Shown one piece after another: positions 1 through 64,000 of a stretch of DNA of 64,000 bases. Source of the DNA: Shouchella clausii (GTDB lineage Bacteria; Bacillota; Bacilli; Bacillales; Bacillaceae_D). Numbering within the stretch: the first letter of the stretch is position 1; the number at the start of each line of letters is the position of its first letter. Both the position numbers and the translations under genes were made by a program. Location of the stretch: positions 4,154,001 through 4,218,000 of the forward strand of contig NZ_CP019985.1 of NCBI RefSeq assembly GCF_002250115.1, given 5' to 3'. Below the pieces are notes generated by a model. It did not search any database. It had not been told where the DNA came from and saw only the letters and a program-made list of their open reading frames with translations.

Positions 1-2076
1 GCGTACACCTGCGCCAATACCGGATTCGCTTGTAATTTTAAACAATCCGATCTCAGCTGTGTTGCGTACATGGCAACCGCCACACAATTCAAGGCTGTAA
101 TCGCCAACACGGACAACCCGGACTTCGCTGCCGTATTTCTCACCAAACAATGCCATGGCGCCAGCCGCTTTTGCTTCCTCTAAACGTTGAATCGAAATGT
201 CAACTGGCAACGCCTGCCACACTTTTTCGTTAACAATTTCTTCAATTTGTTGAAGCTCATTCGGCGTCACTTGCCCAAAATGGGAAAAGTCAAAGCGCAA
301 CCGTTCACTCGACACAAGCGAACCTGCTTGATTGACATGTTCGCCTAAAACGTCTTTTAACGCTTGGTGGAGCAAATGGGTAGCTGTATGATTTTTGACA
401 ATATCGAGTCGTTCCCTTACTTCTATACGGGCACTCGCCTGTTGGCCAGCGGAGATTTCGCCATTTGTCACTTCAGCCGTGTGCAGATGTTGGCCATTTG
501 GCGCTTTTTTCACATCTTTAACTACAGCTTGTCCCGTGTCGGTTACAATCATCCCTCTATCTGCCACTTGCCCGCCGCTCTCAGCATAAAAAGGCGTTTC
601 GTCAAGAAAGAATTGGATGACATCCCCCTTGACGGCTTGTTCGACGTTCTCTTTGCCGCGGACGAGCGTCGTAATGACTGCGTCTGTCTCCGTATGTTCA
701 TAGCCGACAAACACACTTGGCGTTTTCACTTCCCCAAAGACATCTTCCTGAACGGACATCGATGCGCTTTCCTGGCGAGCCGCACGTGCTCTCTGCCGCT
801 GTTGTTCCATTTCCTGCTCAAAGCCAGCACGGTCAACCGTCAATCCTTCATCATGGACATACTCTTCCGTTAAATCAATTGGAAAGCCATACGTGTCATA
901 AAGGCGAAATGCGTCCTCACCTGCAATGGTTTCATTGTTGGTGGCCTTTGCTTTTTCGATGATGTCGCTTAAAATCGCAAGGCCTTCGTTCAATGTTTCA
1001 TGGAAACGCTCTTCTTCGGTGCGAATGACCCGTGCAATAAAGTCTTGCTTATCTGCAACTTCAGGATAAAAGTCTTTCATGATCGCACCAACAACGGGCA
1101 CAAGCTCATACATAAACGGGCGGTCAATGCCAATTGATTTTGCAAAGCGGACAGCGCGGCGCAACAAGCGGCGCAACACATAACCGCGACCTTCATTAGA
1201 CGGCAACGCCCCGTCACCAACTGCAAAAGCAACCGTTCGAATATGGTCGGCAATCACTTTAAAAGCAGTATCTGCTTCCTTGTATGTTTTACTAGCCAGT
1301 GCTTCCGTTGCCTCAATGATTGGCATAAACAAATCTGTCTCAAAGTTAGTCGGCGTCCCTTGGATCACAGACACCATTCGCTCTAAGCCCATGCCTGTAT
1401 CAATGTTTTTCTTTGGCAATGGCGTGTATGTGCCGTCTGCGTTATGGTTGAACTGGGAAAAAACCAAATTCCAAATCTCAAGGTAGCGTTCATTTTCACC
1501 ACCTGGATACAATTCTGGGTCATTCGGGTCATCGCCATACTCTGGCCCCCGGTCATAGAAAATTTCTGAGTTTGGACCACTTGGGCCTTCGCCAATGTCC
1601 CAGAAGTTCCCTTCTAAACGGATAATCCGTTCTTCAGGAAGACCAATATGTTGATGCCAATAGTGGTAAGCCTCTTCATCTTCAGGATGAACGGTGACAG
1701 AAAGGCGTTCTTGTGGAAATCCGATCCATTTTTTATCGGTCAAAAATTCCCACGCCCATTCAATCGCTTGCTCTTTAAAATAATCGCCAATCGAAAAATT
1801 GCCAAGCATTTCAAAAAATGTATGGTGTCGTGCCGTTTTTCCGACGTTCTCGATATCGTTCGTCCGAATCGACTTTTGCGCGTTGACAATACGCGGGTTT
1901 TCGGGAATCACCCGTCCGTCAAAATACTTTTTTAATGTGGCAACGCCACTGTTAATCCATAGCAATGACGGATCTTCAAAAGGCACAAGCGAAGCACTCG
2001 GTTCTACAGAATGGCCTTTCTCCTTAAAAAAGTCAATGAACATTTGGCGAACACTTGCCGAACTTAACCGTTGCAA
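1..2076 (-). CDS. alaS: Alanyl-tRNA synthetase, C-terminus cut by window edge
   Basis: Charges tRNA-Ala with alanine in the cytoplasm. The reading frame stays open from a TTG start at 2076 to the window edge, so about 692 residues are visible and the last part of the protein (C-Ala domain) lies outside. The N-terminus has the class II catalytic region ([28 protein letters not shown]). The editing-site motif HTATH lies near residue 562 and the partner Cys/His motif CGGCH near residue 665, both typical of AlaRS. An AAGGAGTG ribosome site sits 7 bases before the TTG; no better in-frame start is seen. A T-box leader lies directly upstream, so expression should respond to uncharged tRNA-Ala. yrrI is the upstream neighbour, as in B. 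subtilis. Identity is certain; only the 3' end is missing. Confidence 0.97.
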
Positions 2077-2107
2077 TATGAATCACTCCTTATGTATTTA
2101 TCAGCAC

Positions 2108-2364
2108 ATAAAAAAACTCCTCCCTAGAAAGAAGGGACGAGATGTCTGTTCACGCGGTACCACCCTCATTATGGCGCGATTTTAGCGCCACCACTTTCAT
2201 ACCTTTAACGCAGGAAAATACGGTGGGTTTTGCCCACAGCTCCAGAATAGCGTTCCGCATCTCTTCGCCAGCGCTTTTTTCAGCCAAGAAAGCGCTTCTC
2301 TTTAGACGGGCTGACACGTACTCGTTCTATCAACGCAATAACCGTTTTCCGGTATATCTTTTTC
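2108..2364 (-). promoter_or_regulatory. T-box riboswitch of alaS with leader terminator
   Basis: The canonical T-box sequence AGGGTGGTACCGCG is read on the minus strand at 2166-2153. It is followed by a terminator hairpin at 2141-2114 with one internal mismatch and a run of seven T. Upstream, the specifier context GGAAC-GCT-ATTCTGGAG places a GCT (Ala) codon at 2251-2249, which agrees with alaS as the target. By family knowledge, uncharged tRNA-Ala pairs with the specifier and with the TGGT bulge and favours read-through into alaS. The specifier call is from pattern match, not folding. Confidence 0.93.
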
Positions 2365-2370
2365 AGCACG

Positions 2371-2399
2371 ATTATAGCGTTCAAGGATACAAATGTCAA
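2371..2399 (-). promoter_or_regulatory. Sigma-A promoter of the alaS T-box leader
   Basis: TTGACA at 2399-2394, 17-bp spacer, TATAAT at 2376-2371, both perfect consensus. Transcription should begin near 2364. The -35 box overlaps the TGA stop codon of yrrI (2398-2396), so alaS has its own promoter immediately after yrrI. Confidence 0.85.
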
Positions 2400-3472
2400 T
2401 CGTGCTGGATATCGCCTTTAATGGACTGACGAATATGGACGACCGTCACCTTTAAAATCGCAGCAACTGGCACCGCAATGAGCAAACCAACAATGCCACC
2501 AGCCTCCACGCCAATTAACAGCGCAATAATAATGATCATTGGATGCAAATGAACCGTCCGCCCGACAATGACCGGGGATAGCAGATTCCCTTCAATTTGC
2601 TGAATAATGACTAAAGCAATCACTGTATAAAGACCGAGTGTCGTTGATTCAAGAAGAGCTGCACCGACCGCTGGAATCGCGCCAATAATCGCTCCAAAAT
2701 AAGGGATAAAATCGGTCGCCCCAACAAAAAAACCGAGCACAATTGGATAAGGTACGCCAAGAAACCACAGAGCAACAGTCGAAAGCACGCCAACACAAAA
2801 AGCGACCAGCAGCTGACCACGAACATAGGACCCAAATGTCCGATCAACATCGGTTGCATAGGCTGTCAACCCTTTTCGCCATTTTCTTGGCGTTAAGTAA
2901 AAAGCAACCCGTTTAAGGAGCTCGTAGTCTTTTAAAAGGTAAAACACTAAAAAAGGAACGACAATCCATGTCATAAAGGACTGTAACATCCGGATAATCA
3001 CTTGTTCTATCTGGTCTAGCCCCGCTTTCGCGAATGTTTCGATTTTCATGCTCCATTCACCGACATGGTCGTCGAGTGGGTTTGGTAGGTTTTCCGCTGT
3101 ACGTTGTAAGTTCAACAGTGACTTTTTCACTTCAGCCAATTGCCTTGGCAGTACATCCATGGCTTCTTTTACCTGTGCTGCAAGCGCGGGCAATCCCCAA
3201 AAAAGCATAGCGGCAATTGCAAGAATAAATGCTAAGAACAACATAAACGTGGCAAGTGCCCGCGGCAATCCAAGGCGAACAAGACACTCAACAATAGGGT
3301 GAAGCAAATAGGCCGATACAAAAGCCACACAAAGCGGTCCGAGCAATGTCGCCAATATGTCCCACACTGGCCGTAAAAATAACACTACTTGGCCTACGAG
3401 CAACAACAATAGCACGATCAGTAAATATTTCGTCCATTTCAACACGTCTGTTTGCAGCCGTTCCCGCTTCAT
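2396..3472 (-). CDS. yrrI: AI-2E family transporter-like membrane protein YrrI
   Basis: Polytopic membrane protein of the AI-2E transporter (UPF0118) family, about 358 residues. Hydrophobic segments cluster at residues 15-75, a soluble amphipathic stretch follows at about 80-130, and several membrane segments fill the C-terminal half, including the family-typical glycine-rich loop VGATDFIPYFGAIIGA. The substrate is unknown; some family members export autoinducer-2 or act as Na+/H+ antiporters, so no specific function is claimed. The open frame extends 13 codons further upstream, but AAAGGAG sits 8 bases before the ATG at 3472, which I take as the start. Position beside alaS matches B. subtilis yrrI. 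Confidence 0.85.
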   Translation of the reverse strand: MKRERLQTDVLKWTKYLLIVLLLLLVGQVVLFLRPVWDILATLLGPLCVAFVSAYLLHPIVECLVRLGLPRALATFMLFLAFILAIAAMLFWGLPALAAQVKEAMDVLPRQLAEVKKSLLNLQRTAENLPNPLDDHVGEWSMKIETFAKAGLDQIEQVIIRMLQSFMTWIVVPFLVFYLLKDYELLKRVAFYLTPRKWRKGLTAYATDVDRTFGSYVRGQLLVAFCVGVLSTVALWFLGVPYPIVLGFFVGATDFIPYFGAIIGAIPAVGAALLESTTLGLYTVIALVIIQQIEGNLLSPVIVGRTVHLHPMIIIIALLIGVEAGGIVGLLIAVPVAAILKVTVVHIRQSIKGDIQHD

Positions 3473-3530
3473 GACTCCAACTCCTTTTGCCTCTCCTCCT
3501 AGCTTGCGCAAAACAGTGGCTTCGTAATCA

Positions 3531-3560
3531 AAAAAAGCGGCCTATTGCGGCCGCTTTTTT
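3531..3560. terminator. Symmetrical Rho-independent terminator
   Basis: Six A, then GCGGCC, loop TATTGC, GGCCGC and six T. It works on either strand. On the minus strand it follows the yrzQ stop and separates the yrzQ/yrzR/yrrD end of the long operon from yrrI. Confidence 0.85.
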
Positions 3561-3564
3561 CTGT

Positions 3565-3744
3565 CTAAGCAAACATGCGTTTGAATCTCTTTCTCGCTTT
3601 TTTCCAAGTACGGGCATTCATCAGGTTAGCTTGCATCACTGGCTCTATAAATTGCCGGATTCTCCGCTTTGTTTTCCGGTCATTTAATGAATACCATGCA
3701 GCGCCAACGCCGATGGCCATTAATGGAGCGATTGACTTCCGCAA
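3565..3744 (-). CDS. yrzQ: YrzQ-like small basic protein (DUF3918)
   Basis: A 59-residue protein with a short hydrophobic N-terminus (SIAPLMAIGVGAAWY) and a very basic tail ending RKRFKRMFA. This layout matches the DUF3918/YrzQ family found at the same place in B. subtilis. Function is unknown; a membrane-anchored peptide with a cytoplasmic basic tail is likely. The frame opens three codons earlier with a GTG that lies inside the Shine-Dalgarno itself; GGAGGTG then stands 6 bases before a TTG at 3744, the more plausible start. A strong terminator follows. Confidence 0.7.
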   Translation of the reverse strand: MRKSIAPLMAIGVGAAWYSLNDRKTKRRIRQFIEPVMQANLMNARTWKKARKRFKRMFA

Positions 3745-3764
3745 AAGGCTCACCTCCGCTTAGC

Positions 3765-3953
3765 TTACATGTTTAGACGACGTTCTTCCGTTTCAAACAA
3801 ATCGTCAAGTGAGCTGAGCGAACCGTCCTCCTCTACTTGGTGAAGGAGCAACGTGTCTTTCACTAAACTCATCTCGATGAAACAATTCCAACAATAGTAT
3901 TGGTTTGTGCCAATCTTTCCGATGTCTTTTCGGTGGCAGTTAGGGCAACGCAT
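3765..3953 (-). CDS. yrzR: YrzR-like zinc-ribbon protein
   Basis: A 62-residue cytoplasmic protein with two CxxC pairs, CPNC at residues 3-6 and CWNC at 22-25, which form a zinc-ribbon-like knuckle. The acidic C-terminus contains HQVEEDGSLSSLDDLF, a stretch typical of the YrzR family. The role is unknown. AAAGGAGG sits 7 bases before the ATG. It lies 12 bases downstream of yrrD and 20 bases before yrzQ, so it is in the same transcript. Confidence 0.75.
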   Translation of the reverse strand: MRCPNCHRKDIGKIGTNQYYCWNCFIEMSLVKDTLLLHQVEEDGSLSSLDDLFETEERRLNM

Positions 3954-3965
3954 AGAGGGCCTCCT

Positions 3966-4436
3966 TTACAGAGACAGTATGGCCCGTTCCTTACTGATCA
4001 CTAAATGTTGGCCTTTAACGACTTTCCGGCCTTCCTTTATATCAGACAGCCAGCCATCTGTCACTTCATACCCTATGATCGTGCCCAATTCGACGTTAAA
4101 ATATACATCTTCTACCAATCCGAGCGTTTCCCCTTCCTCGGAAAGAAGCGGCTTCCCTTTAAAACGGCGTCGCCCTGTGTGAATAGGGTGGAGCATTTTT
4201 TGCTCGCGGTTGAACGGCTTTAAAGCCTGTTCACCAGCGATCATAACCGCTTCCTGACCAGCATGAGCAATTTCACCAATCGGCAAAAAAGCATGCTGTG
4301 CAAACAAATGTGTTCGTTTCACTGTTAAGCCAACGACTTCTTTGCCATCAAACAGAGCATCCACGACCCGGCCATGTTCAATGCCAGTTGTATTGCTGAT
4401 AACAGGAAGCCCTATAAGCGCTTGAACTGTTCGCAA
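3966..4436 (-). CDS. yrrD: PRC-barrel domain protein YrrD
   Basis: A 156-residue soluble protein with two PRC-barrel-like halves: residues 1-75 (LIGLPVISNTTGIEHGRVVD) and 90-156 (GKPLLSEEGETLGLVEDVYF). PRC barrels occur in RimM and photosynthetic reaction centre H subunits and usually mediate protein or RNA contacts; the exact role of YrrD is not known. The start codon is TTG with AAAGGCGGTG upstream. It lies downstream of recD2 in the same orientation, as in B. subtilis. Confidence 0.8.
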   Translation of the reverse strand: MRTVQALIGLPVISNTTGIEHGRVVDALFDGKEVVGLTVKRTHLFAQHAFLPIGEIAHAGQEAVMIAGEQALKPFNREQKMLHPIHTGRRRFKGKPLLSEEGETLGLVEDVYFNVELGTIIGYEVTDGWLSDIKEGRKVVKGQHLVISKERAILSL

Positions 4437-4486
4437 AGAAACACCGCCTTTCCGAACAGTCTTAAGTTATGCATATGTAGCTTCCT

Positions 4487-6772
4487 CTATCCCCGGTGAA
4501 CGTTACCAGTACGTGAAAGCAATTGTTGAAGGCGCTCCTTTAATTTGGAATGGCGGTGCTCGTCTGCATGTTTAATCGCCTGTTCCATCGTTTTCCGATC
4601 GCCACATAAGAGCAAATACTGCTTGGCCCTGGTAATGCCTGTATAAAGCAAGTTCCGCCTCAGCATGCGCATGTAGCTCGACACGACTGGCATCACCACA
4701 ATCGGAAATTCGCTTCCTTGTGCTTTATGGATAGAACAGCAATAGGCATGGGTTAGCTGTGAAAAGTCTTTTTTCTCATAGGTGACTTCCAGTCCGTCAA
4801 AGGAAACCACTAACTGATCTTTTTTTTCCGTCGTCTCTTTAGCATAAAAAACAGCAACAATTTCCCCTCTATCGCCGTTGTATACGCCTTCCTCTGGATT
4901 GTTGACTAGCTGGAGCACCATATCGCCTTTGCGAAAAACAACATCCCCAAATGGCAGCTCTCGACGGCCTTCTTTTGCCGGATTAAATAAGGACTGAAGC
5001 ATCGTGTTTAATTCATTGATCCCTGCCTGCCCTCGGTACATGGGTGCCAGTACTTGGATCTCTTTAGCACTGTAGCCTTTCTTCATGGCGTTTTCACAAA
5101 TTTGCCAAACTGCTTGTTGCACTTGGTTCGGCTGGCAAGGAAAAAAGACGCGGTCTGCCTTTTTCGTTAAAAAATCACTTGGAAGCACGCCATCCTTCAT
5201 CGAATGGGCAAGCTCAATGATGGAAGAGCCTTCAGCTTGCCTGTAAATGTCCTTTAATTGGATCGTTGGAATAACGTCTGCTTCTAAAAGATCTTTTAAT
5301 ACTTGGCCAGGCCCTACAGAAGGCAACTGGTTTTCATCCCCAACTAACACGACTTGCATGCCTTTGGGGATCGCTTTAAATAACTGGTTTGCAACCCAGG
5401 CATCGACCATCGACATCTCATCGACAATTAACAGTTCCCCTTCAAGCTGTTCATGGTCGCCTTTTTCAAAGCCGGTCGCACTGCCTTTCCAGCCGAGCAA
5501 GCTGTGTATCGTGCTTGCAGGCAGTTCCGTTGCTTCAGCCATCCGTTTGCTGGCTCGACCAGTGGGCGCTGTCAACTTAAGGGGCAAAGATTTATTTTTG
5601 TAAGCAGACACTTCAAGAGAAAGCCCATGAAGCGCAGCATAAGCTTCAACAATTCCTTTAATGACCGTAGTCTTTCCTGTTCCTGGCCCACCTGTCAGCA
5701 ACAACAGCGGAGATCGAAGAGCAGTAGCAATCGCTTCTTTTTGCGTGTTTGAATAGGTAACAGCATGTGTTTCCTCAATATGCCCGAGTGTTTTTTCGAT
5801 TTCTGCTTCAGTGAATTCTTGTGTCAGTTCTTGACTTAAAATTCGGCGGATGTTGGTGGCAATTCCTTTTTCTGCATAATACAATGACTTCATGTAGACG
5901 CGATCTTCTTCACGAACGAGCATGCCCTCTTCATTCATTTCGATGAGGATGGCATCAAGCTCGGAAGCTTCAATTTGGACGTTGGGGCTCGATAATAATG
6001 CAGCCCCTTCTGTAATGAGCGCTTCTTTGTGCAAGTATAAATGGCCTTGTTGCATACAACATTCCCGGAGCAAATAAAGCAGCCCCGCCCGCAAACGCTC
6101 TGGATGGTTCCCAGTTAAGCCAATCGCCGCCCCTAATTGGTCTGCGCGGCGAAAGCCGACTCCTTCCACATCCTGAATGAGCAAATACGGGTTGGTACGG
6201 ATGATATCAAGTGCTTGCAATTTGTACGTTCGGTAAACACTCATTGACAACTCTGTGCCAAACCCGTATTGGGACAGCTGGATAATGACTTGCTCTGCAC
6301 CTTGTTGCTCAAGAAGTTGGTTATAAAGCATCGTCGCTGTATCTTCTTTTAGCTTCGGAATGTTGTTTAATACCGTTCGGTCTTCAATAATAGCTGAAAT
6401 CGCCCTTTCACCGAGTGCGTCGACAATCGCTTCTGCTGTCTTTTTGCCAACGCCAGGAAAACGATCGCTTGACAAAAACCGAATAATTCCGCTTTTCGTC
6501 TGTGGCAAATCACGCCTAAACGTTTCCACTTTGTATTGGAGGCCAAAGCGTGGATGTTCAGCGACTTGCCCGAAAAATAAATAGGTCTCCTCTACTTCCA
6601 GTTCAGGCAAGTGGCCGACAACTGTTATTTTGTGTCCTTCAATTTGTTCATTCGTCTTTTCAATCCGCGTCATCGCCACTGTATAGTCGTTTTCTTCATT
6701 GCGAAACAACACATGAACGACTTTTCCTTTAACAAAACCTTTCTCCAGCGTTTTTTCGCCAACAATACCCAT
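4487..6772 (-). CDS. recD2: ATP-dependent 5'-3' DNA helicase RecD2 (YrrC)
   Basis: A RecD2-type superfamily 1B helicase of about 761 residues that acts outside a RecBCD complex in repair and replication-fork maintenance. The N-terminal OB-like part (residues 1-90) and helix-hairpin-helix motifs (VGKKTAEAIV near 105; GVGFRRADQLG near 200) are RecD2 hallmarks. Walker A GGPGTGKTT is near residue 360, Walker B VDEMSMVD near 453, and the C-terminal helicase motif HKAQGSEFP near 673. The frame is open 45 codons further upstream into yrrB, but the ATG at 6772 has AAGGGTG before it and starts 4 bases after the yrrB stop. Translation is therefore probably coupled to yrrB. Confidence 0.93.
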   Translation of the reverse strand: MGIVGEKTLEKGFVKGKVVHVLFRNEENDYTVAMTRIEKTNEQIEGHKITVVGHLPELEVEETYLFFGQVAEHPRFGLQYKVETFRRDLPQTKSGIIRFLSSDRFPGVGKKTAEAIVDALGERAISAIIEDRTVLNNIPKLKEDTATMLYNQLLEQQGAEQVIIQLSQYGFGTELSMSVYRTYKLQALDIIRTNPYLLIQDVEGVGFRRADQLGAAIGLTGNHPERLRAGLLYLLRECCMQQGHLYLHKEALITEGAALLSSPNVQIEASELDAILIEMNEEGMLVREEDRVYMKSLYYAEKGIATNIRRILSQELTQEFTEAEIEKTLGHIEETHAVTYSNTQKEAIATALRSPLLLLTGGPGTGKTTVIKGIVEAYAALHGLSLEVSAYKNKSLPLKLTAPTGRASKRMAEATELPASTIHSLLGWKGSATGFEKGDHEQLEGELLIVDEMSMVDAWVANQLFKAIPKGMQVVLVGDENQLPSVGPGQVLKDLLEADVIPTIQLKDIYRQAEGSSIIELAHSMKDGVLPSDFLTKKADRVFFPCQPNQVQQAVWQICENAMKKGYSAKEIQVLAPMYRGQAGINELNTMLQSLFNPAKEGRRELPFGDVVFRKGDMVLQLVNNPEEGVYNGDRGEIVAVFYAKETTEKKDQLVVSFDGLEVTYEKKDFSQLTHAYCCSIHKAQGSEFPIVVMPVVSSYMRMLRRNLLYTGITRAKQYLLLCGDRKTMEQAIKHADEHRHSKLKERLQQLLSRTGNVHRG

Positions 6773-6776
6773 AGCT

Positions 6777-7436
6777 TCACCCTTTTTCAAGTGTCGCTTC
6801 AATAAGCCTTTTGCCGTTGCCAGCAAGAAGATGGTCCGGTTGGTGTGCAAGCGCTTGGTTAAAAGATGCAAGTGCCGCTTCAGCTTCATCGGACGCTGCC
6901 TGGACAACCCCTAAATTGTAATAAGCATCAGCATGACTAGGATCAAGGGCAATTGTTTTTTCAAACAAAGGGCGGGCTTCGTCCAGCAGCTCAAGCTGGG
7001 CTAAGCATAGCCCATATTGAAAAACAATTTCGCTGTCTTCACCACTTAATTCATAAGCTCTGCTTAGGTTAGCCTGTGCATGAGCAAGCTTCCCATCGCT
7101 GTAATAGCTCATGCCTAGCATGTAAAACAAGTCTGCCTCATTCATGCCACCAGTAAGCGCTTCAGTAAACGCTTTAATCGCTTGCTGGTGGTTTTCCTGC
7201 TGATAATGGACACAGCCTATCCCGTAATAGGCAACAGTCGCATCGCGGTCGAGCTCCAGTGCTCGCTCATAAAAAACGAGCGCACGCTCAAAATCTTTGA
7301 GTGCTGCCAGCAAGTTCCCCATGTTGATATACCCTGTCGGTTCTTTTGGATTTTCTTCAATGTAGGCAGCAAACTGTTTTGCCGCTTCTTCATAGTTCCC
7401 TTTTCGCATGAGCTCAATTCCTGCTTGATTATCCAT
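6777..7436 (-). CDS. yrrB: TPR-repeat protein YrrB
   Basis: About 219 residues made almost wholly of tetratricopeptide repeats; at least five are visible from the recurring A/G-Y-x-N/G-x-G-x-x-x-x and A-x-x-x-Y/F-x-x-A-L pattern (GYINMGNLLAAL, AYYGIGCVHYQ, ADLFYMLGMSYY, SEIVFQYGLCLAQ, ADAYYNLGVVQAA). It forms a protein-binding scaffold; partners are unknown, though its place between mnmA and recD2 is conserved in Bacillus. Two ATGs occur two codons apart (7442 and 7436); GGAGGGGG fits the second better. No signal peptide or membrane segment. Confidence 0.85.
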   Translation of the reverse strand: MDNQAGIELMRKGNYEEAAKQFAAYIEENPKEPTGYINMGNLLAALKDFERALVFYERALELDRDATVAYYGIGCVHYQQENHQQAIKAFTEALTGGMNEADLFYMLGMSYYSDGKLAHAQANLSRAYELSGEDSEIVFQYGLCLAQLELLDEARPLFEKTIALDPSHADAYYNLGVVQAASDEAEAALASFNQALAHQPDHLLAGNGKRLIEATLEKG

Positions 7437-7475
7437 CGTCATTCCCCCTCCGAAAGCTAAAAAGGAAAACGCGGT

Positions 7476-9760
<2,285 letters not shown>

Positions 9761-9793
9761 GAGTGGCACCTTCCGTCCCCTTGCTCCGTTGTG

Positions 9794-10213
9794 TTAAATA
9801 TAAAACATATAATACTCTTGTTCTCCATCTTCCTTAAAATTGGCTAAATCGGCAAGAGTGGTTTTATCGAGCACATCCTTGACTGCGTCCCGTATTTTTA
9901 TCCATAAATCGCGCTTGGCAGGCTCCTCGTCTTCAAGCACTTCAACCGGACTAATCGGTCCTTCTAACACACGAATAATATCGCCTGCTGTAATATCCTC
10001 GGCATCTTTGGCCAGCATATAGCCACCATAGGCACCGCGAACGCTTTTAACGAGCATCGCATTGCGGAGCGGCGCAATCAATTGCTCCAAATAATGCTCT
10101 GATAGTTTATATTCCTTAGCAATAGATTTCAAGGAAACAGGCCCTTCTCCTGATTTCTTAGCGAGTGCCATCATAATCGTCAATCCATAACGTCCCTTTG
10201 TCGAAATTTTCAC
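9794..10213 (-). CDS. cymR: Rrf2-family cysteine metabolism repressor CymR
   Basis: Transcriptional repressor of sulfur and cysteine uptake genes; in B. subtilis it acts in complex with CysK. The 139-residue protein begins KISTKGRYGL, the Rrf2 winged-helix signature, with the wing residues SVRGAYGGYML near 55-65. It contains no cysteine, so it cannot hold the Fe-S cluster found in IscR/NsrR relatives, which agrees with CymR. I chose the GTG at 10213 because GAGGGA lies 6-7 bases upstream and the protein then has family length; the open frame continues 20 codons further up. It is the first gene of the cymR-yrvO-mnmA group. Confidence 0.92.
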   Translation of the reverse strand: MKISTKGRYGLTIMMALAKKSGEGPVSLKSIAKEYKLSEHYLEQLIAPLRNAMLVKSVRGAYGGYMLAKDAEDITAGDIIRVLEGPISPVEVLEDEEPAKRDLWIKIRDAVKDVLDKTTLADLANFKEDGEQEYYMFYI

Positions 10214-10372
10214 GTCAATCCCTCTTTCATCAAAATAAATGCTGTAATATCTGGCCAATACTTCGTCTTTCACTCCATGTATTTGACAATTCGATCTCGT
10301 GATCCGCTTTTCCCTCTCGAATGTTGGCTATTCCTACTTGCCAAGCGATAAATTTTCCTTTATACCCTTGAC

Positions 10373-10381
10373 ATTATAGCA
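10373..10381 (-). promoter_or_regulatory. Extended -10 promoter of the cymR operon
   Basis: TGCTATAAT read on the minus strand is an extended -10 element with a poor -35 box. It would give a leader of about 150 bases before cymR. A plus-strand TTGACA at 10368-10373 overlaps it and may belong to the divergent rarA promoter, whose -10 is weak. Confidence 0.5.
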
Positions 10382-10503
10382 TGTTTTCATACTGGATTGA
10401 TAGAAGTTCGCAGAATCGAGAAGGCACAGGCATTTCGTTCATGGACAAGTTCTGCTAGTCTGAGCTACACTACGTAAGACGAGGAAAAAGAGGAGGGACA
10501 CTC

Positions 10504-11766
10504 ATGAAAAGACAACCGTTGGCCTATCGCATGCGCCCTACTTCTGTCGAAGAAGTGATTGGCCAGCATTCCTTGCTTGGCGAAGGCATGATGTTATCGA
10601 GAATGATTAAAGCGAACCAGCTTTCTTCCATGGTGCTTTATGGTCCGCCAGGTACAGGAAAAACGTCAATTGCCCGAGCGATTGCAGGGTCGAGCGGCAT
10701 GCATTTCCGCATGTTGAACGCAACTGTCCATCATAAAAAAGATATGGAGACGGCTGTCGAGGAAGCCAAGATGTATGGCTCGCTCCTTTTAATATTAGAT
10801 GAAGTGCATCGACTTGATAAAGCAAAGCAAGACTTTTTGCTCCCCCATTTAGAGAGCGGTCTATTGCTTTTAATCGGCGCCACTACGGCCAATCCTTACC
10901 ATTCGATCAACCCAGCGATTCGTAGCCGCTGCCATATTTTTGAATTGGAACAGCTTGAACCTGATGATATCGAAAAAGCGCTGCGCCGTGCCCTCGCAGA
11001 CGAAGAAAGAGGCTTAGGCCATGAAAAAATCGATATCGCGCCTGAAGCACTCCGCCATTTGGCATTGGCTTGCGGCGGTGATGTCCGCGCTGCCCTTAAT
11101 GCGCTTGAGCTCGCTGTCCTCTCCACGCCTAAACAGTCAGATGGCACACGCTCTGTCACACTCCGTTCCGCCGAACAGAGTATCCAGAAAAAAAGCATTC
11201 AACATGACAAAGATGGCGATGCCCATTATGACGTGCTGTCTGCTTTTCAAAAGTCCATCCGCGGAAGCGACGTGAACGCGAGTCTTCACTACTTGGCACG
11301 CTTGTTAGAAGCAGGCGACCTTATTAGCATCCATCGCCGTCTGCTCGTCATCGCCTATGAAGACATTAGCCTTGCCAATCCCCAAGCTGGGCCGCGAACG
11401 CTTGCAGCCATTGAAGCATCAGAAAGGCTCGGACTGCCTGAAGCACGCATTCCTCTTGCCAACGCTGTAGTTGAACTTGCCCTTTCTCCAAAAAGCAACA
11501 GTGCCTATAAAGCACTTGATGCCGCAATTGACGCGGTGCGAAAAGGTGGCAGTGGCGAAGTTCCTCGCCATTTAAAAGATGCGCATTATAAAGGAGCGCA
11601 ACAATTAGGTAGAGGCAGCGACTATAAATACCCTCATAACTATGCAGATGGTTGGGTCAAACAACAGTATTTGCCAGACAAAATTGCCCATCACCGTTAT
11701 TATGAGCCAAAGCAAACAGGGAAATTCGAACAAGCGCTTAGCGAAATGTACAAAAGACGAAGCTAA
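10504..11766 (+). CDS. rarA: Replication-associated recombination ATPase RarA (MgsA, YrvN)
   Basis: AAA+ ATPase that acts at stalled replication forks with SSB and the clamp loader. Walker A GPPGTGKTSIAR is near residue 48-59 and Walker B ILDEVHRLD near 98-106. Sensor 1 (LLIGATTANP) and the arginine-finger region (PAIRSRC) follow, then the C-terminal MgsA tetramerisation domain with PEARIPLANAVV and DYKYPHNY. Length of 420 residues is normal. Start ATG with GAGGAGGGA upstream. It is divergent from cymR, as in B. subtilis. Confidence 0.95.
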   Translation: MKRQPLAYRMRPTSVEEVIGQHSLLGEGMMLSRMIKANQLSSMVLYGPPGTGKTSIARAIAGSSGMHFRMLNATVHHKKDMETAVEEAKMYGSLLLILDEVHRLDKAKQDFLLPHLESGLLLLIGATTANPYHSINPAIRSRCHIFELEQLEPDDIEKALRRALADEERGLGHEKIDIAPEALRHLALACGGDVRAALNALELAVLSTPKQSDGTRSVTLRSAEQSIQKKSIQHDKDGDAHYDVLSAFQKSIRGSDVNASLHYLARLLEAGDLISIHRRLLVIAYEDISLANPQAGPRTLAAIEASERLGLPEARIPLANAVVELALSPKSNSAYKALDAAIDAVRKGGSGEVPRHLKDAHYKGAQQLGRGSDYKYPHNYADGWVKQQYLPDKIAHHRYYEPKQTGKFEQALSEMYKRRS

Positions 11767-11794
11767 AGATGCCAAATATCATCTTGTTTTTTTT
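11766..11794 (+). terminator. Terminator of rarA
   Basis: AAGATG, 8-base loop, CATCTT followed by G and eight T, starting at the last base of the rarA stop codon. Confidence 0.75.
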
Positions 11795-11929
11795 GCGAAC
11801 ATCCATGACCTATTTACGATAACGTGATTGTCCATTCTCGCAAACAAGATCTTTTTTAGCAGGCTAGTATAAAATGGCGAAACTCTGGCAAAAGTAAAGC
11901 CATAAGCACTGCATGAAGGAGATGGACAA

Positions 11930-12559
11930 ATGAAAACGAGACAAGATGCATGGTCCCATGAAGATGATGTGCTTCTTGCTGAGACTGTATTAACTCATAT
12001 TAAAGAAGGAAGTACACAGCTAAAGGCATTTGACGAGGTTGGGGATGCTTTAAACCGCACCTCTGCAGCATGTGGGTTTAGATGGAATGCTGTTGTACGG
12101 CAAAAATACTTAAAGCAAATCGATTCCGCCAAACGGGAACGAAAAGAACGGAAACGAGCGCTTTCAGCCAGTTATTTCTCTCAAGCTCGTATTGGAAAAA
12201 CAGAAAGCCCGTCTAGAGCGTTTTACCAAACAGCAACAGGAGATGGTGGCGCAGTGACGCTTGAATCTATTATTGGCCAACTCAAACAGTTAGCGCAAAC
12301 CGAACCTGCGTCATCACGCTTAGAATTAGAGAACAAACAGTTGCGTGCTCAATTGGAAGAAAAGACCGCTAAATTAAACGAGCTAGAAACAAAGCTACAA
12401 CGAAATAAACAAGAACATAGTATGATTGAAGAAGATTACCAGTCGTTGATTTCGATTATGAACAGGGCACGCCGCCTTGCGATCTTGGAAGAAGACGAAC
12501 AGGACCATCCTGCTTTTCGGATGGATGCTAACGGAAACTTAGAGAAACTATCAAAATAA
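11930..12559 (+). CDS. RsfA-family prespore-type transcription regulator
   Basis: A 209-residue putative DNA-binding protein. Residues 1-60 form a Myb/SANT-like helix-turn-helix (DAWSHEDDVLLAETVLTHI, then RTSAACGFRWNAVVR) that defines the RsfA/YlbO family. B. subtilis RsfA tunes sigma-F genes in the forespore and YlbO (GerR) is a sigma-E-dependent regulator. A basic patch (RERKERKRA, near 70-80) and a charged coiled coil at about 120-175 follow. Start ATG preceded by GAAGGAGATG. It stands alone between a terminator and a hairpin. Which paralogue it corresponds to cannot be told from sequence alone, so no symbol is given; a sporulation role is inference. Confidence 0.8.
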   Translation: MKTRQDAWSHEDDVLLAETVLTHIKEGSTQLKAFDEVGDALNRTSAACGFRWNAVVRQKYLKQIDSAKRERKERKRALSASYFSQARIGKTESPSRAFYQTATGDGGAVTLESIIGQLKQLAQTEPASSRLELENKQLRAQLEEKTAKLNELETKLQRNKQEHSMIEEDYQSLISIMNRARRLAILEEDEQDHPAFRMDANGNLEKLSK

Positions 12560-12597
12560 ATTCAGTTTTTGTCTATGTTCTTGTTATAAAGGACGAA

Positions 12598-12625
12598 AGC
12601 TCCTACGTTTTTTAGCGTAGGAGCT
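12598..12625. terminator. Hairpin between convergent genes, probable terminator
   Basis: Perfect 10-bp stem AGCTCCTACG/CGTAGGAGCT with an 8-base loop. It lies between the convergent RsfA-like gene and tcdA. There is no clean T-run on either side, so efficiency is uncertain. Confidence 0.5.
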
Positions 12626-12631
12626 TACTAG

Positions 12632-13399
12632 TTAAGAGCGTCGGTTAATTTCTATGCCTTCTAGTAAACGAGTGATGACATGTCCTGCCATGATCAAGCC
12701 TGATACAGACGGCACGAATGCATTTGAAGACGGCGGTAGTTTCGCTTTGCGGATGTTTCCTTGTTCAGCCGTTTCAGGTACAATTTCCTTACGGATGTCT
12801 TCCCTAATTTGGATCGGTTCCTCATCTGAAAAAACAACATTGACGCCTTTATGAATCCCCTCTTTTCGTAACCTCGTACGAATTACTTTTGCAATGGGGT
12901 CATAGCTTGTTTCGGAAATATCCGCAATCCTTAAGCGAGTTGGATCCATTTTATTGGCGACTCCCATGCTGGATATAATCGGAATGCCCCGCAGCTTACA
13001 TTGTTTAATCAAATGGATTTTATAAGAAATGGTGTCGCTGGCATCAATGACGAAGTCAAGTTTATGTGAAAAAAACGATTCATACGTTTCCTCGGTATAA
13101 AACATCTTTCTTGTAATTACTTCACAATTTGGGTTGATGTCACTTATCCGCGCAGCCATCAAATCAACTTTCGGCTTGCCAACTGTTGATAGCAATGCAT
13201 GGATCTGGCGATTTACATTCGTAATATCGACATCGTCTTTATCAACGAGCACAATTTTACCGACGCCAGAACGGGCTAGCGCTTCTGCCGAAAAGGATCC
13301 GACTCCTCCTACCCCTAGCACAGCAACTGTACTGCCTTTTAGGCGCTCCAGCCCATCATGGCCGATCGCTAACTCATTTCTTGAAAACTGGTGCAACAT
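12632..13399 (-). CDS. tcdA: tRNA threonylcarbamoyladenosine dehydratase TcdA (YrvM)
   Basis: E1-like, ATP-dependent enzyme that cyclises t6A37 in tRNA to ct6A. The nucleotide-binding motif LGVGGVGSFSAEAL is near residues 29-42, followed by VDKDDVDITNVNRQ and the ATP-contact region KVDLMAARI. Both are diagnostic of the ThiF/MoeB/TcdA superfamily, and the C-terminal SVSGLIMAGHVI is typical of TcdA. Length 255 residues. AAAGGAGTGG precedes the ATG. In B. subtilis this gene is next to aspS with the 6S gene nearby; here about 4 kb of methionine-related genes have been placed between them. Confidence 0.93.
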   Translation of the reverse strand: MLHQFSRNELAIGHDGLERLKGSTVAVLGVGGVGSFSAEALARSGVGKIVLVDKDDVDITNVNRQIHALLSTVGKPKVDLMAARISDINPNCEVITRKMFYTEETYESFFSHKLDFVIDASDTISYKIHLIKQCKLRGIPIISSMGVANKMDPTRLRIADISETSYDPIAKVIRTRLRKEGIHKGVNVVFSDEEPIQIREDIRKEIVPETAEQGNIRKAKLPPSSNAFVPSVSGLIMAGHVITRLLEGIEINRRS

Positions 13400-13684
13400 C
13401 GATGTCCACTCCTTTTGTGCCTTTGTACTGACTGAATGATCATACCATAAAATGAACGCAATCCGCCTGCTCGTACGTGATTTTTTTCATCGCATTAAGA
13501 GAAAAGCAAAAATCGATACTGGAAGAGATTAACGATTGCGCAAATTACTAAATGCGTTTAAATCATTTCTTTAATACAAGCCGTTTTCTAATTAAACTGC
13601 CTAAAATCTAAATTTTCCTTGCATTTTTTTAAAAGATATACTAGAGTATTAACCATTAACCCTTTAAAAAAATAAATATGTTTT

Positions 13685-13842
13685 TTCTTATCCAGAGAGA
13701 TGGAGGGATTTGGCCCTTTGAAGTCTCAGCAACCGGCCTTTGGCAATGGTGCTAATTCCAATAGGTAATGTACCTAGGAGATAAGAAGTTCGTTGTCTAT
13801 AGTACGAGGACCTTCTTTATTCTAGAAGGTCCTTTATTATTT
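13685..13842 (+). promoter_or_regulatory. SAM-I riboswitch (S-box) of the methionine synthase-like gene
   Basis: The P1 strands TTCTTATC (13685-13692) and GATAAGAA (13780-13787) enclose the conserved S-box core: GAGGGATTTGGCCC, TGAAGTCTCAGCAACC and GGTGCTAATTCC. A terminator follows at 13808-13832 (9-bp stem GGACCTTCT/AGAAGGTCC, then a T-rich tail). High S-adenosylmethionine should favour termination and lower expression of the gene at 13920. Confidence 0.95.
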
Positions 13843-13919
13843 GGCCGGTACAGCCGAGAGGAGAAGTGGCAAGTATCACTGTGGGTAACCATTCTTAAAT
13901 CAAAAGGAGAGAAACGAGG

Positions 13920-15026
13920 ATGACAAGCATTGCTGTAAAACCACCATTTAGGGCAGACCACGTTGGCAGTTTACTGCGGCCCGAACGTATCCACCAAGCG
14001 AGAAATGAATGTAAGGAAGGCACCATTACTGCGGCGCAATTGCATGAAATGGAGACGCAAGAAATCAAACGAATCGTCGATAAGCAAATTGAAATTGGCT
14101 TGGAGTTGGTGACGGACGGAGAATTTAGACGCCGTTTTTGGCATACTGATTTCCTCGAACATTTGAACGGCGTAGAAGGATATGTCCCTGATGTTGGCTA
14201 TATTTTCCAAGGCAATGAAGAAACGGAAAGATACAACGTCCGAAACGTAGGAAAAATTTCATTTAACCATGATCATCCCCATGTAAAAGACTTTATTGAA
14301 TTTAATGAGATTGTCGGAGGGCGTGCAGTCGCTAAGCAAACCATTCCGAGCCCAAATCAATTGTTTAATATTGGCATTCGTGATGAAACGATCTACCCTG
14401 ATATTGAGGAATACGCAAAAGATATTATTCAAGCCTACCGTGATGCCGTGAACGCTTTCTACGAGGCAGGTTGTCGTTATTTGCAATTTGATGATGTCTA
14501 TATTGCAGGCCTTTCGTCACCTGACATTCCATTTAATGATGGAGCATACTCAAGAGAATATTTAATCGATTTAGCACTCCGTGTCGTAAATGGCGTTTTG
14601 GAAGAAAAACCAGACGATCTCGTTGTGACGACTCACCTTTGCCGTGGGAACTACCGGTCTAACTGGGCTTTTGAAGGCAGTTACGCCCTTATTGCTCCGA
14701 CTTTATTTGCTAAAGAAAAAGTGAATGGTTTCTTTTTAGAGTACGATGACGATCGTTCTGGAGACTTTAAACCGCTGGAGCATATTCCGAACGGCGGGGC
14801 CCGCGTTGTTCTTGGACTTCTTACCTCTAAAAATGGGGAATTAGAAGATAAAGAATCAATCATTGCCCGCATTAAAGAAGCAACCCAATATGTACCGCTA
14901 GAACAACTGTGTTTAAGCCCTCAATGTGGCTTTGCTTCCACTCATCATGGAAACCTTTTAACCGAGGAACAACAGTGGGCAAAATTAAAATATATCGTTG
15001 ATATTGCCAAAGAAGTTTGGGGATAA
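13920..15026 (+). CDS. yxjG: Cobalamin-independent methionine synthase II-type protein (YxjG/YxjH-like)
   Basis: A 368-residue protein equal to the C-terminal catalytic half of MetE. It starts with PPFRADHVGSLLRP, typical of YxjG/YxjH. Zinc ligands are visible as H-x-C in THLCRGN near residue 239 and a later cysteine in SPQCGFAS near 338. Family members transfer a methyl group to homocysteine or a related thiol; the methyl donor of this short class is not settled, so folate use is not claimed. The S-box upstream ties it to methionine supply, as for the two B. subtilis paralogues. Those are nearly alike, so the symbol is nominal. GGAGAGAAACGAGG precedes the ATG. Confidence 0.88.
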   Translation: MTSIAVKPPFRADHVGSLLRPERIHQARNECKEGTITAAQLHEMETQEIKRIVDKQIEIGLELVTDGEFRRRFWHTDFLEHLNGVEGYVPDVGYIFQGNEETERYNVRNVGKISFNHDHPHVKDFIEFNEIVGGRAVAKQTIPSPNQLFNIGIRDETIYPDIEEYAKDIIQAYRDAVNAFYEAGCRYLQFDDVYIAGLSSPDIPFNDGAYSREYLIDLALRVVNGVLEEKPDDLVVTTHLCRGNYRSNWAFEGSYALIAPTLFAKEKVNGFFLEYDDDRSGDFKPLEHIPNGGARVVLGLLTSKNGELEDKESIIARIKEATQYVPLEQLCLSPQCGFASTHHGNLLTEEQQWAKLKYIVDIAKEVWG

Positions 15027-15129
15027 GGACGTGTTTCAATCAAGCCTGATCGGAATTTCTCCCATTTTCACGCTTTCCCTGTTTTTTTTACTTAGACAGC
15101 GTTCCTTTCAGAAAGTCCACATCTTATAC

Positions 15130-15154
15130 AAGCCCGGCCTAGTCCGGGCTTTTG
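15130..15154 (+). terminator. Terminator downstream of the yxjG-like gene
   Basis: AAGCCCGG, loop CCTAGT, CCGGGCTT with a short T tail, about 100 bases after the stop codon. Confidence 0.65.
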
Positions 15155-15390
15155 AGGCCGAGGGAAGATGCCCTTTCTATCAGTCTGAGAGGGGACTCCC
15201 TTTTCGGCTATCGTCTTTATATAGCTTGAGCACATAGTCACCAACTTGGCTCAATTTTGCCGGTAGCCAACTTTGAATTTTTCTAGAGAAGCCGTGATAT
15301 TCCCTATAAGCTCAAGACCGACCTTCTCTGGAATACACTAGCCAATCACCCTTGAGATTTTGATTTCTTTCGCCGTTATAAGACCAAAAC
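15155..15390. other. Non-coding stretch with no recognised feature
   Basis: About 236 bases between the yxjG-like terminator and the 6S RNA terminator. I see no ORF with a ribosome site, no riboswitch core and no convincing promoter. Some short complementary segments exist but no stable hairpin with a T-run. Confidence 0.5.
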
Positions 15391-15609
15391 AAAAAAGCAC
15401 CCACCAGGGTGCTTCATCGTCACAATTATCCCGACTATGCCGTAAGAACTTGGTGCTTTGAACCTGCAAGGCAGGTGGGTGCTTCGCATTGGCCTTTTTA
15501 CGTCCCCAGCTTGCGGGGCATGTAAGCGAGCCAATAACGGCAAGCTCCCTTTTTTAAGGTGTTGGCTCAAAGTAAACAATTCTTACGAACATCTCAGGAT
15601 AATGTTTAT
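15391..15609 (-). ncRNA. bsrA: 6S RNA (bsrA-type)
   Basis: A strong promoter drives a transcript of about 219 bases on the minus strand that folds as a long imperfect rod. The 5' segment ATTATCC pairs with GGATAAT near the 3' end, GTAAGAA with TTCTTAC, and CTTTGA with TCAAAG. The apical part holds nested pairs including TTGGC/GCCAA and CCCC/GGGG around CAAGCT. An intrinsic terminator (AAGCACCC/GGGTGCTT, then six T) ends it. The CCTGAGATGTT start and the GAGCCAACACC and GGGAGCTTG blocks resemble Firmicutes 6S RNA as I recall it, and the place between tcdA and aspS is where B. subtilis carries bsrA. 6S RNA mimics an open promoter and binds sigma-A RNA polymerase. Start and end are inferred from promoter and terminator. 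Confidence 0.8.
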
Positions 15610-15615
15610 ATAGCC

Positions 15616-15644
15616 ATTATACTCTTTTTCTAAACGCTTCTCAA
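15616..15644 (-). promoter_or_regulatory. Sigma-A promoter of 6S RNA
   Basis: TTGAGA at 15644-15639, 17-bp spacer, perfect TATAAT at 15621-15616. Predicted start near 15609. Confidence 0.8.
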
Positions 15645-15804
15645 GTATTCACGGAAAATTAAAACGTTTTTCCTACGGCTTTTTCAGTGATTGTGAGATT
15701 CGAGAATTGTTTTTAGATGTGGTATGGTAATTGTACATTGTCTTTTTGCTTGCCCTTCTTTACTGGGCAAGGTTTAAGCAGTTTAACCAAAGGAGGGATC
15801 GCCC

Positions 15805-16110
15805 ATGTCAAAGCTGGCAACACACCGCTGTATCGAAGTTCGCCAGGAGATTGGTTTACTCAAAAAACAAATTGTCGAAACGTCGTTTGATTTAGCTCTT
15901 TATCCTGACCGGATTGAAACAGAAAACGCTTCGTTCCCTATTGGTTCTGTTTTCGACATTTCCTACCGGCTGCCGAGTGGAGAGAGCCAGCTTGGTTTTC
16001 TTTATTTGCATACAAGCCAAGGCGTTGTTACTTATAAAATTAAGCAAAATCCCGAATCCTTTATTAAAGCGTTCAAAAAACTTGTCCCTGAAACAAAATT
16101 CCGCTCATAA
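15805..16110 (+). CDS. Uncharacterised 101-residue protein, possibly PH-like fold
   Basis: I do not recognise the family. The start is well supported: AAAGGAGGGATCGCCC precedes the ATG. The protein is soluble with alternating beta-like segments (FDLALYPDRIETE, FPIGSVFDISYRLP, LGFLYLHTSQGVVTYKI) and an amphipathic C-terminal helix (NPESFIKAFKKLVPE). That order, several strands and then one helix, resembles bacterial PH-like domains, but this is a guess from pattern. It stands between 6S RNA and hom, and its last 6 bases overlap the convergent hom stop region. No homologue is known to me at this place in B. subtilis. Confidence 0.65.
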   Translation: MSKLATHRCIEVRQEIGLLKKQIVETSFDLALYPDRIETENASFPIGSVFDISYRLPSGESQLGFLYLHTSQGVVTYKIKQNPESFIKAFKKLVPETKFRS

Positions 16111-17313
16111 AGCATGTGCCTGTTCCTGTTTAAATACATGCTCCGCACCGATTACTTGATACGACTGATAAGGAATTTCTACATGTGGTGCCGTCACTAA
16201 AAGGACATCGCCCTCTTTTTCGCGGCGGCGTTGCCACACATGAATATTGCTGGAAACGTCACTGACATCAGCTCCAGTAGGTACAAACCAAAGCTGCTTT
16301 TGCAGCTGAGGCATATTCGATGCAGGCTGGGAAAGGACGGTCCTACGCAGACGGTTGCCTTTCTCGTGTAGAATAAAGTCTTCGACAGCGCTATTAGCTG
16401 TTGCCTCTTGCCCTGCACCTGGGCCAGCAAAAAACAGTTGCTGAATGTCTTTTCCTTGTAATAGAACGCCATTGGCCACACCGTTTACGCCCGCTAATAG
16501 ATGCGTTTCCTTCACAAAAGCAGGCTTCACAGTACCAGTTATGCTGCCGTCTTGTTGTAAAAAAGAGGTGCCAACAAGCTTTAAGGCAAACTGGTTTTCT
16601 TTTGCCACCCGTATATGCCATGGTTCAATCCCGCTAATTCCTTGGCGTTCAAATGCCGATATGTCGACCCATTGACCAAAACAAAGACGCGCCAGCAAAG
16701 TTAACTTATAAAGGGCGTCATAGCCTTCTACATCGGACGTCGGGTCTGTTTCTGCATAGCCAAGCCGCTGCGCTTCATCTAGAGCTTGTTGATAGGTTTT
16801 GCCACTGTCCATTTCAGTGAGAATAAAGTTGGTTGTGCCGTTTAAAATGCCTGATACTCCCTCAATCACCGTTGTTGCCAATACGCTTTGCAGCACATTC
16901 ACAATCGGGATCGCTCCACAAACGGCAGCGTCGTAGCCGTAATAGGCACCAGATGAAAGGGCAACCCCCTCTAGTTCTTTACCGTGTAAGGCGACAAGCT
17001 TCTTATTGGCTGTCACTACAGATACGCCTTCTGCTAGCAAGCTTTCCGTATATGTTCTGGCCGGTTCGACAACATTTGTTACTTCAAACACAACATCATA
17101 TGTAGCAGCCTCCCGGAAAAGATCCCATGATGACGTAACGAGTTTGGCCCCTTCGCTTTGCCTATGCTTAGACTGATCTTTTACTAAAATGGACACAAGT
17201 TCAATCCGATCACTTACCATTTGTTGGAGGGCTCTTTGTGTACTGGTGATGCGCTCGTAAATGCCAGTCCCTACTGTCCCAAATCCAATAATGCCTATTT
17301 TCACCGTCTTCAC
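16105..17313 (-). CDS. hom: Homoserine dehydrogenase, SAM-riboswitch controlled
   Basis: NAD(P)-dependent enzyme converting aspartate semialdehyde to homoserine, the branch to methionine and threonine. The N-terminal Rossmann motif is GFGTVGTG (residues 10-17). The substrate-domain signatures VVTANKKLVA near 115 and GILNGTTNFILTEM near 168, plus DPTSDVEGYDALYKL near 205, are intact. The last 90 residues do not look like the ACT domain of the B. subtilis enzyme, so threonine feedback may be absent. An S-box upstream, rather than a threonine leader, implies a copy dedicated to methionine. Start ATG is preceded by a GGGTGAAG-type site. Confidence 0.9.
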   Translation of the reverse strand: MKTVKIGIIGFGTVGTGIYERITSTQRALQQMVSDRIELVSILVKDQSKHRQSEGAKLVTSSWDLFREAATYDVVFEVTNVVEPARTYTESLLAEGVSVVTANKKLVALHGKELEGVALSSGAYYGYDAAVCGAIPIVNVLQSVLATTVIEGVSGILNGTTNFILTEMDSGKTYQQALDEAQRLGYAETDPTSDVEGYDALYKLTLLARLCFGQWVDISAFERQGISGIEPWHIRVAKENQFALKLVGTSFLQQDGSITGTVKPAFVKETHLLAGVNGVANGVLLQGKDIQQLFFAGPGAGQEATANSAVEDFILHEKGNRLRRTVLSQPASNMPQLQKQLWFVPTGADVSDVSSNIHVWQRRREKEGDVLLVTAPHVEIPYQSYQVIGAEHVFKQEQAHAL

Positions 17314-17326
17314 CCTTTCTCCATTG

Positions 17327-17472
17327 AAAAAACCCCTTTTCAGATAAGAAAAGGGGTTCGCCTCACTTATCTTTCAGAACAAAAGCTGCTCTGCTGAATG
17401 TAGCACCGTGGTTTACAAATAAACTGGTTGCCGGGCTTCATTGGGTCAGGTCCCTCCGCCACTCTTGATAAG
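17327..17472 (-). promoter_or_regulatory. SAM-I riboswitch (S-box) of hom with terminator
   Basis: P1 strands CTTATC at 17472-17467 and GATAAG at 17371-17366 enclose GGAGGGACCTGACCC, AATGAAGCCCGGCAACC and CGGTGCTACATTC, the S-box core. The terminator hairpin is AACCCCTTTT/AAAAGGGGTT (17358-17331) followed by T residues. SAM binding should stop transcription before hom. Confidence 0.95.
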
Positions 17473-17498
17473 TTCTTATTCATTTTTATATTAGGCAC

Positions 17499-17527
17499 AT
17501 TATAAGCAGCGGCAACGTATTTGTCAA
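17499..17527 (-). promoter_or_regulatory. Consensus sigma-A promoter of the hom S-box
   Basis: TTGACA at 17527-17522, 17-bp spacer, TATAAT at 17504-17499. The -35 box overlaps the TGA stop of aspS (17526-17524). Confidence 0.85.
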
Positions 17528-19293
17528 CTGCGCTTGTTAATAATGGACAAGTTTAAATCAATTAGCTGTTCAACGCTCACTTTGTTTGGCGCTTCGGTTA
17601 GAAGGTCGCTAGCGCTTGCCGTTTTTGGAAAAGCAATCACCTCACGTAAATTGCTTTTGCGTGCAAGAAGCATGACGATTCGGTCAAGACCTAAGGCAAT
17701 GCCGCCATGTGGAGGCGTTCCATAATCAAATGCTTCAAGTAAAAAGCCAAACTCTTCTTTAGCCGCTTCTGAACTAAAACCAAGGAGCTTGAACATTTTT
17801 TCTTGCAGTTCCCGTTCATAGATGCGCTGTGAACCGCCGCCAAGCTCAAAGCCGTTTAAGACAAGGTCATATGCTTCGGCACGCACTTGCTCTGGATGGG
17901 TTTCCATAAGGTCCAAGTCTTCCGCTTTCGGGCGTGTAAACGGATGATGGAGCGCAACAAACCGTTTTGCTTGTTCGTCATATTCGACAAGTGGAAAATC
18001 GGTTACCCAGAGGAAGTGAAACGCGTTTTCGTCAATTAGCTGAAAGTCCTTTCCAAACTTTAAGCGCAGCGCGCCCAGTGCATGAAACACAACTTGCTTC
18101 TTATCCGCTCCGAAAAAGAGCAAATCGCCTGCTTCAGCGTCCATTGCCGCAAGCAATGCAGCCGTTTGTGCTTCATTAAAGAATTTGGCAATCGGGCCCT
18201 TTATCCCTTCGTCATCAACTTTGAGCCAAGCCAACCCTTTTGCCCCATAAGGCTTAACAAAATCAGCTAGCGCATCAATATCTTTTCGTGAAAGCTTATC
18301 GGCTCCGCCTTTTAGTGTAAGGCCTTTAATAATGCCGCCCGCTTCTAACGCACCTTTAAACACTTTAAACTCCGTGTCTTTGAGCACGTCAGAGAGTTCG
18401 ATCAGTTCCATGCCAAAACGAGTGTCAGGCTTGTCAGAACCGTAGCGGTTCATCGCTTCGTCGTACGTCATCCGCGGGAAAGGCCGCTTTAGGTCAAGCC
18501 CGTGTGTTTCTTTCAACAATTTCTCCATCATGGCTTCAGCCATCGCCAAGATATCCTCTGTATCAAGAAAGCTTGTTTCAATATCGATTTGCGTAAATTC
18601 AGGCTGCCTGTCTGCGCGCAAATCTTCATCACGGAAACAGCGGACAATTTGGAAGTACTTTTCAAAACCGGACACCATCAACAGTTGCTTGAAAATTTGC
18701 GGTGATTGTGGCAGCGCATAAAACTGGCCATGGTGGACGCGGCTCGGCACCAAATAATCGCGCGCCCCTTCTGGCGTGCTTTTTGTGAGCATCGGCGTCT
18801 CAATCTCCAAATAGCCATCTGCATCAAGAAAATCACGAACGCTTTTCATGATTTTGTGACGCATCGCGAACGCTTCTTGCATATCAGGGCGACGCAAATC
18901 CAAATAACGGTATTTCAAGCGGACGTCTTCAGCTGCATCCGTGTCTGCTTCAATTTGGAATGGCAAAGATTTCGAGACATTCATGATTTCGAGCTCACGA
19001 ACGTGAACTTCGATAGCGCCAGTCGCCAGCTTGTCATTAACTGCCTGTTCATTCCGTTCCACCACAGTGCCTGAAACGGCGACAAGGTACTCATTGCGGA
19101 CACGGTCAGCTGCTTTCAACGCTTCTTCACTGACTTCCGGACTGCACACAACTTGGACGATACCAGAGCGATCACGAAGATCTAAAAAAACCACCTGGCC
19201 TAAATCACGGCGCCGCTGCACCCACCCTTTTAGTTGTACCTGTTGGCCTGCTAGTGTTTTGTCAAGTTGGCCACAATGATGTGTACGTTTCAT
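17524..19293 (-). CDS. aspS: Aspartyl-tRNA synthetase
   Basis: Class II synthetase of 589 residues, the usual bacterial length. The N-terminal OB anticodon-binding domain contains [14 protein letters not shown] (near 18-31). Class II motif 2 is in [20 protein letters not shown] near 215-235, motif 3 in [14 protein letters not shown] near 530-543, with the bacterial GAD insertion domain between. It begins 3 bases after the hisS stop (TAG within CTCCTAGTTTCC on the plus strand), so hisS and aspS are one transcript under the T-box. The AGGAGA before the ATG overlaps the hisS end. Confidence 0.97.
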
Positions 19294-19296
19294 CTC

Positions 19297-20577
19297 CTAG
19301 TTTCCTCCTCGTATCTGTTCTTGTAGAAATGATGTCAAATCGTTAAAGGCGACTACCGTTTGTTCTCCAGTTGCCATTTGTTTAACGAGCGCTTGTTGCT
19401 TCGCCATTTCGTCTTCGCCAATAATAATTGTATAAGACGCTTGATAACGGTCAGCCGCTTTAAGCTGTGCTTTCATTTTTTTGCCTAAGTAGTCTTTATC
19501 GGCACGAATGCCTCCATCGCGCAAACGTTGCAACAGTTGCGGCCCTAGGTGGCTCGCTTCATCGCCGAGAGTAACTAAATACGCATCGAGGCTTTGCGGT
19601 ACTGGCAAGTCGACATTCTCCGCTTTCATCGCTAATATAAAGCGTTCGATGCTGAAGGCAAATCCGATGCCTGGCGTCTCTGGGCCGCCAAATTCCTGGA
19701 CAAGTCCATTGTAGCGACCGCCTCCGCATAGCGTTGTAATTGCTCCGAATCCTGGAGCCGTACTAAGCAATTCAAATGCGGTATGGTTGTAATAATCCAA
19801 CCCACGTACAAGCGTTGGGTCGACTACATAAGGAATGTTCAGCAAGTCGAGCGTTTCCTTTAGCGACTGAAAATAAGCACGGGACTCTTCATTTAAATAA
19901 TCTAAAATCGACGGTGCTGTCGCCATAAGCGGATGCTCTCTATCCTTTTTGCAATCGAGAATACGTAATGGATTTTTTTCAAGTCGCATTTGGCAATCGC
20001 TACAAAATTCATCAATTGATGGTTTAAAGTGGGCGATTAATGCTTCCCGATGCGCCTTACGGCTTTCCGAATCGCCAAGTGAATTGATGACCAGTTTCAA
20101 GTTGACAAGGCCAAGTTTTTTGCAGATGGCGATGAGCAATGCTAGCACTTCCGCATCTAGTTGGGGGCTAGCGCTGCCAAGTGCCTCTACGCCAAATTGG
20201 ACAAACTGACGCATACGCCCTGCTTGTGGGCGCTCATAACGAAACATTGGGCCTGTGTAGTACAACTTCGTTGGCTGTGCTGGGGATGCATACAGTTTAT
20301 GGTTGACATAAGAACGAACGACTGCCGCCGTTCCCTCAGGCCTTAGTGTTAAGCTGCGACCGCCTCGGTCCGAAAAGGTATACATTTCTTTTTGAACAAT
20401 ATCAGTCGTATCGCCTACACCCCTTGAAAAAATTTCGGTATGTTCAAAGATCGGTGTACGGATTTCTTGATAATGGTATGTTTCGCATGTTTCCTTAGCA
20501 ACTTGTTCAATGTACTGCCAAATTGCTGCGTCTTCTGGCAAAATATCTTGCGTCCCCCGCGGCAGCTGAATCGACAT
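19297..20577 (-). CDS. hisS: Histidyl-tRNA synthetase
   Basis: Class II synthetase of 426 residues. N-terminus LPRGTQDILPEDA is the HisRS signature. Motif 2 MFRYERPQAGRMRQF is near residue 112, the histidine-specific motif LVRGLDYYNHTAFE near 258-271, and the second signature GGGRYNGLVQEFGG follows. The C-terminal alpha/beta anticodon-binding domain starts near residue 325. It is first in the hisS-aspS operon, 22 bases after the T-box terminator region, with GGAGAGATGA before the ATG. Confidence 0.97.
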   Translation of the reverse strand: MSIQLPRGTQDILPEDAAIWQYIEQVAKETCETYHYQEIRTPIFEHTEIFSRGVGDTTDIVQKEMYTFSDRGGRSLTLRPEGTAAVVRSYVNHKLYASPAQPTKLYYTGPMFRYERPQAGRMRQFVQFGVEALGSASPQLDAEVLALLIAICKKLGLVNLKLVINSLGDSESRKAHREALIAHFKPSIDEFCSDCQMRLEKNPLRILDCKKDREHPLMATAPSILDYLNEESRAYFQSLKETLDLLNIPYVVDPTLVRGLDYYNHTAFELLSTAPGFGAITTLCGGGRYNGLVQEFGGPETPGIGFAFSIERFILAMKAENVDLPVPQSLDAYLVTLGDEASHLGPQLLQRLRDGGIRADKDYLGKKMKAQLKAADRYQASYTIIIGEDEMAKQQALVKQMATGEQTVVAFNDLTSFLQEQIRGGN

Positions 20578-20598
20578 ATCTCATCTCTCCTTTTCCAT

Positions 20599-20943
20599 AA
20601 AAAAACTCCCGTCCCAGATGATCCGATCATCTGGGACGGGAGCATATCCCGTGGTACCACCCAAATTGAGGCATAAAGCCCCCACTTTTGTCTGTTAACG
20701 CCAGCTACGCCCTTTCCTACTAAACCAGTGGTTGTTCAGAAAGGATCCTCAAAGGTGTTCATTCGTTACGGTAGAAGAGGCCGCTTTCAGCCTAGGCGGC
20801 CCTCTCTTTGCATCTATTGCCCTTAACTACTATGCCTTATCATTGGTTTTAACCCATTTTTCAATTGTGATGTTAACAAAACAGCAGCCGTTTAGTGCCG
20901 CCCTTTTTGTGCACTTATATGCTTCAACAATAACTCTAAGATG
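20599..20943 (-). promoter_or_regulatory. T-box riboswitch of hisS-aspS with a long 5' extension
   Basis: The T-box core GGGTGGTACCACGG is at 20662-20649. A very stable terminator with a 17-bp stem (20642-20606) and seven T follows. The context GAA-CAC-CTTTGAGG gives a likely CAC (His) specifier at 20757-20755. Stem I distal pairs GAGGGCCGC and GCGGCCTCTT are visible. From the predicted start at 20943 to the specifier is about 186 bases, clearly more than in the alaS leader; about 100 of these lie upstream of Stem I. Confidence 0.9.
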
Positions 20944-20949
20944 TTTATA

Positions 20950-20978
20950 ACTATACGAATTACACAGACCGGTGTCAA
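20950..20978 (-). promoter_or_regulatory. Sigma-A promoter of the hisS T-box
   Basis: TTGACA at 20978-20973, 17-bp spacer, TATAGT at 20955-20950. Confidence 0.8.
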
Positions 20979-20981
20979 CCG

Positions 20982-21137
20982 TTAATTGCGATTTTGCTGT
21001 TTTTTATAAATCGGTAAAGAATGTTGCTCGATACCTGTTTCCAAAGGTTTTACCGGATCCCAGGCTCCTATTGGGGTAGGAATCTCTTTTTCCCATTGCG
21101 TGTAAAACGGCACTGGATAGTTGCTACTAGTCCGCAT
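20982..21137 (-). CDS. Possible 51-residue proline- and tyrosine-rich peptide
   Basis: The ATG at 21137 has AAAAGGGGCGG before it, and the frame runs to TAA near 20982, just upstream of the hisS promoter. The peptide (SSNYPVPFYTQW, then PIGAWDPVKPLETG) has no membrane segment and no recognised domain. The open frame extends 27 codons further and into the downstream end of the serine hydrolase gene, but that part lacks a ribosome site. It might be a small coat-type peptide or chance. Only length, start context and lack of other features in this gap support it. Confidence 0.35.
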   Translation of the reverse strand: MRTSSNYPVPFYTQWEKEIPTPIGAWDPVKPLETGIEQHSLPIYKKQQNRN

Positions 21138-21202
21138 GTAACCGCCCCTTTTCCCAACGTTTTTGTTAGGATAGCCATTCCAAGGGCGTTTTAAACGTAT
21201 TT

Positions 21203-22255
21203 TCAAGAAAAGAGGCATTGATAGATTAAGTCATGGAGTGCGGGGCGAATACGGCGAATCGCATGATTGTCTCTTCCTAAATGGACACGGTTCGTTAAAA
21301 AGATGACCGCAAGCTCAGCAACAGGGTCAAACCATATACTAGTGCCTGTAAAACCAAGATGGCCATAGGAAAACGGGGAAAAAAAGCGGCCGCAAGACGA
21401 GTTGGTCTGTGCCCCTTTTACAATCCAGCCGAGTCCACGGGGTTCTTCCATACCAGCGCTAAAATGTTGCCGAGCATAGCGGAGAATGTCTGGGTCAAAT
21501 AGCAAAGGAGTTGCTGCTTGCATTTCACAAGCAAATTTTTCAATGTCACTCACTGTCGAAAAAAGCCCTGCATGGCCACTGACGCCCCCCATGGCAAAAG
21601 CATTCTCATCATGGACTTCACCGCATTTAGGACGTCCTAACCAATGATCCCATTCCGTTGCTGCGTAACGAATAGCAGGAAATCGCGGGCAAAACTGTGT
21701 TTCCTGCATGCCAAGAGGTGTATATATCCATTCGTTTGCAACTTGTTGCAAACTCTTTCCAGTTACTTGTTCGATGATTGCTCCAAGGGCAATAAAACCT
21801 AAATCGCTGTAAACAACACGGCTTCCAGGTGTGTACGTAGGCGCTTGATGACACACACGGGCAATCGTTTCGTTATAATTAAGCCTCTCCTTATAAAAGG
21901 GGACGCTGGCAGGAAGCCCTGCTGAATGGGTCAGCAACTGGAAAAGCGTTACATTTTCCTTCCCATTAGCGCCGAAAGGAGGAAGCACCTCTGCTACGGG
22001 CATATGAAGGGAGAGTCGCTTACTTTGCCATAACTGTAAAATGAGCGGCAACGTGCAAACAACTTTCGTTAAAGAAGCTAAATCAAAAACGGTATTGACG
22101 CTCATCGGCTGCCTTTCTGGCCATAACTGGCGATAACCGATCGCACCCCGGAAAAGCAGGCGGTTTCGGTGAATCACGCTAATGACGGCCCCAGGAAGGC
22201 GTTCTTTGTCAATTTGCTCTTGCAAAAATGTGAACATGGTGCTGCCTAGCTCCAC
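21203..22255 (-). CDS. Class C beta-lactamase-like serine hydrolase
   Basis: A 350-residue penicillin-binding-protein/AmpC-fold hydrolase. The nucleophile motif S-x-x-K is SLTK (near residue 61), the second motif is Y-S-D in VVYSDLGF (near 145), and the third box HLG lies in GHLGFTGT near 307. Family members include esterases, D-amino acid peptidases and cell-wall hydrolases; the substrate cannot be read from sequence. There is no clear signal peptide, so it is probably cytoplasmic. I take the GTG at 22255 as start since GGGGGAG is 5 bases upstream; the ATG six codons in has no site at normal distance. It begins the accessory island between hisS and dtd. Confidence 0.85.
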   Translation of the reverse strand: MELGSTMFTFLQEQIDKERLPGAVISVIHRNRLLFRGAIGYRQLWPERQPMSVNTVFDLASLTKVVCTLPLILQLWQSKRLSLHMPVAEVLPPFGANGKENVTLFQLLTHSAGLPASVPFYKERLNYNETIARVCHQAPTYTPGSRVVYSDLGFIALGAIIEQVTGKSLQQVANEWIYTPLGMQETQFCPRFPAIRYAATEWDHWLGRPKCGEVHDENAFAMGGVSGHAGLFSTVSDIEKFACEMQAATPLLFDPDILRYARQHFSAGMEEPRGLGWIVKGAQTNSSCGRFFSPFSYGHLGFTGTSIWFDPVAELAVIFLTNRVHLGRDNHAIRRIRPALHDLIYQCLFS

Positions 22256-22308
22256 CGTTTCTCCCCCTTTTTGCTTTAGATTACCACAAAAAGAAGCATC
22301 TCCGTAAA

Positions 22309-22358
22309 GCGAAAAGAAGTCTCCTTCTCTTCATCCAAGGATGAAAGGAGGAGACTTC
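22309..22358 (-). terminator. Compound hairpin terminator after the Gfo/Idh/MocA gene
   Basis: Outer stem GAAGTCTCCT/AGGAGACTTC and inner stem TTCATCC/GGATGAA, followed on the minus strand by TTTTCGCTTT. It ends the lacI-thuA-gfo transcript. Confidence 0.75.
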
Positions 22359-22414
22359 AGAAAGTTGGGGCTGGTTTCGTTCAATCGGAATGAACCATCG
22401 CCAATGATCGAAGC

Positions 22415-23428
22415 TTACTTACTCTGTTTATAAATTTGTTCGATGATGCTTGAAACGAGACGGGCTTCATTCGGTTTCACGATCAGTTCTGTTCCACTCG
22501 TGCAGGCAGCGACAAAATGCCGTGCTTGTGCTAGCCCTTCGTCACTTTCTCCGGAAATCCAGTCCGCCACAGTAGTCGTCATCATTCCTTGAGAAGCATG
22601 GTTGACAGCATAAGGAAACACGTTTACGCCACCTTGCGTGCCAGAGATGCTTAATGTTTCTTTGTCTTCAGGAACATTGGCAGCCCATGACGTTTCAAAT
22701 AGCATCGTCGCGCCGTTTTTAAATTTAATATACGCAGTGGCGTGGTCTTCGACATCAATGGTCGTTGCATCGTACAATCCCCATTGATTGACTTGGTCAG
22801 GATCACGGCTGACCATTTCGTACGTTTGGCCGTGAACACTTTCTATTTCTGGGAAGTCAAGGAGCCAAAGTGCTAAATCTAACAAATGACAACCGTAATC
22901 CATTAGACACCCTCCGCCTTGAAGGGATTTATTGGTGAACACGCCCCATCCAGGGACTTTTCTCCGCCGCATCGCTTCGACACGCACGACTAGAGGGTCG
23001 CCGATTCCTCCAGAAGCAATTAGGCGTTTGGCGGCTTGCGATTCCTTTTTAAAACGGTAATGGTAACCGACTTGCAATACACGCTTTGCTTTCTCGGCTG
23101 CGTTGACCATGTCCTCACACGCTGCATCCGTAATGGCCATCGGTTTTTCACAAAATACATGGACACCAGCTTCAAGTGCAGCAACGGACATCTCATGGTG
23201 GAACTTGTTAGGCGTACAAATAATAACAGCATCGACACGTTTGAACAGTTCCGCTGCCTCTTTTGCGACAAAAGGAATCGCAAATTGGTCGGCAACTTCT
23301 TTCGCTCTGTTCTCATTAACATCATAAACGCCAGCCAGTTCGACTCCCTCAATTTTCGAAAATGCAGGGATATGCCTGCCTGATGCAATGCCGCCGACGC
23401 CAATAAACCCTAGTTTTAATTGTATCAT
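22415..23428 (-). CDS. Gfo/Idh/MocA family sugar oxidoreductase
   Basis: NAD(P)-dependent dehydrogenase of 337 residues. The N-terminal Rossmann fold has [17 protein letters not shown] (residues 8-24). The family E-K-P motif is [10 protein letters not shown] near 92-101, and the second domain carries [20 protein letters not shown] near 172-190 with the catalytic-type His in CHLLDL. It probably oxidises or reduces a sugar or inositol derivative; the substrate is unknown. It overlaps thuA by 4 bases (ATGA), so the two are co-translated. AAGGGGGAAG precedes the ATG. Confidence 0.88.
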
Positions 23429-24147
23429 TTGCTTCCCCCTTGAACCGGCTCAAGGGGCTTGGCGTTTCCGTAAGCAGGATATGCCCGTTTCGTCGGTGCT
23501 GCCCAGCGAACGGCATTTTCGATGACCCGTTGGACATGTTGATTTTTAAACGTTGGATACGTTTCATGCCCTGGACGAAAATAAAAGATTTTGCCGTTTC
23601 CTCTCGTGTACGTACAGCCGCTACGGAACACTTCGCCACCCTGAAACCAGCTAAGAAAAACGATCTCATCTGGATTCGGAATATCAAAGTGCTCACCATA
23701 CATTTCTTCCTTCTCTAGTTCAAAGTATTCATCAATGCCTTCTGCAATTGGATGGCTTGGACTCACAACCCAAAGGCGCTCTTTTTCATCCGCCTCACGC
23801 CATTTTAAATCGCATCCCGTCCCCATCAATTTCTTGAATATTTTCGAAAAATGGCCTGAATGAAGGACAATCAAGCCCATTCCCTCAAGCACCCTTTTAT
23901 GAACGCGCTCGACTACTTCATCATCTACTTCGTGGTGAGCAATATGCCCCCACCAAACAAGGACATCGGTTTGGTTTAACACCTCTTCTGTCAAACCATG
24001 TTCAGGCTCGTCTAGTGTTGCCGTTGAAACTTGATGTTCTTTGCCTAAAAAATCAGCAATGACTTGGTGAATCCCGTCTGGATAAACGCTGCGCACAGCT
24101 TCATCTTTTTGTTCATGCCTAAATTCATTCCAAATGGTTACATTCAT
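23425..24147 (-). CDS. thuA: ThuA-like domain protein (trehalose utilisation type)
   Basis: A 240-residue protein of the ThuA family with a glutamine-amidotransferase-like fold. Visible family blocks are [10 protein letters not shown] at the start, [14 protein letters not shown] near 65-78, [19 protein letters not shown] near 93, and [16 protein letters not shown] near 201-216. Rhizobial ThuA with ThuB (a Gfo/Idh/MocA protein) makes 3-keto-trehalose-type products, so the ThuA-Gfo pair here suggests keto-disaccharide or keto-sugar metabolism. That is inference. No transporter gene lies in the visible operon. The gene follows lacI by 36 bases and has AAGGGGAAATACA before the ATG. Confidence 0.85.
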
Positions 24148-24183
24148 TGTATTTCCCCTTCCTGGAATCGTTCCCAGTAATCG

Positions 24184-25191
24184 TTAAGTTGATTTCCGCG
24201 CCAACAGCGGCGCCTCCAAATATGTCGCTAACGGTGGTGGACTCTCTTTTCGCAACAAAGCGAGCATACGTTCCATTGCTGCCCTGCCCATTTCCTGCAC
24301 AGGCTGGTGAATCGTCGTCAACTCGGGTTCAATCAAAGTAGCATGCGGTTGATTGTCAAAGCCGACAATCGCTAAGTCATCAGGGATTTTCCAGCCAGCA
24401 GCTTTTGCCTCAGCGATTATTCCAGCTGCCACTTCATCGCTTCCTGTCAAAATGGCATCAGGCCGGTTAGCTAAGCACACCATTTGTTTGAATATATTTC
24501 TGCCGTCCTCAAGGGAATGTCCCAAAAACAAACATTCGCCATACATGTGCATCCCGGCTTCTTCCATTGCCTGGCAAAACCCTAAATAACGATCTTGGGC
24601 AAGTGGCGAAATAACGGCATCGGATTCCGTTTTTGTGATCGGATTGCAATAAGCAATTTGCTTATAACCTTTTTTTAACAAATGGACAGTTGCTTCGTAC
24701 ATCGCTTTACTCTGGTCAATTGTCACGACTGGTACTCCATCAGACTGCCGTGGATATTCATTGCAAATGACAATGGGCCCATAATCCGTATAGGGGGCAA
24801 TCGTTTCCCAATCATTAACGAGCGAAGCAAGAATAAGGCCATCGACTTGTTTGGTTCGCAAAAGCTGCAAGAAATGGAGCTCTTGGTTTGCAGAACCTCT
24901 TGTGTTGCATAAAATAAGCCTATACGACTGTTCAGCAGCGACCTCGTCCATCGCGTCTACAATTGCACTAAAAAAAGGGTTTACGATTCGTGAAACAAGG
25001 ACAGCAATTGTCCGTGTTTCTGTTCCCCTAAGGCGTTGAGCCGATGAATTCGGTAAATAGCCCAGCTCCTTCATTGCTTGTTTGACGGCTTTCCGTTTTT
25101 CCTCATCCACATAAGGCTGATTGTTCATTACACGGGAAACCGTTGACCGTGACACACCAGCACGAAGGGCCACATCTTTAATTGTGGGCAT
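24184..25191 (-). CDS. LacI-family transcriptional repressor
   Basis: A 335-residue repressor. The N-terminal helix-turn-helix TIKDVALRAGVSRSTVSRV is at residues 3-21, followed by a hinge helix ending SSAQRLRG (near 51-58). The C-terminal periplasmic-binding-protein-like domain (TIAVLVSRIVNPFFSAIV onward) should bind a sugar or sugar derivative. It is first in the transcript with thuA and the Gfo/Idh/MocA gene, and a palindromic operator lies over its own start region, so it probably represses itself and the operon. Start ATG preceded by AAAGGAGTGG. Confidence 0.92.
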   Translation of the reverse strand: MPTIKDVALRAGVSRSTVSRVMNNQPYVDEEKRKAVKQAMKELGYLPNSSAQRLRGTETRTIAVLVSRIVNPFFSAIVDAMDEVAAEQSYRLILCNTRGSANQELHFLQLLRTKQVDGLILASLVNDWETIAPYTDYGPIVICNEYPRQSDGVPVVTIDQSKAMYEATVHLLKKGYKQIAYCNPITKTESDAVISPLAQDRYLGFCQAMEEAGMHMYGECLFLGHSLEDGRNIFKQMVCLANRPDAILTGSDEVAAGIIAEAKAAGWKIPDDLAIVGFDNQPHATLIEPELTTIHQPVQEMGRAAMERMLALLRKESPPPLATYLEAPLLARKST

Positions 25192-25207
25192 TGATCCACT
25201 CCTTTAT

Positions 25208-25221
25208 TGAAAACGTTCTCA
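25208..25221. promoter_or_regulatory. Palindromic LacI-type operator or cre-like site
   Basis: TGAAAACGTTCTCA is a near-perfect inverted repeat centred on CG, the standard form for LacI/CcpA sites. It lies just downstream of the -10 box, where bound protein would block initiation. It matches the CcpA cre consensus with one mismatch, so CcpA or the local LacI protein could use it. Confidence 0.7.
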
Positions 25222-25231
25222 TTTCAACTTT

Positions 25232-25259
25232 ATTGTACTTGTTTCTCCCTTCATGTCAA
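25232..25259 (-). promoter_or_regulatory. Promoter of the lacI-thuA-gfo operon
   Basis: TTGACA at 25259-25254, 16-bp spacer, TACAAT at 25237-25232. The IS30-family element begins only 17 bases upstream of the -35 box. Confidence 0.75.
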
Positions 25260-25275
25260 CCTTTAATTTATGATA

Positions 25276-26325
25276 AATTGTCAATTCAAGTGCAACAGTT
25301 CATAGGTAAATGCCTCGTGGGCAGTTCGCCATTGTAAACATTTCCTTGGTCGTTCATTGATAAGAGCTAAATTCTTAGCTAATTCAAATGGATCGATACA
25401 AGCAAAATCCGTTCCCTTCGGGTAAAACTCTCGGAGGAGGCCATTCCCGTTTTCGTTACTGCCTCTTTGCCAAGAAGAATAAGGATCCGCAAAATAAAAG
25501 GAAATCGCTCCTGTTTCTTCGATCGGACCATAACAGGCAAACTCTTTTCCACGGTCTACGGTGGCTGTTTGAATGGCGTTTTTAGGCAAAGAGGTTTCCA
25601 GCTTTCGGATGGCTTTCTCCATAGAGGCGGCCGTTCGGTCTGGCATGGGGATCGCACAATACCAACGGGTTTTTCGTTCAATAAAGGTCGCTAGGCAGCC
25701 TTTGCTTTTCCCACGACCCGATACGACCGTGTCCAGTTCCCAATGGCCAAAGGTCTCTCGTGTTCGGATTTCTTTAGGTCTCTGCTTGATAGATGTCCCA
25801 ACGGTGAAGCGCCCACGGGTTTCATAGGGTTTTTGGCTTTTCCCTTTACGACGCAGTACAGCGGCTGTCCGTTGTAAACGCCCTTGATAGACCCACCGAT
25901 AAAGCGTTTTAAAGGAAAGCGTCCCAGAGAAGCACCGTCCAACAATTTGCTCAGGCGACCACGTTCGATCGAGTTTTTCTGTGATGAACGCAGCGAGCTC
26001 AGGCGACCATTTCCCCTTTGGTTTCGATGCCTTTCTTCTTCTCTGAGCTATCTCATGGGCTTTCTCCGATTGATAAGACGTCTTCCCGTTCGCATTTCGG
26101 CGTCGTTCCCGAGAAATCGTGGACGGACTGCGCCCAAGGTTCTTAGCGATCTGCCGAAGCGACATCCCAAGATGAGTCATCGTTTCCATACGTGCGCGAT
26201 CAAATGTGGTAAGATGGTGGTAGCAGCTCATGTTGCCCTCCTTGATGGTTTGTGTGGTTACGAACATCTTACACGAGGGTTCCATGAGCTGTCTTTCTTT
26301 AGGTGTTGCACTTCATATTACAATT
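25276..26325 (-). mobile_element. IS30-family insertion sequence, about 1.05 kb, apparently intact
   Basis: One full-length IS30-type transposase gene lies between imperfect terminal inverted repeats. The left end reads AATTGTCAATTCAAGTGCAA and the right end, reverse complemented, begins AATTGTAATATGAAGTGCAA; over 21-22 bases about four differ. The transposase stop codon is inside the left repeat. I could not identify an unambiguous target duplication of 2-3 bases. The element sits between the lacI promoter and the dtd terminator, inside the accessory island. Confidence 0.88.
25281..26231 (-). CDS. IS30-family transposase
   Basis: A 316-residue DDE transposase. The N-terminal helix-turn-helix covers LTTFDRARMETM and GMSLRQIAKNLGRSPSTISRE, typical of IS30. 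The catalytic acidic residues are in WELDTVVSG (first Asp, near 160), ATVDRGKEF (second Asp, near 218) and NGNGLLREFYPKGTDF (Glu region, near 255). No frameshift or internal stop is seen, so the copy should be active. The frame opens 18 codons upstream but AGGAGGG stands 5 bases before the ATG at 26231. Confidence 0.93.
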   Translation of the reverse strand: MSCYHHLTTFDRARMETMTHLGMSLRQIAKNLGRSPSTISRERRRNANGKTSYQSEKAHEIAQRRRKASKPKGKWSPELAAFITEKLDRTWSPEQIVGRCFSGTLSFKTLYRWVYQGRLQRTAAVLRRKGKSQKPYETRGRFTVGTSIKQRPKEIRTRETFGHWELDTVVSGRGKSKGCLATFIERKTRWYCAIPMPDRTAASMEKAIRKLETSLPKNAIQTATVDRGKEFACYGPIEETGAISFYFADPYSSWQRGSNENGNGLLREFYPKGTDFACIDPFELAKNLALINERPRKCLQWRTAHEAFTYELLHLN

Positions 26326-26333
26326 CGTCTTAT

Positions 26334-26360
26334 AAAAAGAGCCTGCCAACTGGCAAGCTC
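26334..26360 (-). terminator. Terminator downstream of dtd
   Basis: GAGCTTGCC, loop AGTT, GGCAGGCTC with one mismatch, followed by five T on the minus strand. The IS30 element is inserted just beyond it. Confidence 0.75.
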
Positions 26361-26478
26361 CAGACTGTCAATTAAACGCTTGTATACATCTTCGTTTGTG
26401 CAAGTATAGGCTCGTTAACACTCGTCTATTCGGATCTCCCTTAAGTGAAGATGGCGACTCGATTAAGACGACAAGCTC

Positions 26479-26919
26479 TTACTCACTTTCAACTAATATC
26501 GTTACCGGACCATCATTAATTAACTCTACTTCCATCATAGCCCCAAACTCGCCTGTTTCCACAACAAGGCCGAGTTCTCGCAAATAGCTGTTAAAAAGTT
26601 CATAAAGCTGCTTTGCCTTTTCAGGCTTAGCAGCACGCATGAAATTAGGACGACGTCCTTTTTTACAGTCTCCATAAAGCGTAAATTGCGAAATCGATAA
26701 GACGGAACCGCCTTGATCGAGTACCGATTCGTTCATTTTGGCAGAGCTGTCTTCAAAAATGCGCAAATGGGCTACTTTTTCTGCGCAAAAACGTACGTCC
26801 GCTTCCGTATCTTCTTGAGAAATTCCAACTAAGAGGACGAGGCCTGGCCCAATGTCGCCAACTGTTTTTTGGTCGACTCGAACACTGCCCCGTTTCGCTC
26901 GCTGGACTAGAACTCGCAT
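26479..26919 (-). CDS. dtd: D-aminoacyl-tRNA deacylase
   Basis: Hydrolyses D-amino acids mischarged on tRNA (D-Tyr and others), a quality-control step. The 146-residue protein starts [13 protein letters not shown]. It contains the catalytic motifs [17 protein letters not shown] near 77-93 and the C-terminal G-P-V-T block [10 protein letters not shown], both Dtd signatures. The frame begins at a GTG at 26928, but AGGTG is 6 bases before the ATG at 26919, which gives the normal N-terminus. It is 20 bases downstream of relA, so both are in one transcript, as in B. subtilis. Confidence 0.95.
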
Positions 26920-26939
26920 TTTTTTCACCTGCTTCGACG

Positions 26940-29129
26940 CTAATGGGTTACCCTCCGTACAGAGTAAATGTCTTTTAACTGTTTAATTTTGTCTACCACT
27001 TTTTGCAAATGAGCGATATTGGAAATAGAAATGCTCATTTCAATTGTCGCCAGTTTATGCTTATGGTCAGAACGGCCAGAAATCGTATTAATTTGCGTGC
27101 GCGTTTCTGTCAATGTGTGCAACACTTCATTTAACAAACCGTTGCGATCAAATCCAGTAATCTCAATGTCGACATTATACGACTTGCCCTGCTGCTCATT
27201 TCCTTCCCATTCCACTTCAAGCAAACGGGACGAATCTGAATCGGCTATGACATTCGGGCAATCTTTGCGATGAATGGAAACGCCACGGCCTTTTGTAATG
27301 TAGCCGACAATCTCATCTCCTGGCACTGGCGTGCAACATCGTGCTAGGCGGATAAGCATATTGTCGACACCTTTTACATGCACGCCAATTGAATTTGTCC
27401 GCTTGTTTGGCGAAACCGTTTGGATTTCGTTTAGCACAGCGTCAAGGGATTGTTGCTCCTGCTCGCTGTCTTTTGCTTTGCGTTGTTTTTCAGTTAGGCG
27501 ATTGACAATTTGTTTAGCGCTAATCCCGCCATAACCAACTGCTGCGTACATATCTTCTTCGCCAGCAAAACTGAACTTGCTAATCGCTTCTTGTAAATTT
27601 TCGTGCGTTAAAATGTCTTTTACATCAAAATCAAGCGCCCGTATTTCTTTCTCGATTGCTTCTTTCCCTTTGAGGACATTTTCTTCGCGTTTCTCTTTTT
27701 TAAACCACTGTTTGATTTTGTTTTTAGCATGTGACGACTTAGTAATTTTCAACCAGTCATGGCTTGGCCCATATGAGTGTTTCGACGTCATCACTTCGAC
27801 AATGTCACCCGTTTTTAGTTCATGGTCAAGGGGGACCATTTTGCTGTTCACTTTCGCACCGATGCATCGGTTGCCGATCTCACTATGGATCCGATAAGCA
27901 AAGTCAAGCGGAACCGATCCCCGGGGCAATTCAATGACGTCGCCTTTTGGTGTAAACACAAACACCATATCGGAAAACAGGTCCATTTTCATAGATTCCA
28001 TAAACTCTTGGGCGTCATTTGTGTCTGTCTGCGATTCAATCACATCGCGGAACCACGTTAATTTATCTTCAAACGAATAGCGGTTGCTTGAGAGTGTTTT
28101 CCCTTCTTTATACGCCCAATGGGCGGCAACACCATATTCGGCTACCCGGTGCATGTCCTCTGTGCGGATCTGCACTTCCAGCGGGTCTCCGTTCGGTCCG
28201 ACTACGGTTGTATGCAGCGACTGATACATATTTGCTTTTGGCATGGCAATGTAATCTTTAAAGCGTCCTGGCATGGGGCGCCAGCACGTATGAATGACGC
28301 CAAGAACCGCATAACAGTCTTTAATGTTTTTAACAATAATTCGGACAGCTAGCAAATCATAAATTTCATTAAATTGTTTGTGCTGAATCACCATTTTCCG
28401 GTAAATGCTGTATATATGCTTTGGCCGGCCTGACAATTCTGCTTGTACGTTTACTTCTTTAAGTTGGACTTTGATTTTGTCCATCACTTCTGTCAAATAT
28501 TCTTCCCGTTCAGCACGTTTCCGTTTCATTAAATTGACAATACGGTAATACTGCTGTGGATCCAAATAACGAAGCGCTGTATCTTCCAGTTCCCATTTAA
28601 TCGTTGAAATTCCAAGACGATGTGCCAATGGAGCAAAGATCTCTAACGTTTCGTTTGAAGTAATCCGCTGCTTCTGCGGTGGCATGAATTTAAGTGTCCG
28701 CATGTTATGGAGACGGTCTGCCAGTTTAATCAAGAGGACGCGGATATCTTTAGCCATGGCCATAAGCATTTTCCGGTGGTTTTCGGCTTGCTGCTCCTCT
28801 TTGGATTTATATTTAAACTTCTTTAATTTTGTTACGCCGTCAACTAGCATAGCGACTTCCTCGTTAAACGCTTCTTCCAAATCGTCGACTGTTGCTTCGG
28901 TATCTTCAACGACATCATGAAGAAAAGCGGCGGCAATCGTATTCGGATCTAATTCAAGCCCGACAATAATGCCAGCTACTTGGACTGGGTGTAAAATATA
29001 GGGCTCTCCCGATTTACGGTACTGACCACTGTGTGCCTTTTCAGCAAACTCGTACGCTTTTTCCAAAAAGACAACATCGTCTTTTGTCAAATACGCACGC
29101 GCTTTTTCGAGCACCTGATCAATTGTCAT
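26940..29129 (-). CDS. relA: Bifunctional (p)ppGpp synthetase/hydrolase Rel
   Basis: Makes and degrades (p)ppGpp, the stringent-response signal, in contact with the ribosome. Domain order is complete over about 729 residues: HD hydrolase (HPVQVAGI and FLHDVVEDT, near 47-75), synthetase ([11 protein letters not shown] region near 240; DLLAVRIIV near 260), TGS ([17 protein letters not shown] near 390), the Zn-finger-like region with [14 protein letters not shown] near 605, and a C-terminal ACT domain from about 655. The start at 29129 has AAAGGTG at 7 bases; six upstream codons lack a site. An own promoter lies directly upstream. Confidence 0.97.
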
Positions 29130-29165
29130 GAAATCACCTTTACTCATTCGACAAGTTTTCTTTCT

Positions 29166-29194
29166 ATTATCCGCTACTCGTTCAGTGTTGTAAA
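29166..29194 (-). promoter_or_regulatory. Sigma-A promoter of relA-dtd
   Basis: TTTACA at 29194-29189, 17-bp spacer, GATAAT at 29171-29166, just downstream of the apt terminator. Confidence 0.7.
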
Positions 29195-29216
29195 GGGAGA
29201 GCGGCTTAGAAATTGC

Positions 29217-29250
29217 AAAAAGACTGCTGTGCCAATTCGCACACCAGTCT
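29217..29250 (-). terminator. Terminator between apt and relA
   Basis: AGACTG-x-TGTGC and GCACA-x-CAGTCT form an 11-bp stem with one mismatch and a 6-base loop; T residues follow on the minus strand. It ends the recJ-apt transcript. Confidence 0.75.
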
Positions 29251-29259
29251 GTAAGCGGT

Positions 29260-29775
29260 TTATTCGTAAGACATTAATGAAAACAAGTCATACTGCTTTA
29301 GTTTATCGCGGCCGCCTATATAAGCCAATTCAATCAGGAAGGCAATCCCGACCACTTTCCCACCGAGTTGCTCTACCATTTTGGCCGTTGCTTCAATCGT
29401 TCCTCCTGTTGCGAGAAGGTCATCGGTAATGACGACGCGTTGGCCTGGCTGGATGCTATCTTTATGGATGGTTAAGCAGTCTTTTCCGTATTCAAGACCA
29501 TAATTGGCTTCAATCACTTCCCGAGGCAATTTGCCTTTTTTCCTGACAGGGACAAAGCCGATTTCAAGTTCAGTCGCGATTGGGCAACCTACTACAAAGC
29601 CCCGTGCTTCAGGGCCGACAATGACGTCTGCTTGTTTTTCTTTTGCGTAAGCGGCAAGTTCTTCAACGGCGCGCTTGTAGGCTGTGCCGTTTTGCATCAG
29701 CGTCGTAATGTCTTTAAAGCGTATGCCTTCTTGCGGCCAATCTTCGACAATCGTAATATATTGTTTATAATCCAT
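29260..29775 (-). CDS. apt: Adenine phosphoribosyltransferase
   Basis: Purine salvage: adenine plus PRPP gives AMP. The 171-residue protein has the PRPP-binding motif [16 protein letters not shown] near 119-134, the adenine-specific loop [13 protein letters not shown] near 54-66, and an N-terminal GIRFKDIT. Its start overlaps the recJ stop region by 11 bases, so translation is coupled to recJ. A terminator follows. In B. subtilis apt also lies between recJ and relA. Confidence 0.96.
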
Positions 29776-32122
29776 TTAGGATCGACTCCTCTTTTGTTTC
29801 AGCGCTCCCTTCGATGGCAGCCTGGAACCATTCTTTTAACTGTTGATAAGAAGCAAAAACAAATTCATTTTCAAGCCATGCTTTTTCCTGCTTGGCTTGG
29901 TAAGTCGGCGATGCAGTCAACGCTTTTTTTTCAGGGTTTTCTACGGCTTCAACGATGCCGGCGTCAAGCTTAATAAAACCAAGTTCTAAAAATACAGTGG
30001 TCATAAATTCGACCGTGCGGGCTGACCAGCCTTTGTGCTTTTCAAGCTTAGCGCCGAGTTGATTCAGTGAAAAGCGTTGTTTTTTCTTAATAAATCCGTA
30101 ATACCATTTGAACTGCTCACGGTTTGGATTCGTTTGAAAAAACGATTCTTCCTCCTCCGAGAACACAACATAAACACGGCTTGGTTTCCCTTTCTTAGAA
30201 AAAAGAGTTTCCAATTCAACCCGGTTGCTAGGCAAATCGAGCAATACGACATAAGCTTCAAAAAAGGAAGGCGCTTGTTGGTAATCATATACCGGTACAT
30301 CCAACCCAAGTCTTTCCTTTGTCCCTTCTTGAAAGGAAATAGCGACGAGTTTTTCACGAGGCAAGTCAAGCAACCGACTGTTTAAGCGGTTTGGCTGGAT
30401 GCTACGCCAATCAAATAGTTGCCACTCCAATACGGCGAGATCGTCAATAATAAGCTGTGGTTTTACTTTTCCGTTCCATTCATTCAACGATACCGTTCCG
30501 ATTGCTGATAACTTTGCATGTGGCGTGATCTCTTCATACAGATGCCCCATTCTAAAAGCTATTCCGTCAAGCGGCTTTTGGGCGCCAGCAAACTGGATTT
30601 TCAAATGGTTTTGGTTGCTGCCAATCCGACGCATATCGGAAATGTGCGCATCCTCAACAAGTACAATCGGTTTACGGTTGGCAACGCCAAACGGAGCAAG
30701 TGCCTGCAACTCGCCAATCACTTGAACGGTGACATCCTCCACCTCTGCAACGAGGTCTATATCCGTGGCAGGTGTAAGCATGTCGTCAGTAAGTGTCTGC
30801 TTGGCTTGCTCGATTAAACGAGAACGTAAGTCGCCAATGTCGTTTGTTTTAAGTGTCATCCCTGCTGCCATCGGGTGTCCACCAAAATGAGGGAGTATGT
30901 CCCGATTATTCGCTAATTCCCGGTACATGTCAAACCCTTCAATGCTTCTGGCCGAGCCTTTGGCAAGTCCTGAAGATTCGTCAATGCTCATGACAATTGT
31001 CGGACGGTAAAACTGTTCTACAAGGCGAGAAGCAACAATTCCGATGACCCCTGGATTCCAGCCTTCCTTCGCTACAACGATGGCATGAGGGATCTTTGTG
31101 CCATAAGTTGTTTCAACAAGGCGAATCGCTTCTTCTGTCATTTTGCTAACAATTGCTTGCCGTTCTTTATTGAGGCTATCGATTTCTGTGGCTAGCGCTT
31201 TTGCTTCTTCATCTTCATCAGCTAGGAGCAGCTCAACGGCTGGATTAGCAGAATCAAGCCGCCCTGCCGCATTTAGACGAGGCCCAATCGCAAAGCCGAT
31301 ATGGTCGGCGTCCATTGCTTCCTGCTTTATGCTGCATACTTCCTTTAAGGCACGGATCCCAGGGCGGCCGCTTGATTCAATTGCGCGAAGCCCCTTTTTG
31401 GCCAACAGCCGATTTTCATCGACGAGTGGGACCAAATCGGCGATCGTACCGATCACAGCATAATCGAGCAACTCTTCAGGCAGGCGCCCGAGCAAAGCGT
31501 GTGCAACTTTAAAGGCAACGCCTACACCGGCAAGCTCTTTAAATGGATACGGGCAACCAGGCTGCTTAGGATTAATGATCGCCAATGCCTCTGGCAAAAC
31601 CGGCGGCGGCTCGTGGTGGTCAGTGATAATAAAATCCAGGCCGATGTCTTTGGCATGAGCAGCTTCATTCAAAGCAGAAATGCCTGTATCGACTGTTATC
31701 ACTAAGTGATAACCTTGCCTTTTTGCAAAGTCAAGCGCTGGGCAATTGGGCCCGTATCCTTCTGTAAAACGGTTTGGTATATAGTAATCACAGTCGGCGC
31801 CATACGTTTGTAACGCTGTTAGCATCACGGAAGTAGAACTGACACCATCAGCATCATAGTCACCAAAAACAAGAATGCGTTCGTTCCGTTTGACTGCGAG
31901 GGCGATTCGTTCAATCGTTTCTTCCATCCCTTTCAACAAGAAGGGATCGTAAAACGTCGGCTCTTCGTAGTGTAAAAAGCGCTTGGCCGCCTGGACTGTT
32001 TGGATTCCCCGGCGTACAAGCAGACGGGCCGTTAACATCGATACACGCAGCTCGTCTGCGAGCTCTTGCGCCAACAGCTCGTTCTGTTCTAAAATGCGCC
32101 ATCTTGTTTTTGCTTGCAACAT
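29765..32122 (-). CDS. recJ: Single-stranded-DNA 5'-3' exonuclease RecJ
   Basis: Processive nuclease for recombination and mismatch repair. DHH-phosphoesterase motifs: [12 protein letters not shown] near 79-90, ITVDTGI near 132, ITDHHEPP near 155-162 and the DHHA1 glycine-rich motif [10 protein letters not shown] near 408. The C-terminal OB domain and a Bacillus-type extension follow; total about 785 residues, usual for Firmicutes. The frame opens at a GTG at 32134 that has no proper site; the ATG at 32122 has GAGGGG about 11 bases upstream, slightly long. Confidence 0.95.
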
Positions 32123-32148
32123 ATGTAAAAACACCCCTCGACCATCCT

Positions 32149-32177
32149 ATTATACAGGAGGGGCTAAGGGGTGACAA
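32149..32177 (-). promoter_or_regulatory. Sigma-A promoter of recJ-apt
   Basis: TTGTCA at 32177-32172, 17-bp spacer, TATAAT at 32154-32149. It lies in the short gap after lapA. Confidence 0.65.
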
Positions 32178-32183
32178 CGCATT

Positions 32184-32486
32184 TCAATGACTCTGTTTTT
32201 TCACTTCTTTTTTTTGACGGCTGCCTTCATGTGGTTGGTCTGCATTTGCCTGTTTCGCTGTACGCAGCCGCTTTATTTCAGCATTTAATTGCAGTACTTT
32301 CATTAACGACATCATCCCTGCGACAATCGCTCCTAGAAGCACCGACCCTAAAATGACTAGAATCAATGGCCACTGTGCTTTTACCACTAACAGATTAACT
32401 GGTACACTCTCCACATTTAACACCGCAAACACAGCAATGATAATCGCGGCAATAATGCCGATAATAAACGCAGTCTGTGCCTTCAT
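32184..32486 (-). CDS. yrvD: LapA-domain (DUF1049) membrane protein YrvD
   Basis: A 100-residue membrane protein with two hydrophobic segments (TAFIIGIIAAIIIAVFAVLN, residues 4-23, and WPLILVILGSVLLGAIVAGM, 38-57) and a charged, coiled-coil-like cytoplasmic tail ending in lysines. This is the LapA/YrvD layout; function is unknown. GGAGGGGG precedes the ATG at 32486; the open frame extends 35 codons upstream into secF without a site. It lies between secF and recJ, as in B. subtilis. Confidence 0.8.
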   Translation of the reverse strand: MKAQTAFIIGIIAAIIIAVFAVLNVESVPVNLLVVKAQWPLILVILGSVLLGAIVAGMMSLMKVLQLNAEIKRLRTAKQANADQPHEGSRQKKEVKKQSH

Positions 32487-32503
32487 TTCAATTCCCCCTC
32501 CGC

Positions 32504-33439
32504 TCAAATGTACTCTTCTTCCGTTTTCTTTGGTTTGTTTTTTAGTTTCTTTTGCCGTTTCCATTCCCAGACAAGCCACATTTGCGCACAAAGGAACATC
32601 GAAGAATAAGTACCTGCAATCAAACCAATGACTAAAGCCAATGAAAACGAGCGGATCGCTTCGCCGCCGAATATCAGCAATGCCACAGCGGCAAATAGTA
32701 CGGTCAATACCGTATTGATCGAGCGTGTTAACACTTGCAGCAAGCTTTTGTTTACAATTTGCGCCAAGTGCTCAAAGCTGTTAATTTCCTTCTCCTTGTT
32801 AATATTTTCCCGCATGCGGTCAAACGTAACAATGGTGTCATTGATTGAGTATCCGACAACAGTGAGCACTGCTGCTATAAAAGGAACATTAATTTCAACT
32901 TGGAACAAGCTAAACAACGCAATAATGATAAAGGCATCGTGGAGCAAGCCAATAACCGCTGAAACGCCATAAAGGTAGTGAAAGCGGAGACCGATGTAAA
33001 TAACGATTCCGATCGAAGCGATCAATACAGACAAAATCGCATTGCGAGCGAGTTCCTGGCCGACAAGGGGCGACACTGTACTGACGTTAGGCGAATGCCC
33101 GTATTTGTCTTGGAAATACGTCTGGATCGTGGTAATTTCATCTTTGGAAAGTTCGACTGTAAACCGGGCAGTCGCACTTTGGCTTTGCTCGCCTCCAAGT
33201 GTAATATTCGGCGTGTACGATTCATTGATTGCTGCAAAGTCGTCCAGTAATTGTTCTTGCGTCAATGTCTGATCCGCTTGGATTTCCACATTTGAACCAC
33301 TTTCAAAATCAACGCCTAAATTTAAACCAAATGTCAGCAACAACACAATTCCAAGGACTATTGACAAGCCCGAGCCGATAAAAAAACGTTTTCGGTGTTT
33401 TGTCAAATCGACATTCCACTTTTCCGGATTAAAGCTCAT
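32504..33439 (-). CDS. secF: Protein translocase accessory subunit SecF, separate gene
   Basis: Works with SecD, YajC and SecYEG to pull exported proteins across the membrane with proton-motive force. The 311-residue protein has an N-terminal membrane segment, an external domain (FESGSNVEIQADQTLTQEQL), and five C-terminal membrane segments with VVGYSINDTIVTFDRMREN (near 203-221) and TRSINTVLTVLFAA, both SecF signatures. The ATG at 33439 has AGAGGTG at 7 bases. It overlaps the end of secD by 11 bases in another frame. In B. subtilis SecD and SecF are one fused protein, so the split here is notable. Confidence 0.93.
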   Translation of the reverse strand: MSFNPEKWNVDLTKHRKRFFIGSGLSIVLGIVLLLTFGLNLGVDFESGSNVEIQADQTLTQEQLLDDFAAINESYTPNITLGGEQSQSATARFTVELSKDEITTIQTYFQDKYGHSPNVSTVSPLVGQELARNAILSVLIASIGIVIYIGLRFHYLYGVSAVIGLLHDAFIIIALFSLFQVEINVPFIAAVLTVVGYSINDTIVTFDRMRENINKEKEINSFEHLAQIVNKSLLQVLTRSINTVLTVLFAAVALLIFGGEAIRSFSLALVIGLIAGTYSSMFLCAQMWLVWEWKRQKKLKNKPKKTEEEYI

Positions 33440-34730
33440 CAATTTCACCTCTTTTCACGCCAAACCAGCCAGGCCGTTTATTTAAAAATTTGCTGTTTAC
33501 CCAGAGGCCTAGCAACACCCTGGAACCATAGACAGCCGTTAAAAAGCTGACAAGAATGCTAATAATGAGCATGACTGCAAAGCCTTGCACAGAGCTCGTC
33601 CCAAAATAAAACATGACGCCAGCCGCAATCAACGTCGTAATATTGGCATCAAAAATCGTTGCAAACGAGCGTCTGCTGCCGACTTTAAAGGCAGATAAAA
33701 TCGATTTCCCTGATTTAATCTCTTCCTTAATCCGTTCATAAGTAATGATATTCGCATCGACAGCCATGCCCACCCCAAGCACGAGCGCGGCAATGCCTGG
33801 CAAAGTTAACACAGCATTCATGGCATTAAAGACGACAAGCACCAAAAATGTATAAATGCTTAGTGTTATGACAGCGATGATTCCTGGAAAGCGATAGTAA
33901 ACAACCATATACAAAAAGATCAGCCCAACCCCAAGGGAGCCAGCAAAAATCGTTTGGTTCATCGCTTTTTCCCCTAGCGATGCACCGACAGATGTAGAGT
34001 AGATTTCATTTAACTCAACAGGCAAAGCGCCTGCATTTAATATTTCAGCAAGAAAGCGTGTTTCCTCAGTTGTAAAGTTCCCTTCAATCATCACGTCTCG
34101 TGTATGTAAAGGGGCATTAACGGACGCTGCTGACATGTATTTAGGGTCTTGTTTTTTTGATTCTTCTGCAAAGCTGTCGCCTTCCTCAAAGTCAAGCCAG
34201 ATGACGAGCAAATTCTCTCCTAGTGGACGTTCAGAAATTTCACGTGTGATTTCGCCAAATTTGTCTGCATCATTTAGCGTCAACGTCACAATCGGCTGAT
34301 TTTTTTCTGGATGTACCGATGCGCTGGCGCCATTTTGGGTTAAATCGCTGCCATCAAGTAGCACGTTGTCATCGACGTCACGGATCGTCAATTCTGCGCC
34401 AGTCGCTAAAATGTCACGTGCTGTTTCTTGGTCTTCAACGCCAGCTAACTGGACACGGATGCGATTTTCTCCTTCAATTTGGATGTTCGGTTCTGAAACG
34501 CCAATTGTATTTACCCTTTCATTCAATGCAGTCGTTGTTGCTAAAAGCGAATCCTGATTAATTTCATCGCCCTCATTCATTGGCTCCACTTCGTAGAGCA
34601 CTTCAAAGCCGCCTTGCAAGTCAAGCCCAAGGCTGACGTCGTTTACAACAGGCTTTGCAAAATAGGCAATTCCAGAAGCAAACAACGCAATAATGAGAAA
34701 GAAAAGCACAATTTTGCCTTTTTTAACCAT
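33429..34730 (-). CDS. secD: Protein translocase accessory subunit SecD, separate gene
   Basis: A 433-residue SecD. It has an N-terminal membrane segment, the P1 domain opening LGLDLQGGFEVLYEVEP (near 34-50), a conserved second block GEKAMNQTIFAGSLGV, and five C-terminal membrane segments with ALVLGVGMAVDANIITYERI near 320-339, the proton-channel aspartate region. It ends with a normal stop just after secF begins. Upstream is comN. Independent stop and start signals argue that this is not a sequencing frameshift of a fused secDF, but reads would settle it. Confidence 0.94.
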   Translation of the reverse strand: MVKKGKIVLFFLIIALFASGIAYFAKPVVNDVSLGLDLQGGFEVLYEVEPMNEGDEINQDSLLATTTALNERVNTIGVSEPNIQIEGENRIRVQLAGVEDQETARDILATGAELTIRDVDDNVLLDGSDLTQNGASASVHPEKNQPIVTLTLNDADKFGEITREISERPLGENLLVIWLDFEEGDSFAEESKKQDPKYMSAASVNAPLHTRDVMIEGNFTTEETRFLAEILNAGALPVELNEIYSTSVGASLGEKAMNQTIFAGSLGVGLIFLYMVVYYRFPGIIAVITLSIYTFLVLVVFNAMNAVLTLPGIAALVLGVGMAVDANIITYERIKEEIKSGKSILSAFKVGSRRSFATIFDANITTLIAAGVMFYFGTSSVQGFAVMLIISILVSFLTAVYGSRVLLGLWVNSKFLNKRPGWFGVKRGEIDEL

Positions 34731-34764
34731 AATCTGTTTTTCCTCCTACGCAATCTCGAATCTG

Positions 34765-35055
34765 TTACTTTTCGGCTGTTGCTTGCTCAAATGTTTTGAA
34801 CCAGTCAATCGGCTCCTTATACGCATGGACTGTCAACCATGTCATGTACCCTTGGGGCTGAATCGACAGAAGTTCATCAACAAATGCGTAGAAAGGCGTA
34901 AATTCTTTTTTACGACGAAGCTTGTCCACTGCATAATTCCACAAATCATCTTCTGTGACCCGGTTGTAGCCAAGTTCGTGGAACTCTTCCCGTTTAATGG
35001 AAAGAAGTGGCTCGACGTCTTCCCGCCAACCATCAAACTGCTGTTTCATGCCCAT
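34765..35055 (-). CDS. comN: Post-transcriptional regulator ComN
   Basis: Small cytoplasmic protein of about 96 residues. The tryptophan- and acid-rich sequence (FDGWREDVEPLLSIKREEFH, DDLWNYAVDKL, YMTWLTVHAYK) matches the ComN family. B. subtilis ComN affects comE mRNA localisation/competence after transcription and binds DivIVA. Three in-frame ATGs lie within five codons; GAGGG is 7 bases before the second (35055). It is upstream of secD, as in B. subtilis. Confidence 0.82.
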   Translation of the reverse strand: MGMKQQFDGWREDVEPLLSIKREEFHELGYNRVTEDDLWNYAVDKLRRKKEFTPFYAFVDELLSIQPQGYMTWLTVHAYKEPIDWFKTFEQATAEK

Positions 35056-35223
35056 ATGCATACCCTCTCTTTATAACTGTAAGTATACATATACTAACAA
35101 ATTATTGCTATTACGGCTATGAAATCGAATGAACTTCATTTTGGGAAAGGCTTGTCATGTCCTGTCCATTGCCGCATAGACATGTATAAAACGCGGTAGA
35201 TCAGCAAAGAAGGCGGGATTGCC

Positions 35224-36774
35224 ATGAACAAGCAAACCTTTCTAAAAGGCACTTTTATTTTAATTGCAGCAGGCTTTATCACAAAGTTACTTGGTTTCAT
35301 TAACAGAATTGTCATGGCAAGAATGATTGGTGCTGAAGGCGTAGGCCTTTATATGATGGCAGTGCCGACGATGTTGCTGCTCTTAACGTTAACACAACTT
35401 GGCCTTCCAGTGGCGATTGCAAAGCTCGTTGCAGAAGCAGAAGCAAAAGGCGAAGTCGGCAAAACGAAGAAAATTCTCGCTGTTGCCCTTGCCATAACAG
35501 GTTCCTTGAGCATTGTTTTCACAACGGCAATTCTCGCGCTCGCTCCACTCGTTGCCCAAACGTTATTGACGGACGCCCGTGCCTTGTATCCGCTCTTGGC
35601 CGTAGCGCCAATTGTGCCGATTATTGCTGTTTCTTCTGTGTTGCGCGGCTATTTCCAAGGGCGCCAAAACATGAAGCCAACTGCATATTCCCAAGTACTT
35701 GAACAAGTTGTACGCATTAGTTTAATTGCTGTCTTTACAGCTGCCTTTATGCCTTACGGACTGGAGTATGCCGCCGCTGGAGCGATGATTTCTGCTGGTT
35801 GTGGGGAACTTGCTTCCCTCTTGTATATGCTGTATTTGTTTAAATCACACAAACCGTTCCGACTTCGCCGCCAGTTTTTTGCGACTGTGAAATCGGGCCG
35901 GAAAACAGCTTCCCAGCTCCTTGCCATTGCCTTACCTACCACAGGCAGCCGTCTAATTGGTACAGTCGCGTTGTTTTTCGAACCGATTGTCGTTGCCCAG
36001 AGCCTCGCTTTGGCTGGAGTAGCGACGATTGTCGCCACGGAGCAGTACGGCTTGCTTGTCGGCTATGTCATGCCGCTGCTCACATTACCGACCTTTATTA
36101 CGTATTCCCTTTCCGTTTCGCTATTGCCGAGTTTAAGTGAAGCAGCAGCAAATAGACAAAAAGTCCTTATTCACCACCGTTTAGAACAAGCTTTACGAAT
36201 GGGGCTTTTGTCAGGAGGCATTTGCGTTGTCGTTCTTTATGTATTCGCTAGTGAATTGACAGTGCTCATGTACAACGCGCCACACGCAGCCTCGCTATTG
36301 CAAGTAATGGCACCGTTTGCTCTCTTTTTGTACTTGCAAGGCCCCCTTGCTGCTGCTCTGCAAGCATTGGATTACGCCAAAGCTTCCATGGTTAATAGTT
36401 TTATTGGCGCCATCGTTAAAACGCTTGCGATTTTCGCTTTAGCTTCTAGTCCGAGCTTTGGCATAATGGGAGCAGCTTTGGCTATTGTAACTGGTTTTGT
36501 ACTCGTAACATTGCTCCACATCGCTACACTCGCCAAGACGACAGGATTTGTGATCCACGCTGTGCCAATGTTGAAACTAGCGCTGCTCATCGTCGTAACT
36601 GGCTATGCAGGCATGCAAATAGACACCTATTTATTCAACGGATTGCCTTACGCAGCAAAAGCGCTCGTAAGCATCGCCATAACTTGCATGATCTATGTAT
36701 TTGGCATTCTTGCCTTTAAGCTCCTTAGCAAAGAGGAACTAAAACGCCTTCCATTCATCAAAAAGTTTATGTAA
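35224..36774 (+). CDS. spoVB: Stage V sporulation protein B, MOP-family flippase
   Basis: Polytopic membrane protein of 516 residues with about 14 hydrophobic segments, of the MATE/MurJ-like polysaccharide exporter superfamily. In Bacillus, SpoVB is needed for spore cortex synthesis, probably as a lipid-linked precursor flippase. The start LKGTFILIAAGFITKLLGFI, the RIVMARMIGAEGVGLYMMA block and LRGYFQGRQNMKPTAYSQ near 140-157 are SpoVB signatures. AAGAAGGCGGG lies before the ATG. It is divergent from comN, and the place before yrbG/yrzE is conserved. Confidence 0.94.
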   Translation: MNKQTFLKGTFILIAAGFITKLLGFINRIVMARMIGAEGVGLYMMAVPTMLLLLTLTQLGLPVAIAKLVAEAEAKGEVGKTKKILAVALAITGSLSIVFTTAILALAPLVAQTLLTDARALYPLLAVAPIVPIIAVSSVLRGYFQGRQNMKPTAYSQVLEQVVRISLIAVFTAAFMPYGLEYAAAGAMISAGCGELASLLYMLYLFKSHKPFRLRRQFFATVKSGRKTASQLLAIALPTTGSRLIGTVALFFEPIVVAQSLALAGVATIVATEQYGLLVGYVMPLLTLPTFITYSLSVSLLPSLSEAAANRQKVLIHHRLEQALRMGLLSGGICVVVLYVFASELTVLMYNAPHAASLLQVMAPFALFLYLQGPLAAALQALDYAKASMVNSFIGAIVKTLAIFALASSPSFGIMGAALAIVTGFVLVTLLHIATLAKTTGFVIHAVPMLKLALLIVVTGYAGMQIDTYLFNGLPYAAKALVSIAITCMIYVFGILAFKLLSKEELKRLPFIKKFM

Positions 36775-36776
36775 GA

Positions 36777-36805
36777 AGCGCTTTCCAAACAAAAGCGCTC
36801 CTTCT
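36777..36805 (+). terminator. Terminator of spoVB
   Basis: AGCGCTTT, 7-base loop, AAAGCGCT, then CCTTCTTT. Starts 2 bases after the stop codon. Confidence 0.7.
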
Positions 36806-36810
36806 TTGTG

Positions 36811-37050
36811 CTACCAGAAGAATAAGCCCGCTAAGGCAAGACCGGCAATAGCGCCAAGGGCAACCGGATAACCCCAGCCCCAGCCCCAACCCCAGCCGTA
36901 GCCAAAGCCGCGGTTGCCGAGAGGCTGTAAGTAGACGTGTTTATTGTCCACTCGCGTGATCCGGCCATAATGGCGTTTGCCATTGTGTTCTGTAATGACA
37001 ACACATTTGCCAATATGCTGCCGGCAAATGTTGTAATAATTCTCTGCCAT
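36811..37050 (-). CDS. Small protein with Gly-Trp repeat tail and SH3/LSm-like N-terminus
   Basis: A 79-residue protein. Residues 1-45 (YYNICRQHIGKCVVITEHNG, RITRVDNKHVYLQPL) resemble a small beta-barrel of LSm/SH3 type. A run of alternating Gly/Tyr/Trp (GYGWGWGWGWGYP, near 50-62) follows and the C-terminus is hydrophobic (ALGAIAGLALAGLFFW). GAGGGGGACAATACC lies before the ATG. I cannot name the family with certainty; similar Gly-Tyr-rich small proteins occur in spore-forming bacilli. Its place among sporulation genes suggests but does not prove a spore role. Confidence 0.65.
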   Translation of the reverse strand: MAENYYNICRQHIGKCVVITEHNGKRHYGRITRVDNKHVYLQPLGNRGFGYGWGWGWGWGYPVALGAIAGLALAGLFFW

Positions 37051-37187
37051 GGTATTGTCCCCCTCTTAAAAATCCGTACACAATAGCATATGAGAAGGAA
37101 CAATAGCCGTGTCCACGCCTGTCACGAATGCAAATACCTATTTTTCTTAGACAAAGCAAACGGGCGGACATGTTATCACCGCGTTTT

Positions 37188-37652
37188 TTAAAAAGAGTCG
37201 ATAAAAAACGATTCCTTGCCTTTAAGCGAGCAATAAGCAATTTTTTTAATATCGCGGTAGCCAAGTTTGCGCAATTGCTGGCGAAGCCATAGCTCTGTTT
37301 GGCGCAGTTCTCGCAAATGGTCATGCTGGATCATCCCATCAATGATTAATGGTAAAGGCATGGCCAATGCTGGTCGTTCTTTCTGTAGAGGAGGCGCTGC
37401 TGTAGGGGACTTGCTTGTGTGCTGTAGTTTGCCCGACTCGCCTTTCTTTCGTTTCAACATGGCTGCTATTAACAGCAGAAAGAGCGGAAAAAGCACCCAT
37501 AACGGCCAAAATGCAGCAACCGCTTCACCAGCAAACAAGGCGAGTGCCAATTCGAAAGGGCCTTGCTGTGTTTGCGTTGTTTCTTTTTTGTATTGCTTCA
37601 TCAGCACAAGTGCCGCGTAAGTAGCTGCAGCGCGCACAATCATGGCATCCAT
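37188..37652 (-). CDS. yrbG: DUF421-type membrane protein YrbG
   Basis: A 154-residue protein with one or two N-terminal membrane segments (residues 30-66), a Lys/Ser/Pro linker, and a C-terminal soluble domain with PLPLIIDGMIQHDHLRELRQ and LWLRQQLRKLGYRDIKKIAY, the YetF/DUF421 beta-alpha pattern. Function unknown; some DUF421 proteins act in spore germination. The linker and membrane part are divergent. GGGGGAG stands 8 bases before the ATG. Location between spoVB and yrzE matches B. subtilis yrbG. Confidence 0.72.
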   Translation of the reverse strand: MDAMIVRAAATYAALVLMKQYKKETTQTQQGPFELALALFAGEAVAAFWPLWVLFPLFLLLIAAMLKRKKGESGKLQHTSKSPTAAPPLQKERPALAMPLPLIIDGMIQHDHLRELRQTELWLRQQLRKLGYRDIKKIAYCSLKGKESFFIDSF

Positions 37653-37785
37653 GCATAGGTCTCCCCCTCTCCTTACATTCCTTATTTGCTACTATGCCCT
37701 AAGGGGTTGCTTTTATCCTTTGTCATAGACATGTTCCCGGGTTGGCAAGCATACGAATAGAAAAACAGTACGAGGAGGACATAGA

Positions 37786-38166
37786 ATGGAAAGCAGACGT
37801 TTTTTTCCGGCGGTATGTATTGGCACATTCGTGAGCATCAGCATTGCCGTCGCATTCAGTATACTCATGGCTACATTGCTTTATTTGACTTCACTGACTG
37901 AACAGTCTGTTCGTTGGGTAATGGTAGGCTGCGGTTTTTTAGCCTTGTTTGTAGGTGGCTTTTTTTCAGGAGCTAAAGCAAAAAACAAAGGCTGGTTAGC
38001 CGGTGCGTTTACAGCACTCTTGTTTGTCGGCATTATGCTGGCAATCAGTTACTTAGGCTATAATGAATCCATCACCTCCAGCCAGCTGCTTCTCTTTGCA
38101 GGCTATTGTGCGATTGCTTCTTTAGGTGGTGTTTTTGGTGTCAATTTTTCAGGTGGGAATTCATAA
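37786..38166 (+). CDS. yrzE: YrzE-type membrane protein (TIGR04086 family)
   Basis: A 126-residue integral membrane protein with four hydrophobic segments (about residues 12-36, 43-62, 69-88 and 98-120). The GGFFSGAKAKNKGWLAGA block in the middle is typical of TIGR04086/YrzE proteins. Function unknown. GAGGAGGACATAGA precedes the ATG. It is divergent from yrbG and convergent with yajC. Confidence 0.78.
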   Translation: MESRRFFPAVCIGTFVSISIAVAFSILMATLLYLTSLTEQSVRWVMVGCGFLALFVGGFFSGAKAKNKGWLAGAFTALLFVGIMLAISYLGYNESITSSQLLLFAGYCAIASLGGVFGVNFSGGNS

Positions 38167-38191
38167 GGAACTCCTGCTCATTCACACACAA

Positions 38192-38226
38192 AAAAGCCCA
38201 TCCCTTTATTTGAGGGCGTGAGCTTT
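38192..38226 (-). terminator. Terminator of yajC
   Basis: On the minus strand GCTCACGCCCT and AGGGATGGGC pair with a small internal bulge, then six T follow. It closes the queA-tgt-yajC transcript. Confidence 0.55.
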
Positions 38227-38237
38227 TGCTTAAAATG

Positions 38238-38270
38238 GCGCCTCCCGCTACTTAAGCTAGGCGCTTTTTT
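38238..38270 (+). terminator. Terminator of yrzE
   Basis: GCGCCT, 15-base loop, AGGCGC, then six T on the plus strand, between convergent yrzE and yajC. Confidence 0.65.
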
Positions 38271-38273
38271 GTA

Positions 38274-38537
38274 TTAGTCTGATTGCACCACTTCGCGGAT
38301 CGCGGTACGATCATACGTAAGTTTGCGGTTGTCGTTCACCAACAATACCACAACAGACTCGTCAATCGAGTCAATGACACCGTGCAACCCGCCGATTGTA
38401 ATGATTTTATCGCCGCGCTGTAAATTTGCGTGCATTTCACGCACACGTTTTTGTTGCTTTTGCTGAGGACGGATCAGCAAAAAATAAAACAGCACGATAA
38501 TCGCGATAAATGGAAGCATACTGACAAGTAATTCCAT
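38274..38537 (-). CDS. yajC: Preprotein translocase subunit YajC
   Basis: An 87-residue single-pass membrane protein of the SecDF-YajC complex. Membrane segment at about residues 4-22, then RPQQKQQKRVREMHANLQRG and the conserved GDKIITIGGLHGVIDSI. AAGGGGGG precedes the ATG. It is 44 bases downstream of tgt in the same operon, an arrangement found widely in bacteria. Confidence 0.93.
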   Translation of the reverse strand: MELLVSMLPFIAIIVLFYFLLIRPQQKQQKRVREMHANLQRGDKIITIGGLHGVIDSIDESVVVLLVNDNRKLTYDRTAIREVVQSD

Positions 38538-38581
38538 GAAACACCCCCCTTTCCTTGCTTTAACGCCACCTTTCTAGAGAA

Positions 38582-40775
<2,194 letters not shown>

Positions 40776-40853
40776 GTCATCACCTATCTATCTTACGCAT
40801 TCCAATGAAACTTTTCCTAGCATACATGCGTTTTTCATTTAGCGCAAGCACTT

Positions 40854-41057
40854 CTAACGGCGGAAGAGCGAGAAAAGCAGGGAAAGAACAATGCTAATAA
40901 TAATGCAAGTCATGATCGGAAAATAAACGGTCGTTTGCCCGCTTTTAAACAAAAAATCCCCTGGCAATTTCCCGATTGGCAAAAAGCGGCCCACCACTTG
41001 CCATAGAAAACCGACAATGAGCAACACGGCGCCAATCACCATTAATGTTTTACCCAT
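40854..41057 (-). CDS. yrzS: DUF2905 membrane protein YrzS
   Basis: A 67-residue membrane protein with two hydrophobic segments (residues 3-20 and 42-64) joined by [18 protein letters not shown], the DUF2905 signature. Function unknown. The ATG at 41057 overlaps the last 8 bases of ruvB; GGAG lies 13 bases away, so translation may depend on coupling to ruvB. The frame extends 9 codons further but without a site. Conserved position between ruvB and queA. Confidence 0.8.
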
Positions 41058-42051
41058 TTCGCTTTTCCACTCCATAATGAGCATAACAAGCTGGCGTCGC
41101 TATCCGCCCCCGAGGCGTCCGCTGGATAAAGCCAATTTGCAGCAAATAGGGCTCATATACTTCCTCAATCGTTGCTGCTTCTTCGCCAATTGTCGCCGCA
41201 ATCGTTTCTAATCCAACTGGGCCTCCATTAAATTTTTCAATCATGCCTTTTAACAATTTATCGTCAATATGGTCTAGCCCTAACGGATCGACATGGAGCT
41301 GTTCAAGGGCTGAGCATGCCCTTTCCAACGAAATAGCCGCCTCCCCTCCTACTTGGGCAAAATCGCGAACGCGACGGAGCAGGCGGTTTGCAATCCGTGG
41401 AGTCCCTCTGGACCGCCGCGCCAATTCAAGCGCTGCGGACGGCTCGAGCGTCGCTTGGAAAACGGTGGCGGAACGTTCCACAATTTGAGCCAGTTCTTCA
41501 GGTTTGTAATACTCAAGCCTTGCCATTACGCCAAAACGGTCGCGTAATGGGGATGAGAGCATTCCTGCACGCGTTGTCGCGCCCACTAACGTAAACGGCG
41601 GCAAATCTAATCGAACCGATCTAGCAGTTGGGCCTTTGCCAATGACGATATCTAGACAAAAATCTTCCATGGCCGGATAGAGCACTTCTTCAACTGTACG
41701 GTTCAAGCGGTGGATCTCATCAATAAACAAGACGTCTCCTGGCTCAAGGGCGGTTAAAATCGCTGCCAAATCGCCAGACCGCTCAATTGCCGGGCCAGAA
41801 GTAGTCCGCAACTCGCCGCCCATTTCTGCCGCAATGATCGCCGCTAGCGTCGTTTTCCCAAGGCCTGGCGGTCCGTAAAGTAGGACATGGTCAAGCGCTT
41901 CTTCGCGCATTTTTGCAGCCTCCATAAACACAGCAAGGTTGTGCTTAACCGTTTCTTGCCCGATATAATCGGCCAATCTTTTTGGCCGTAACCCTTGCTC
42001 GCTCTGTTCTTCCAACTCCGTTGCTTCAGCGGAAACAATTCGTTCTTCCAT
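41050..42051 (-). CDS. ruvB: Holliday junction helicase motor RuvB
   Basis: AAA+ ring motor of branch migration, loaded by RuvA. N-terminal [15 protein letters not shown], Walker [13 protein letters not shown] near 58-69, Walker [12 protein letters not shown] near 106, sensor/arginine-finger block [18 protein letters not shown] near 155-172 and a C-terminal winged helix ending [10 protein letters not shown]. About 333 residues. GGGGG is 6 bases before the ATG at 42051, with another ATG two codons earlier. It follows ruvA by about 15 bases. Confidence 0.97.
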
Positions 42052-42066
42052 TGTCATCCCCCTTAC

Positions 42067-42666
42067 TTAAGGACGTTTTAACATAAGCGCAAGCGCACGC
42101 CTAATATATTCATCTGTTTCCAGCGTTTCCGCTTTTAACTGTTTTTCAACTTTTTTCAGCTCTTTTTCGACATAGCCCAAAGCACGCAACGCTTCTAAAG
42201 CATCCTCAAGCTGTGGATTTTTTTGCTGTTTGTCAGCGCCAGCAGCAGATTCTAGCATTGGTGCCATCTCATCAAGCTTCCCTTTTAAGTCAAGAATGAT
42301 TTGTCTTGCTGTTTTTTTGCCGACTCCAGGGAAACGGACAAGCAGTGCCTCATCTTCTTGTTCAATTGCATGGATAATATCTTCTGGTTCTCCCGAAGCA
42401 AGAATGGCGAGCGCTCCTTTTGGGCCAATGCCAGAGACATTCAAAAGCTTTTCAAACAACAAGCGTTCTGTCCTTGTTGTAAAGCCAAATAGGCGTTGGC
42501 TGTCTTCGCGAACATAGTGGTGTGTCGGGATCACTACCTCCCGATTTAAATCGCTTATAAAACGGTAAGGGTTTGCACAGTAAATTTGGAACCCAATCCC
42601 GTTGGTCTCGACCACGAGATAAGCAGGTTCAACTGCAACCAAATTCCCTTTAATATAATCAATCAC
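42067..42666 (-). CDS. ruvA: Holliday junction recognition protein RuvA
   Basis: Binds the four-way junction as a tetramer and recruits RuvB. OB domain at residues 1-62 (IDYIKGNLVAVEPAYLVVETN), helix-hairpin-helix domain with VSGIGPKGALAIL near 75-87 and FPGVGKKTARQIILDLKGKL near 110-129, and a C-terminal RuvB-binding domain after an acidic/polar linker. AGGAG sits 7 bases before the GTG at 42666, giving the standard (M)IDYIKG N-terminus; the open frame is eight codons longer. Confidence 0.95.
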   Translation of the reverse strand: MIDYIKGNLVAVEPAYLVVETNGIGFQIYCANPYRFISDLNREVVIPTHHYVREDSQRLFGFTTRTERLLFEKLLNVSGIGPKGALAILASGEPEDIIHAIEQEDEALLVRFPGVGKKTARQIILDLKGKLDEMAPMLESAAGADKQQKNPQLEDALEALRALGYVEKELKKVEKQLKAETLETDEYIRRALALMLKRP

Positions 42667-42796
42667 AAGCATTCTCCTCTGCATGGCCAAAAAGCGAACA
42701 TTTATTTCTATTTTAGCATAGCAGATAGCTTTCCGTCATTAAGTTGATACTAGGCCGCCAAGTGGGTAATACGATAGCCAGTGCCTCAGTTGCCTG

Positions 42797-43315
42797 TTAT
42801 TGCCATTGTGCTAACAGATTTTGCAAATGATCAAGGCTTTCAATCCGGATGCCTTGTTCAAGCGCCGCAACATCCGAATCGCTTAGCTTCACTGCTTCAA
42901 TTTCGCTATAACGTGTGACAATCTGTCCAGCTTCTCGTTGCCCTGTGTAAAGCACGATCCCCCTATCGGCATCTATGCCTAAATAGCCATCCTCTTTGAC
43001 TTCGGGTGAAAGGTCAAGAATCGTTTTCCGAAAGTGGACAAAGTGGTTGCTTTGGTCAACAAGCTGCCATTCTTCGTATTCAGCCCAAAAGTCGTCAATC
43101 GCCCAAATGGTTTCGTAAACACGTTCTGTTCGTATATTTCCATCAGCGAAAACCGTTTCAAGTAATACTTCCGTTGCATTAGGCGGATTTGCTACTTGGG
43201 GAGAATCATAGGATTCGTCTTCGCTAAGAATGACAAATGTTCCCAGCAGCAAAGCGAATGAGGCAGCTCCGAGAGAAAACGGAAGCCAATGTTTGTGGAC
43301 AACTTGTTTTAACAT
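42797..43315 (-). CDS. bofC: BofC, forespore regulator of SpoIVB signalling
   Basis: In B. subtilis this intermembrane-space protein, made in the forespore, restrains the SpoIVB protease that triggers pro-sigma-K processing. The 172-residue protein has an N-terminal membrane/signal segment (LPFSLGAASFALLLGTFVIL, near 11-30) and an extracellular domain with ERVYETIWAIDDFWAEYEEW, DLSPEVKEDGYLGID and ALEQGIRIESLDHL, all BofC-like. The ATG at 43315 has AAAGGGA about 10 bases upstream. Location downstream of safA/coxA and upstream of ruvA matches B. subtilis. Confidence 0.88.
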   Translation of the reverse strand: MLKQVVHKHWLPFSLGAASFALLLGTFVILSEDESYDSPQVANPPNATEVLLETVFADGNIRTERVYETIWAIDDFWAEYEEWQLVDQSNHFVHFRKTILDLSPEVKEDGYLGIDADRGIVLYTGQREAGQIVTRYSEIEAVKLSDSDVAALEQGIRIESLDHLQNLLAQWQ

Positions 43316-43469
43316 GGATAAACATCCCTTTCCAATCATACTACTGCTTTATCCTCGGCATTTAGCTTGTAAACTATACAAAAATGACACAGGATTTTCA
43401 TAAAAATTGCCAATAAAAGCGCATGGTTATTGATAGAATGAAAAGAGAAGTCATAAGGGGGGAAACATA

Positions 43470-43844
43470 TTGAAAAAATTAGCTGGAGTGATTACGGCCT
43501 GTTTGCTTTTTTTTATTTTGACAGCATGCGGGGCGCAAGAAGATAGTGGACAAGAAGATAACAGCACTGCGGAATCAAGTGAAACCGTTGTCATTAAAGC
43601 GATGAACTGGCAATTTGATAAAGAAGAATATGAGGCTGGCGCTGGCGACGTGACGGTGGAACTTAAAAATGAAGAGGGCAACCACGGCATCGTTATTGTC
43701 GGCGCTGATAACGGCTCAGATCTTGTCATTAGCGGTTCGGGCTCAAAAACCGTCACACTTGAACCAGGGGAGTATGAAATTCAATGCAACATTCCATGCG
43801 GTCCTGGCCACGAAGAAATGGTCTCTACTCTGGTTGTTTCCTAA
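43470..43844 (+). CDS. Cu(A)-type cupredoxin lipoprotein
   Basis: A 124-residue lipoprotein, likely anchored to the outer face of the membrane. The signal peptide ends with lipobox LTAC (cysteine near residue 20), followed by an acidic linker and a cupredoxin beta-barrel (VVIKAMNWQFDKEEY onward). The C-terminus carries C-x3-C-x3-H-x2-M as CNIPCGPGHEEM, with an upstream histidine in NHGIVI. That is the binuclear Cu(A) ligand set of cytochrome c oxidase subunit II, here without the membrane helices of a real CoxB. It may shuttle copper or electrons. The start is TTG with AAGGGGGG upstream. It stands alone between bofC and coxA. Confidence 0.85.
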   Translation: MKKLAGVITACLLFFILTACGAQEDSGQEDNSTAESSETVVIKAMNWQFDKEEYEAGAGDVTVELKNEEGNHGIVIVGADNGSDLVISGSGSKTVTLEPGEYEIQCNIPCGPGHEEMVSTLVVS

Positions 43845-43854
43845 TTGCTATGTA

Positions 43855-43880
43855 GCTCCCCATTACTGGGGAGTTTTTTT
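43855..43880 (+). terminator. Terminator of the cupredoxin gene
   Basis: CTCCCC, loop ATTACT, GGGGAG, then seven T. The T-run runs into the stop region of the convergent coxA-like gene. Confidence 0.85.
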
Positions 43881-44727
43881 ACTTATTTTGGAACGGACGT
43901 CTTGCTGCATTGCCTAAATCGCGCATCATGTCTGTAAACGTGTCTTGGACATCATCAAAAGCAGCGCCTGAGCGTAGCCTGTCGTCCATTCGTTGCATAT
44001 TCGTAAAAATGTCGTTGTCTGTACTCACAACAACATTTTTGCCTTCGCCGGCCAATTTGCGGACACGGTTTTCGACACGCTGTTTCACATCGTCTGCTTT
44101 TTCGTCTTGCTCATAGCCTACAACAACGTCGTCGCGATTGACAATAACGCGCGCTTCCCGAACACCGTCAATTTTTTCAACTTCTTCGCGGATTTGTTCT
44201 GCCCGGTCGCCGTCATAATTGCGATGGTAACGAACTTCTTCTGTTTCCATCCCCTGCCGCATATTTCCGTCTTGGTTCGTAGAACGCTGTCCATTCATGC
44301 CGCGGTTTCCATCTTGGTTCGTCGTAGCCCGTTGGAAATTCATGCCGCGGTTGCCGTAGTCTGCTCTTCGGTTAAGAAAACCATTTTCATCAACCATTCC
44401 TGGACGGTTGTTCCCAGTTATACCACGAACGTAGCCATTGCGTCCTTGATTATACTGGTTATTATACTGATTAGTCCGGTTCATGCGTTGGTTTTTATTT
44501 GAAAAGCGATTGTCGTCAAAGAATGTTTTATCATTCGTGTTGTACGCATTCGGCCCATAATACGGATAGTTGCGGTTGTTGAAGTTGTTGTCCCCATTCA
44601 TATTGGCTTCTTGATTGCGGTACGTGTTTGGCTGCATTCCGGCGCGGTCGTTGTCTTGTGTTCCGCAGCCTGCAAGCCCTGTAAGAAGCACGCTCGCGCA
44701 AATAAACGATAAAGCTGTTTTTTTCAA
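43879..44727 (-). CDS. coxA: YhcN/YlaJ-family sporulation lipoprotein, CoxA-like
   Basis: A 282-residue lipoprotein with lipobox LAGC (cysteine near residue 21). An Asn/Arg/Gln/Gly-rich low-complexity region spans about residues 25-155. It contains two copies of a 14-15 residue unit (NRGMNxQRxTNQDG, DNA near 44271-44357). The C-terminal YhcN/YlaJ domain follows (DRAEQIREEVEKIDGVREAR, VVVGYEQDEKADDVKQRVEN). In B. subtilis CoxA, a spore cortex protein of this family, is encoded next to safA, as here; the symbol rests on that synteny. The low-complexity part is long for the family. The start is TTG with AAAGGGGG upstream. Confidence 0.8.
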   Translation of the reverse strand: MKKTALSFICASVLLTGLAGCGTQDNDRAGMQPNTYRNQEANMNGDNNFNNRNYPYYGPNAYNTNDKTFFDDNRFSNKNQRMNRTNQYNNQYNQGRNGYVRGITGNNRPGMVDENGFLNRRADYGNRGMNFQRATTNQDGNRGMNGQRSTNQDGNMRQGMETEEVRYHRNYDGDRAEQIREEVEKIDGVREARVIVNRDDVVVGYEQDEKADDVKQRVENRVRKLAGEGKNVVVSTDNDIFTNMQRMDDRLRSGAAFDDVQDTFTDMMRDLGNAARRPFQNK

Positions 44728-44805
44728 TGGAAATTCCCCCTTTCGGTCTTAGTATGTACCAAAAAGGGGGAACTACGCTGTTAGATTATGGCTGGCAAAA
44801 AGCCG

Positions 44806-46380
44806 TTAATCTTGTTGGTCTTCTTCTTCGTATGCGTTTACTTGTTCCTCCGGCTCGTATTCCTGCTCTTGCGAATACGGGCTTTGTGGATGTGCCCATT
44901 GCTGTGGCTGGGCTGCATAAGGCCCCGTTAAAAAGGTTGGAGCTTGGTTCATGTAATGGGGCTGCTGGTATGTTTGGTCATCTAGCTGGCCGGTAGGCGG
45001 CTGCCTATAAGGCCCTGCCTGTTGGTTTAACGGTCCTGGGGCAACAAAAGGTATTTGCGGTGGCGAATAGATGTTTGCTACTGGCATTTGCGGCAAAGCG
45101 GCCGGCTGCCACCCTGGGTAGCTCTGGATTGGCGTAGCATCGCCAATTTCTCCTTGATAAGGAGAGTAGCGGTACTGTCCCCAATTAATGTCCATTTGCT
45201 GAGAAAATGGTTGCGGCCCGTTGTTTTGTCCCCAGTTCATTTCTACTTGGTGGGCATACGCTTGTTCTTGCTTCAAGCCTTTATTTTCCTGCTGTGGCCA
45301 AGGGGTAAAGTTTGTTTTTTGTTGCCCTTGAAAACCTTTGTTTTGATTTTCTTGAGTTGGATAGCTTTGTTGATTCGGTCCCCCGCCTTGCTGAATAAAC
45401 GGGGCGTTGCTTCCCCAAGGAGACTGCTGACCATAAGAGCCGCTTTTTGAGCTTCCCGCATGTGCTTGTGGCTGTACCCCATTCCATTCGCCAATCTCGT
45501 TGTCCTTTTTATCCTGTTGCAACGGCTGTTGTTTGCCCGCAGTTTCTTGCTGCTTAGACCCATGCAACTGAGCTTGGAGCTGTGCATTTTCTCCATACGC
45601 TTGTGGTTGGTTTGCTTGTGGCTGATATGTCTGTGGCTGGTACGGCTGCGGTTGGTTTGCTTGTGGCTGGTATGACTGTGACTGATATAACTGCGGTTGG
45701 TTTGCTTGTGGCTGGTATGACTGTGACTGATATAACTGCGATTGGTTTGCTTGTGGCTGGTATGACTGTGGCTGATAGGACTGCGGTTGATTTGCTTGTG
45801 GCTGGTATGACTGTGGCTGATAGGACTGCGGTTGATTTGCTTGTGGCTGGTATGACTGTGGTTGATTTGCTTGTGGCTCGAATGACTGCGGTTGATTCAT
45901 TTGCTGGCTGTAAAGTTGTTGGTTTGGTGCGTAAGACTGTTGGTACATATTTGCTTGTGGCGCAAACCCTTGGTATGCATTTTCTTGGCAAGGTGTACAA
46001 GGCGGCTTTGGCGGAAGCGGCGGATATTCTGGCGGTTTTGCTACGCCTTGTTGGGTTTGGGCATAATATGGCGGTGCTGGCGCGACATTCGCCGCTTGCG
46101 TTTTCTCTGATTCCTTCAGCTCCGGCTTTTTAGGTGGTTTAACGGATTGTTCTTTTGCTTTTTGTGGCTTCTTATCTACTTCTTTTGCTTTTGGCGTCGT
46201 CTTTTTCTGTTCTTTCCGGACAGCAACTGATCCAGCAGGCACTTTTACTTTCATGCCCGGCATCAGCATTTCAGGGTTTGTTAAATTCGGGTTTGCTTCT
46301 TTTAAATGTTCGTAATCGACTTCATACTTCTGCGCTAATTTCCATAAAGTATCTCCCTTTTGGACAATATGGATTCTCAC
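44806..46380 (-). CDS. safA: Spore coat morphogenetic protein SafA, repeat-rich
   Basis: LysM-containing protein that organises the inner spore coat on the cortex. The LysM domain is at residues 2-46 (IHIVQKGDTLWKLAQKYEVD, MLMPGMKVKVPAG). A Lys/Pro linker and a Pro/Gln/Tyr-rich region follow. Residues about 160-260 are tandem repeats of QANQPQSYQPQSYQP type. The rest to residue 524 is Gln/Pro/Tyr/Trp-rich and ends in an acidic tail. This is longer than the B. subtilis protein as I know it. The start is GTG with AAGGAGGG upstream. It is 78 bases upstream of coxA, so probably co-transcribed. Confidence 0.88.
   Translation of the reverse strand: MRIHIVQKGDTLWKLAQKYEVDYEHLKEANPNLTNPEMLMPGMKVKVPAGSVAVRKEQKKTTPKAKEVDKKPQKAKEQSVKPPKKPELKESEKTQAANVAPAPPYYAQTQQGVAKPPEYPPLPPKPPCTPCQENAYQGFAPQANMYQQSYAPNQQLYSQQMNQPQSFEPQANQPQSYQPQANQPQSYQPQSYQPQANQPQSYQPQSYQPQANQSQLYQSQSYQPQANQPQLYQSQSYQPQANQPQPYQPQTYQPQANQPQAYGENAQLQAQLHGSKQQETAGKQQPLQQDKKDNEIGEWNGVQPQAHAGSSKSGSYGQQSPWGSNAPFIQQGGGPNQQSYPTQENQNKGFQGQQKTNFTPWPQQENKGLKQEQAYAHQVEMNWGQNNGPQPFSQQMDINWGQYRYSPYQGEIGDATPIQSYPGWQPAALPQMPVANIYSPPQIPFVAPGPLNQQAGPYRQPPTGQLDDQTYQQPHYMNQAPTFLTGPYAAQPQQWAHPQSPYSQEQEYEPEEQVNAYEEEDQQD
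45597..45903 (-). repeat. In-frame 45-bp tandem repeats in safA
   Basis: Repeats of 45 bases (15 codons), with some 30-base units, encode variations of Q-A-N-Q-P-Q-S-Y-Q-P-Q-S-Y-Q-P. About five to seven units are visible with few base changes, most similar in the middle. Unit lengths are multiples of three, so gain or loss of units keeps the frame. Confidence 0.85.
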
Positions 46381-46534
46381 AGGCTGTTCCCTCCTTACTA
46401 GGCATTCATCCTATAGACTATGCAAGAGCATAAAATCGGTTCACATGCAACGTTCCCCAATACTTATGTATAGACTGCTCGGCCTAGACCAAAAAAATCA
46501 ATCAAACAGTGTGAAGTATGCGAGCGTTTACAAT

Positions 46535-46568
46535 CCTAAAAGAGCGGTTCAATGTCCGCTCTTTTAGG
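46535..46568 (-). terminator. Hairpin downstream of nadA
   Basis: Perfect 13-bp inverted repeat CCTAAAAGAGCGG/CCGCTCTTTTAGG with an 8-base loop, 21 bases after the nadA stop. It can end the nadB-nadC-nadA transcript, although the T-run is inside the stem. Confidence 0.75.
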
Positions 46569-46589
46569 TTGTGCTACAGTCGAAAAACC

Positions 46590-47684
46590 TTAAACTGTCG
46601 CCAGCATCCGCGCCAAAGCCGTTCTTGCTTCCTCAGCGACATCTTCGGAGACTGTAATTTCAAATTGACGCTTGCCTTCTCGCAGCAAATCCAGTGACCA
46701 AGCAAGGTGATCCAAATCAATGCGGTTCATTGTTAAGCAAAGGCACATAGTTGAGTGAAGAGAAAACACTTGCTTATCCGGATGCTGTTTCGCTAACCGA
46801 TTGACCAAGTTCATTTCCGTCCCAATTGCCCAGGATGTTCCCGGCTCCGCTTGCTTTAATGTTTCAATAATGTAGTGTGTGCTTCCGGCTTTATCTGCAG
46901 CTTGCACCACTTCGTGGGTGCACTCTGGATGAACAATAACTTGTGTATGCGGAGAACGGGCGCGCACTTTTTTAATTTGCTCAACTGTAAATTTTTCATG
47001 AACAGAGCAGTGTCCTTTCCATAAAATGACGATGATTTCTTCTATGTTCGCACCGGGGAGGAGCTCGAGTTCATGTGTAAGAGGATTCCAGACCGCCATT
47101 TTTTCTAAAGGAATGCCAAGTGCAAAAGCTGTGTTTCTCCCCAGGTGTTGGTCAGGCAAAAACAATAACCTTGGCTTTTGAGAAAACGCCCACTTCACCA
47201 TGTTTTTAGCGTTTGATGATGTTACGCAAGCACCGCCATGGCGACCGCAAAACGCTTTAATTTCAGCGGTGCTGTTAACATATGTCAGCGGCAAAATCGT
47301 GTTTCCGAATCGTTCCGTCAGCGCTTCCCAAGCGCGCTCCGTTTGGGCGATCGAAGCCATATCGGCCATCGAACAGCCAGCAGCAAGATCAGGCAGGATC
47401 ACATGCTGCTCTCGGCTCGTTAACATGTCTGCTGTCTCCGCCATAAAATGAACACCGCAAAAAACGATATTGGCGGATGACGTTTGGCCGCACAGTTGCG
47501 CAAGTTGCAATGAATCGCCATTGAAGTCAGCAAATTGGATGACGTCCTCTCGCTGGTAATGATGGCCTGGAATGAGTAGGTCATTGCCAAAAAATGCTTT
47601 TGCTTCGCGAATGCGTGCTTCTTTTTCAGCACTTGACATTTCCCGATAGTGATGGGGCAATCTCGCTGGTTGCATTACTTCCAT
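46590..47684 (-). CDS. nadA: Quinolinate synthase A
   Basis: [4Fe-4S] enzyme joining iminoaspartate and dihydroxyacetone phosphate to quinolinate. The 364-residue protein belongs to the longer Bacillus-type NadA. Blocks: [21 protein letters not shown] near 38-57, [14 protein letters not shown] near 77 (first cluster Cys), [25 protein letters not shown] and [11 protein letters not shown] (second cysteine region), and [15 protein letters not shown] near 323 (third). Its start overlaps the nadC stop by 10 bases. AAGGGGGAAGG precedes the ATG. Cluster supply is probably by the NifS encoded nearby. Confidence 0.96.
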
Positions 47685-48523
47685 TGTCCTTCCCCCTTTT
47701 TTATAAGCATGCTCAAATCGAGTGCAACAACTGAATGTGTCAAAAATCCGAGTGACAGAAAATCAACGCCAGTATTGGCAAATTGCCGCAAATTGGCCAT
47801 CGTTATCCCTCCTGAGGCTTCCGTCTTTATTCCAGCTGGGACATAGGCCAAGTAGGTTTTAATCGCCTCTGGGGTAGCGTTATCAAACATGATGACGTCC
47901 GCTTGCGCTGCAACTGCTTCTTTGACTTCGTCTAAAGTCGTCGTCTCTACTTCAATTTTTGCCATCGGCCCAGCATAAGCGCGGGCTTTTTCGATTGCAG
48001 CAGCAATCGACGTGCAAGCGGCAATATGGTTTTCTTTTAACATGACGGCATCGTCAAGGCCAAAACGGTGGTTGGCTCCCCCTCCTATTCTAACTGCAAA
48101 TTTGTCAAACATTCTAAGCCCTGGCGCTGTTTTTCGGGTATCGCAAATACGAATGCTTGGATCGCCTAATTCTTCCACTGCTTTTGCTGTTAGTGTGGCA
48201 ATGCCGGACATTCGCTGCAATAAATTGAGCAATACCCGTTCGCCCGATAATAGCGATTTGACCGGCCCTGTAAAGCGAGCCAATTGCTGCCCTCGTTTCA
48301 CTTGCTCTCCATCGCGAACAAACAGTTCGACTTCAATGTCAGAATCGAGCAAAGCGTATAGCTGGTTGACCACTTGTGCCCCTGCAAAAATGCCTTCCCC
48401 TTTGGCAACTATAACGGCCTCTGCTCTTTCAACAGTGAACAGCGCTTCAGCTGTACGGTCTCCATAACCAATGTCTTCTGCCAAAAATCCCCTTAACTGC
48501 TGATCAAGCTTGAGCGGGTTCAT
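47675..48523 (-). CDS. nadC: Nicotinate-nucleotide pyrophosphorylase (quinolinate PRTase)
   Basis: Converts quinolinate and PRPP to nicotinate mononucleotide. The 282-residue protein has the family motifs [14 protein letters not shown] near 16-29, [18 protein letters not shown] near 93, [21 protein letters not shown] near 131 (Arg/Lys substrate site) and MLKENHI near 161. It overlaps nadB by 20 bases upstream and nadA by 10 bases downstream, so the three genes are translationally coupled. GAGGAGAGAG precedes the ATG. Confidence 0.96.
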
Positions 48524-50036
48524 ATTCTCTCTCCTCTGTTTTCACGAATGCTTTATTCTGTACAGAAAAACAAATCGAGCGCTTCCGCCATTGTTCGTCT
48601 GCTGACGGATAATCGCTGCGCCTATGGGTGCCTCTTGTTTCCGTACGCAACAAAGCTGCTTTTACAACAAGCGTAGCAAGCTCATACATAGTACCCGTTT
48701 CTAGATCGTCAACGTGCACAACCGTTTTCTTTGGCATTTGTTGAAACGAAGAAAGCCAATTAGCCACTGTTTGCAATCGATAGGCGTCGCGTTCAATGCC
48801 TGCATAGGCGCTCATCATTTTTTGCAATTCACTACGTTCAGGAATCCCGTGTATCAATGCCTTATTCGGCTGTGGCTTTACCGCTCCCGCTTTTGTTTGT
48901 GGATCGGCCAACAAAGCCGCTGCCACTGCTTGCCCGTAAACAAGTGCTTCGACGAGTGAATTGCTAGCTAAACGATTTGCACCATGAACACCCGTACAAG
49001 CTGCTTCGCCTATCGCGTACAACCCATTTACCGACGTGCGCCCAAATCGGTCTGTCTCAATGCCACCGCATAAAAAATGAGCGCCTGGTTCAATCGGGAT
49101 TAAGTCTTTGCGAACATCATAGCCATTTCGCTGCAGGCGTTTAAAGATCGCAGGAAACCGACTTGGAAAATCATGCAAATGCCTAGCATCTAAATAAACA
49201 TTCTCGCCAGATTGCAACGCTTTATGTAATGTGGCCGCTACAACGTCCCGCCCTTCAAGTTCCCCTTTTGCCCATTTTCCCATTAGCCGATGGCCTGCCC
49301 GATTGACCAAGTAAGCACCTTCACCGCGGACTGCTTCGCTAATAAGGCTCGGTTCTTTTCCTTTTAAAATCGTCGGATGGAATTGCATGAACTCAAGATC
49401 TTTAAGGACAGCGCCAGTCCGATAAGCTAACATTAACCCGTCTCCCGTTGCTCTCTGCTCATTGGAACTATTTTCATACAATTGGCCAGAGCCGCCAGTT
49501 GCTATAACCACACAGTCGCCGTAAAAAGCGTGATTAACGGTGCGAACGCCTTGGATTGTTTGATTTTTCACAATCAACTCCAGCACATATTGGTTTTCGT
49601 ACACATGCACGTTTTCACTGAGTGTCCGCCATAATGTTTCGACAACTGCTAAGCCTGTTTGATCTTGATAAGCATGCAAAATGCGCCGCTTGCTATGGGC
49701 TCCTTCATGGCCAAGGACATATTGGCCAGCTGCTTTTTCAAACGGCACCCCTAAAGCATCGAGCTCTTTAATCATTGCTGGAGCCTGCCGAGCGAGCTCA
49801 GACGCACGCTTAAACGCATTAAAACCGCTGCCTGCGACAAACGTATCTCTCGCATGGAGTGTCGGATGGTCGGTTTCGCCTACTGCCGCCGCAATCCCCC
49901 CTTGAGCCATACAAGAATTGCTGTCCAACCTGCCCGCCTTCATTAAAAGCGATACTTCTGCTTTATCTGCTAATTTGTGGGCAGCCATTAGTCCAGCTAT
50001 ACCGGCGCCAACAATAATAACTGATTTCTTTTTCAT
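48504..50036 (-). CDS. nadB: L-aspartate oxidase
   Basis: FAD enzyme that oxidises aspartate to iminoaspartate, first step of de novo NAD synthesis. N-terminal FAD motif VIIVGAGIAGLMAA (residues 5-18). Active-site blocks SNSCMAQGGIAAAVG near 38-52, FMQFHPTIL near 227 and HFLCGGIETDRFGRTSVNGLYA near 321 follow. A GTG four codons upstream (50048) is possible; the ATG at 50036 gives the family N-terminus and has GTGAGTGAG nearby, but the choice is not firm. First of nadB-nadC-nadA, divergent from nifS. Confidence 0.95.
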   Translation of the reverse strand: MKKKSVIIVGAGIAGLMAAHKLADKAEVSLLMKAGRLDSNSCMAQGGIAAAVGETDHPTLHARDTFVAGSGFNAFKRASELARQAPAMIKELDALGVPFEKAAGQYVLGHEGAHSKRRILHAYQDQTGLAVVETLWRTLSENVHVYENQYVLELIVKNQTIQGVRTVNHAFYGDCVVIATGGSGQLYENSSNEQRATGDGLMLAYRTGAVLKDLEFMQFHPTILKGKEPSLISEAVRGEGAYLVNRAGHRLMGKWAKGELEGRDVVAATLHKALQSGENVYLDARHLHDFPSRFPAIFKRLQRNGYDVRKDLIPIEPGAHFLCGGIETDRFGRTSVNGLYAIGEAACTGVHGANRLASNSLVEALVYGQAVAAALLADPQTKAGAVKPQPNKALIHGIPERSELQKMMSAYAGIERDAYRLQTVANWLSSFQQMPKKTVVHVDDLETGTMYELATLVVKAALLRTETRGTHRRSDYPSADEQWRKRSICFSVQNKAFVKTEEREYEPAQA

Positions 50037-50048
50037 AGACTCACTCAC

Positions 50049-50123
50049 TTTACAGTTGTCTTGTCACCTATATTTACATAAACTAATAGAAAACACAACC
50101 TTTTTTTAAGAATGGAGATTGCC
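50049..50123. promoter_or_regulatory. Divergent nadB/nifS control region, candidate NiaR site
   Basis: The gap holds a plausible plus-strand promoter (TTGTCT, 17 bases, TAAACT) and the nadB promoter on the other strand. The sequence TTACAGTTGTCTTGTCACC, followed by TTTACA, lies where NiaR would act on both operons and resembles the TGTC-rich boxes of Bacillus NiaR targets. This is pattern resemblance only. Confidence 0.4.
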
Positions 50124-51239
50124 ATGTATTATTTAGACTATAGCGCTACCACGCCGCTTTCGCCCTTTTGCTTAGACGTATATCAAAAGACAGCCCAATT
50201 GGCTTTTGCCAATTCAAATAGCCTCCATACTTTTGGGCTTGAAGCAAGAGCGATCCTTGAACAGGCGCGTACGAAGTTTGCATCATTGCTTCGCCTTACA
50301 GAAGAAGAACTGTATTTTACTGGGTCGGGTTCTGAAAGCAATTTTTTAGCGATTGTCTCATTAGCATTCGCTTACCGTAATAAAGGTCAGCACCTTGTCT
50401 CCACCAAGACGGAGCACCCTTCTGTCCTTGAAGCATTGCACTACTTAGAGAAACATGGATATGAAATCACCTATGTACCTGTAACGGAAGAAGGAAACGT
50501 AACAGTCGAAGCGCTTCGTGCTAGCTTGCGTCCTGACACCGTGCTTGCCTCGATTGCTGTCGCTTCCAGTGAAATTGGCACAGTCCAAGACATAGCTCAC
50601 CTTAGCAACGTCCTACGCTCCCGTGGTATACTGTTTCATAGTGACTGTGTACAAGCATTAGGAAAAATCGAAATTGATTTTTCATTGCTTGATGCAGCAA
50701 GTTTTTCGGCTCATAAATTGTATGCTCCGAAAGGGACAGGTGCTGTGTATTTGTCGAAACGTCTCCATTGGCGGGGTTTTTACGAACAAGCCCGTCATGA
50801 ATCAGGATTTCGTCCAGGCACAGTGGACACGCCAGCAGTTGCTGCCTTTGCCTCTGCAGTCGAACACGCTCTTTCAATTCGGAAAACAAGGATGGCTGAG
50901 CTAGCGGAACTACGGGATACAATCATTCGCCAGCTGACTGCAACAGGGCATTTTCAATTAATCGGTTCTAAAAAAGAGCGCCTGCCTTTTCATATTGGCA
51001 TGCTCGTCAAGGGATGGAGCGGGCAGCAATTTATGCTTGAATGCGACCGGGCTGGGTTTGCGATTGCCACTGGTTCAGCTTGCCAAGCTGGCCAAACCAG
51101 TCCGCCTCTCTCCCTTTTGGCGCTTGGTTTGACAAACGAGCAAGCTGACCGCTATGTGAGGGTTACGTTAGGAGAACCGACGACGGAAGATGAAGTCGGT
51201 ATGTTTATTGAACACTGTACCAAGATTGTATGTAGGTGA
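50124..51239 (+). CDS. nifS: NifS-type cysteine desulfurase linked to NadA
   Basis: PLP enzyme supplying sulfur, in B. subtilis for the NadA iron-sulfur cluster. N-terminus YYLDYSATTPLS; TKTEHPSVLEAL near 97; PLP lysine in FSAHKLYAPKG near 200; active-site Cys in GSACQAGQ near 320. GGAGATTGCC precedes the ATG at 50124; the frame is open four codons earlier. Length 371 residues. Divergent from nadB and followed at once by niaR, so sulfur supply, NAD synthesis and its repressor are linked. It differs clearly from YrvO at 8600. Confidence 0.94.
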   Translation: MYYLDYSATTPLSPFCLDVYQKTAQLAFANSNSLHTFGLEARAILEQARTKFASLLRLTEEELYFTGSGSESNFLAIVSLAFAYRNKGQHLVSTKTEHPSVLEALHYLEKHGYEITYVPVTEEGNVTVEALRASLRPDTVLASIAVASSEIGTVQDIAHLSNVLRSRGILFHSDCVQALGKIEIDFSLLDAASFSAHKLYAPKGTGAVYLSKRLHWRGFYEQARHESGFRPGTVDTPAVAAFASAVEHALSIRKTRMAELAELRDTIIRQLTATGHFQLIGSKKERLPFHIGMLVKGWSGQQFMLECDRAGFAIATGSACQAGQTSPPLSLLALGLTNEQADRYVRVTLGEPTTEDEVGMFIEHCTKIVCR

Positions 51240-51246
51240 GATAAAG

Positions 51247-51783
51247 ATGAGAAAAGAGAAAAAATTAAAGTCAGAAGAGCGGCGGGCTGCGATTGTTGAG
51301 TGGCTAAAAAAGGAAAACGCCCCGTTAAAAGGCAGTGATCTCGCCAAGCGGGCAGGTGTCAGCAGGCAAGTCGTTGTCCAGGACATGTCGCTTTTGAAAG
51401 CGAAAGGGGAACCGATTTTCGCTACCGCACAAGGATACATGTACTTGGCCCCGGCTACCCAACAGAAAGTCCAGCGTTTGATTGCCGTACAGCATCGTCC
51501 TGAAGATACACGGGAAGAACTTTACACTTTTGTAGACCACGGCCTTACTGTCATCAACGTTTCGATTGAACATGCCATTTATGGTGAATTAACGGGAGCC
51601 ATGCATATTTCTAACCGCCAAGAAGTTGACGCTTTTTGCGCAACACTTGCTAAAACGAAAGCAAGCCTTCTGTCTGAACTGACAGAAGGCGTCCACCTCC
51701 ATTTAGTAGAAGGACAAAACGAAGCACAAGTGGAAAAGGCGATCGCCGCGCTCCGAGAAAAGTCGTTTTTGTTAGAAGAGTAG
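51247..51783 (+). CDS. niaR: NAD de novo synthesis repressor NiaR (YrxA)
   Basis: Niacin-responsive repressor of nadBCA/nifS. N-terminal winged helix (SEERRAAIVEWLKKENAPLK, then GSDLAKRAGVSRQVVVQDMS, residues 10-50) and a C-terminal 3H domain named for conserved histidines (VDHGLTVINVSIEHAIYGEL near 98-117; EGVHLHLVEG near 151). About 178 residues. AGGTGAG overlaps the end of nifS, and the ATG at 51247 lies 7 bases after the nifS stop. Frames further upstream lie inside nifS and are not used. Confidence 0.93.
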   Translation: MRKEKKLKSEERRAAIVEWLKKENAPLKGSDLAKRAGVSRQVVVQDMSLLKAKGEPIFATAQGYMYLAPATQQKVQRLIAVQHRPEDTREELYTFVDHGLTVINVSIEHAIYGELTGAMHISNRQEVDAFCATLAKTKASLLSELTEGVHLHLVEGQNEAQVEKAIAALREKSFLLEE

Positions 51784-51797
51784 CTAGGCGCTACTCT
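51777..51797. terminator. Shared terminator between niaR and pheA
   Basis: AGAGTAGC, loop TAGGC, GCTACTCT. It includes the niaR stop codon and ends 2 bases before the convergent pheA stop. Confidence 0.65.
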
Positions 51798-51799
51798 TC

Positions 51800-52675
51800 T
51801 TAATTAATCGATGCTGTCGCCTTTGAACTGTATGTCGCATAGCTGCCAAGGACTTCAACTTTACAGCCAAGTGCAGTAAGCTCAGCAATCGCTCCTGGCA
51901 CTAGGACGTCATCCATTAACTGGTCGATGTCAATCAGGAAAAAGTAATTTCCGAGGCCGGTTTTTGTTGGGCGTGATTCGATTTTGGACAAATTCAACTT
52001 TCGCCAAGCAAAAGCGGACAACACTTGATGGAGGGCTCCGGCAAAATCAGACGGCAGCGTTACCATCAATGTTGTTTTGTCTCCTGTATGCTCTGGGCCT
52101 ACTATGTGAGGAGCTTGTTCCTTTTTAGCCGTTAGCACGATAAAGCGCGTCCGGTTATGTTCGAAATCATGGATGTCTCCTTGAGCTACAGCTAATCCAT
52201 AAGTCGAAGCCGCTTGCGCGTTGGCAATGACACAAGCATCTGCATCGGGGTTTTCAGCGAGCCAAGCGGCAGCCGAACCAGTTGAATCGGCATACTCGAT
52301 TTCAATTTCAGGATAGTTTTTTTGCAGAAATTGATGGCACTGGGCAATTGCTTGTGGATGGGAAACGACTTTCTTAGGAACGAACGTTTCCCAGTCTTTG
52401 TTTGGCGAAAACAGCAAATGTTGCGCGATTTCCAGAGATATGCTTGCTACGATCGGCATGGGCTTATGGTGGATTAAATAATCGAGCGTAATATTCACAG
52501 TTCCTTCAATCGCATTTTCAATTGGCACAACTGCATAGTCAATCCCTTTTGCAAATGCGAGATCCAGCACTTTTGGGATGGTTTTCAGTGGAACTAACTC
52601 TTCTTTCGGAAACAGGCTGTATGCTGCCATTTCCGTAAACGTGCCTTTCGGGCCTAAAAAACCGACTTTTTTCAC
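51800..52675 (-). CDS. pheA: Prephenate dehydratase
   Basis: Converts prephenate to phenylpyruvate in phenylalanine synthesis. Catalytic domain at residues 1-180 starts VGFLGPKGTFTEMAAYSLF; AVVPIENAIEGTVNITLDYL near 48-67 and the T-R-F motif in HNRTRFIVL near 173 are diagnostic. The C-terminal ACT domain (residues about 198-280) has the E-S-R-P-T-K motif SKIESRPTKTGLGNYFF for Phe feedback. Monofunctional, as in Bacillus. The start is GTG with AAAGGAAG upstream. It follows pheB by 15 bases. Confidence 0.96.
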   Translation of the reverse strand: MKKVGFLGPKGTFTEMAAYSLFPKEELVPLKTIPKVLDLAFAKGIDYAVVPIENAIEGTVNITLDYLIHHKPMPIVASISLEIAQHLLFSPNKDWETFVPKKVVSHPQAIAQCHQFLQKNYPEIEIEYADSTGSAAAWLAENPDADACVIANAQAASTYGLAVAQGDIHDFEHNRTRFIVLTAKKEQAPHIVGPEHTGDKTTLMVTLPSDFAGALHQVLSAFAWRKLNLSKIESRPTKTGLGNYFFLIDIDQLMDDVLVPGAIAELTALGCKVEVLGSYATYSSKATASIN

Positions 52676-52690
52676 AAAAACGCTTCCTTT

Positions 52691-53134
52691 CTATGATCCT
52701 GAACCAACTAGTTCCACCCGTTCAACAGACTCAAGCGCCTCCATCCGTTCAAACAGTTCGTTTATGTCTATTTCAATCGGGGCTGTATCGACAGATAGGG
52801 TTATATTTGCTCTGCCTTGCAAGGGGATCGTTTGGTTAATCGTTAAAATATTGGCTCCGGTATCGGCAACAATGTTTAACAATTGCGATAAGGTGCCAGA
52901 TCGATCTGCAAGGTTGATAGAGAACGTCATGATTCGTTCTTTTGCAATGGCATGGAACGGAAAAATCCCATCTTTGTATTTGTAAAATGCACTCCTGCTT
53001 AAACCGACACGATGGACAGCTTCATTGATTTTGCGGACCTTCCCCGCAGAAAGAAGCGCCTTGGCTTCAAGCGTACGCTGCATCGCATCTGTGAGCATGT
53101 CTTCCCTGACCAGATAAAACTGCTTTTTCGACAT
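52691..53134 (-). CDS. pheB: ACT-domain protein PheB
   Basis: A 147-residue protein with an N-terminal helical part (QFYLVREDMLTDAMQRTLEA; RVGLSRSAFYKYKDGIFPF, which resembles a helix-turn-helix) and a C-terminal ACT domain (FSINLADRSGTLSQLLNIVADTG). It is annotated in bacilli as PheB, sometimes as a chorismate-mutase-like protein; a regulatory amino-acid sensor is more consistent with its sequence. GAGGG is 7 bases before the ATG at 53134. Encoded between obg and pheA as in B. subtilis. Confidence 0.9.
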   Translation of the reverse strand: MSKKQFYLVREDMLTDAMQRTLEAKALLSAGKVRKINEAVHRVGLSRSAFYKYKDGIFPFHAIAKERIMTFSINLADRSGTLSQLLNIVADTGANILTINQTIPLQGRANITLSVDTAPIEIDINELFERMEALESVERVELVGSGS

Positions 53135-53276
53135 TGGCACGCCCTCTCCTTCGGGCAGTTTTTAGGGCTGTGTAAAACGCCCTTGCTACATTTGATTATA
53201 AAAGATCTGTGTCTTTCGTTTCAACAAATCATTTAGGGGAAGGTAGCAGAAGCAATTGGATATAGCTTTACTCCTT

Positions 53277-53310
53277 TAAAAAAGGCCAGTACAGCATAGG
53301 CTGCCTGGCC
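53277..53310 (-). terminator. Terminator of obg
   Basis: GGCCAG, 15-base loop, CTGGCC, followed by seven T on the minus strand. Confidence 0.75.
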
Positions 53311-53318
53311 CGACTAAC

Positions 53319-54605
53319 TCATTCGACAAACTCGAATTCAAATTTCATAATCCGGACTAGGTCGCCGTCTTTTGCGCCTCGCTTCCGCAACGCTTCATCA
53401 ACGCCCATTTTCCTCATCCTCCGGGCAAAGCGGCGTACAGATTCTTCCCTAGCAAAATCAGTCATTTTAAAGGCACGCTCCAGTTCAGCTCCCGATAATT
53501 CAAACACGCCATCGTCTCCACGGGTGATTGTAAACGGCTCAATTGGCAATTCATGTTTATAAAGCACTCTTGCCTCTACTTGCTCTTCGCTGTCATGCAA
53601 TGGAAACTCTGGCGCATGCTCCAATTCATCAGCAATCGCTAGCATCAATTCACGGACACCGTCTTTCGTGATCGCCGAAACTGGAAAAATTTTCGTTTCC
53701 TCGCCAAGTGCCTCTTTAAATCGCTTAAGGTTTTCATTTGCTTCTGGCATGTCCATCTTATTAGCAACCACTAATTGGGGGCGCTCCGTCAACCGGTAAT
53801 TGTACTGGGATAGTTCTTCATTAATTTTGTGATAGTCTTCCACAGGATCACGCCCTTCCATTGCCGACATATCTACAATATGGACAATGACGCGCGTCCG
53901 CTCAATATGCCGCAAAAATTGGTGACCGAGCCCAACGCCTTCATGAGCGCCTTCGATTAAACCAGGCAAATCTGCCATGACAAAACTGCGCCCGTCCTGT
54001 GCATCCACTACTCCAAGGTTTGGTGTAATCGTTGTAAAGTGGTATTCAGCAATCTTTGGTTTAGCAGCCGACACAATCGACAGAAGCGTCGATTTTCCGA
54101 CACTAGGAAAACCAACCAATCCAACGTCGGCAAGCACTTTTAATTCAAGGAGCAAATTCCGTTCTTCCCCTGGCTCGCCATTTTCTGCATGGTCTGGAGC
54201 AGGGTTGGCAGGTGTTGCAAAACGGACATTTCCCCGCCCCCCTCGACCACCTTTAGCCACAACAGCCCGTTGGCCGTGTGTAGTCAAGTCAGCAAGCAGC
54301 GCCCCTGTCTCCTCATCGGTTACCATCGTACCAGGAGGAACTTTCACAACTAAGTCTTCGGCCTTTTTGCCGTGCATGTTTTTAGACATGCCGTGCTCGC
54401 CCCGTTTTCCTTTAAAATGTTTGTTGTAGCGGAAATCCATTAATGTCCGCAAGCCTTCATCCACTTCAAGGATAACACTGGCACCGCGGCCGCCGTCTCC
54501 TCCGGCTGGTCCGCCGTCAGGCACATATTTTTCTCTTCGATAAGCCACCATGCCGTTCCCGCCGTCTCCACCTTTGGCGTATACTTTCACTTTATCGACA
54601 AACAT
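53319..54605 (-). CDS. obg: Ribosome-associated GTPase Obg (CgtA)
   Basis: Essential GTPase in 50S assembly and, in Bacillus, in stress response and entry into sporulation. The glycine-rich Obg fold is at residues 1-158 ([27 protein letters not shown]). The G domain follows: P-loop [12 protein letters not shown] near 165-176, G3 [16 protein letters not shown] near 212, G4 [10 protein letters not shown] near 280. The C-terminal OCT domain completes 428 residues. Directly downstream of spo0B (18-base gap), the conserved spo0B-obg pair. Confidence 0.97.
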
Positions 54606-54623
54606 CTTCGTTCACTCCATTTC

Positions 54624-55175
54624 CTAATTGGAAGCTGTTGCATCCAGTAAAAACGTTACTGTATAACCTGCTTGTTCTTGCCTAGTTACGTCGACGACGA
54701 CTGAAGGAGGCATCTCGCTAAAGCAGTTGGAGATACTGTCATTTCTGTATATATGCCCTTGATAGTCAAGTTCGATTAAACAGTTTTGGTCAAAAAACGT
54801 GTACGTAACAAAAACGGAACTAGGCCCATCTAGCTGCGGCCATTCAGACAGCAGTGAAAAAAAGCGGGCAAAACATGTAGAAAAAGCATTATCATATTTT
54901 GCCAAGTTTAAAAGAGGACCGTCCACTTCGTATGCAATCTCATAAGCTGATTGATGCCATTTTTGCTCAAGTAAAACAAGCGCTGTTTTTGGCATCCCCA
55001 TGTTGCACAGGCGGCTCTCATTTGTCGTTTGTTCAACCGCCTCCTCAAGAACAGCCTCAGCCCGCTCCTGATTGCCGATCGCCAAGTTCCCTTTTATTAG
55101 CTGGAGCACATTCAGCCAGTCATGGCGAATAGATCCCAATATGCGAATCAATTCGTCGTTGCTCCTCATTTCCAT
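54624..55175 (-). CDS. spo0B: Sporulation phosphotransferase Spo0B
   Basis: Passes phosphate from Spo0F to Spo0A in the sporulation phosphorelay. The phosphorylated histidine lies in SIRHDWLNVLQLIKGNLAIG near residues 16-35, forming the helical hairpin for dimerisation. The C-terminal degenerate kinase-like domain spans about 85-183. AAGGGG stands 4-5 bases before the ATG at 55175; the next ATG (two codons later) is also possible. Length of 183 residues fits. Sequence outside the H-box is poorly conserved, as usual for Spo0B, but synteny with obg supports the call. Confidence 0.92.
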   Translation of the reverse strand: MEMRSNDELIRILGSIRHDWLNVLQLIKGNLAIGNQERAEAVLEEAVEQTTNESRLCNMGMPKTALVLLEQKWHQSAYEIAYEVDGPLLNLAKYDNAFSTCFARFFSLLSEWPQLDGPSSVFVTYTFFDQNCLIELDYQGHIYRNDSISNCFSEMPPSVVVDVTRQEQAGYTVTFLLDATASN

Positions 55176-55308
55176 ACGTCCCCTTCTACTCACAATTTCC
55201 CTGCATATCTTTTCAATTGTACCACACTGTTATGCCGTTTTCATAACGGAATCAGGATGTCTTTTTTTCGTGCTTGTACCTAATTTATTTGCTTTTCTGA
55301 AAAAAGCC

Positions 55309-55337
55309 TTTACAGTTTTGTCAACAACGAATATAAT
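55309..55337 (+). promoter_or_regulatory. Promoter of the small-peptide/yrzI locus
   Basis: TTTACA at 55309-55314, 17-bp spacer, perfect TATAAT at 55332-55337. Start expected near 55344, about 33 bases before the first short ORF. Confidence 0.75.
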
Positions 55338-55376
55338 AGAAAAGGTGTTCAATCAAACGCAAAGGAGATGAACAAA

Positions 55377-55466
55377 ATGACAACAATCATGCCATTAACC
55401 ATTCAACTGCATCGTTCTTTTTGTTCACCCACTATGTGCGTTTTTGCATTGGCTTCAACAGTTTGA
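55377..55466 (+). CDS. Possible 29-residue leader peptide
   Basis: AAAGGAGATGAACAAA precedes the ATG and the frame ends with TGA at 55464-55466. The peptide begins MTTIMPLTIQLHRSF and ends in a short hydrophobic stretch (CVFALASTV); it has two cysteines. A 10-bp palindrome GCTTATAAGC starts immediately after its stop, then two terminator hairpins. The layout is that of a leader peptide with attenuation, or of a small toxic or regulatory peptide. The sequence matches no family I know. Confidence 0.55.
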   Translation: MTTIMPLTIQLHRSFCSPTMCVFALASTV

Positions 55467-55480
55467 GCTTATAAGCAATC

Positions 55481-55504
55481 GCAGGGTGATAGCCCTGCTT
55501 TTTT
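55481..55504 (+). terminator. First internal terminator of the small-peptide locus
   Basis: GCAGGG, loop TGATAG, CCCTGC, then six T. It lies 14 bases after the stop of the 29-residue ORF. Confidence 0.75.
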
Positions 55505-55506
55505 GA

Positions 55507-55533
55507 CTGCAGGGAGACATCTGCGGTTTTTTT
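55507..55533 (+). terminator. Second internal terminator of the small-peptide locus
   Basis: CTGCAG, 8-base loop, CTGCGG (one G-T pair), then seven T, directly after the first. The GCAGGG of this hairpin repeats that of the first, so alternative pairing between the two is possible. Confidence 0.6.
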
Positions 55534-55571
55534 GTGGGCAAAAGCTGGGAAAAATTGAGAGGGGGATAAAA

Positions 55572-55649
55572 ATGTATGGTTTGTTCCAAAAACTAGGAAA
55601 AAACACAAAGCAATCGATTTTAAATAAGCAGGTGCCAGGTTCTACCTAA
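55572..55649 (+). CDS. Possible 25-residue basic peptide upstream of yrzI
   Basis: GAGAGGGGGATAAAA precedes the ATG; stop TAA at 55647-55649. The peptide (MYGLFQKLGKNTKQSILNKQ onward) is soluble and basic with no recognised motif. It has a strong ribosome site and lies 36 bases before yrzI, so a short translated ORF in the same mRNA is plausible. In B. subtilis the yrzI mRNA also carries several cryptic short ORFs; no sequence match to those is claimed. Confidence 0.5.
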   Translation: MYGLFQKLGKNTKQSILNKQVPGST

Positions 55650-55685
55650 TGACTGCACCTTCAGAGGAAGGAGGCGATTTCGTAG

Positions 55686-55835
55686 ATGACGTTTTCATTT
55701 ATTTTTTTTACGATAAGCATTAAAAAGCGCAAGCGCCCGGAGTATTCCCGCGCCGAACTAGAAGCTTTTATCCATGCCGAAAAAATGGAGCAGGAATACG
55801 AACAGCTAAAAACACGCTATTTGCATCACCTTTAA
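55686..55835 (+). CDS. yrzI: YrzI-family small protein
   Basis: A 49-residue protein with a hydrophobic N-terminus and basic turn (MTFSFIFFTISIKKRKRPEY) followed by a charged helix (AFIHAEKMEQEYEQLKTRYL). This is the YrzI family pattern. GGAAGGAGG precedes the ATG at a slightly long distance. In B. subtilis, YrzI is part of a short polycistronic mRNA whose decay is started by the ribosome-dependent nuclease Rae1 within a tiny ORF; a toxic effect of such peptides has been discussed. Too short for routine ORF calling. Confidence 0.72.
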   Translation: MTFSFIFFTISIKKRKRPEYSRAELEAFIHAEKMEQEYEQLKTRYLHHL

Positions 55836-55843
55836 TTAATGAG

Positions 55844-55875
55844 AAAAACGACGTAGGGCTTTGCCTTACGTCGTT
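55844..55875 (-). terminator. Terminator of the hemE-hemH-hemY operon
   Basis: AACGACGTA/TACGTCGTT 9-bp stem with an 11-base loop, then T residues on the minus strand. The hemY stop codon is inside the stem. It also lies just after yrzI on the plus strand, so it may serve both. Confidence 0.8.
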
Positions 55876-57242
55876 TCGTTCATTAGTTGCTTCGCGCATG
55901 CCTGCCCTTGGTCAATACAATCAGGCACACCTACTCCGCCAAAATAAGCACCCGTCACGTACAAGCCTGGATGTTTGGCACAGGCTTTTTTAAAGCGTTC
56001 AATCCGCTGAAGATGGCCAACTTGATATTGAGGCATCGCCTTTTTCCAGCGCGTGACACGATAAAAAGTAGGTCGGGTACGGATCGCCATGATGTTCTGC
56101 AAATCGGCTAAAACAGCATTTACAATGGTCTGATCATTTGCTTCTACGATTGCCTCTTCGCCTGGCCGGCCAACATAAGCGCGCAACAACGTTTCGCGAG
56201 AAGGGCTTGTATGAGGCCATTTTAAATCGGTCCATGTGCAAGCAGTAATCGTTTCATCGCCTCCTCTGGCGACAACAAATCCTGTTCCTTCATGCTCATT
56301 GTCAACAGCGCCCTCAGGAAAGATCATGGCGACAGTGGCGCATGAAGTCGCCTCGATGCTTCCAATATCACTAAACGGGTTAATCTCTACAAACAATTTT
56401 GCCGCTTGTTGTGGCGGAATCGTAACAATCACAGCATCATACCGTTTTTGGGTACCGTTAACAAACACGGTAAAAGCCCCGTCGTCGAGCACATCAATCC
56501 GTTCTACCGCTGCATTTAAATGAACAGACCCAGGGCGAAGCTGTTCGGCAGCAGCCTCCAGCACCGACGCCAACCCGGATTTGACTGTTAAAAACATTCC
56601 TTGCTTTTTCGCCTGCTTACTTGTTGATTTCGTTGCGGCTACCCCTTTTAAAAGGCTGCCGTATTCTGCTTCGTATTGAAGGAAATGAGGAAATATCGCT
56701 TTCATGCTTAGTTCATAAATATTGCCGCCGTAGATGCCGCCGAGCAAAGGCTCAATGAGCGAATCGACCATTTCTTTTCCTAAGCGGTATTCAAAAAAAG
56801 CACCTGCTGAGACGTCTTCTCCTGGTTTTGCAAATCGCGGCTTCTCATATTCTTTTAATAAATTGCGTTTCCCTTCATCCGAAATCAGTTTCGTTTCCAA
56901 AAACGCATCTATGTCTGTCGGAATGCCTAACACCGTATTTTTTGGAGTCGGAAAAAGCGTACCGCTCTTTAAAATATAGGATTGCCCCACTTCATTGCGA
57001 ACAAGGGAATCGCCAAGGCCTACTCGCTGAATGAAATGAGTCATGCTCGCTTTTCGCTCTAAATAAGAGTCAGCGCCTCCCTCTATTACAAAACCACGGT
57101 CTTTGTACGTAACAATTTTGCCGCCAACTTGATTTGAAGCTTCATATACATCGTATTGTAAGTCGCTATGATCATGGAGCCAGAGTGCAGCTGACAGCCC
57201 TGTCGCTCCAGCTCCAACGATGGCAACACGCTTTTGCTTCAT
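55866..57242 (-). CDS. hemY: Protoporphyrinogen/coproporphyrinogen III oxidase HemY (CgoX)
   Basis: FAD-dependent oxidase of haem synthesis; Firmicutes enzymes act on coproporphyrinogen III. Dinucleotide motif [17 protein letters not shown] near 6-22, then [11 protein letters not shown] near 34, GADSYLERK, and the C-terminal [18 protein letters not shown] near 430-447 typical of HemY. The ATG at 57242 overlaps the hemH stop by 4 bases (ATGA), with GGTGACC upstream; a 42-codon extension of the frame lies inside hemH and is not used. About 458 residues. Confidence 0.95.
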
Positions 57243-58177
57243 TTGGTCACCACAGCGGCCAGGCGTTTTGTCACTACATCGGCGAGCGCCTTTAAGAAAC
57301 GAGTGTCTGCATTTGGCATCGGCGGGCGCAAATAGCGAACGCCTAGTTCGTCTGTAACCAACTTGCATTCATAATCATTGTCGTAAAGCACCTCCAAGTG
57401 CTCTGCCACAAAGCCGACTGGACAGTACATAAAGGTTTTGTAGCCTTTTTTTGCATATAGTTCCCGTGTTAGGTCTTGGACATCCGGCCCTAGCCATGGC
57501 TCAGGGGTGTTCCCCTCGCTTTGCCACCCAATTTCATAATTCGGTACATTGGCCATGTCCGCAAGCAAGTCTGCCGTTTCCCGCAATTGCTCTGGATAAG
57601 GGTCATTTGCTTGAATGATTTTCTCCGGTAAGCTATGCGCGGAAAAAATGACACAAAGGTCATCAATAGAATCGGCCTTCTTCATTTCATTTTCAATTTG
57701 CTCTTTCCAAAACTGCAAAAATCCCGGCTCTTTATACCAGCTTTCGATTGTATAAATTGTAGGTCCGCCAATTCGGTCCGCTTCTTCCTGAGCGCGCTTA
57801 TTGTAAGACTGCACGCTAAACGTAGAAAAATGAGGCGCAAGGACAATCGAAATAGCCGTTTCTATGCCATCGTTCTTCATTTTTTGAACCGCATCTTCAA
57901 TAAACGGATCAATGTGTTTAAGGCCTAAATAAGGCACAAAAACGATGTCTTCTTGCTGCTCATTTAAAACAGCAGCAAGCCCGTTTGCTTGCTCATCCGT
58001 AATGCGAGCCAAAGGGCTTGTGCCCCCAATTGCTTCATAGCGTTCCTGCAAATCAGCAAGTGCCTCTTCTGAAGGCTTGCGTCCGTGGCGAATATGTGTG
58101 TAATACGGTTCGATTTCTTCTTTCTTGCGCGGCGTGCCATAAGCCATGACAAGCAATCCAATTTTTTTCTTCTCCAT
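57239..58177 (-). CDS. hemH: Ferrochelatase HemH (CpfC)
   Basis: Inserts iron into coproporphyrin III (monoderm pathway). The 312-residue protein starts [21 protein letters not shown]. It has the metal-site His in [17 protein letters not shown] near 180, [11 protein letters not shown] with the second His/Leu-Pro motif, and the C-terminal [15 protein letters not shown] near 263-277 with catalytic Glu. No Fe-S cysteine tail. AAAGGATAGG precedes the ATG at 58177. It lies 4 bases after hemE. Confidence 0.96.
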
Positions 58178-58181
58178 TGTC

Positions 58182-59234
58182 CTATCCTTTCTGTTGTTTT
58201 TTTTCTGATGAGTACTCATGAACAAACGCAGTGAGTCGTCTCAATGTTTCAGGTTTCACTTCTGGAAAGACGCCTTGTCCAAGATTAAAAATAAACCGAT
58301 TTGACTCCATGCCTTCATCTAGAATAGCTTTGGCTTCCGCCTCAATTACAGGCCATGGCGCAAGCAAAAGGGAAGGGTCCATATTGCCTTGCAATGTTTT
58401 GTTAATGCCAAGGCGTCTCGCTTCCGAAACAGTCGTACGCCAATCAATGCCTATCACATCAACTGGCATGTCTTTCCATTCGGACAATAAATGAGGGGTT
58501 CCGACTCCATGTAAAATGAGCGGTACACCCTCTGTCTGAACTTCAGCCAGAATTCGCACCATCACCGGTTTAATCAATCGTTTATAATCAGCAACGCTCA
58601 CGGCGCCAATCCAGGAATCAAACAACTGAATTGCTTGGGCACCAGCTTGTATCTGTGCTTTTATGTAGTCGATTGTCATCTTCGCAAGCTTGTCCATTAG
58701 ACGCTGCCATGCTTCCGGTTCTGCATGCATAAATGCTTTTGTTTTATGGTAATTCCGAGAAGGCCCGCCTTCAATCATATAGCTAGCAAGCGTAAACGGT
58801 GCACCGGCAAAGCTAATCAATGGCACGTCAAGCTGTGTGCGCAACAGCTTAATCGTATCAAGGACATGTTTCACATCATGTTCAGGATCAATTTCCCCTA
58901 AGCGCTCAACATCACTGAGGCCGTGGATTGGATTGTCAATCACTGGTCCAATTCCAGACTTTATGTCCACTTCAACGCCGATAAAAGGAAGCGGTGTCAT
59001 TATGTCTTTGTACAAAATAGCCGCATCATTGTTGTATTGGTCAACTGGCAGCTTTGTCACATACGCGCAAAGCTCCGGATCATGGGTAATATCGAATAAC
59101 GAATGCGTTTCTTTAATTTTCCGGTATTCAGGTTGCGACCTTCCTGCCTGCCTCATATACCACACAGGCACATGGCCATGTTTTTCCCCTTTGCACGCTT
59201 TCAAGAACGTGTCATTAAATGTTTTGGTGTTCAT
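58182..59234 (-). CDS. hemE: Uroporphyrinogen decarboxylase
   Basis: Decarboxylates uroporphyrinogen III to coproporphyrinogen III. About 350 residues. Family signature [18 protein letters not shown] near 22-39, with the catalytic Asp in [15 protein letters not shown] near 75, and the second signature [12 protein letters not shown] near 205. AAAGGTG stands 7 bases before the ATG at 59234; a start three codons earlier is less well placed. First of hemE-hemH-hemY. Upstream is pbpF, as in B. subtilis, separated by two hairpin terminators. Confidence 0.97.
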
Positions 59235-59404
59235 CTTTTCCACCTTTCATGCATCTGGCGTGACAAATCGTTTTCCATTTTACGCGAAACCTATTTAAAA
59301 TTCGATTAATCTGCCTATACTCGATCTCTTCCTCTACTACTATAATAACCTCACTGCTTTTTGTATACACCTATAGGACGATTGTCACGAAATTGAGCTA
59401 TTCT

Positions 59405-59428
59405 AAAAAAAGCCGTGATCTTACGGCT
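59405..59428 (-). terminator. Second terminator in the pbpF-hemE gap
   Basis: AGCCGT, loop of six, ACGGCT, followed by seven T on the minus strand. It lies 66-89 bases past the pbpF terminator; read-through protection of the hem operon or an attenuator for hemE are both possible. Confidence 0.75.
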
Positions 59429-59493
59429 CAAATGAATGTTGCTTTCGTTCATTCCCTAGTTTTATGAGATTTGCCCCATCTATAAAAACAAAG

Positions 59494-59514
59494 AAGCCGC
59501 TACAGGAGCGGCTT
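59494..59514 (-). terminator. Terminator of pbpF
   Basis: AAGCCGCT, 5-base loop, AGCGGCTT at the pbpF stop codon, followed by CTTTGTTTTT on the minus strand. Confidence 0.75.
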
Positions 59515-61661
59515 TAGAATGAAAATGAAAACGAAGGTTCGAGCGCTTCAGAAGCAGCCCCTTCGGTATCCGTTTCTAGGTCATAGGTGACCACTTGGTA
59601 TTTCGGCAAAGAGAATGGATTCATTTTTCCAATCGTAAAATGAGGTTCTGTTAATTTGGAAGCAACTTGTTTCTTGGAATCACCGTCGACTTCATACACA
59701 TTAAAGGCAATACGCTCATCTTCAACCGCGTCCCATTCTAACTGAACACTTATTAAACCTTTGCCGCCAATCGTGTATTGGGCCGTGAAACCTTCAATCT
59801 TTTCCATTGCTAGCGGAGAAGCTAAATCAGCAGTACCTTCAGGCTGTTCGAACGCCGTTGCCTGCAATGAAGCAGGAAAGGAGTTGACCATTTCTTTGAA
59901 CAACCGTGTCGGATAGCCACTTCCCCCGGCGAAGTATTGGCTTTCGTTTGTTTGGTCATACCCCATCCAAACGGCACCAACCACTTTTGGCGTATAGCCA
60001 ACAAACCACACATCGCTGTTTGCCCCGGCAACTGCCTCGTATCCTTGCGTTCCTGTTTTACCCGCAACCGCAGACGTAGTTGCAGGTCCACTTGCACCTG
60101 TGCCAGCAGCCATGACATTTTCCAGCATTCTTGTCATCGACCATGCTGTTTGGGCACTAATGACTTGTGTTTCAACAGGCTTAGCACCGCCGATACGTTT
60201 GTCATTGCTGTCATAGATGTCTCTAATCACATGAGGTTCAATAATTTGTCCTTCATGGGCAAATGCTCGGTAAGCACGTACCATCTCATAAGGAGTTACC
60301 CCTTCTCGCAAGCCTCCGAGTGCCAAGGAGAGCTGCCTATCAGGCAAGTGAAAGCCGAACTTTTTGAGCGTTGACACAGACTCCTGAATGCCGATTTCAT
60401 TTAAAAGCCATACTGCTGGAGCGTTGGAGGATGTGGTCAGTGCTTCATACATCGTCATTTCGCCACTATATTCGCCATTTACATTTTTAGGTGTATAGCC
60501 GTCATCGTACTGAAGCAATTCATCGCGCAGCAACGAATAAGGCTGATATATGCCACTTTCTAATGCCGGAGCAAACACCGCTAACGGCTTAAATGTTGAA
60601 GCAGGCGCCCGCTTTACATTCACGCGGTTTAAGCCGCGCCGCACATAATCACGGCCCCCTTGGACAGCGAGAATGCCGCCTGTTTCTGAGTCCATAAACA
60701 TCATAGCGCTTTGGGCGTCTTTGTTTTCTTCTGGGAAGAAACGATCGTTTTGCAGCGCCTCATATGTTTTCTTTTGCAACTCCAAATTCATTGGAACCAC
60801 AATCCGGTACCCGCCAGTTAGCAGCTCTTCGTGGCTAATGTTGAATCGCTCACTCGCTTCATCCATGACCATATCAATGTACGTATACAACGACTCATCC
60901 ACCGTTTGCTCTTGTCTGTCGGTTTCCAGCGGTTGGCTCTGCGCTTCCTCAGCTTCCTCAGTGCTTAAATACCCTTGTTGCGCCATCACCTTTAGCACTA
61001 AATCACGTCTCTCTTTGTTGCGCTCCGGTTCATCAATTGGCGAAAATGCGCTTGGTGCATTCACGACAGCTACAAGGGAGGCTCCTTCATAAATGGTTAA
61101 TTCTGAAGCTGGCTTGTTAAAATACAAATGGGCAGCTGCTTCAATCCCATAAGCGCCGTGGCCAAAATAAACTTGATTTAAGTACTTTTCCAATATCTCG
61201 CTTTTGCTGTAACGCCGCTCTAAATTCATCGCGATAAGCACTTCATTTGTTTTCCGTAGCCATGCTTTTTCGTTGGAGAGAAACAAATTTTTAGCAAGTT
61301 GCTGTGTAAGGGTGCTGCCCCCCTCTACTTTGGCACCTGCTAGAATATCACGGTAAAGGGCACGGCCAATCGCTTTAAAATCAATGCCCTGGTGTTCATA
61401 AAAGCGGGAATCTTCCATTGCGACAAATGCTTGTTGAACAAGTTCAGGGACTTGTTCAATTGGAATCACTTCACGATTTTCCATATATAAGTTCGTGATG
61501 ACGTTGCCGTCGGTATCAACGATTACACTTGAATTATTCATCATTAGCTTTTCTTCATCGATTTGGTACGTGCCCGCCAATATGGCGACGGCAAAGATTA
61601 AAAAGGAAAGCACCATCATTGCTGCTACGATGCCAGCCGCTAGTGCGAGTTTTTTGACCAT
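59514..61661 (-). CDS. pbpF: Class A penicillin-binding protein PbpF
   Basis: Bifunctional peptidoglycan glycosyltransferase/transpeptidase, 715 residues. N-terminal membrane anchor at about 5-29. Glycosyltransferase motifs EDSRFYEHQGIDFKAIGRA (near 83-101), GGSTLTQQLAKN and RKTNEVLIAM follow. Transpeptidase S-x-x-K is in APASTFKPLA near 358, S-x-N in TSSNAPAVW near 413 and K-T-G-T in VAGKTGTQGY near 536. A short C-terminal beta domain ends the protein. B. subtilis PbpF functions partly in the forespore and is next to hemE, as here. Membrane protein facing the wall. Confidence 0.93.
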   Translation of the reverse strand: MVKKLALAAGIVAAMMVLSFLIFAVAILAGTYQIDEEKLMMNNSSVIVDTDGNVITNLYMENREVIPIEQVPELVQQAFVAMEDSRFYEHQGIDFKAIGRALYRDILAGAKVEGGSTLTQQLAKNLFLSNEKAWLRKTNEVLIAMNLERRYSKSEILEKYLNQVYFGHGAYGIEAAAHLYFNKPASELTIYEGASLVAVVNAPSAFSPIDEPERNKERRDLVLKVMAQQGYLSTEEAEEAQSQPLETDRQEQTVDESLYTYIDMVMDEASERFNISHEELLTGGYRIVVPMNLELQKKTYEALQNDRFFPEENKDAQSAMMFMDSETGGILAVQGGRDYVRRGLNRVNVKRAPASTFKPLAVFAPALESGIYQPYSLLRDELLQYDDGYTPKNVNGEYSGEMTMYEALTTSSNAPAVWLLNEIGIQESVSTLKKFGFHLPDRQLSLALGGLREGVTPYEMVRAYRAFAHEGQIIEPHVIRDIYDSNDKRIGGAKPVETQVISAQTAWSMTRMLENVMAAGTGASGPATTSAVAGKTGTQGYEAVAGANSDVWFVGYTPKVVGAVWMGYDQTNESQYFAGGSGYPTRLFKEMVNSFPASLQATAFEQPEGTADLASPLAMEKIEGFTAQYTIGGKGLISVQLEWDAVEDERIAFNVYEVDGDSKKQVASKLTEPHFTIGKMNPFSLPKYQVVTYDLETDTEGAASEALEPSFSFSF

Positions 61662-61959
61662 CCGATGACCCCCTTTAGGCCACTGGCATTTGCTTGACCT
61701 TTAGCACAAGCACGTAAACGTTGCTTGCCAATGCTTCAATTATCATACCGGAAAATACAAAAGCGCGCACAGTCATTCGTGTTTTTACAACTTATTTCGC
61801 AATTATCCACGCAAACTTCATAACTTCCCCCTATTACGCTTGTTTTCATTGAGCCCATTCGTGATTTTTTGACAAAACCCTTCGCGCTTCTTCCTAAGCA
61901 TGTTACACTTGAGCTAGCATATTATATGGATAGACGAGTTTAAGGCAAGAAGGAGTGTC

Positions 61960-62685
61960 ATGTTCATAATGGAAGTCACTGTAAGCGTTGCATTTCTAGC
62001 AGGACTCGTTTCTTTTTTTTCACCCTGCATATTCCCGTTGCTGCCTGCCTATTTATCTCAATTGACTGGATCAGCGGTTTCTGCCGGTGCGGTTTCTGCC
62101 CCCCGCCGTGTCATCCTATCGCGAAGCCTTGGCTTTATCGCTGGATTTACTATTGTCTTTATGTTGTTCGGCCTAACAAGCACGGCAATCGGCCAATTGT
62201 TTATGGGCAACCGTTTTTTGCTTGAGCGAATCGGTGGCATTATTATTATTTTATTCGGGTTGCAAATGGCCGGGCTTTTGTCAATCCGTGCTTTGTTTAC
62301 AGACAAACGCTTGCAGGCAAAACCAAAGTCGGCGGCAAGCTTTTCAAAATCACTGTTGCTAGGCTTCTTATTTGCAGCAGGATGGACGCCTTGCGTTGGT
62401 TTGGTTCTGTCAGCGATTTTGGCACTTGCTTCGACAACAGGCAAGCTCTGGGACGGCACATTCCTGTTGTTTGTTTATTCAGCAGGGCTTGGCATTCCTT
62501 TTTTGTTGATTGCCCTTCTTTGGTCCCGCTCCTTACATAAAATGAAGCGACTGAACAAGTATTTGCCAACGATCCAGAAAGTGAGCGGATACATGATGAT
62601 TGTCCTCGGCCTTCTGTTGTTTACCGGCCAATTTTCCGCCCTTGCTGCTATTATGTCCCGTTATACCCCGTCATGGCTCGGGTAA
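61960..62685 (+). CDS. ccdA: Cytochrome c biogenesis protein CcdA
   Basis: Six-helix membrane protein that carries reducing equivalents from thioredoxin to the outside for cytochrome c maturation and, in Bacillus, spore cortex formation. The redox cysteines are in FFSPCIFPLLPAYLSQL (near 20-36) and GWTPCVGLVLSAILAL (near 145-160), both with the expected prolines. 241 residues. GAAGGAGTGTC lies 5 bases before the ATG at 61960. It is monocistronic here, divergent from pbpF. Confidence 0.94.
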   Translation: MFIMEVTVSVAFLAGLVSFFSPCIFPLLPAYLSQLTGSAVSAGAVSAPRRVILSRSLGFIAGFTIVFMLFGLTSTAIGQLFMGNRFLLERIGGIIIILFGLQMAGLLSIRALFTDKRLQAKPKSAASFSKSLLLGFLFAAGWTPCVGLVLSAILALASTTGKLWDGTFLLFVYSAGLGIPFLLIALLWSRSLHKMKRLNKYLPTIQKVSGYMMIVLGLLLFTGQFSALAAIMSRYTPSWLG

Positions 62686-62790
62686 CACCATAGCATATAA
62701 AGAGGCAAAGCCGACAAAATCACTCAGACTGATAGAAAACGCTTGACAAGCGAGACGAACAACGAAGAATCGAGCGTTTGACTACAACCG

Positions 62791-62818
62791 AAAGGGAGCG
62801 CCACGTGGCGCTCCCTTT
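62791..62818. terminator. Perfectly palindromic bidirectional terminator
   Basis: AAAGGGAGCGCC-ACGT-GGCGCTCCCTTT is a 28-base perfect palindrome between convergent ccdA and ecsC. Confidence 0.85.
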
Positions 62819-62835
62819 GTTGTTTCACCGTATCA

Positions 62836-63546
62836 TTATTGCATATTTAAGCGATTGAGCCAGCGCATGCGATAGACGTTCATTGCTGTTTCTTCTAGCT
62901 TTTCGAGCAATGTATGGTTGACTGCTCCACCAACAACAGCCCCGAATCCAGGAATAAGCTGAAACATTTTTGGCACATCGATATAATCGCGATAGCGCAA
63001 CTGCAGTGCTTGCCAATCAGTCGCTAGGAGACGTTGTTCTAAATGGTCGCTTATCGCCTCCAACAATTCGGCTCTATCGTCGCCAGACGAATAAGCGAGT
63101 TGAAAAATGAGCAAAATCAGTTGACGTTCCGACTCTTCCTTAGGCGAATATCCATATGCCGCGGCCGTTGCAAACAGTGCTTTAAATTTAATGGAAAGCA
63201 ATAATGGAAAATCACTTAAGCCTAAAAGCACGCCCCCCGCTCCAGTGCCAATCCCTTCAAAAACAGCAGTTCTCCGGTATAGTTGGAAAAGGCGACGCAC
63301 TTCGTCGTCGCACTCTTTTAACGTCATTGGCTTTTCCTCAGGCTCTTTTGTCACGAACGTATTCCCTGCAAGCACAGCTTCAATCGTTTTTTGGACGCAA
63401 ATCGTTGCTGTCTGGTGGTAAACGGCGGGAAGCCTGTCGTTGATTTTATTTTGCCATTCCTTTGTTTTAGATGAAAGACGCGATGGCCGCTTTTTAATCC
63501 TACGCTGCCAGCGCCTTAGCTCCTCTTCCACTTCTTTTTCGTACAT
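62836..63546 (-). CDS. ecsC: EcsC-family protein
   Basis: A 236-residue protein of the EcsC family, third gene of the ecs operon in bacilli; function unknown. Characteristic blocks are ELRRWQRRIKKRPSRLS at the start, GGVLLGLSDFPLLLSIKFKAL near 122-142 (a membrane-associated hydrophobic stretch) and the C-terminal FQLIPGFGAVVGGAVNHTLLEKL near 197-219. AAGGAGTG is 7 bases before the ATG at 63546; the 57-codon upstream extension of the frame lies in ecsB and is not used. It starts 25 bases after the ecsB stop. Confidence 0.9.
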   Translation of the reverse strand: MYEKEVEEELRRWQRRIKKRPSRLSSKTKEWQNKINDRLPAVYHQTATICVQKTIEAVLAGNTFVTKEPEEKPMTLKECDDEVRRLFQLYRRTAVFEGIGTGAGGVLLGLSDFPLLLSIKFKALFATAAAYGYSPKEESERQLILLIFQLAYSSGDDRAELLEAISDHLEQRLLATDWQALQLRYRDYIDVPKMFQLIPGFGAVVGGAVNHTLLEKLEETAMNVYRMRWLNRLNMQ

Positions 63547-63571
63547 GAAATCACTCCTTATTTCATGTATA

Positions 63572-64000
63572 TTACCGAATGCGCCGGTATTTTCCTCTTT
63601 TGCGATGAATGAGCGTCTGGCTGCCGTAAAATGCCAGTGCACCAGTAGCAACAAGTGTAAGCAAGCCAAAAATGACTGAAGTAGAGGCCCAGACAATGAG
63701 GGCAAATGCAAGCACAAGCACAGCCAACAATCGCAATACTAACTGCGACATAGCCGTTTTTTGCTCCCCTGGCCTAATCGGGTACAAATCGACCCACATA
63801 CTTGTGGCATGATGGAAAGACAACGTCGAAAGCTGCATCATCGTCATATGGGTAAACAAGAAAGCAACCCCAACTTGCATCCAGCCTGAAGGAAGAATGT
63901 AAAGGATAAGGGAACCTACTAGCAATAAACGGACATACGTTCCAAAATAATCGTTGGCACGAATAAACGACCGGGCATATAAGTATTGGTAAACAGCGCG
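63572..64000 (-). CDS. ecsB: ABC transporter permease EcsB, 3' part only
   Basis: The frame is open from the window edge (RAVYQYLYARSFIRANDYFG) to the stop at 63572, so about 142 C-terminal residues are visible and the start is outside. Several hydrophobic segments (VGSLILYILPSGWMQVGVAF; LRLLAVLVLAFALIVWASTS; VIFGLLTLVATGALAFY) and a basic tail (HRKRGKYRRIR) fit the membrane component EcsB. It is followed by ecsC, matching the ecsA-ecsB-ecsC order. The Ecs transporter affects protein secretion and membrane proteolysis in B. subtilis. The ATP-binding partner ecsA should lie just past the window. Confidence 0.85.
   Translation of the reverse strand, partial: RAVYQYLYARSFIRANDYFGTYVRLLLVGSLILYILPSGWMQVGVAFLFTHMTMMQLSTLSFHHATSMWVDLYPIRPGEQKTAMSQLVLRLLAVLVLAFALIVWASTSVIFGLLTLVATGALAFYGSQTLIHRKRGKYRRIR

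Follow-up and report, generated by a model that had tools for sequence, protein, structure and literature searches.

The bmrB leader of the B. subtilis bmrCD genes is described as a short translated ORF combined with alternative stem-loops and an intrinsic terminator, induced by protein-synthesis antibiotics (PMC4191407), and the yrzI leader analysed here can be likened to it in these respects. Compared by layout, the terminator of bmrB lies inside its coding sequence, whereas in the yrzI leader two hairpins follow the first short ORF (ORF1) and the ribosome site of ORF1 would itself be a strand of the switch. In E. coli, the short toiL uORF of topAI senses ribosomes held at its start codon by tetracycline or retapamulin and alters the pairing downstream, acting on the topAI ribosome site and via Rho (PMC12121999). 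The yrzI leader differs from toiL in using candidate intrinsic terminators. Transcription and translation attenuation have both been reported within the single leader of vmlR of B. subtilis (PMC9226507), a different gene that is likened to yrzI by description.

A fusion of yrzI to luciferase is listed in a review table as a B. subtilis reporter for protein-synthesis inhibition (PMC7604286), and a mechanism for this use was not found in the literature passages on yrzI. The mRNA of yrzI rises together with that of bmrCD in two published data sets: upon depletion of RNase P or Z, where the rise on depletion of tRNA maturases is discussed as a stability effect (PMC10100781), and, with bmrBCD, in a whiA mutant (PMC10714963). 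The 5′ untranslated region of yrzI in B. licheniformis is given as 301 nt (PMC3871023). A description of the yrzI leader as an attenuator was not found in the literature passages that name yrzI (including PMC7317962 and PMC4634765), nor via S1026 or ncr2184; subscription papers fell mostly outside this scope, and a prior description is possible.

The window, a stretch of 64,000 nucleotides from a chromosome of the Shouchella clausii complex (G000:C1:4154001-4218000), carries a yrzI gene whose 5′ leader is probably a ribosome-sensing transcription attenuator. Every element listed by the first-pass annotation of this DNA is present, namely a promoter, the 29-codon ORF1, two adjacent terminators with a common GCAGGG, a 25-codon ORF2 and a YrzI ORF. 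The features, all on the plus strand, are as follows.

55309-55337, +, SigA-type promoter TTTACA-N17-TATAAT, matching the consensus at 11 of 12 positions
55361-55379, +, SD of ORF1 (AAAGGAG), spacer and ATG; TGAACAAAA at 55369-55377 is the predicted 5′ side of helix A
55377-55466, +, SD-preceded ORF1 of 29 codons, the proposed sensor uORF (the ORF listing starts from an ATG three codons earlier in the same frame)
55419-55430, +, anti-SD segment inside ORF1, in which TTTTGTTCA (helix A) overlaps TCACCC (helix B)
55481-55498, +, hairpin T1, -12.0 kcal/mol, from the terminator scan and folding
55480-55489, +, CGCA and GGGTGA, T1 strand forming the predicted 3′ side of helix B
55493-55498, +, CCCTGC, T1 strand forming the predicted 5′ side of helix C
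55505-55528, +, terminator T2, -11.2 kcal/mol, with GCAGGG at 55509-55514 as the predicted 3′ side of helix C
55559-55567, +, ribosome site of ORF2, GAGGGGGAT
55572-55649, +, ORF2 of 25 codons with the C-terminus QVPGST
55630-55660, +, inverted repeat AGGTGC / GCACCT around the ORF2 stop; a similar repeat is seen by eye in several other Shouchella
55658-55674, +, inverted repeat CCTTCAGAGGAAGG overlapping the yrzI SD, GGAAGGAGG
55686-55835, +, yrzI, 49 codons, PF09501
55850-55880, +, inverted repeat ACGACGTA..TACGTCGT 3′ of yrzI, seen by eye, a possible terminator common to the convergent neighbour (presumably hemY)

The palindrome noted after ORF1 in that annotation is also there, as GCTTATAAGC directly after the stop, but it is not conserved, two of the four close genomes having GCTTATGAAC.

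In the mechanism proposed, the start region of ORF1 would pair with the anti-SD (helix A) as long as no ribosome is present, upon which T1 and T2 would form and transcription would stop. A ribosome held on the ORF1 start or on its first codons would block helix A, the free anti-SD would capture T1's emerging 5′ arm and loop (helix B), and the T1 3′ arm thus freed would capture T2's 5′ arm (helix C), allowing the polymerase to read through into yrzI; in Shouchella it would pass ORF2 on the way. We infer this folding order, the direction of the response, in which a stall means ON, and the signal, which would be a slowing of ribosomes through antibiotics or a shortage of charged tRNA. The locus has two marks of an attenuator: a short putative ORF with a ribosome site upstream of a predicted intrinsic terminator, and predicted exclusive pairings that would link the position of the ribosome to that terminator, the window alone being weak for helix B.

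The yrzI locus is flanked on one side by spo0B/obg, transcribed away from it, and on the other by a convergent gene with the Pfam label Amino_oxidase, which we take to be hemY. DNA identity over 55300-55690 is 100% in genome G009 and 95% in G004 and G011. Single-locus statistics are modest: both strands of 1.8 kb contain six terminator-like sites against a shuffle mean of 2.4, and 1.8 kb around the locus contains four promoter-like sites against a mean of 2.6. The global fold of 357 nt is not unusually stable (z -1.18). No Rfam family reaches its gathering score at the locus, where a search up to E 1 gave NsiR4 as the sole match (E 0.15, opposite strand, below its gathering score). Elsewhere in the window, Rfam places two T-box leaders, two SAM riboswitches and 6S RNA (2130-2342 (-), 20629-20852 (-), 13685-13787 (+), 17364-17474 (-) and 15424-15603 (-)). 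It is the recurrence in other genera that lifts the yrzI leader above chance.

The window's YrzI scores 52.9 bits against PF09501 (cut-off 23, E 4e-14), which places it in that family, and 38.3 bits against the NCBIfam YrzI paralog model TIGR02413, below the cut-off of 47.05. Of 397 genomes sampled from the order, 155 have YrzI, as do 26 of 299 of the class; a protein query at E 0.1 detected it in 35 of 100 relatives, own genome included. A home-made profile recognized yrzI in 123 of the 124 loci given to it (L081 was missed), and removal of identical upstream regions left 116 loci. An SD-preceded ORF1 of 18-45 codons is present in 104 of these; the 12 loci without ORF1 by the criteria used include L001 and L033, and in L033 an ORF with a weak SD is visible by eye. 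L001 (G000:C1:4237260-4237406) is a second yrzI of the same genome, 71% identical and 27.6 kb away, which by these criteria has neither ORF1 nor twin hairpins.

With one locus per genus, ORF1 is found in 49 genera, so that the leader is not special to this lineage and is, judged by its sequence, broadly conserved among relatives. In raw counts, made without a shuffle baseline, 48 of the 49 genera have a promoter matching at least 9 of 12 positions, with the end of its -10 box 32-45 nt before the ORF1 ATG, and terminator-like hairpins before yrzI number at least two in 44 genera, one in four and zero in one. Terminator detection is uneven within Shouchella, where ten distinct loci gave two hairpins in four cases, one in two and none in four. 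In the Shouchella loci L018, L021 and L022, T1 and T2 seem to have become a single long hairpin that has one U tract, a remark based on inspection of L018 and L022 by eye; the terminator scan found none in all three. A pattern search for the commonest form of the leader matched 29 of 199 genomes, as compared with 2 of 199 for the reversed control pattern, and among five matches inspected four precede YrzI-type ORFs while the fifth, L187, is not leader-like; leaders of this form may also exist before other genes. In L185 and L186, from a genus that is not among the YrzI positives of the order survey, a leader-like element is followed by a tiny ORF ending in KKWVP and then by YrzI-like ORFs. The B. 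subtilis yrzI operon carries a gene of the same family, and L106, presumed to belong to the B. subtilis group, has ORF1 and hairpins of the same leader; it adjoins a PF01226 gene, as yrzI adjoins yrhG.

The helix A duplex, between the SD/start region of ORF1 and the rest of ORF1, reaches -12 kcal/mol or lower in 103 of 104 loci. In the window it joins 55369-55377 to 55419-55427 and is lengthened by AAACGCA pairing with TGCGTTT. It scores above 95% of codon shuffles in 53 of 85 non-redundant loci, but above 95% of swapped partners in only 26 of 85, and a class-aware version of the swap test gave 9 of 77. The weakness of the swap tests is explained in part by the words GGTCGAA/TTCGACC, which most loci have in common. 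After these weak swap tests a permutation test was adopted, in which the first-listed locus of each genus (or family) was used and the summed pairing score was permuted 2000 times. Coevolution of helix A then gave z 5.9 per genus (N 49) and z 5.0 per family (N 27), none of the 2000 permutations reaching the observed sum. The words involved vary by clade yet remain complementary, as in GGTCGAATG/CATTCGACC, TGAACAAAA/TTTTGTTCA (the window), AGGCTGAA/TTCAGCCT and GGTTGAAC/GTTCAACC.

For helix B, the anti-SD has a mean score of 15.3 with the 5′ arm and loop of its own T1, 12.4 with swapped and 11.5 with shuffled partners. In the shuffle test, p was ≤0.05 in 22 of 59 loci and ≤0.01 in 8 of 59, compared with 1 and 0 of 59 for the T2 loop as internal control; the locus-wise comparison with swaps is weak: at 5%, 6 of 59 loci pass, and the T2 control passes in 4 of 59. 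Permutation gave z 6.7 per genus (N 46) and z 3.7 per family (N 26), with 0 of 2000 permutations in each case, and both controls stayed at chance (anti-SD with the T2 loop, z -1.0 per genus and -1.2 per family; SD with the T1 loop, -0.7 and -0.5). With the SD free, folding predicted on average 2.15 B pairs and 7.72 A pairs in 46 genera. Hiding the SD, by masking the RNA upstream of +17 as under a ribosome on the ORF1 start, raised the number of expected B pairs in 44 of the 46 genera, the gain being one pair or more in 39. The mean was then 9.35 with the own T1 versus 5.30 with a swapped one, own being higher in 38 of 46 genera, although at least three B pairs were expected in 41 of 46 with the own T1 and also in 37 of 46 with swapped T1 halves. 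These counts include L025, L147 and L152, in which A and B are both about zero and the anti-SD is probably mis-placed, as well as L094, L127, L145 and L162, in which B is high even when the SD is free. In the window, TCACCC (55425-55430) would pair with GGGTGA (55484-55489), giving six plus four pairs in all, and the own T1 does no better than swapped ones (6.9 versus 7.7 expected pairs).

A mutually exclusive pairing of the two hairpins, which was to be looked for at this locus, is predicted: the 3′ arm of T1 is complementary to the 5′ arm of T2, in the window as CCCTGC (55493-55498) with GCAGGG (55509-55514). This helix C coevolves across genera with z 7.6 (N 46) and across families with z 5.4 (N 26), again with 0 of 2000 permutations, and in 53 of 64 loci it does better than the median of the swapped pairs; common descent of both hairpins could instead account for the signal. 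In folds of the growing RNA of this locus, helix B is part of the minimum-energy structure at the stage at which T1 has emerged with its 5′ arm but still lacks the 3′ arm. When both hairpins have been completed, the minimum-energy fold retains them even with the ORF1 start hidden; a longer RNA, to 55571, refolds with C present and A absent. As equilibrium folding keeps both terminators, read-through would need kinetic trapping, and kinetic switching is what classical attenuators use. Taken together, the predicted parts and the coevolution of helices A, B and C across genera point to an attenuator of a known kind with a new layout, one that is well supported by cross-genus coevolution and weak in the window alone.

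Several features of ORF1 fit translation without a conserved peptide. Met is found at codons 2-6 in frame 50 times in 410 codons (82 loci), as compared with 8 and 4 times out of frame; alternative starts may contribute to this excess. Along ORF1, the +1 frame is open in 1 of 49 genera and the +2 frame in 9 of 49, and the distance from the end of the anti-SD to the ORF1 stop is tight, with a median of 18 nt (a value of 791 arose from a search error). Sensing of methionine by the Met-rich start of ORF1 was considered and rejected, in-frame Met fitting translation or alternative starts and singling out no signal. The conservation by codon substitution pattern for which both short ORFs were to be examined is absent from ORF1 and present at the end of ORF2. 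Between the two pairs into which the four close genomes fall, ORF1 has two base differences, one synonymous and one Arg/His, while in ORF2 eight codons differ, with six amino acid changes, none of them in the last nine codons. A search of 60 relatives with the ORF1 peptide gave strong matches only in four S. clausii-complex genomes, the next having E 0.05; a DNA match in G010 proved to be the start of an unrelated gene. The ORF1 peptide differs among genera, and TTCGACC encodes H-S-T in some of them but falls within I-R-P in others, which argues that the RNA pairing is kept and not the peptide. The suggestion that the first short ORF decides termination before yrzI probably stands, by way of the exclusive pairings that coevolution and folding indicate, but its description as peptide-controlled has to be dropped.

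ORF2 presents a different picture. In an unfiltered list of SD-preceded ORFs, those that end 25-45 nt before yrzI in the bacterial family of the window have a G-x-T end in 20 of 22 loci (the exceptions are L025 and L034); the ORF2 of the window is absent from this list because its SD is G-rich. A C-terminal pattern collected 27 distinct ORF2s: 15 with V-K-G, one with E-K-G, one with E-E-G, nine with V-P-G and one with V-L-G. V, G and T are in that pattern and hence invariant by construction, which makes the unfiltered list the better evidence; W and Y, outside the pattern, are present in all 15 V-K-G copies. Synonymous variation is seen in the codons for Tyr, Gly, Leu and Glu, with each of the four Gly codons in use among the ten Shouchella copies, and this speaks for selection on the peptide. 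In 25 copies GTG is the only Val codon and ACC the only Thr codon, and as the same bases form an inverted repeat, selection on RNA at the ORF2 end is indicated as well. The C-terminus thus looks conserved as a peptide too. The ORF2 flank can pair with the yrzI ribosome site in the window, and ORF2 of Shouchella and relatives is probably a second, peptide-dependent layer of control on that site. L012, L017, L025, L026, L034 and L157 each have two yrzI copies, and it is the second that ORF2 precedes; the position of ORF2 before a single yrzI in Shouchella may therefore have arisen when the first copy was lost.

The same parts could be read in other ways. ORF1, T1 and T2 might constitute an independent small RNA or mRNA whose hairpins are ordinary fail-safe terminators. 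The pairings would then serve an RNA that acts in trans, or would control nothing but ORF1 translation, and yrzI would be transcribed through leaky terminators or from a promoter of its own. Such an RNA would agree with the persistence of T1 and T2 in the minimum-energy fold in the window and with a 234-nt RNA of B. subtilis that is encoded between yrzI and yrhG and co-precipitates with Hfq (PMC3574147). It is nevertheless unlikely, as the T1 loop coevolves with the anti-SD and the T2 loop does not, a scan of the window found no promoter-like site on the plus strand between T2 and yrzI, and in 28 of 48 genera the last hairpin ends at most 60 nt before the first yrzI, which leaves scant room for an additional promoter. 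Helix B might also be a loop contact compatible with T1, in which case a finished T1 would free the ORF1 ribosome site and the leader would time ORF1 translation instead of termination. Although the complementary bases are mostly in the T1 loop in several loci, such as L100 and L020, we consider this improbable: in L158, L112 and L144 helix B reaches inner bases of the T1 5′ arm and should clash with the stem, and helix C would be left without a role.

The first-pass annotation had further linked the locus to Rae1, and its uORFs might set mRNA decay, not termination, if translation of ORF1 or ORF2 triggered cleavage by this enzyme. Leroy is said to have described the B. subtilis yrzI operon, S1024-S1026, as a Rae1 substrate in 2017. 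A Rae1 target of the S1025 type is a translated ORF that is cleaved just upstream of a Lys codon. The genome of the window encodes a Rae1 (NYN_YacP) homologue, PF05991, and V-K-G is found in the ORF2 of many relatives. In L106, yrzI is followed by a 17-codon ORF, MFKMELLMHYTMEKDQV, whose length and E-K pair fit S1025; from this, S1025 is most likely the 17-codon ORF after yrzI and not ORF1 or ORF2. The operon of B. subtilis would differ in this from the uORFs treated here, and the upstream leader would be separate from the Rae1 site, which makes the link doubtful. A 17-codon ORF, MLRMELLMHYTIEKDQV, also follows yrzI in L073 and is likewise a probable S1025, and the ORFs after yrzI in L188 and L189 end in ALWVEKDSA and ALWVEKDTA; the post-yrzI ORFs suggest that such micro-ORFs form a family sharing the core E-K-D. 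Levels of yrzI and S1024-S1026 do rise in a rae1 mutant (PMC10632193), and S1026, a different segment, is placed upstream of yrzI in a published table (PMC3498285). In all ten Shouchella ORF2s, the window included, which make up the nine V-P-G copies and the V-L-G copy, Lys is replaced by Pro (nine) or Leu (one), and cleavage by Rae1 would leave the coevolution of A, B and C unexplained. Among the readings set out, control by Rae1 is the one we hold to be the least probable.

In conclusion, a ribosome-sensing attenuator upstream of yrzI remains the preferred reading. More tentatively, the attenuator may be order-wide and sense the initiating ribosome itself, the ribosome site of the uORF being part of a three-helix domino by which occupancy of the start, through any drug or codon, would lead to read-through of the twin terminators; Shouchella and its kin would have added, as an arrest-type gate, a second uORF whose peptide is conserved at the C-terminus. 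What the layout would add to the known attenuators is that the uORF's own ribosome site is the switch. Such a leader could explain why yrzI reports translation stress, and its retention in dozens of genera offers a concrete, testable mechanism for the response of yrzI to protein-synthesis inhibition. The conserved leader also suggests that the YrzI micropeptides belong to the general translation-stress response.
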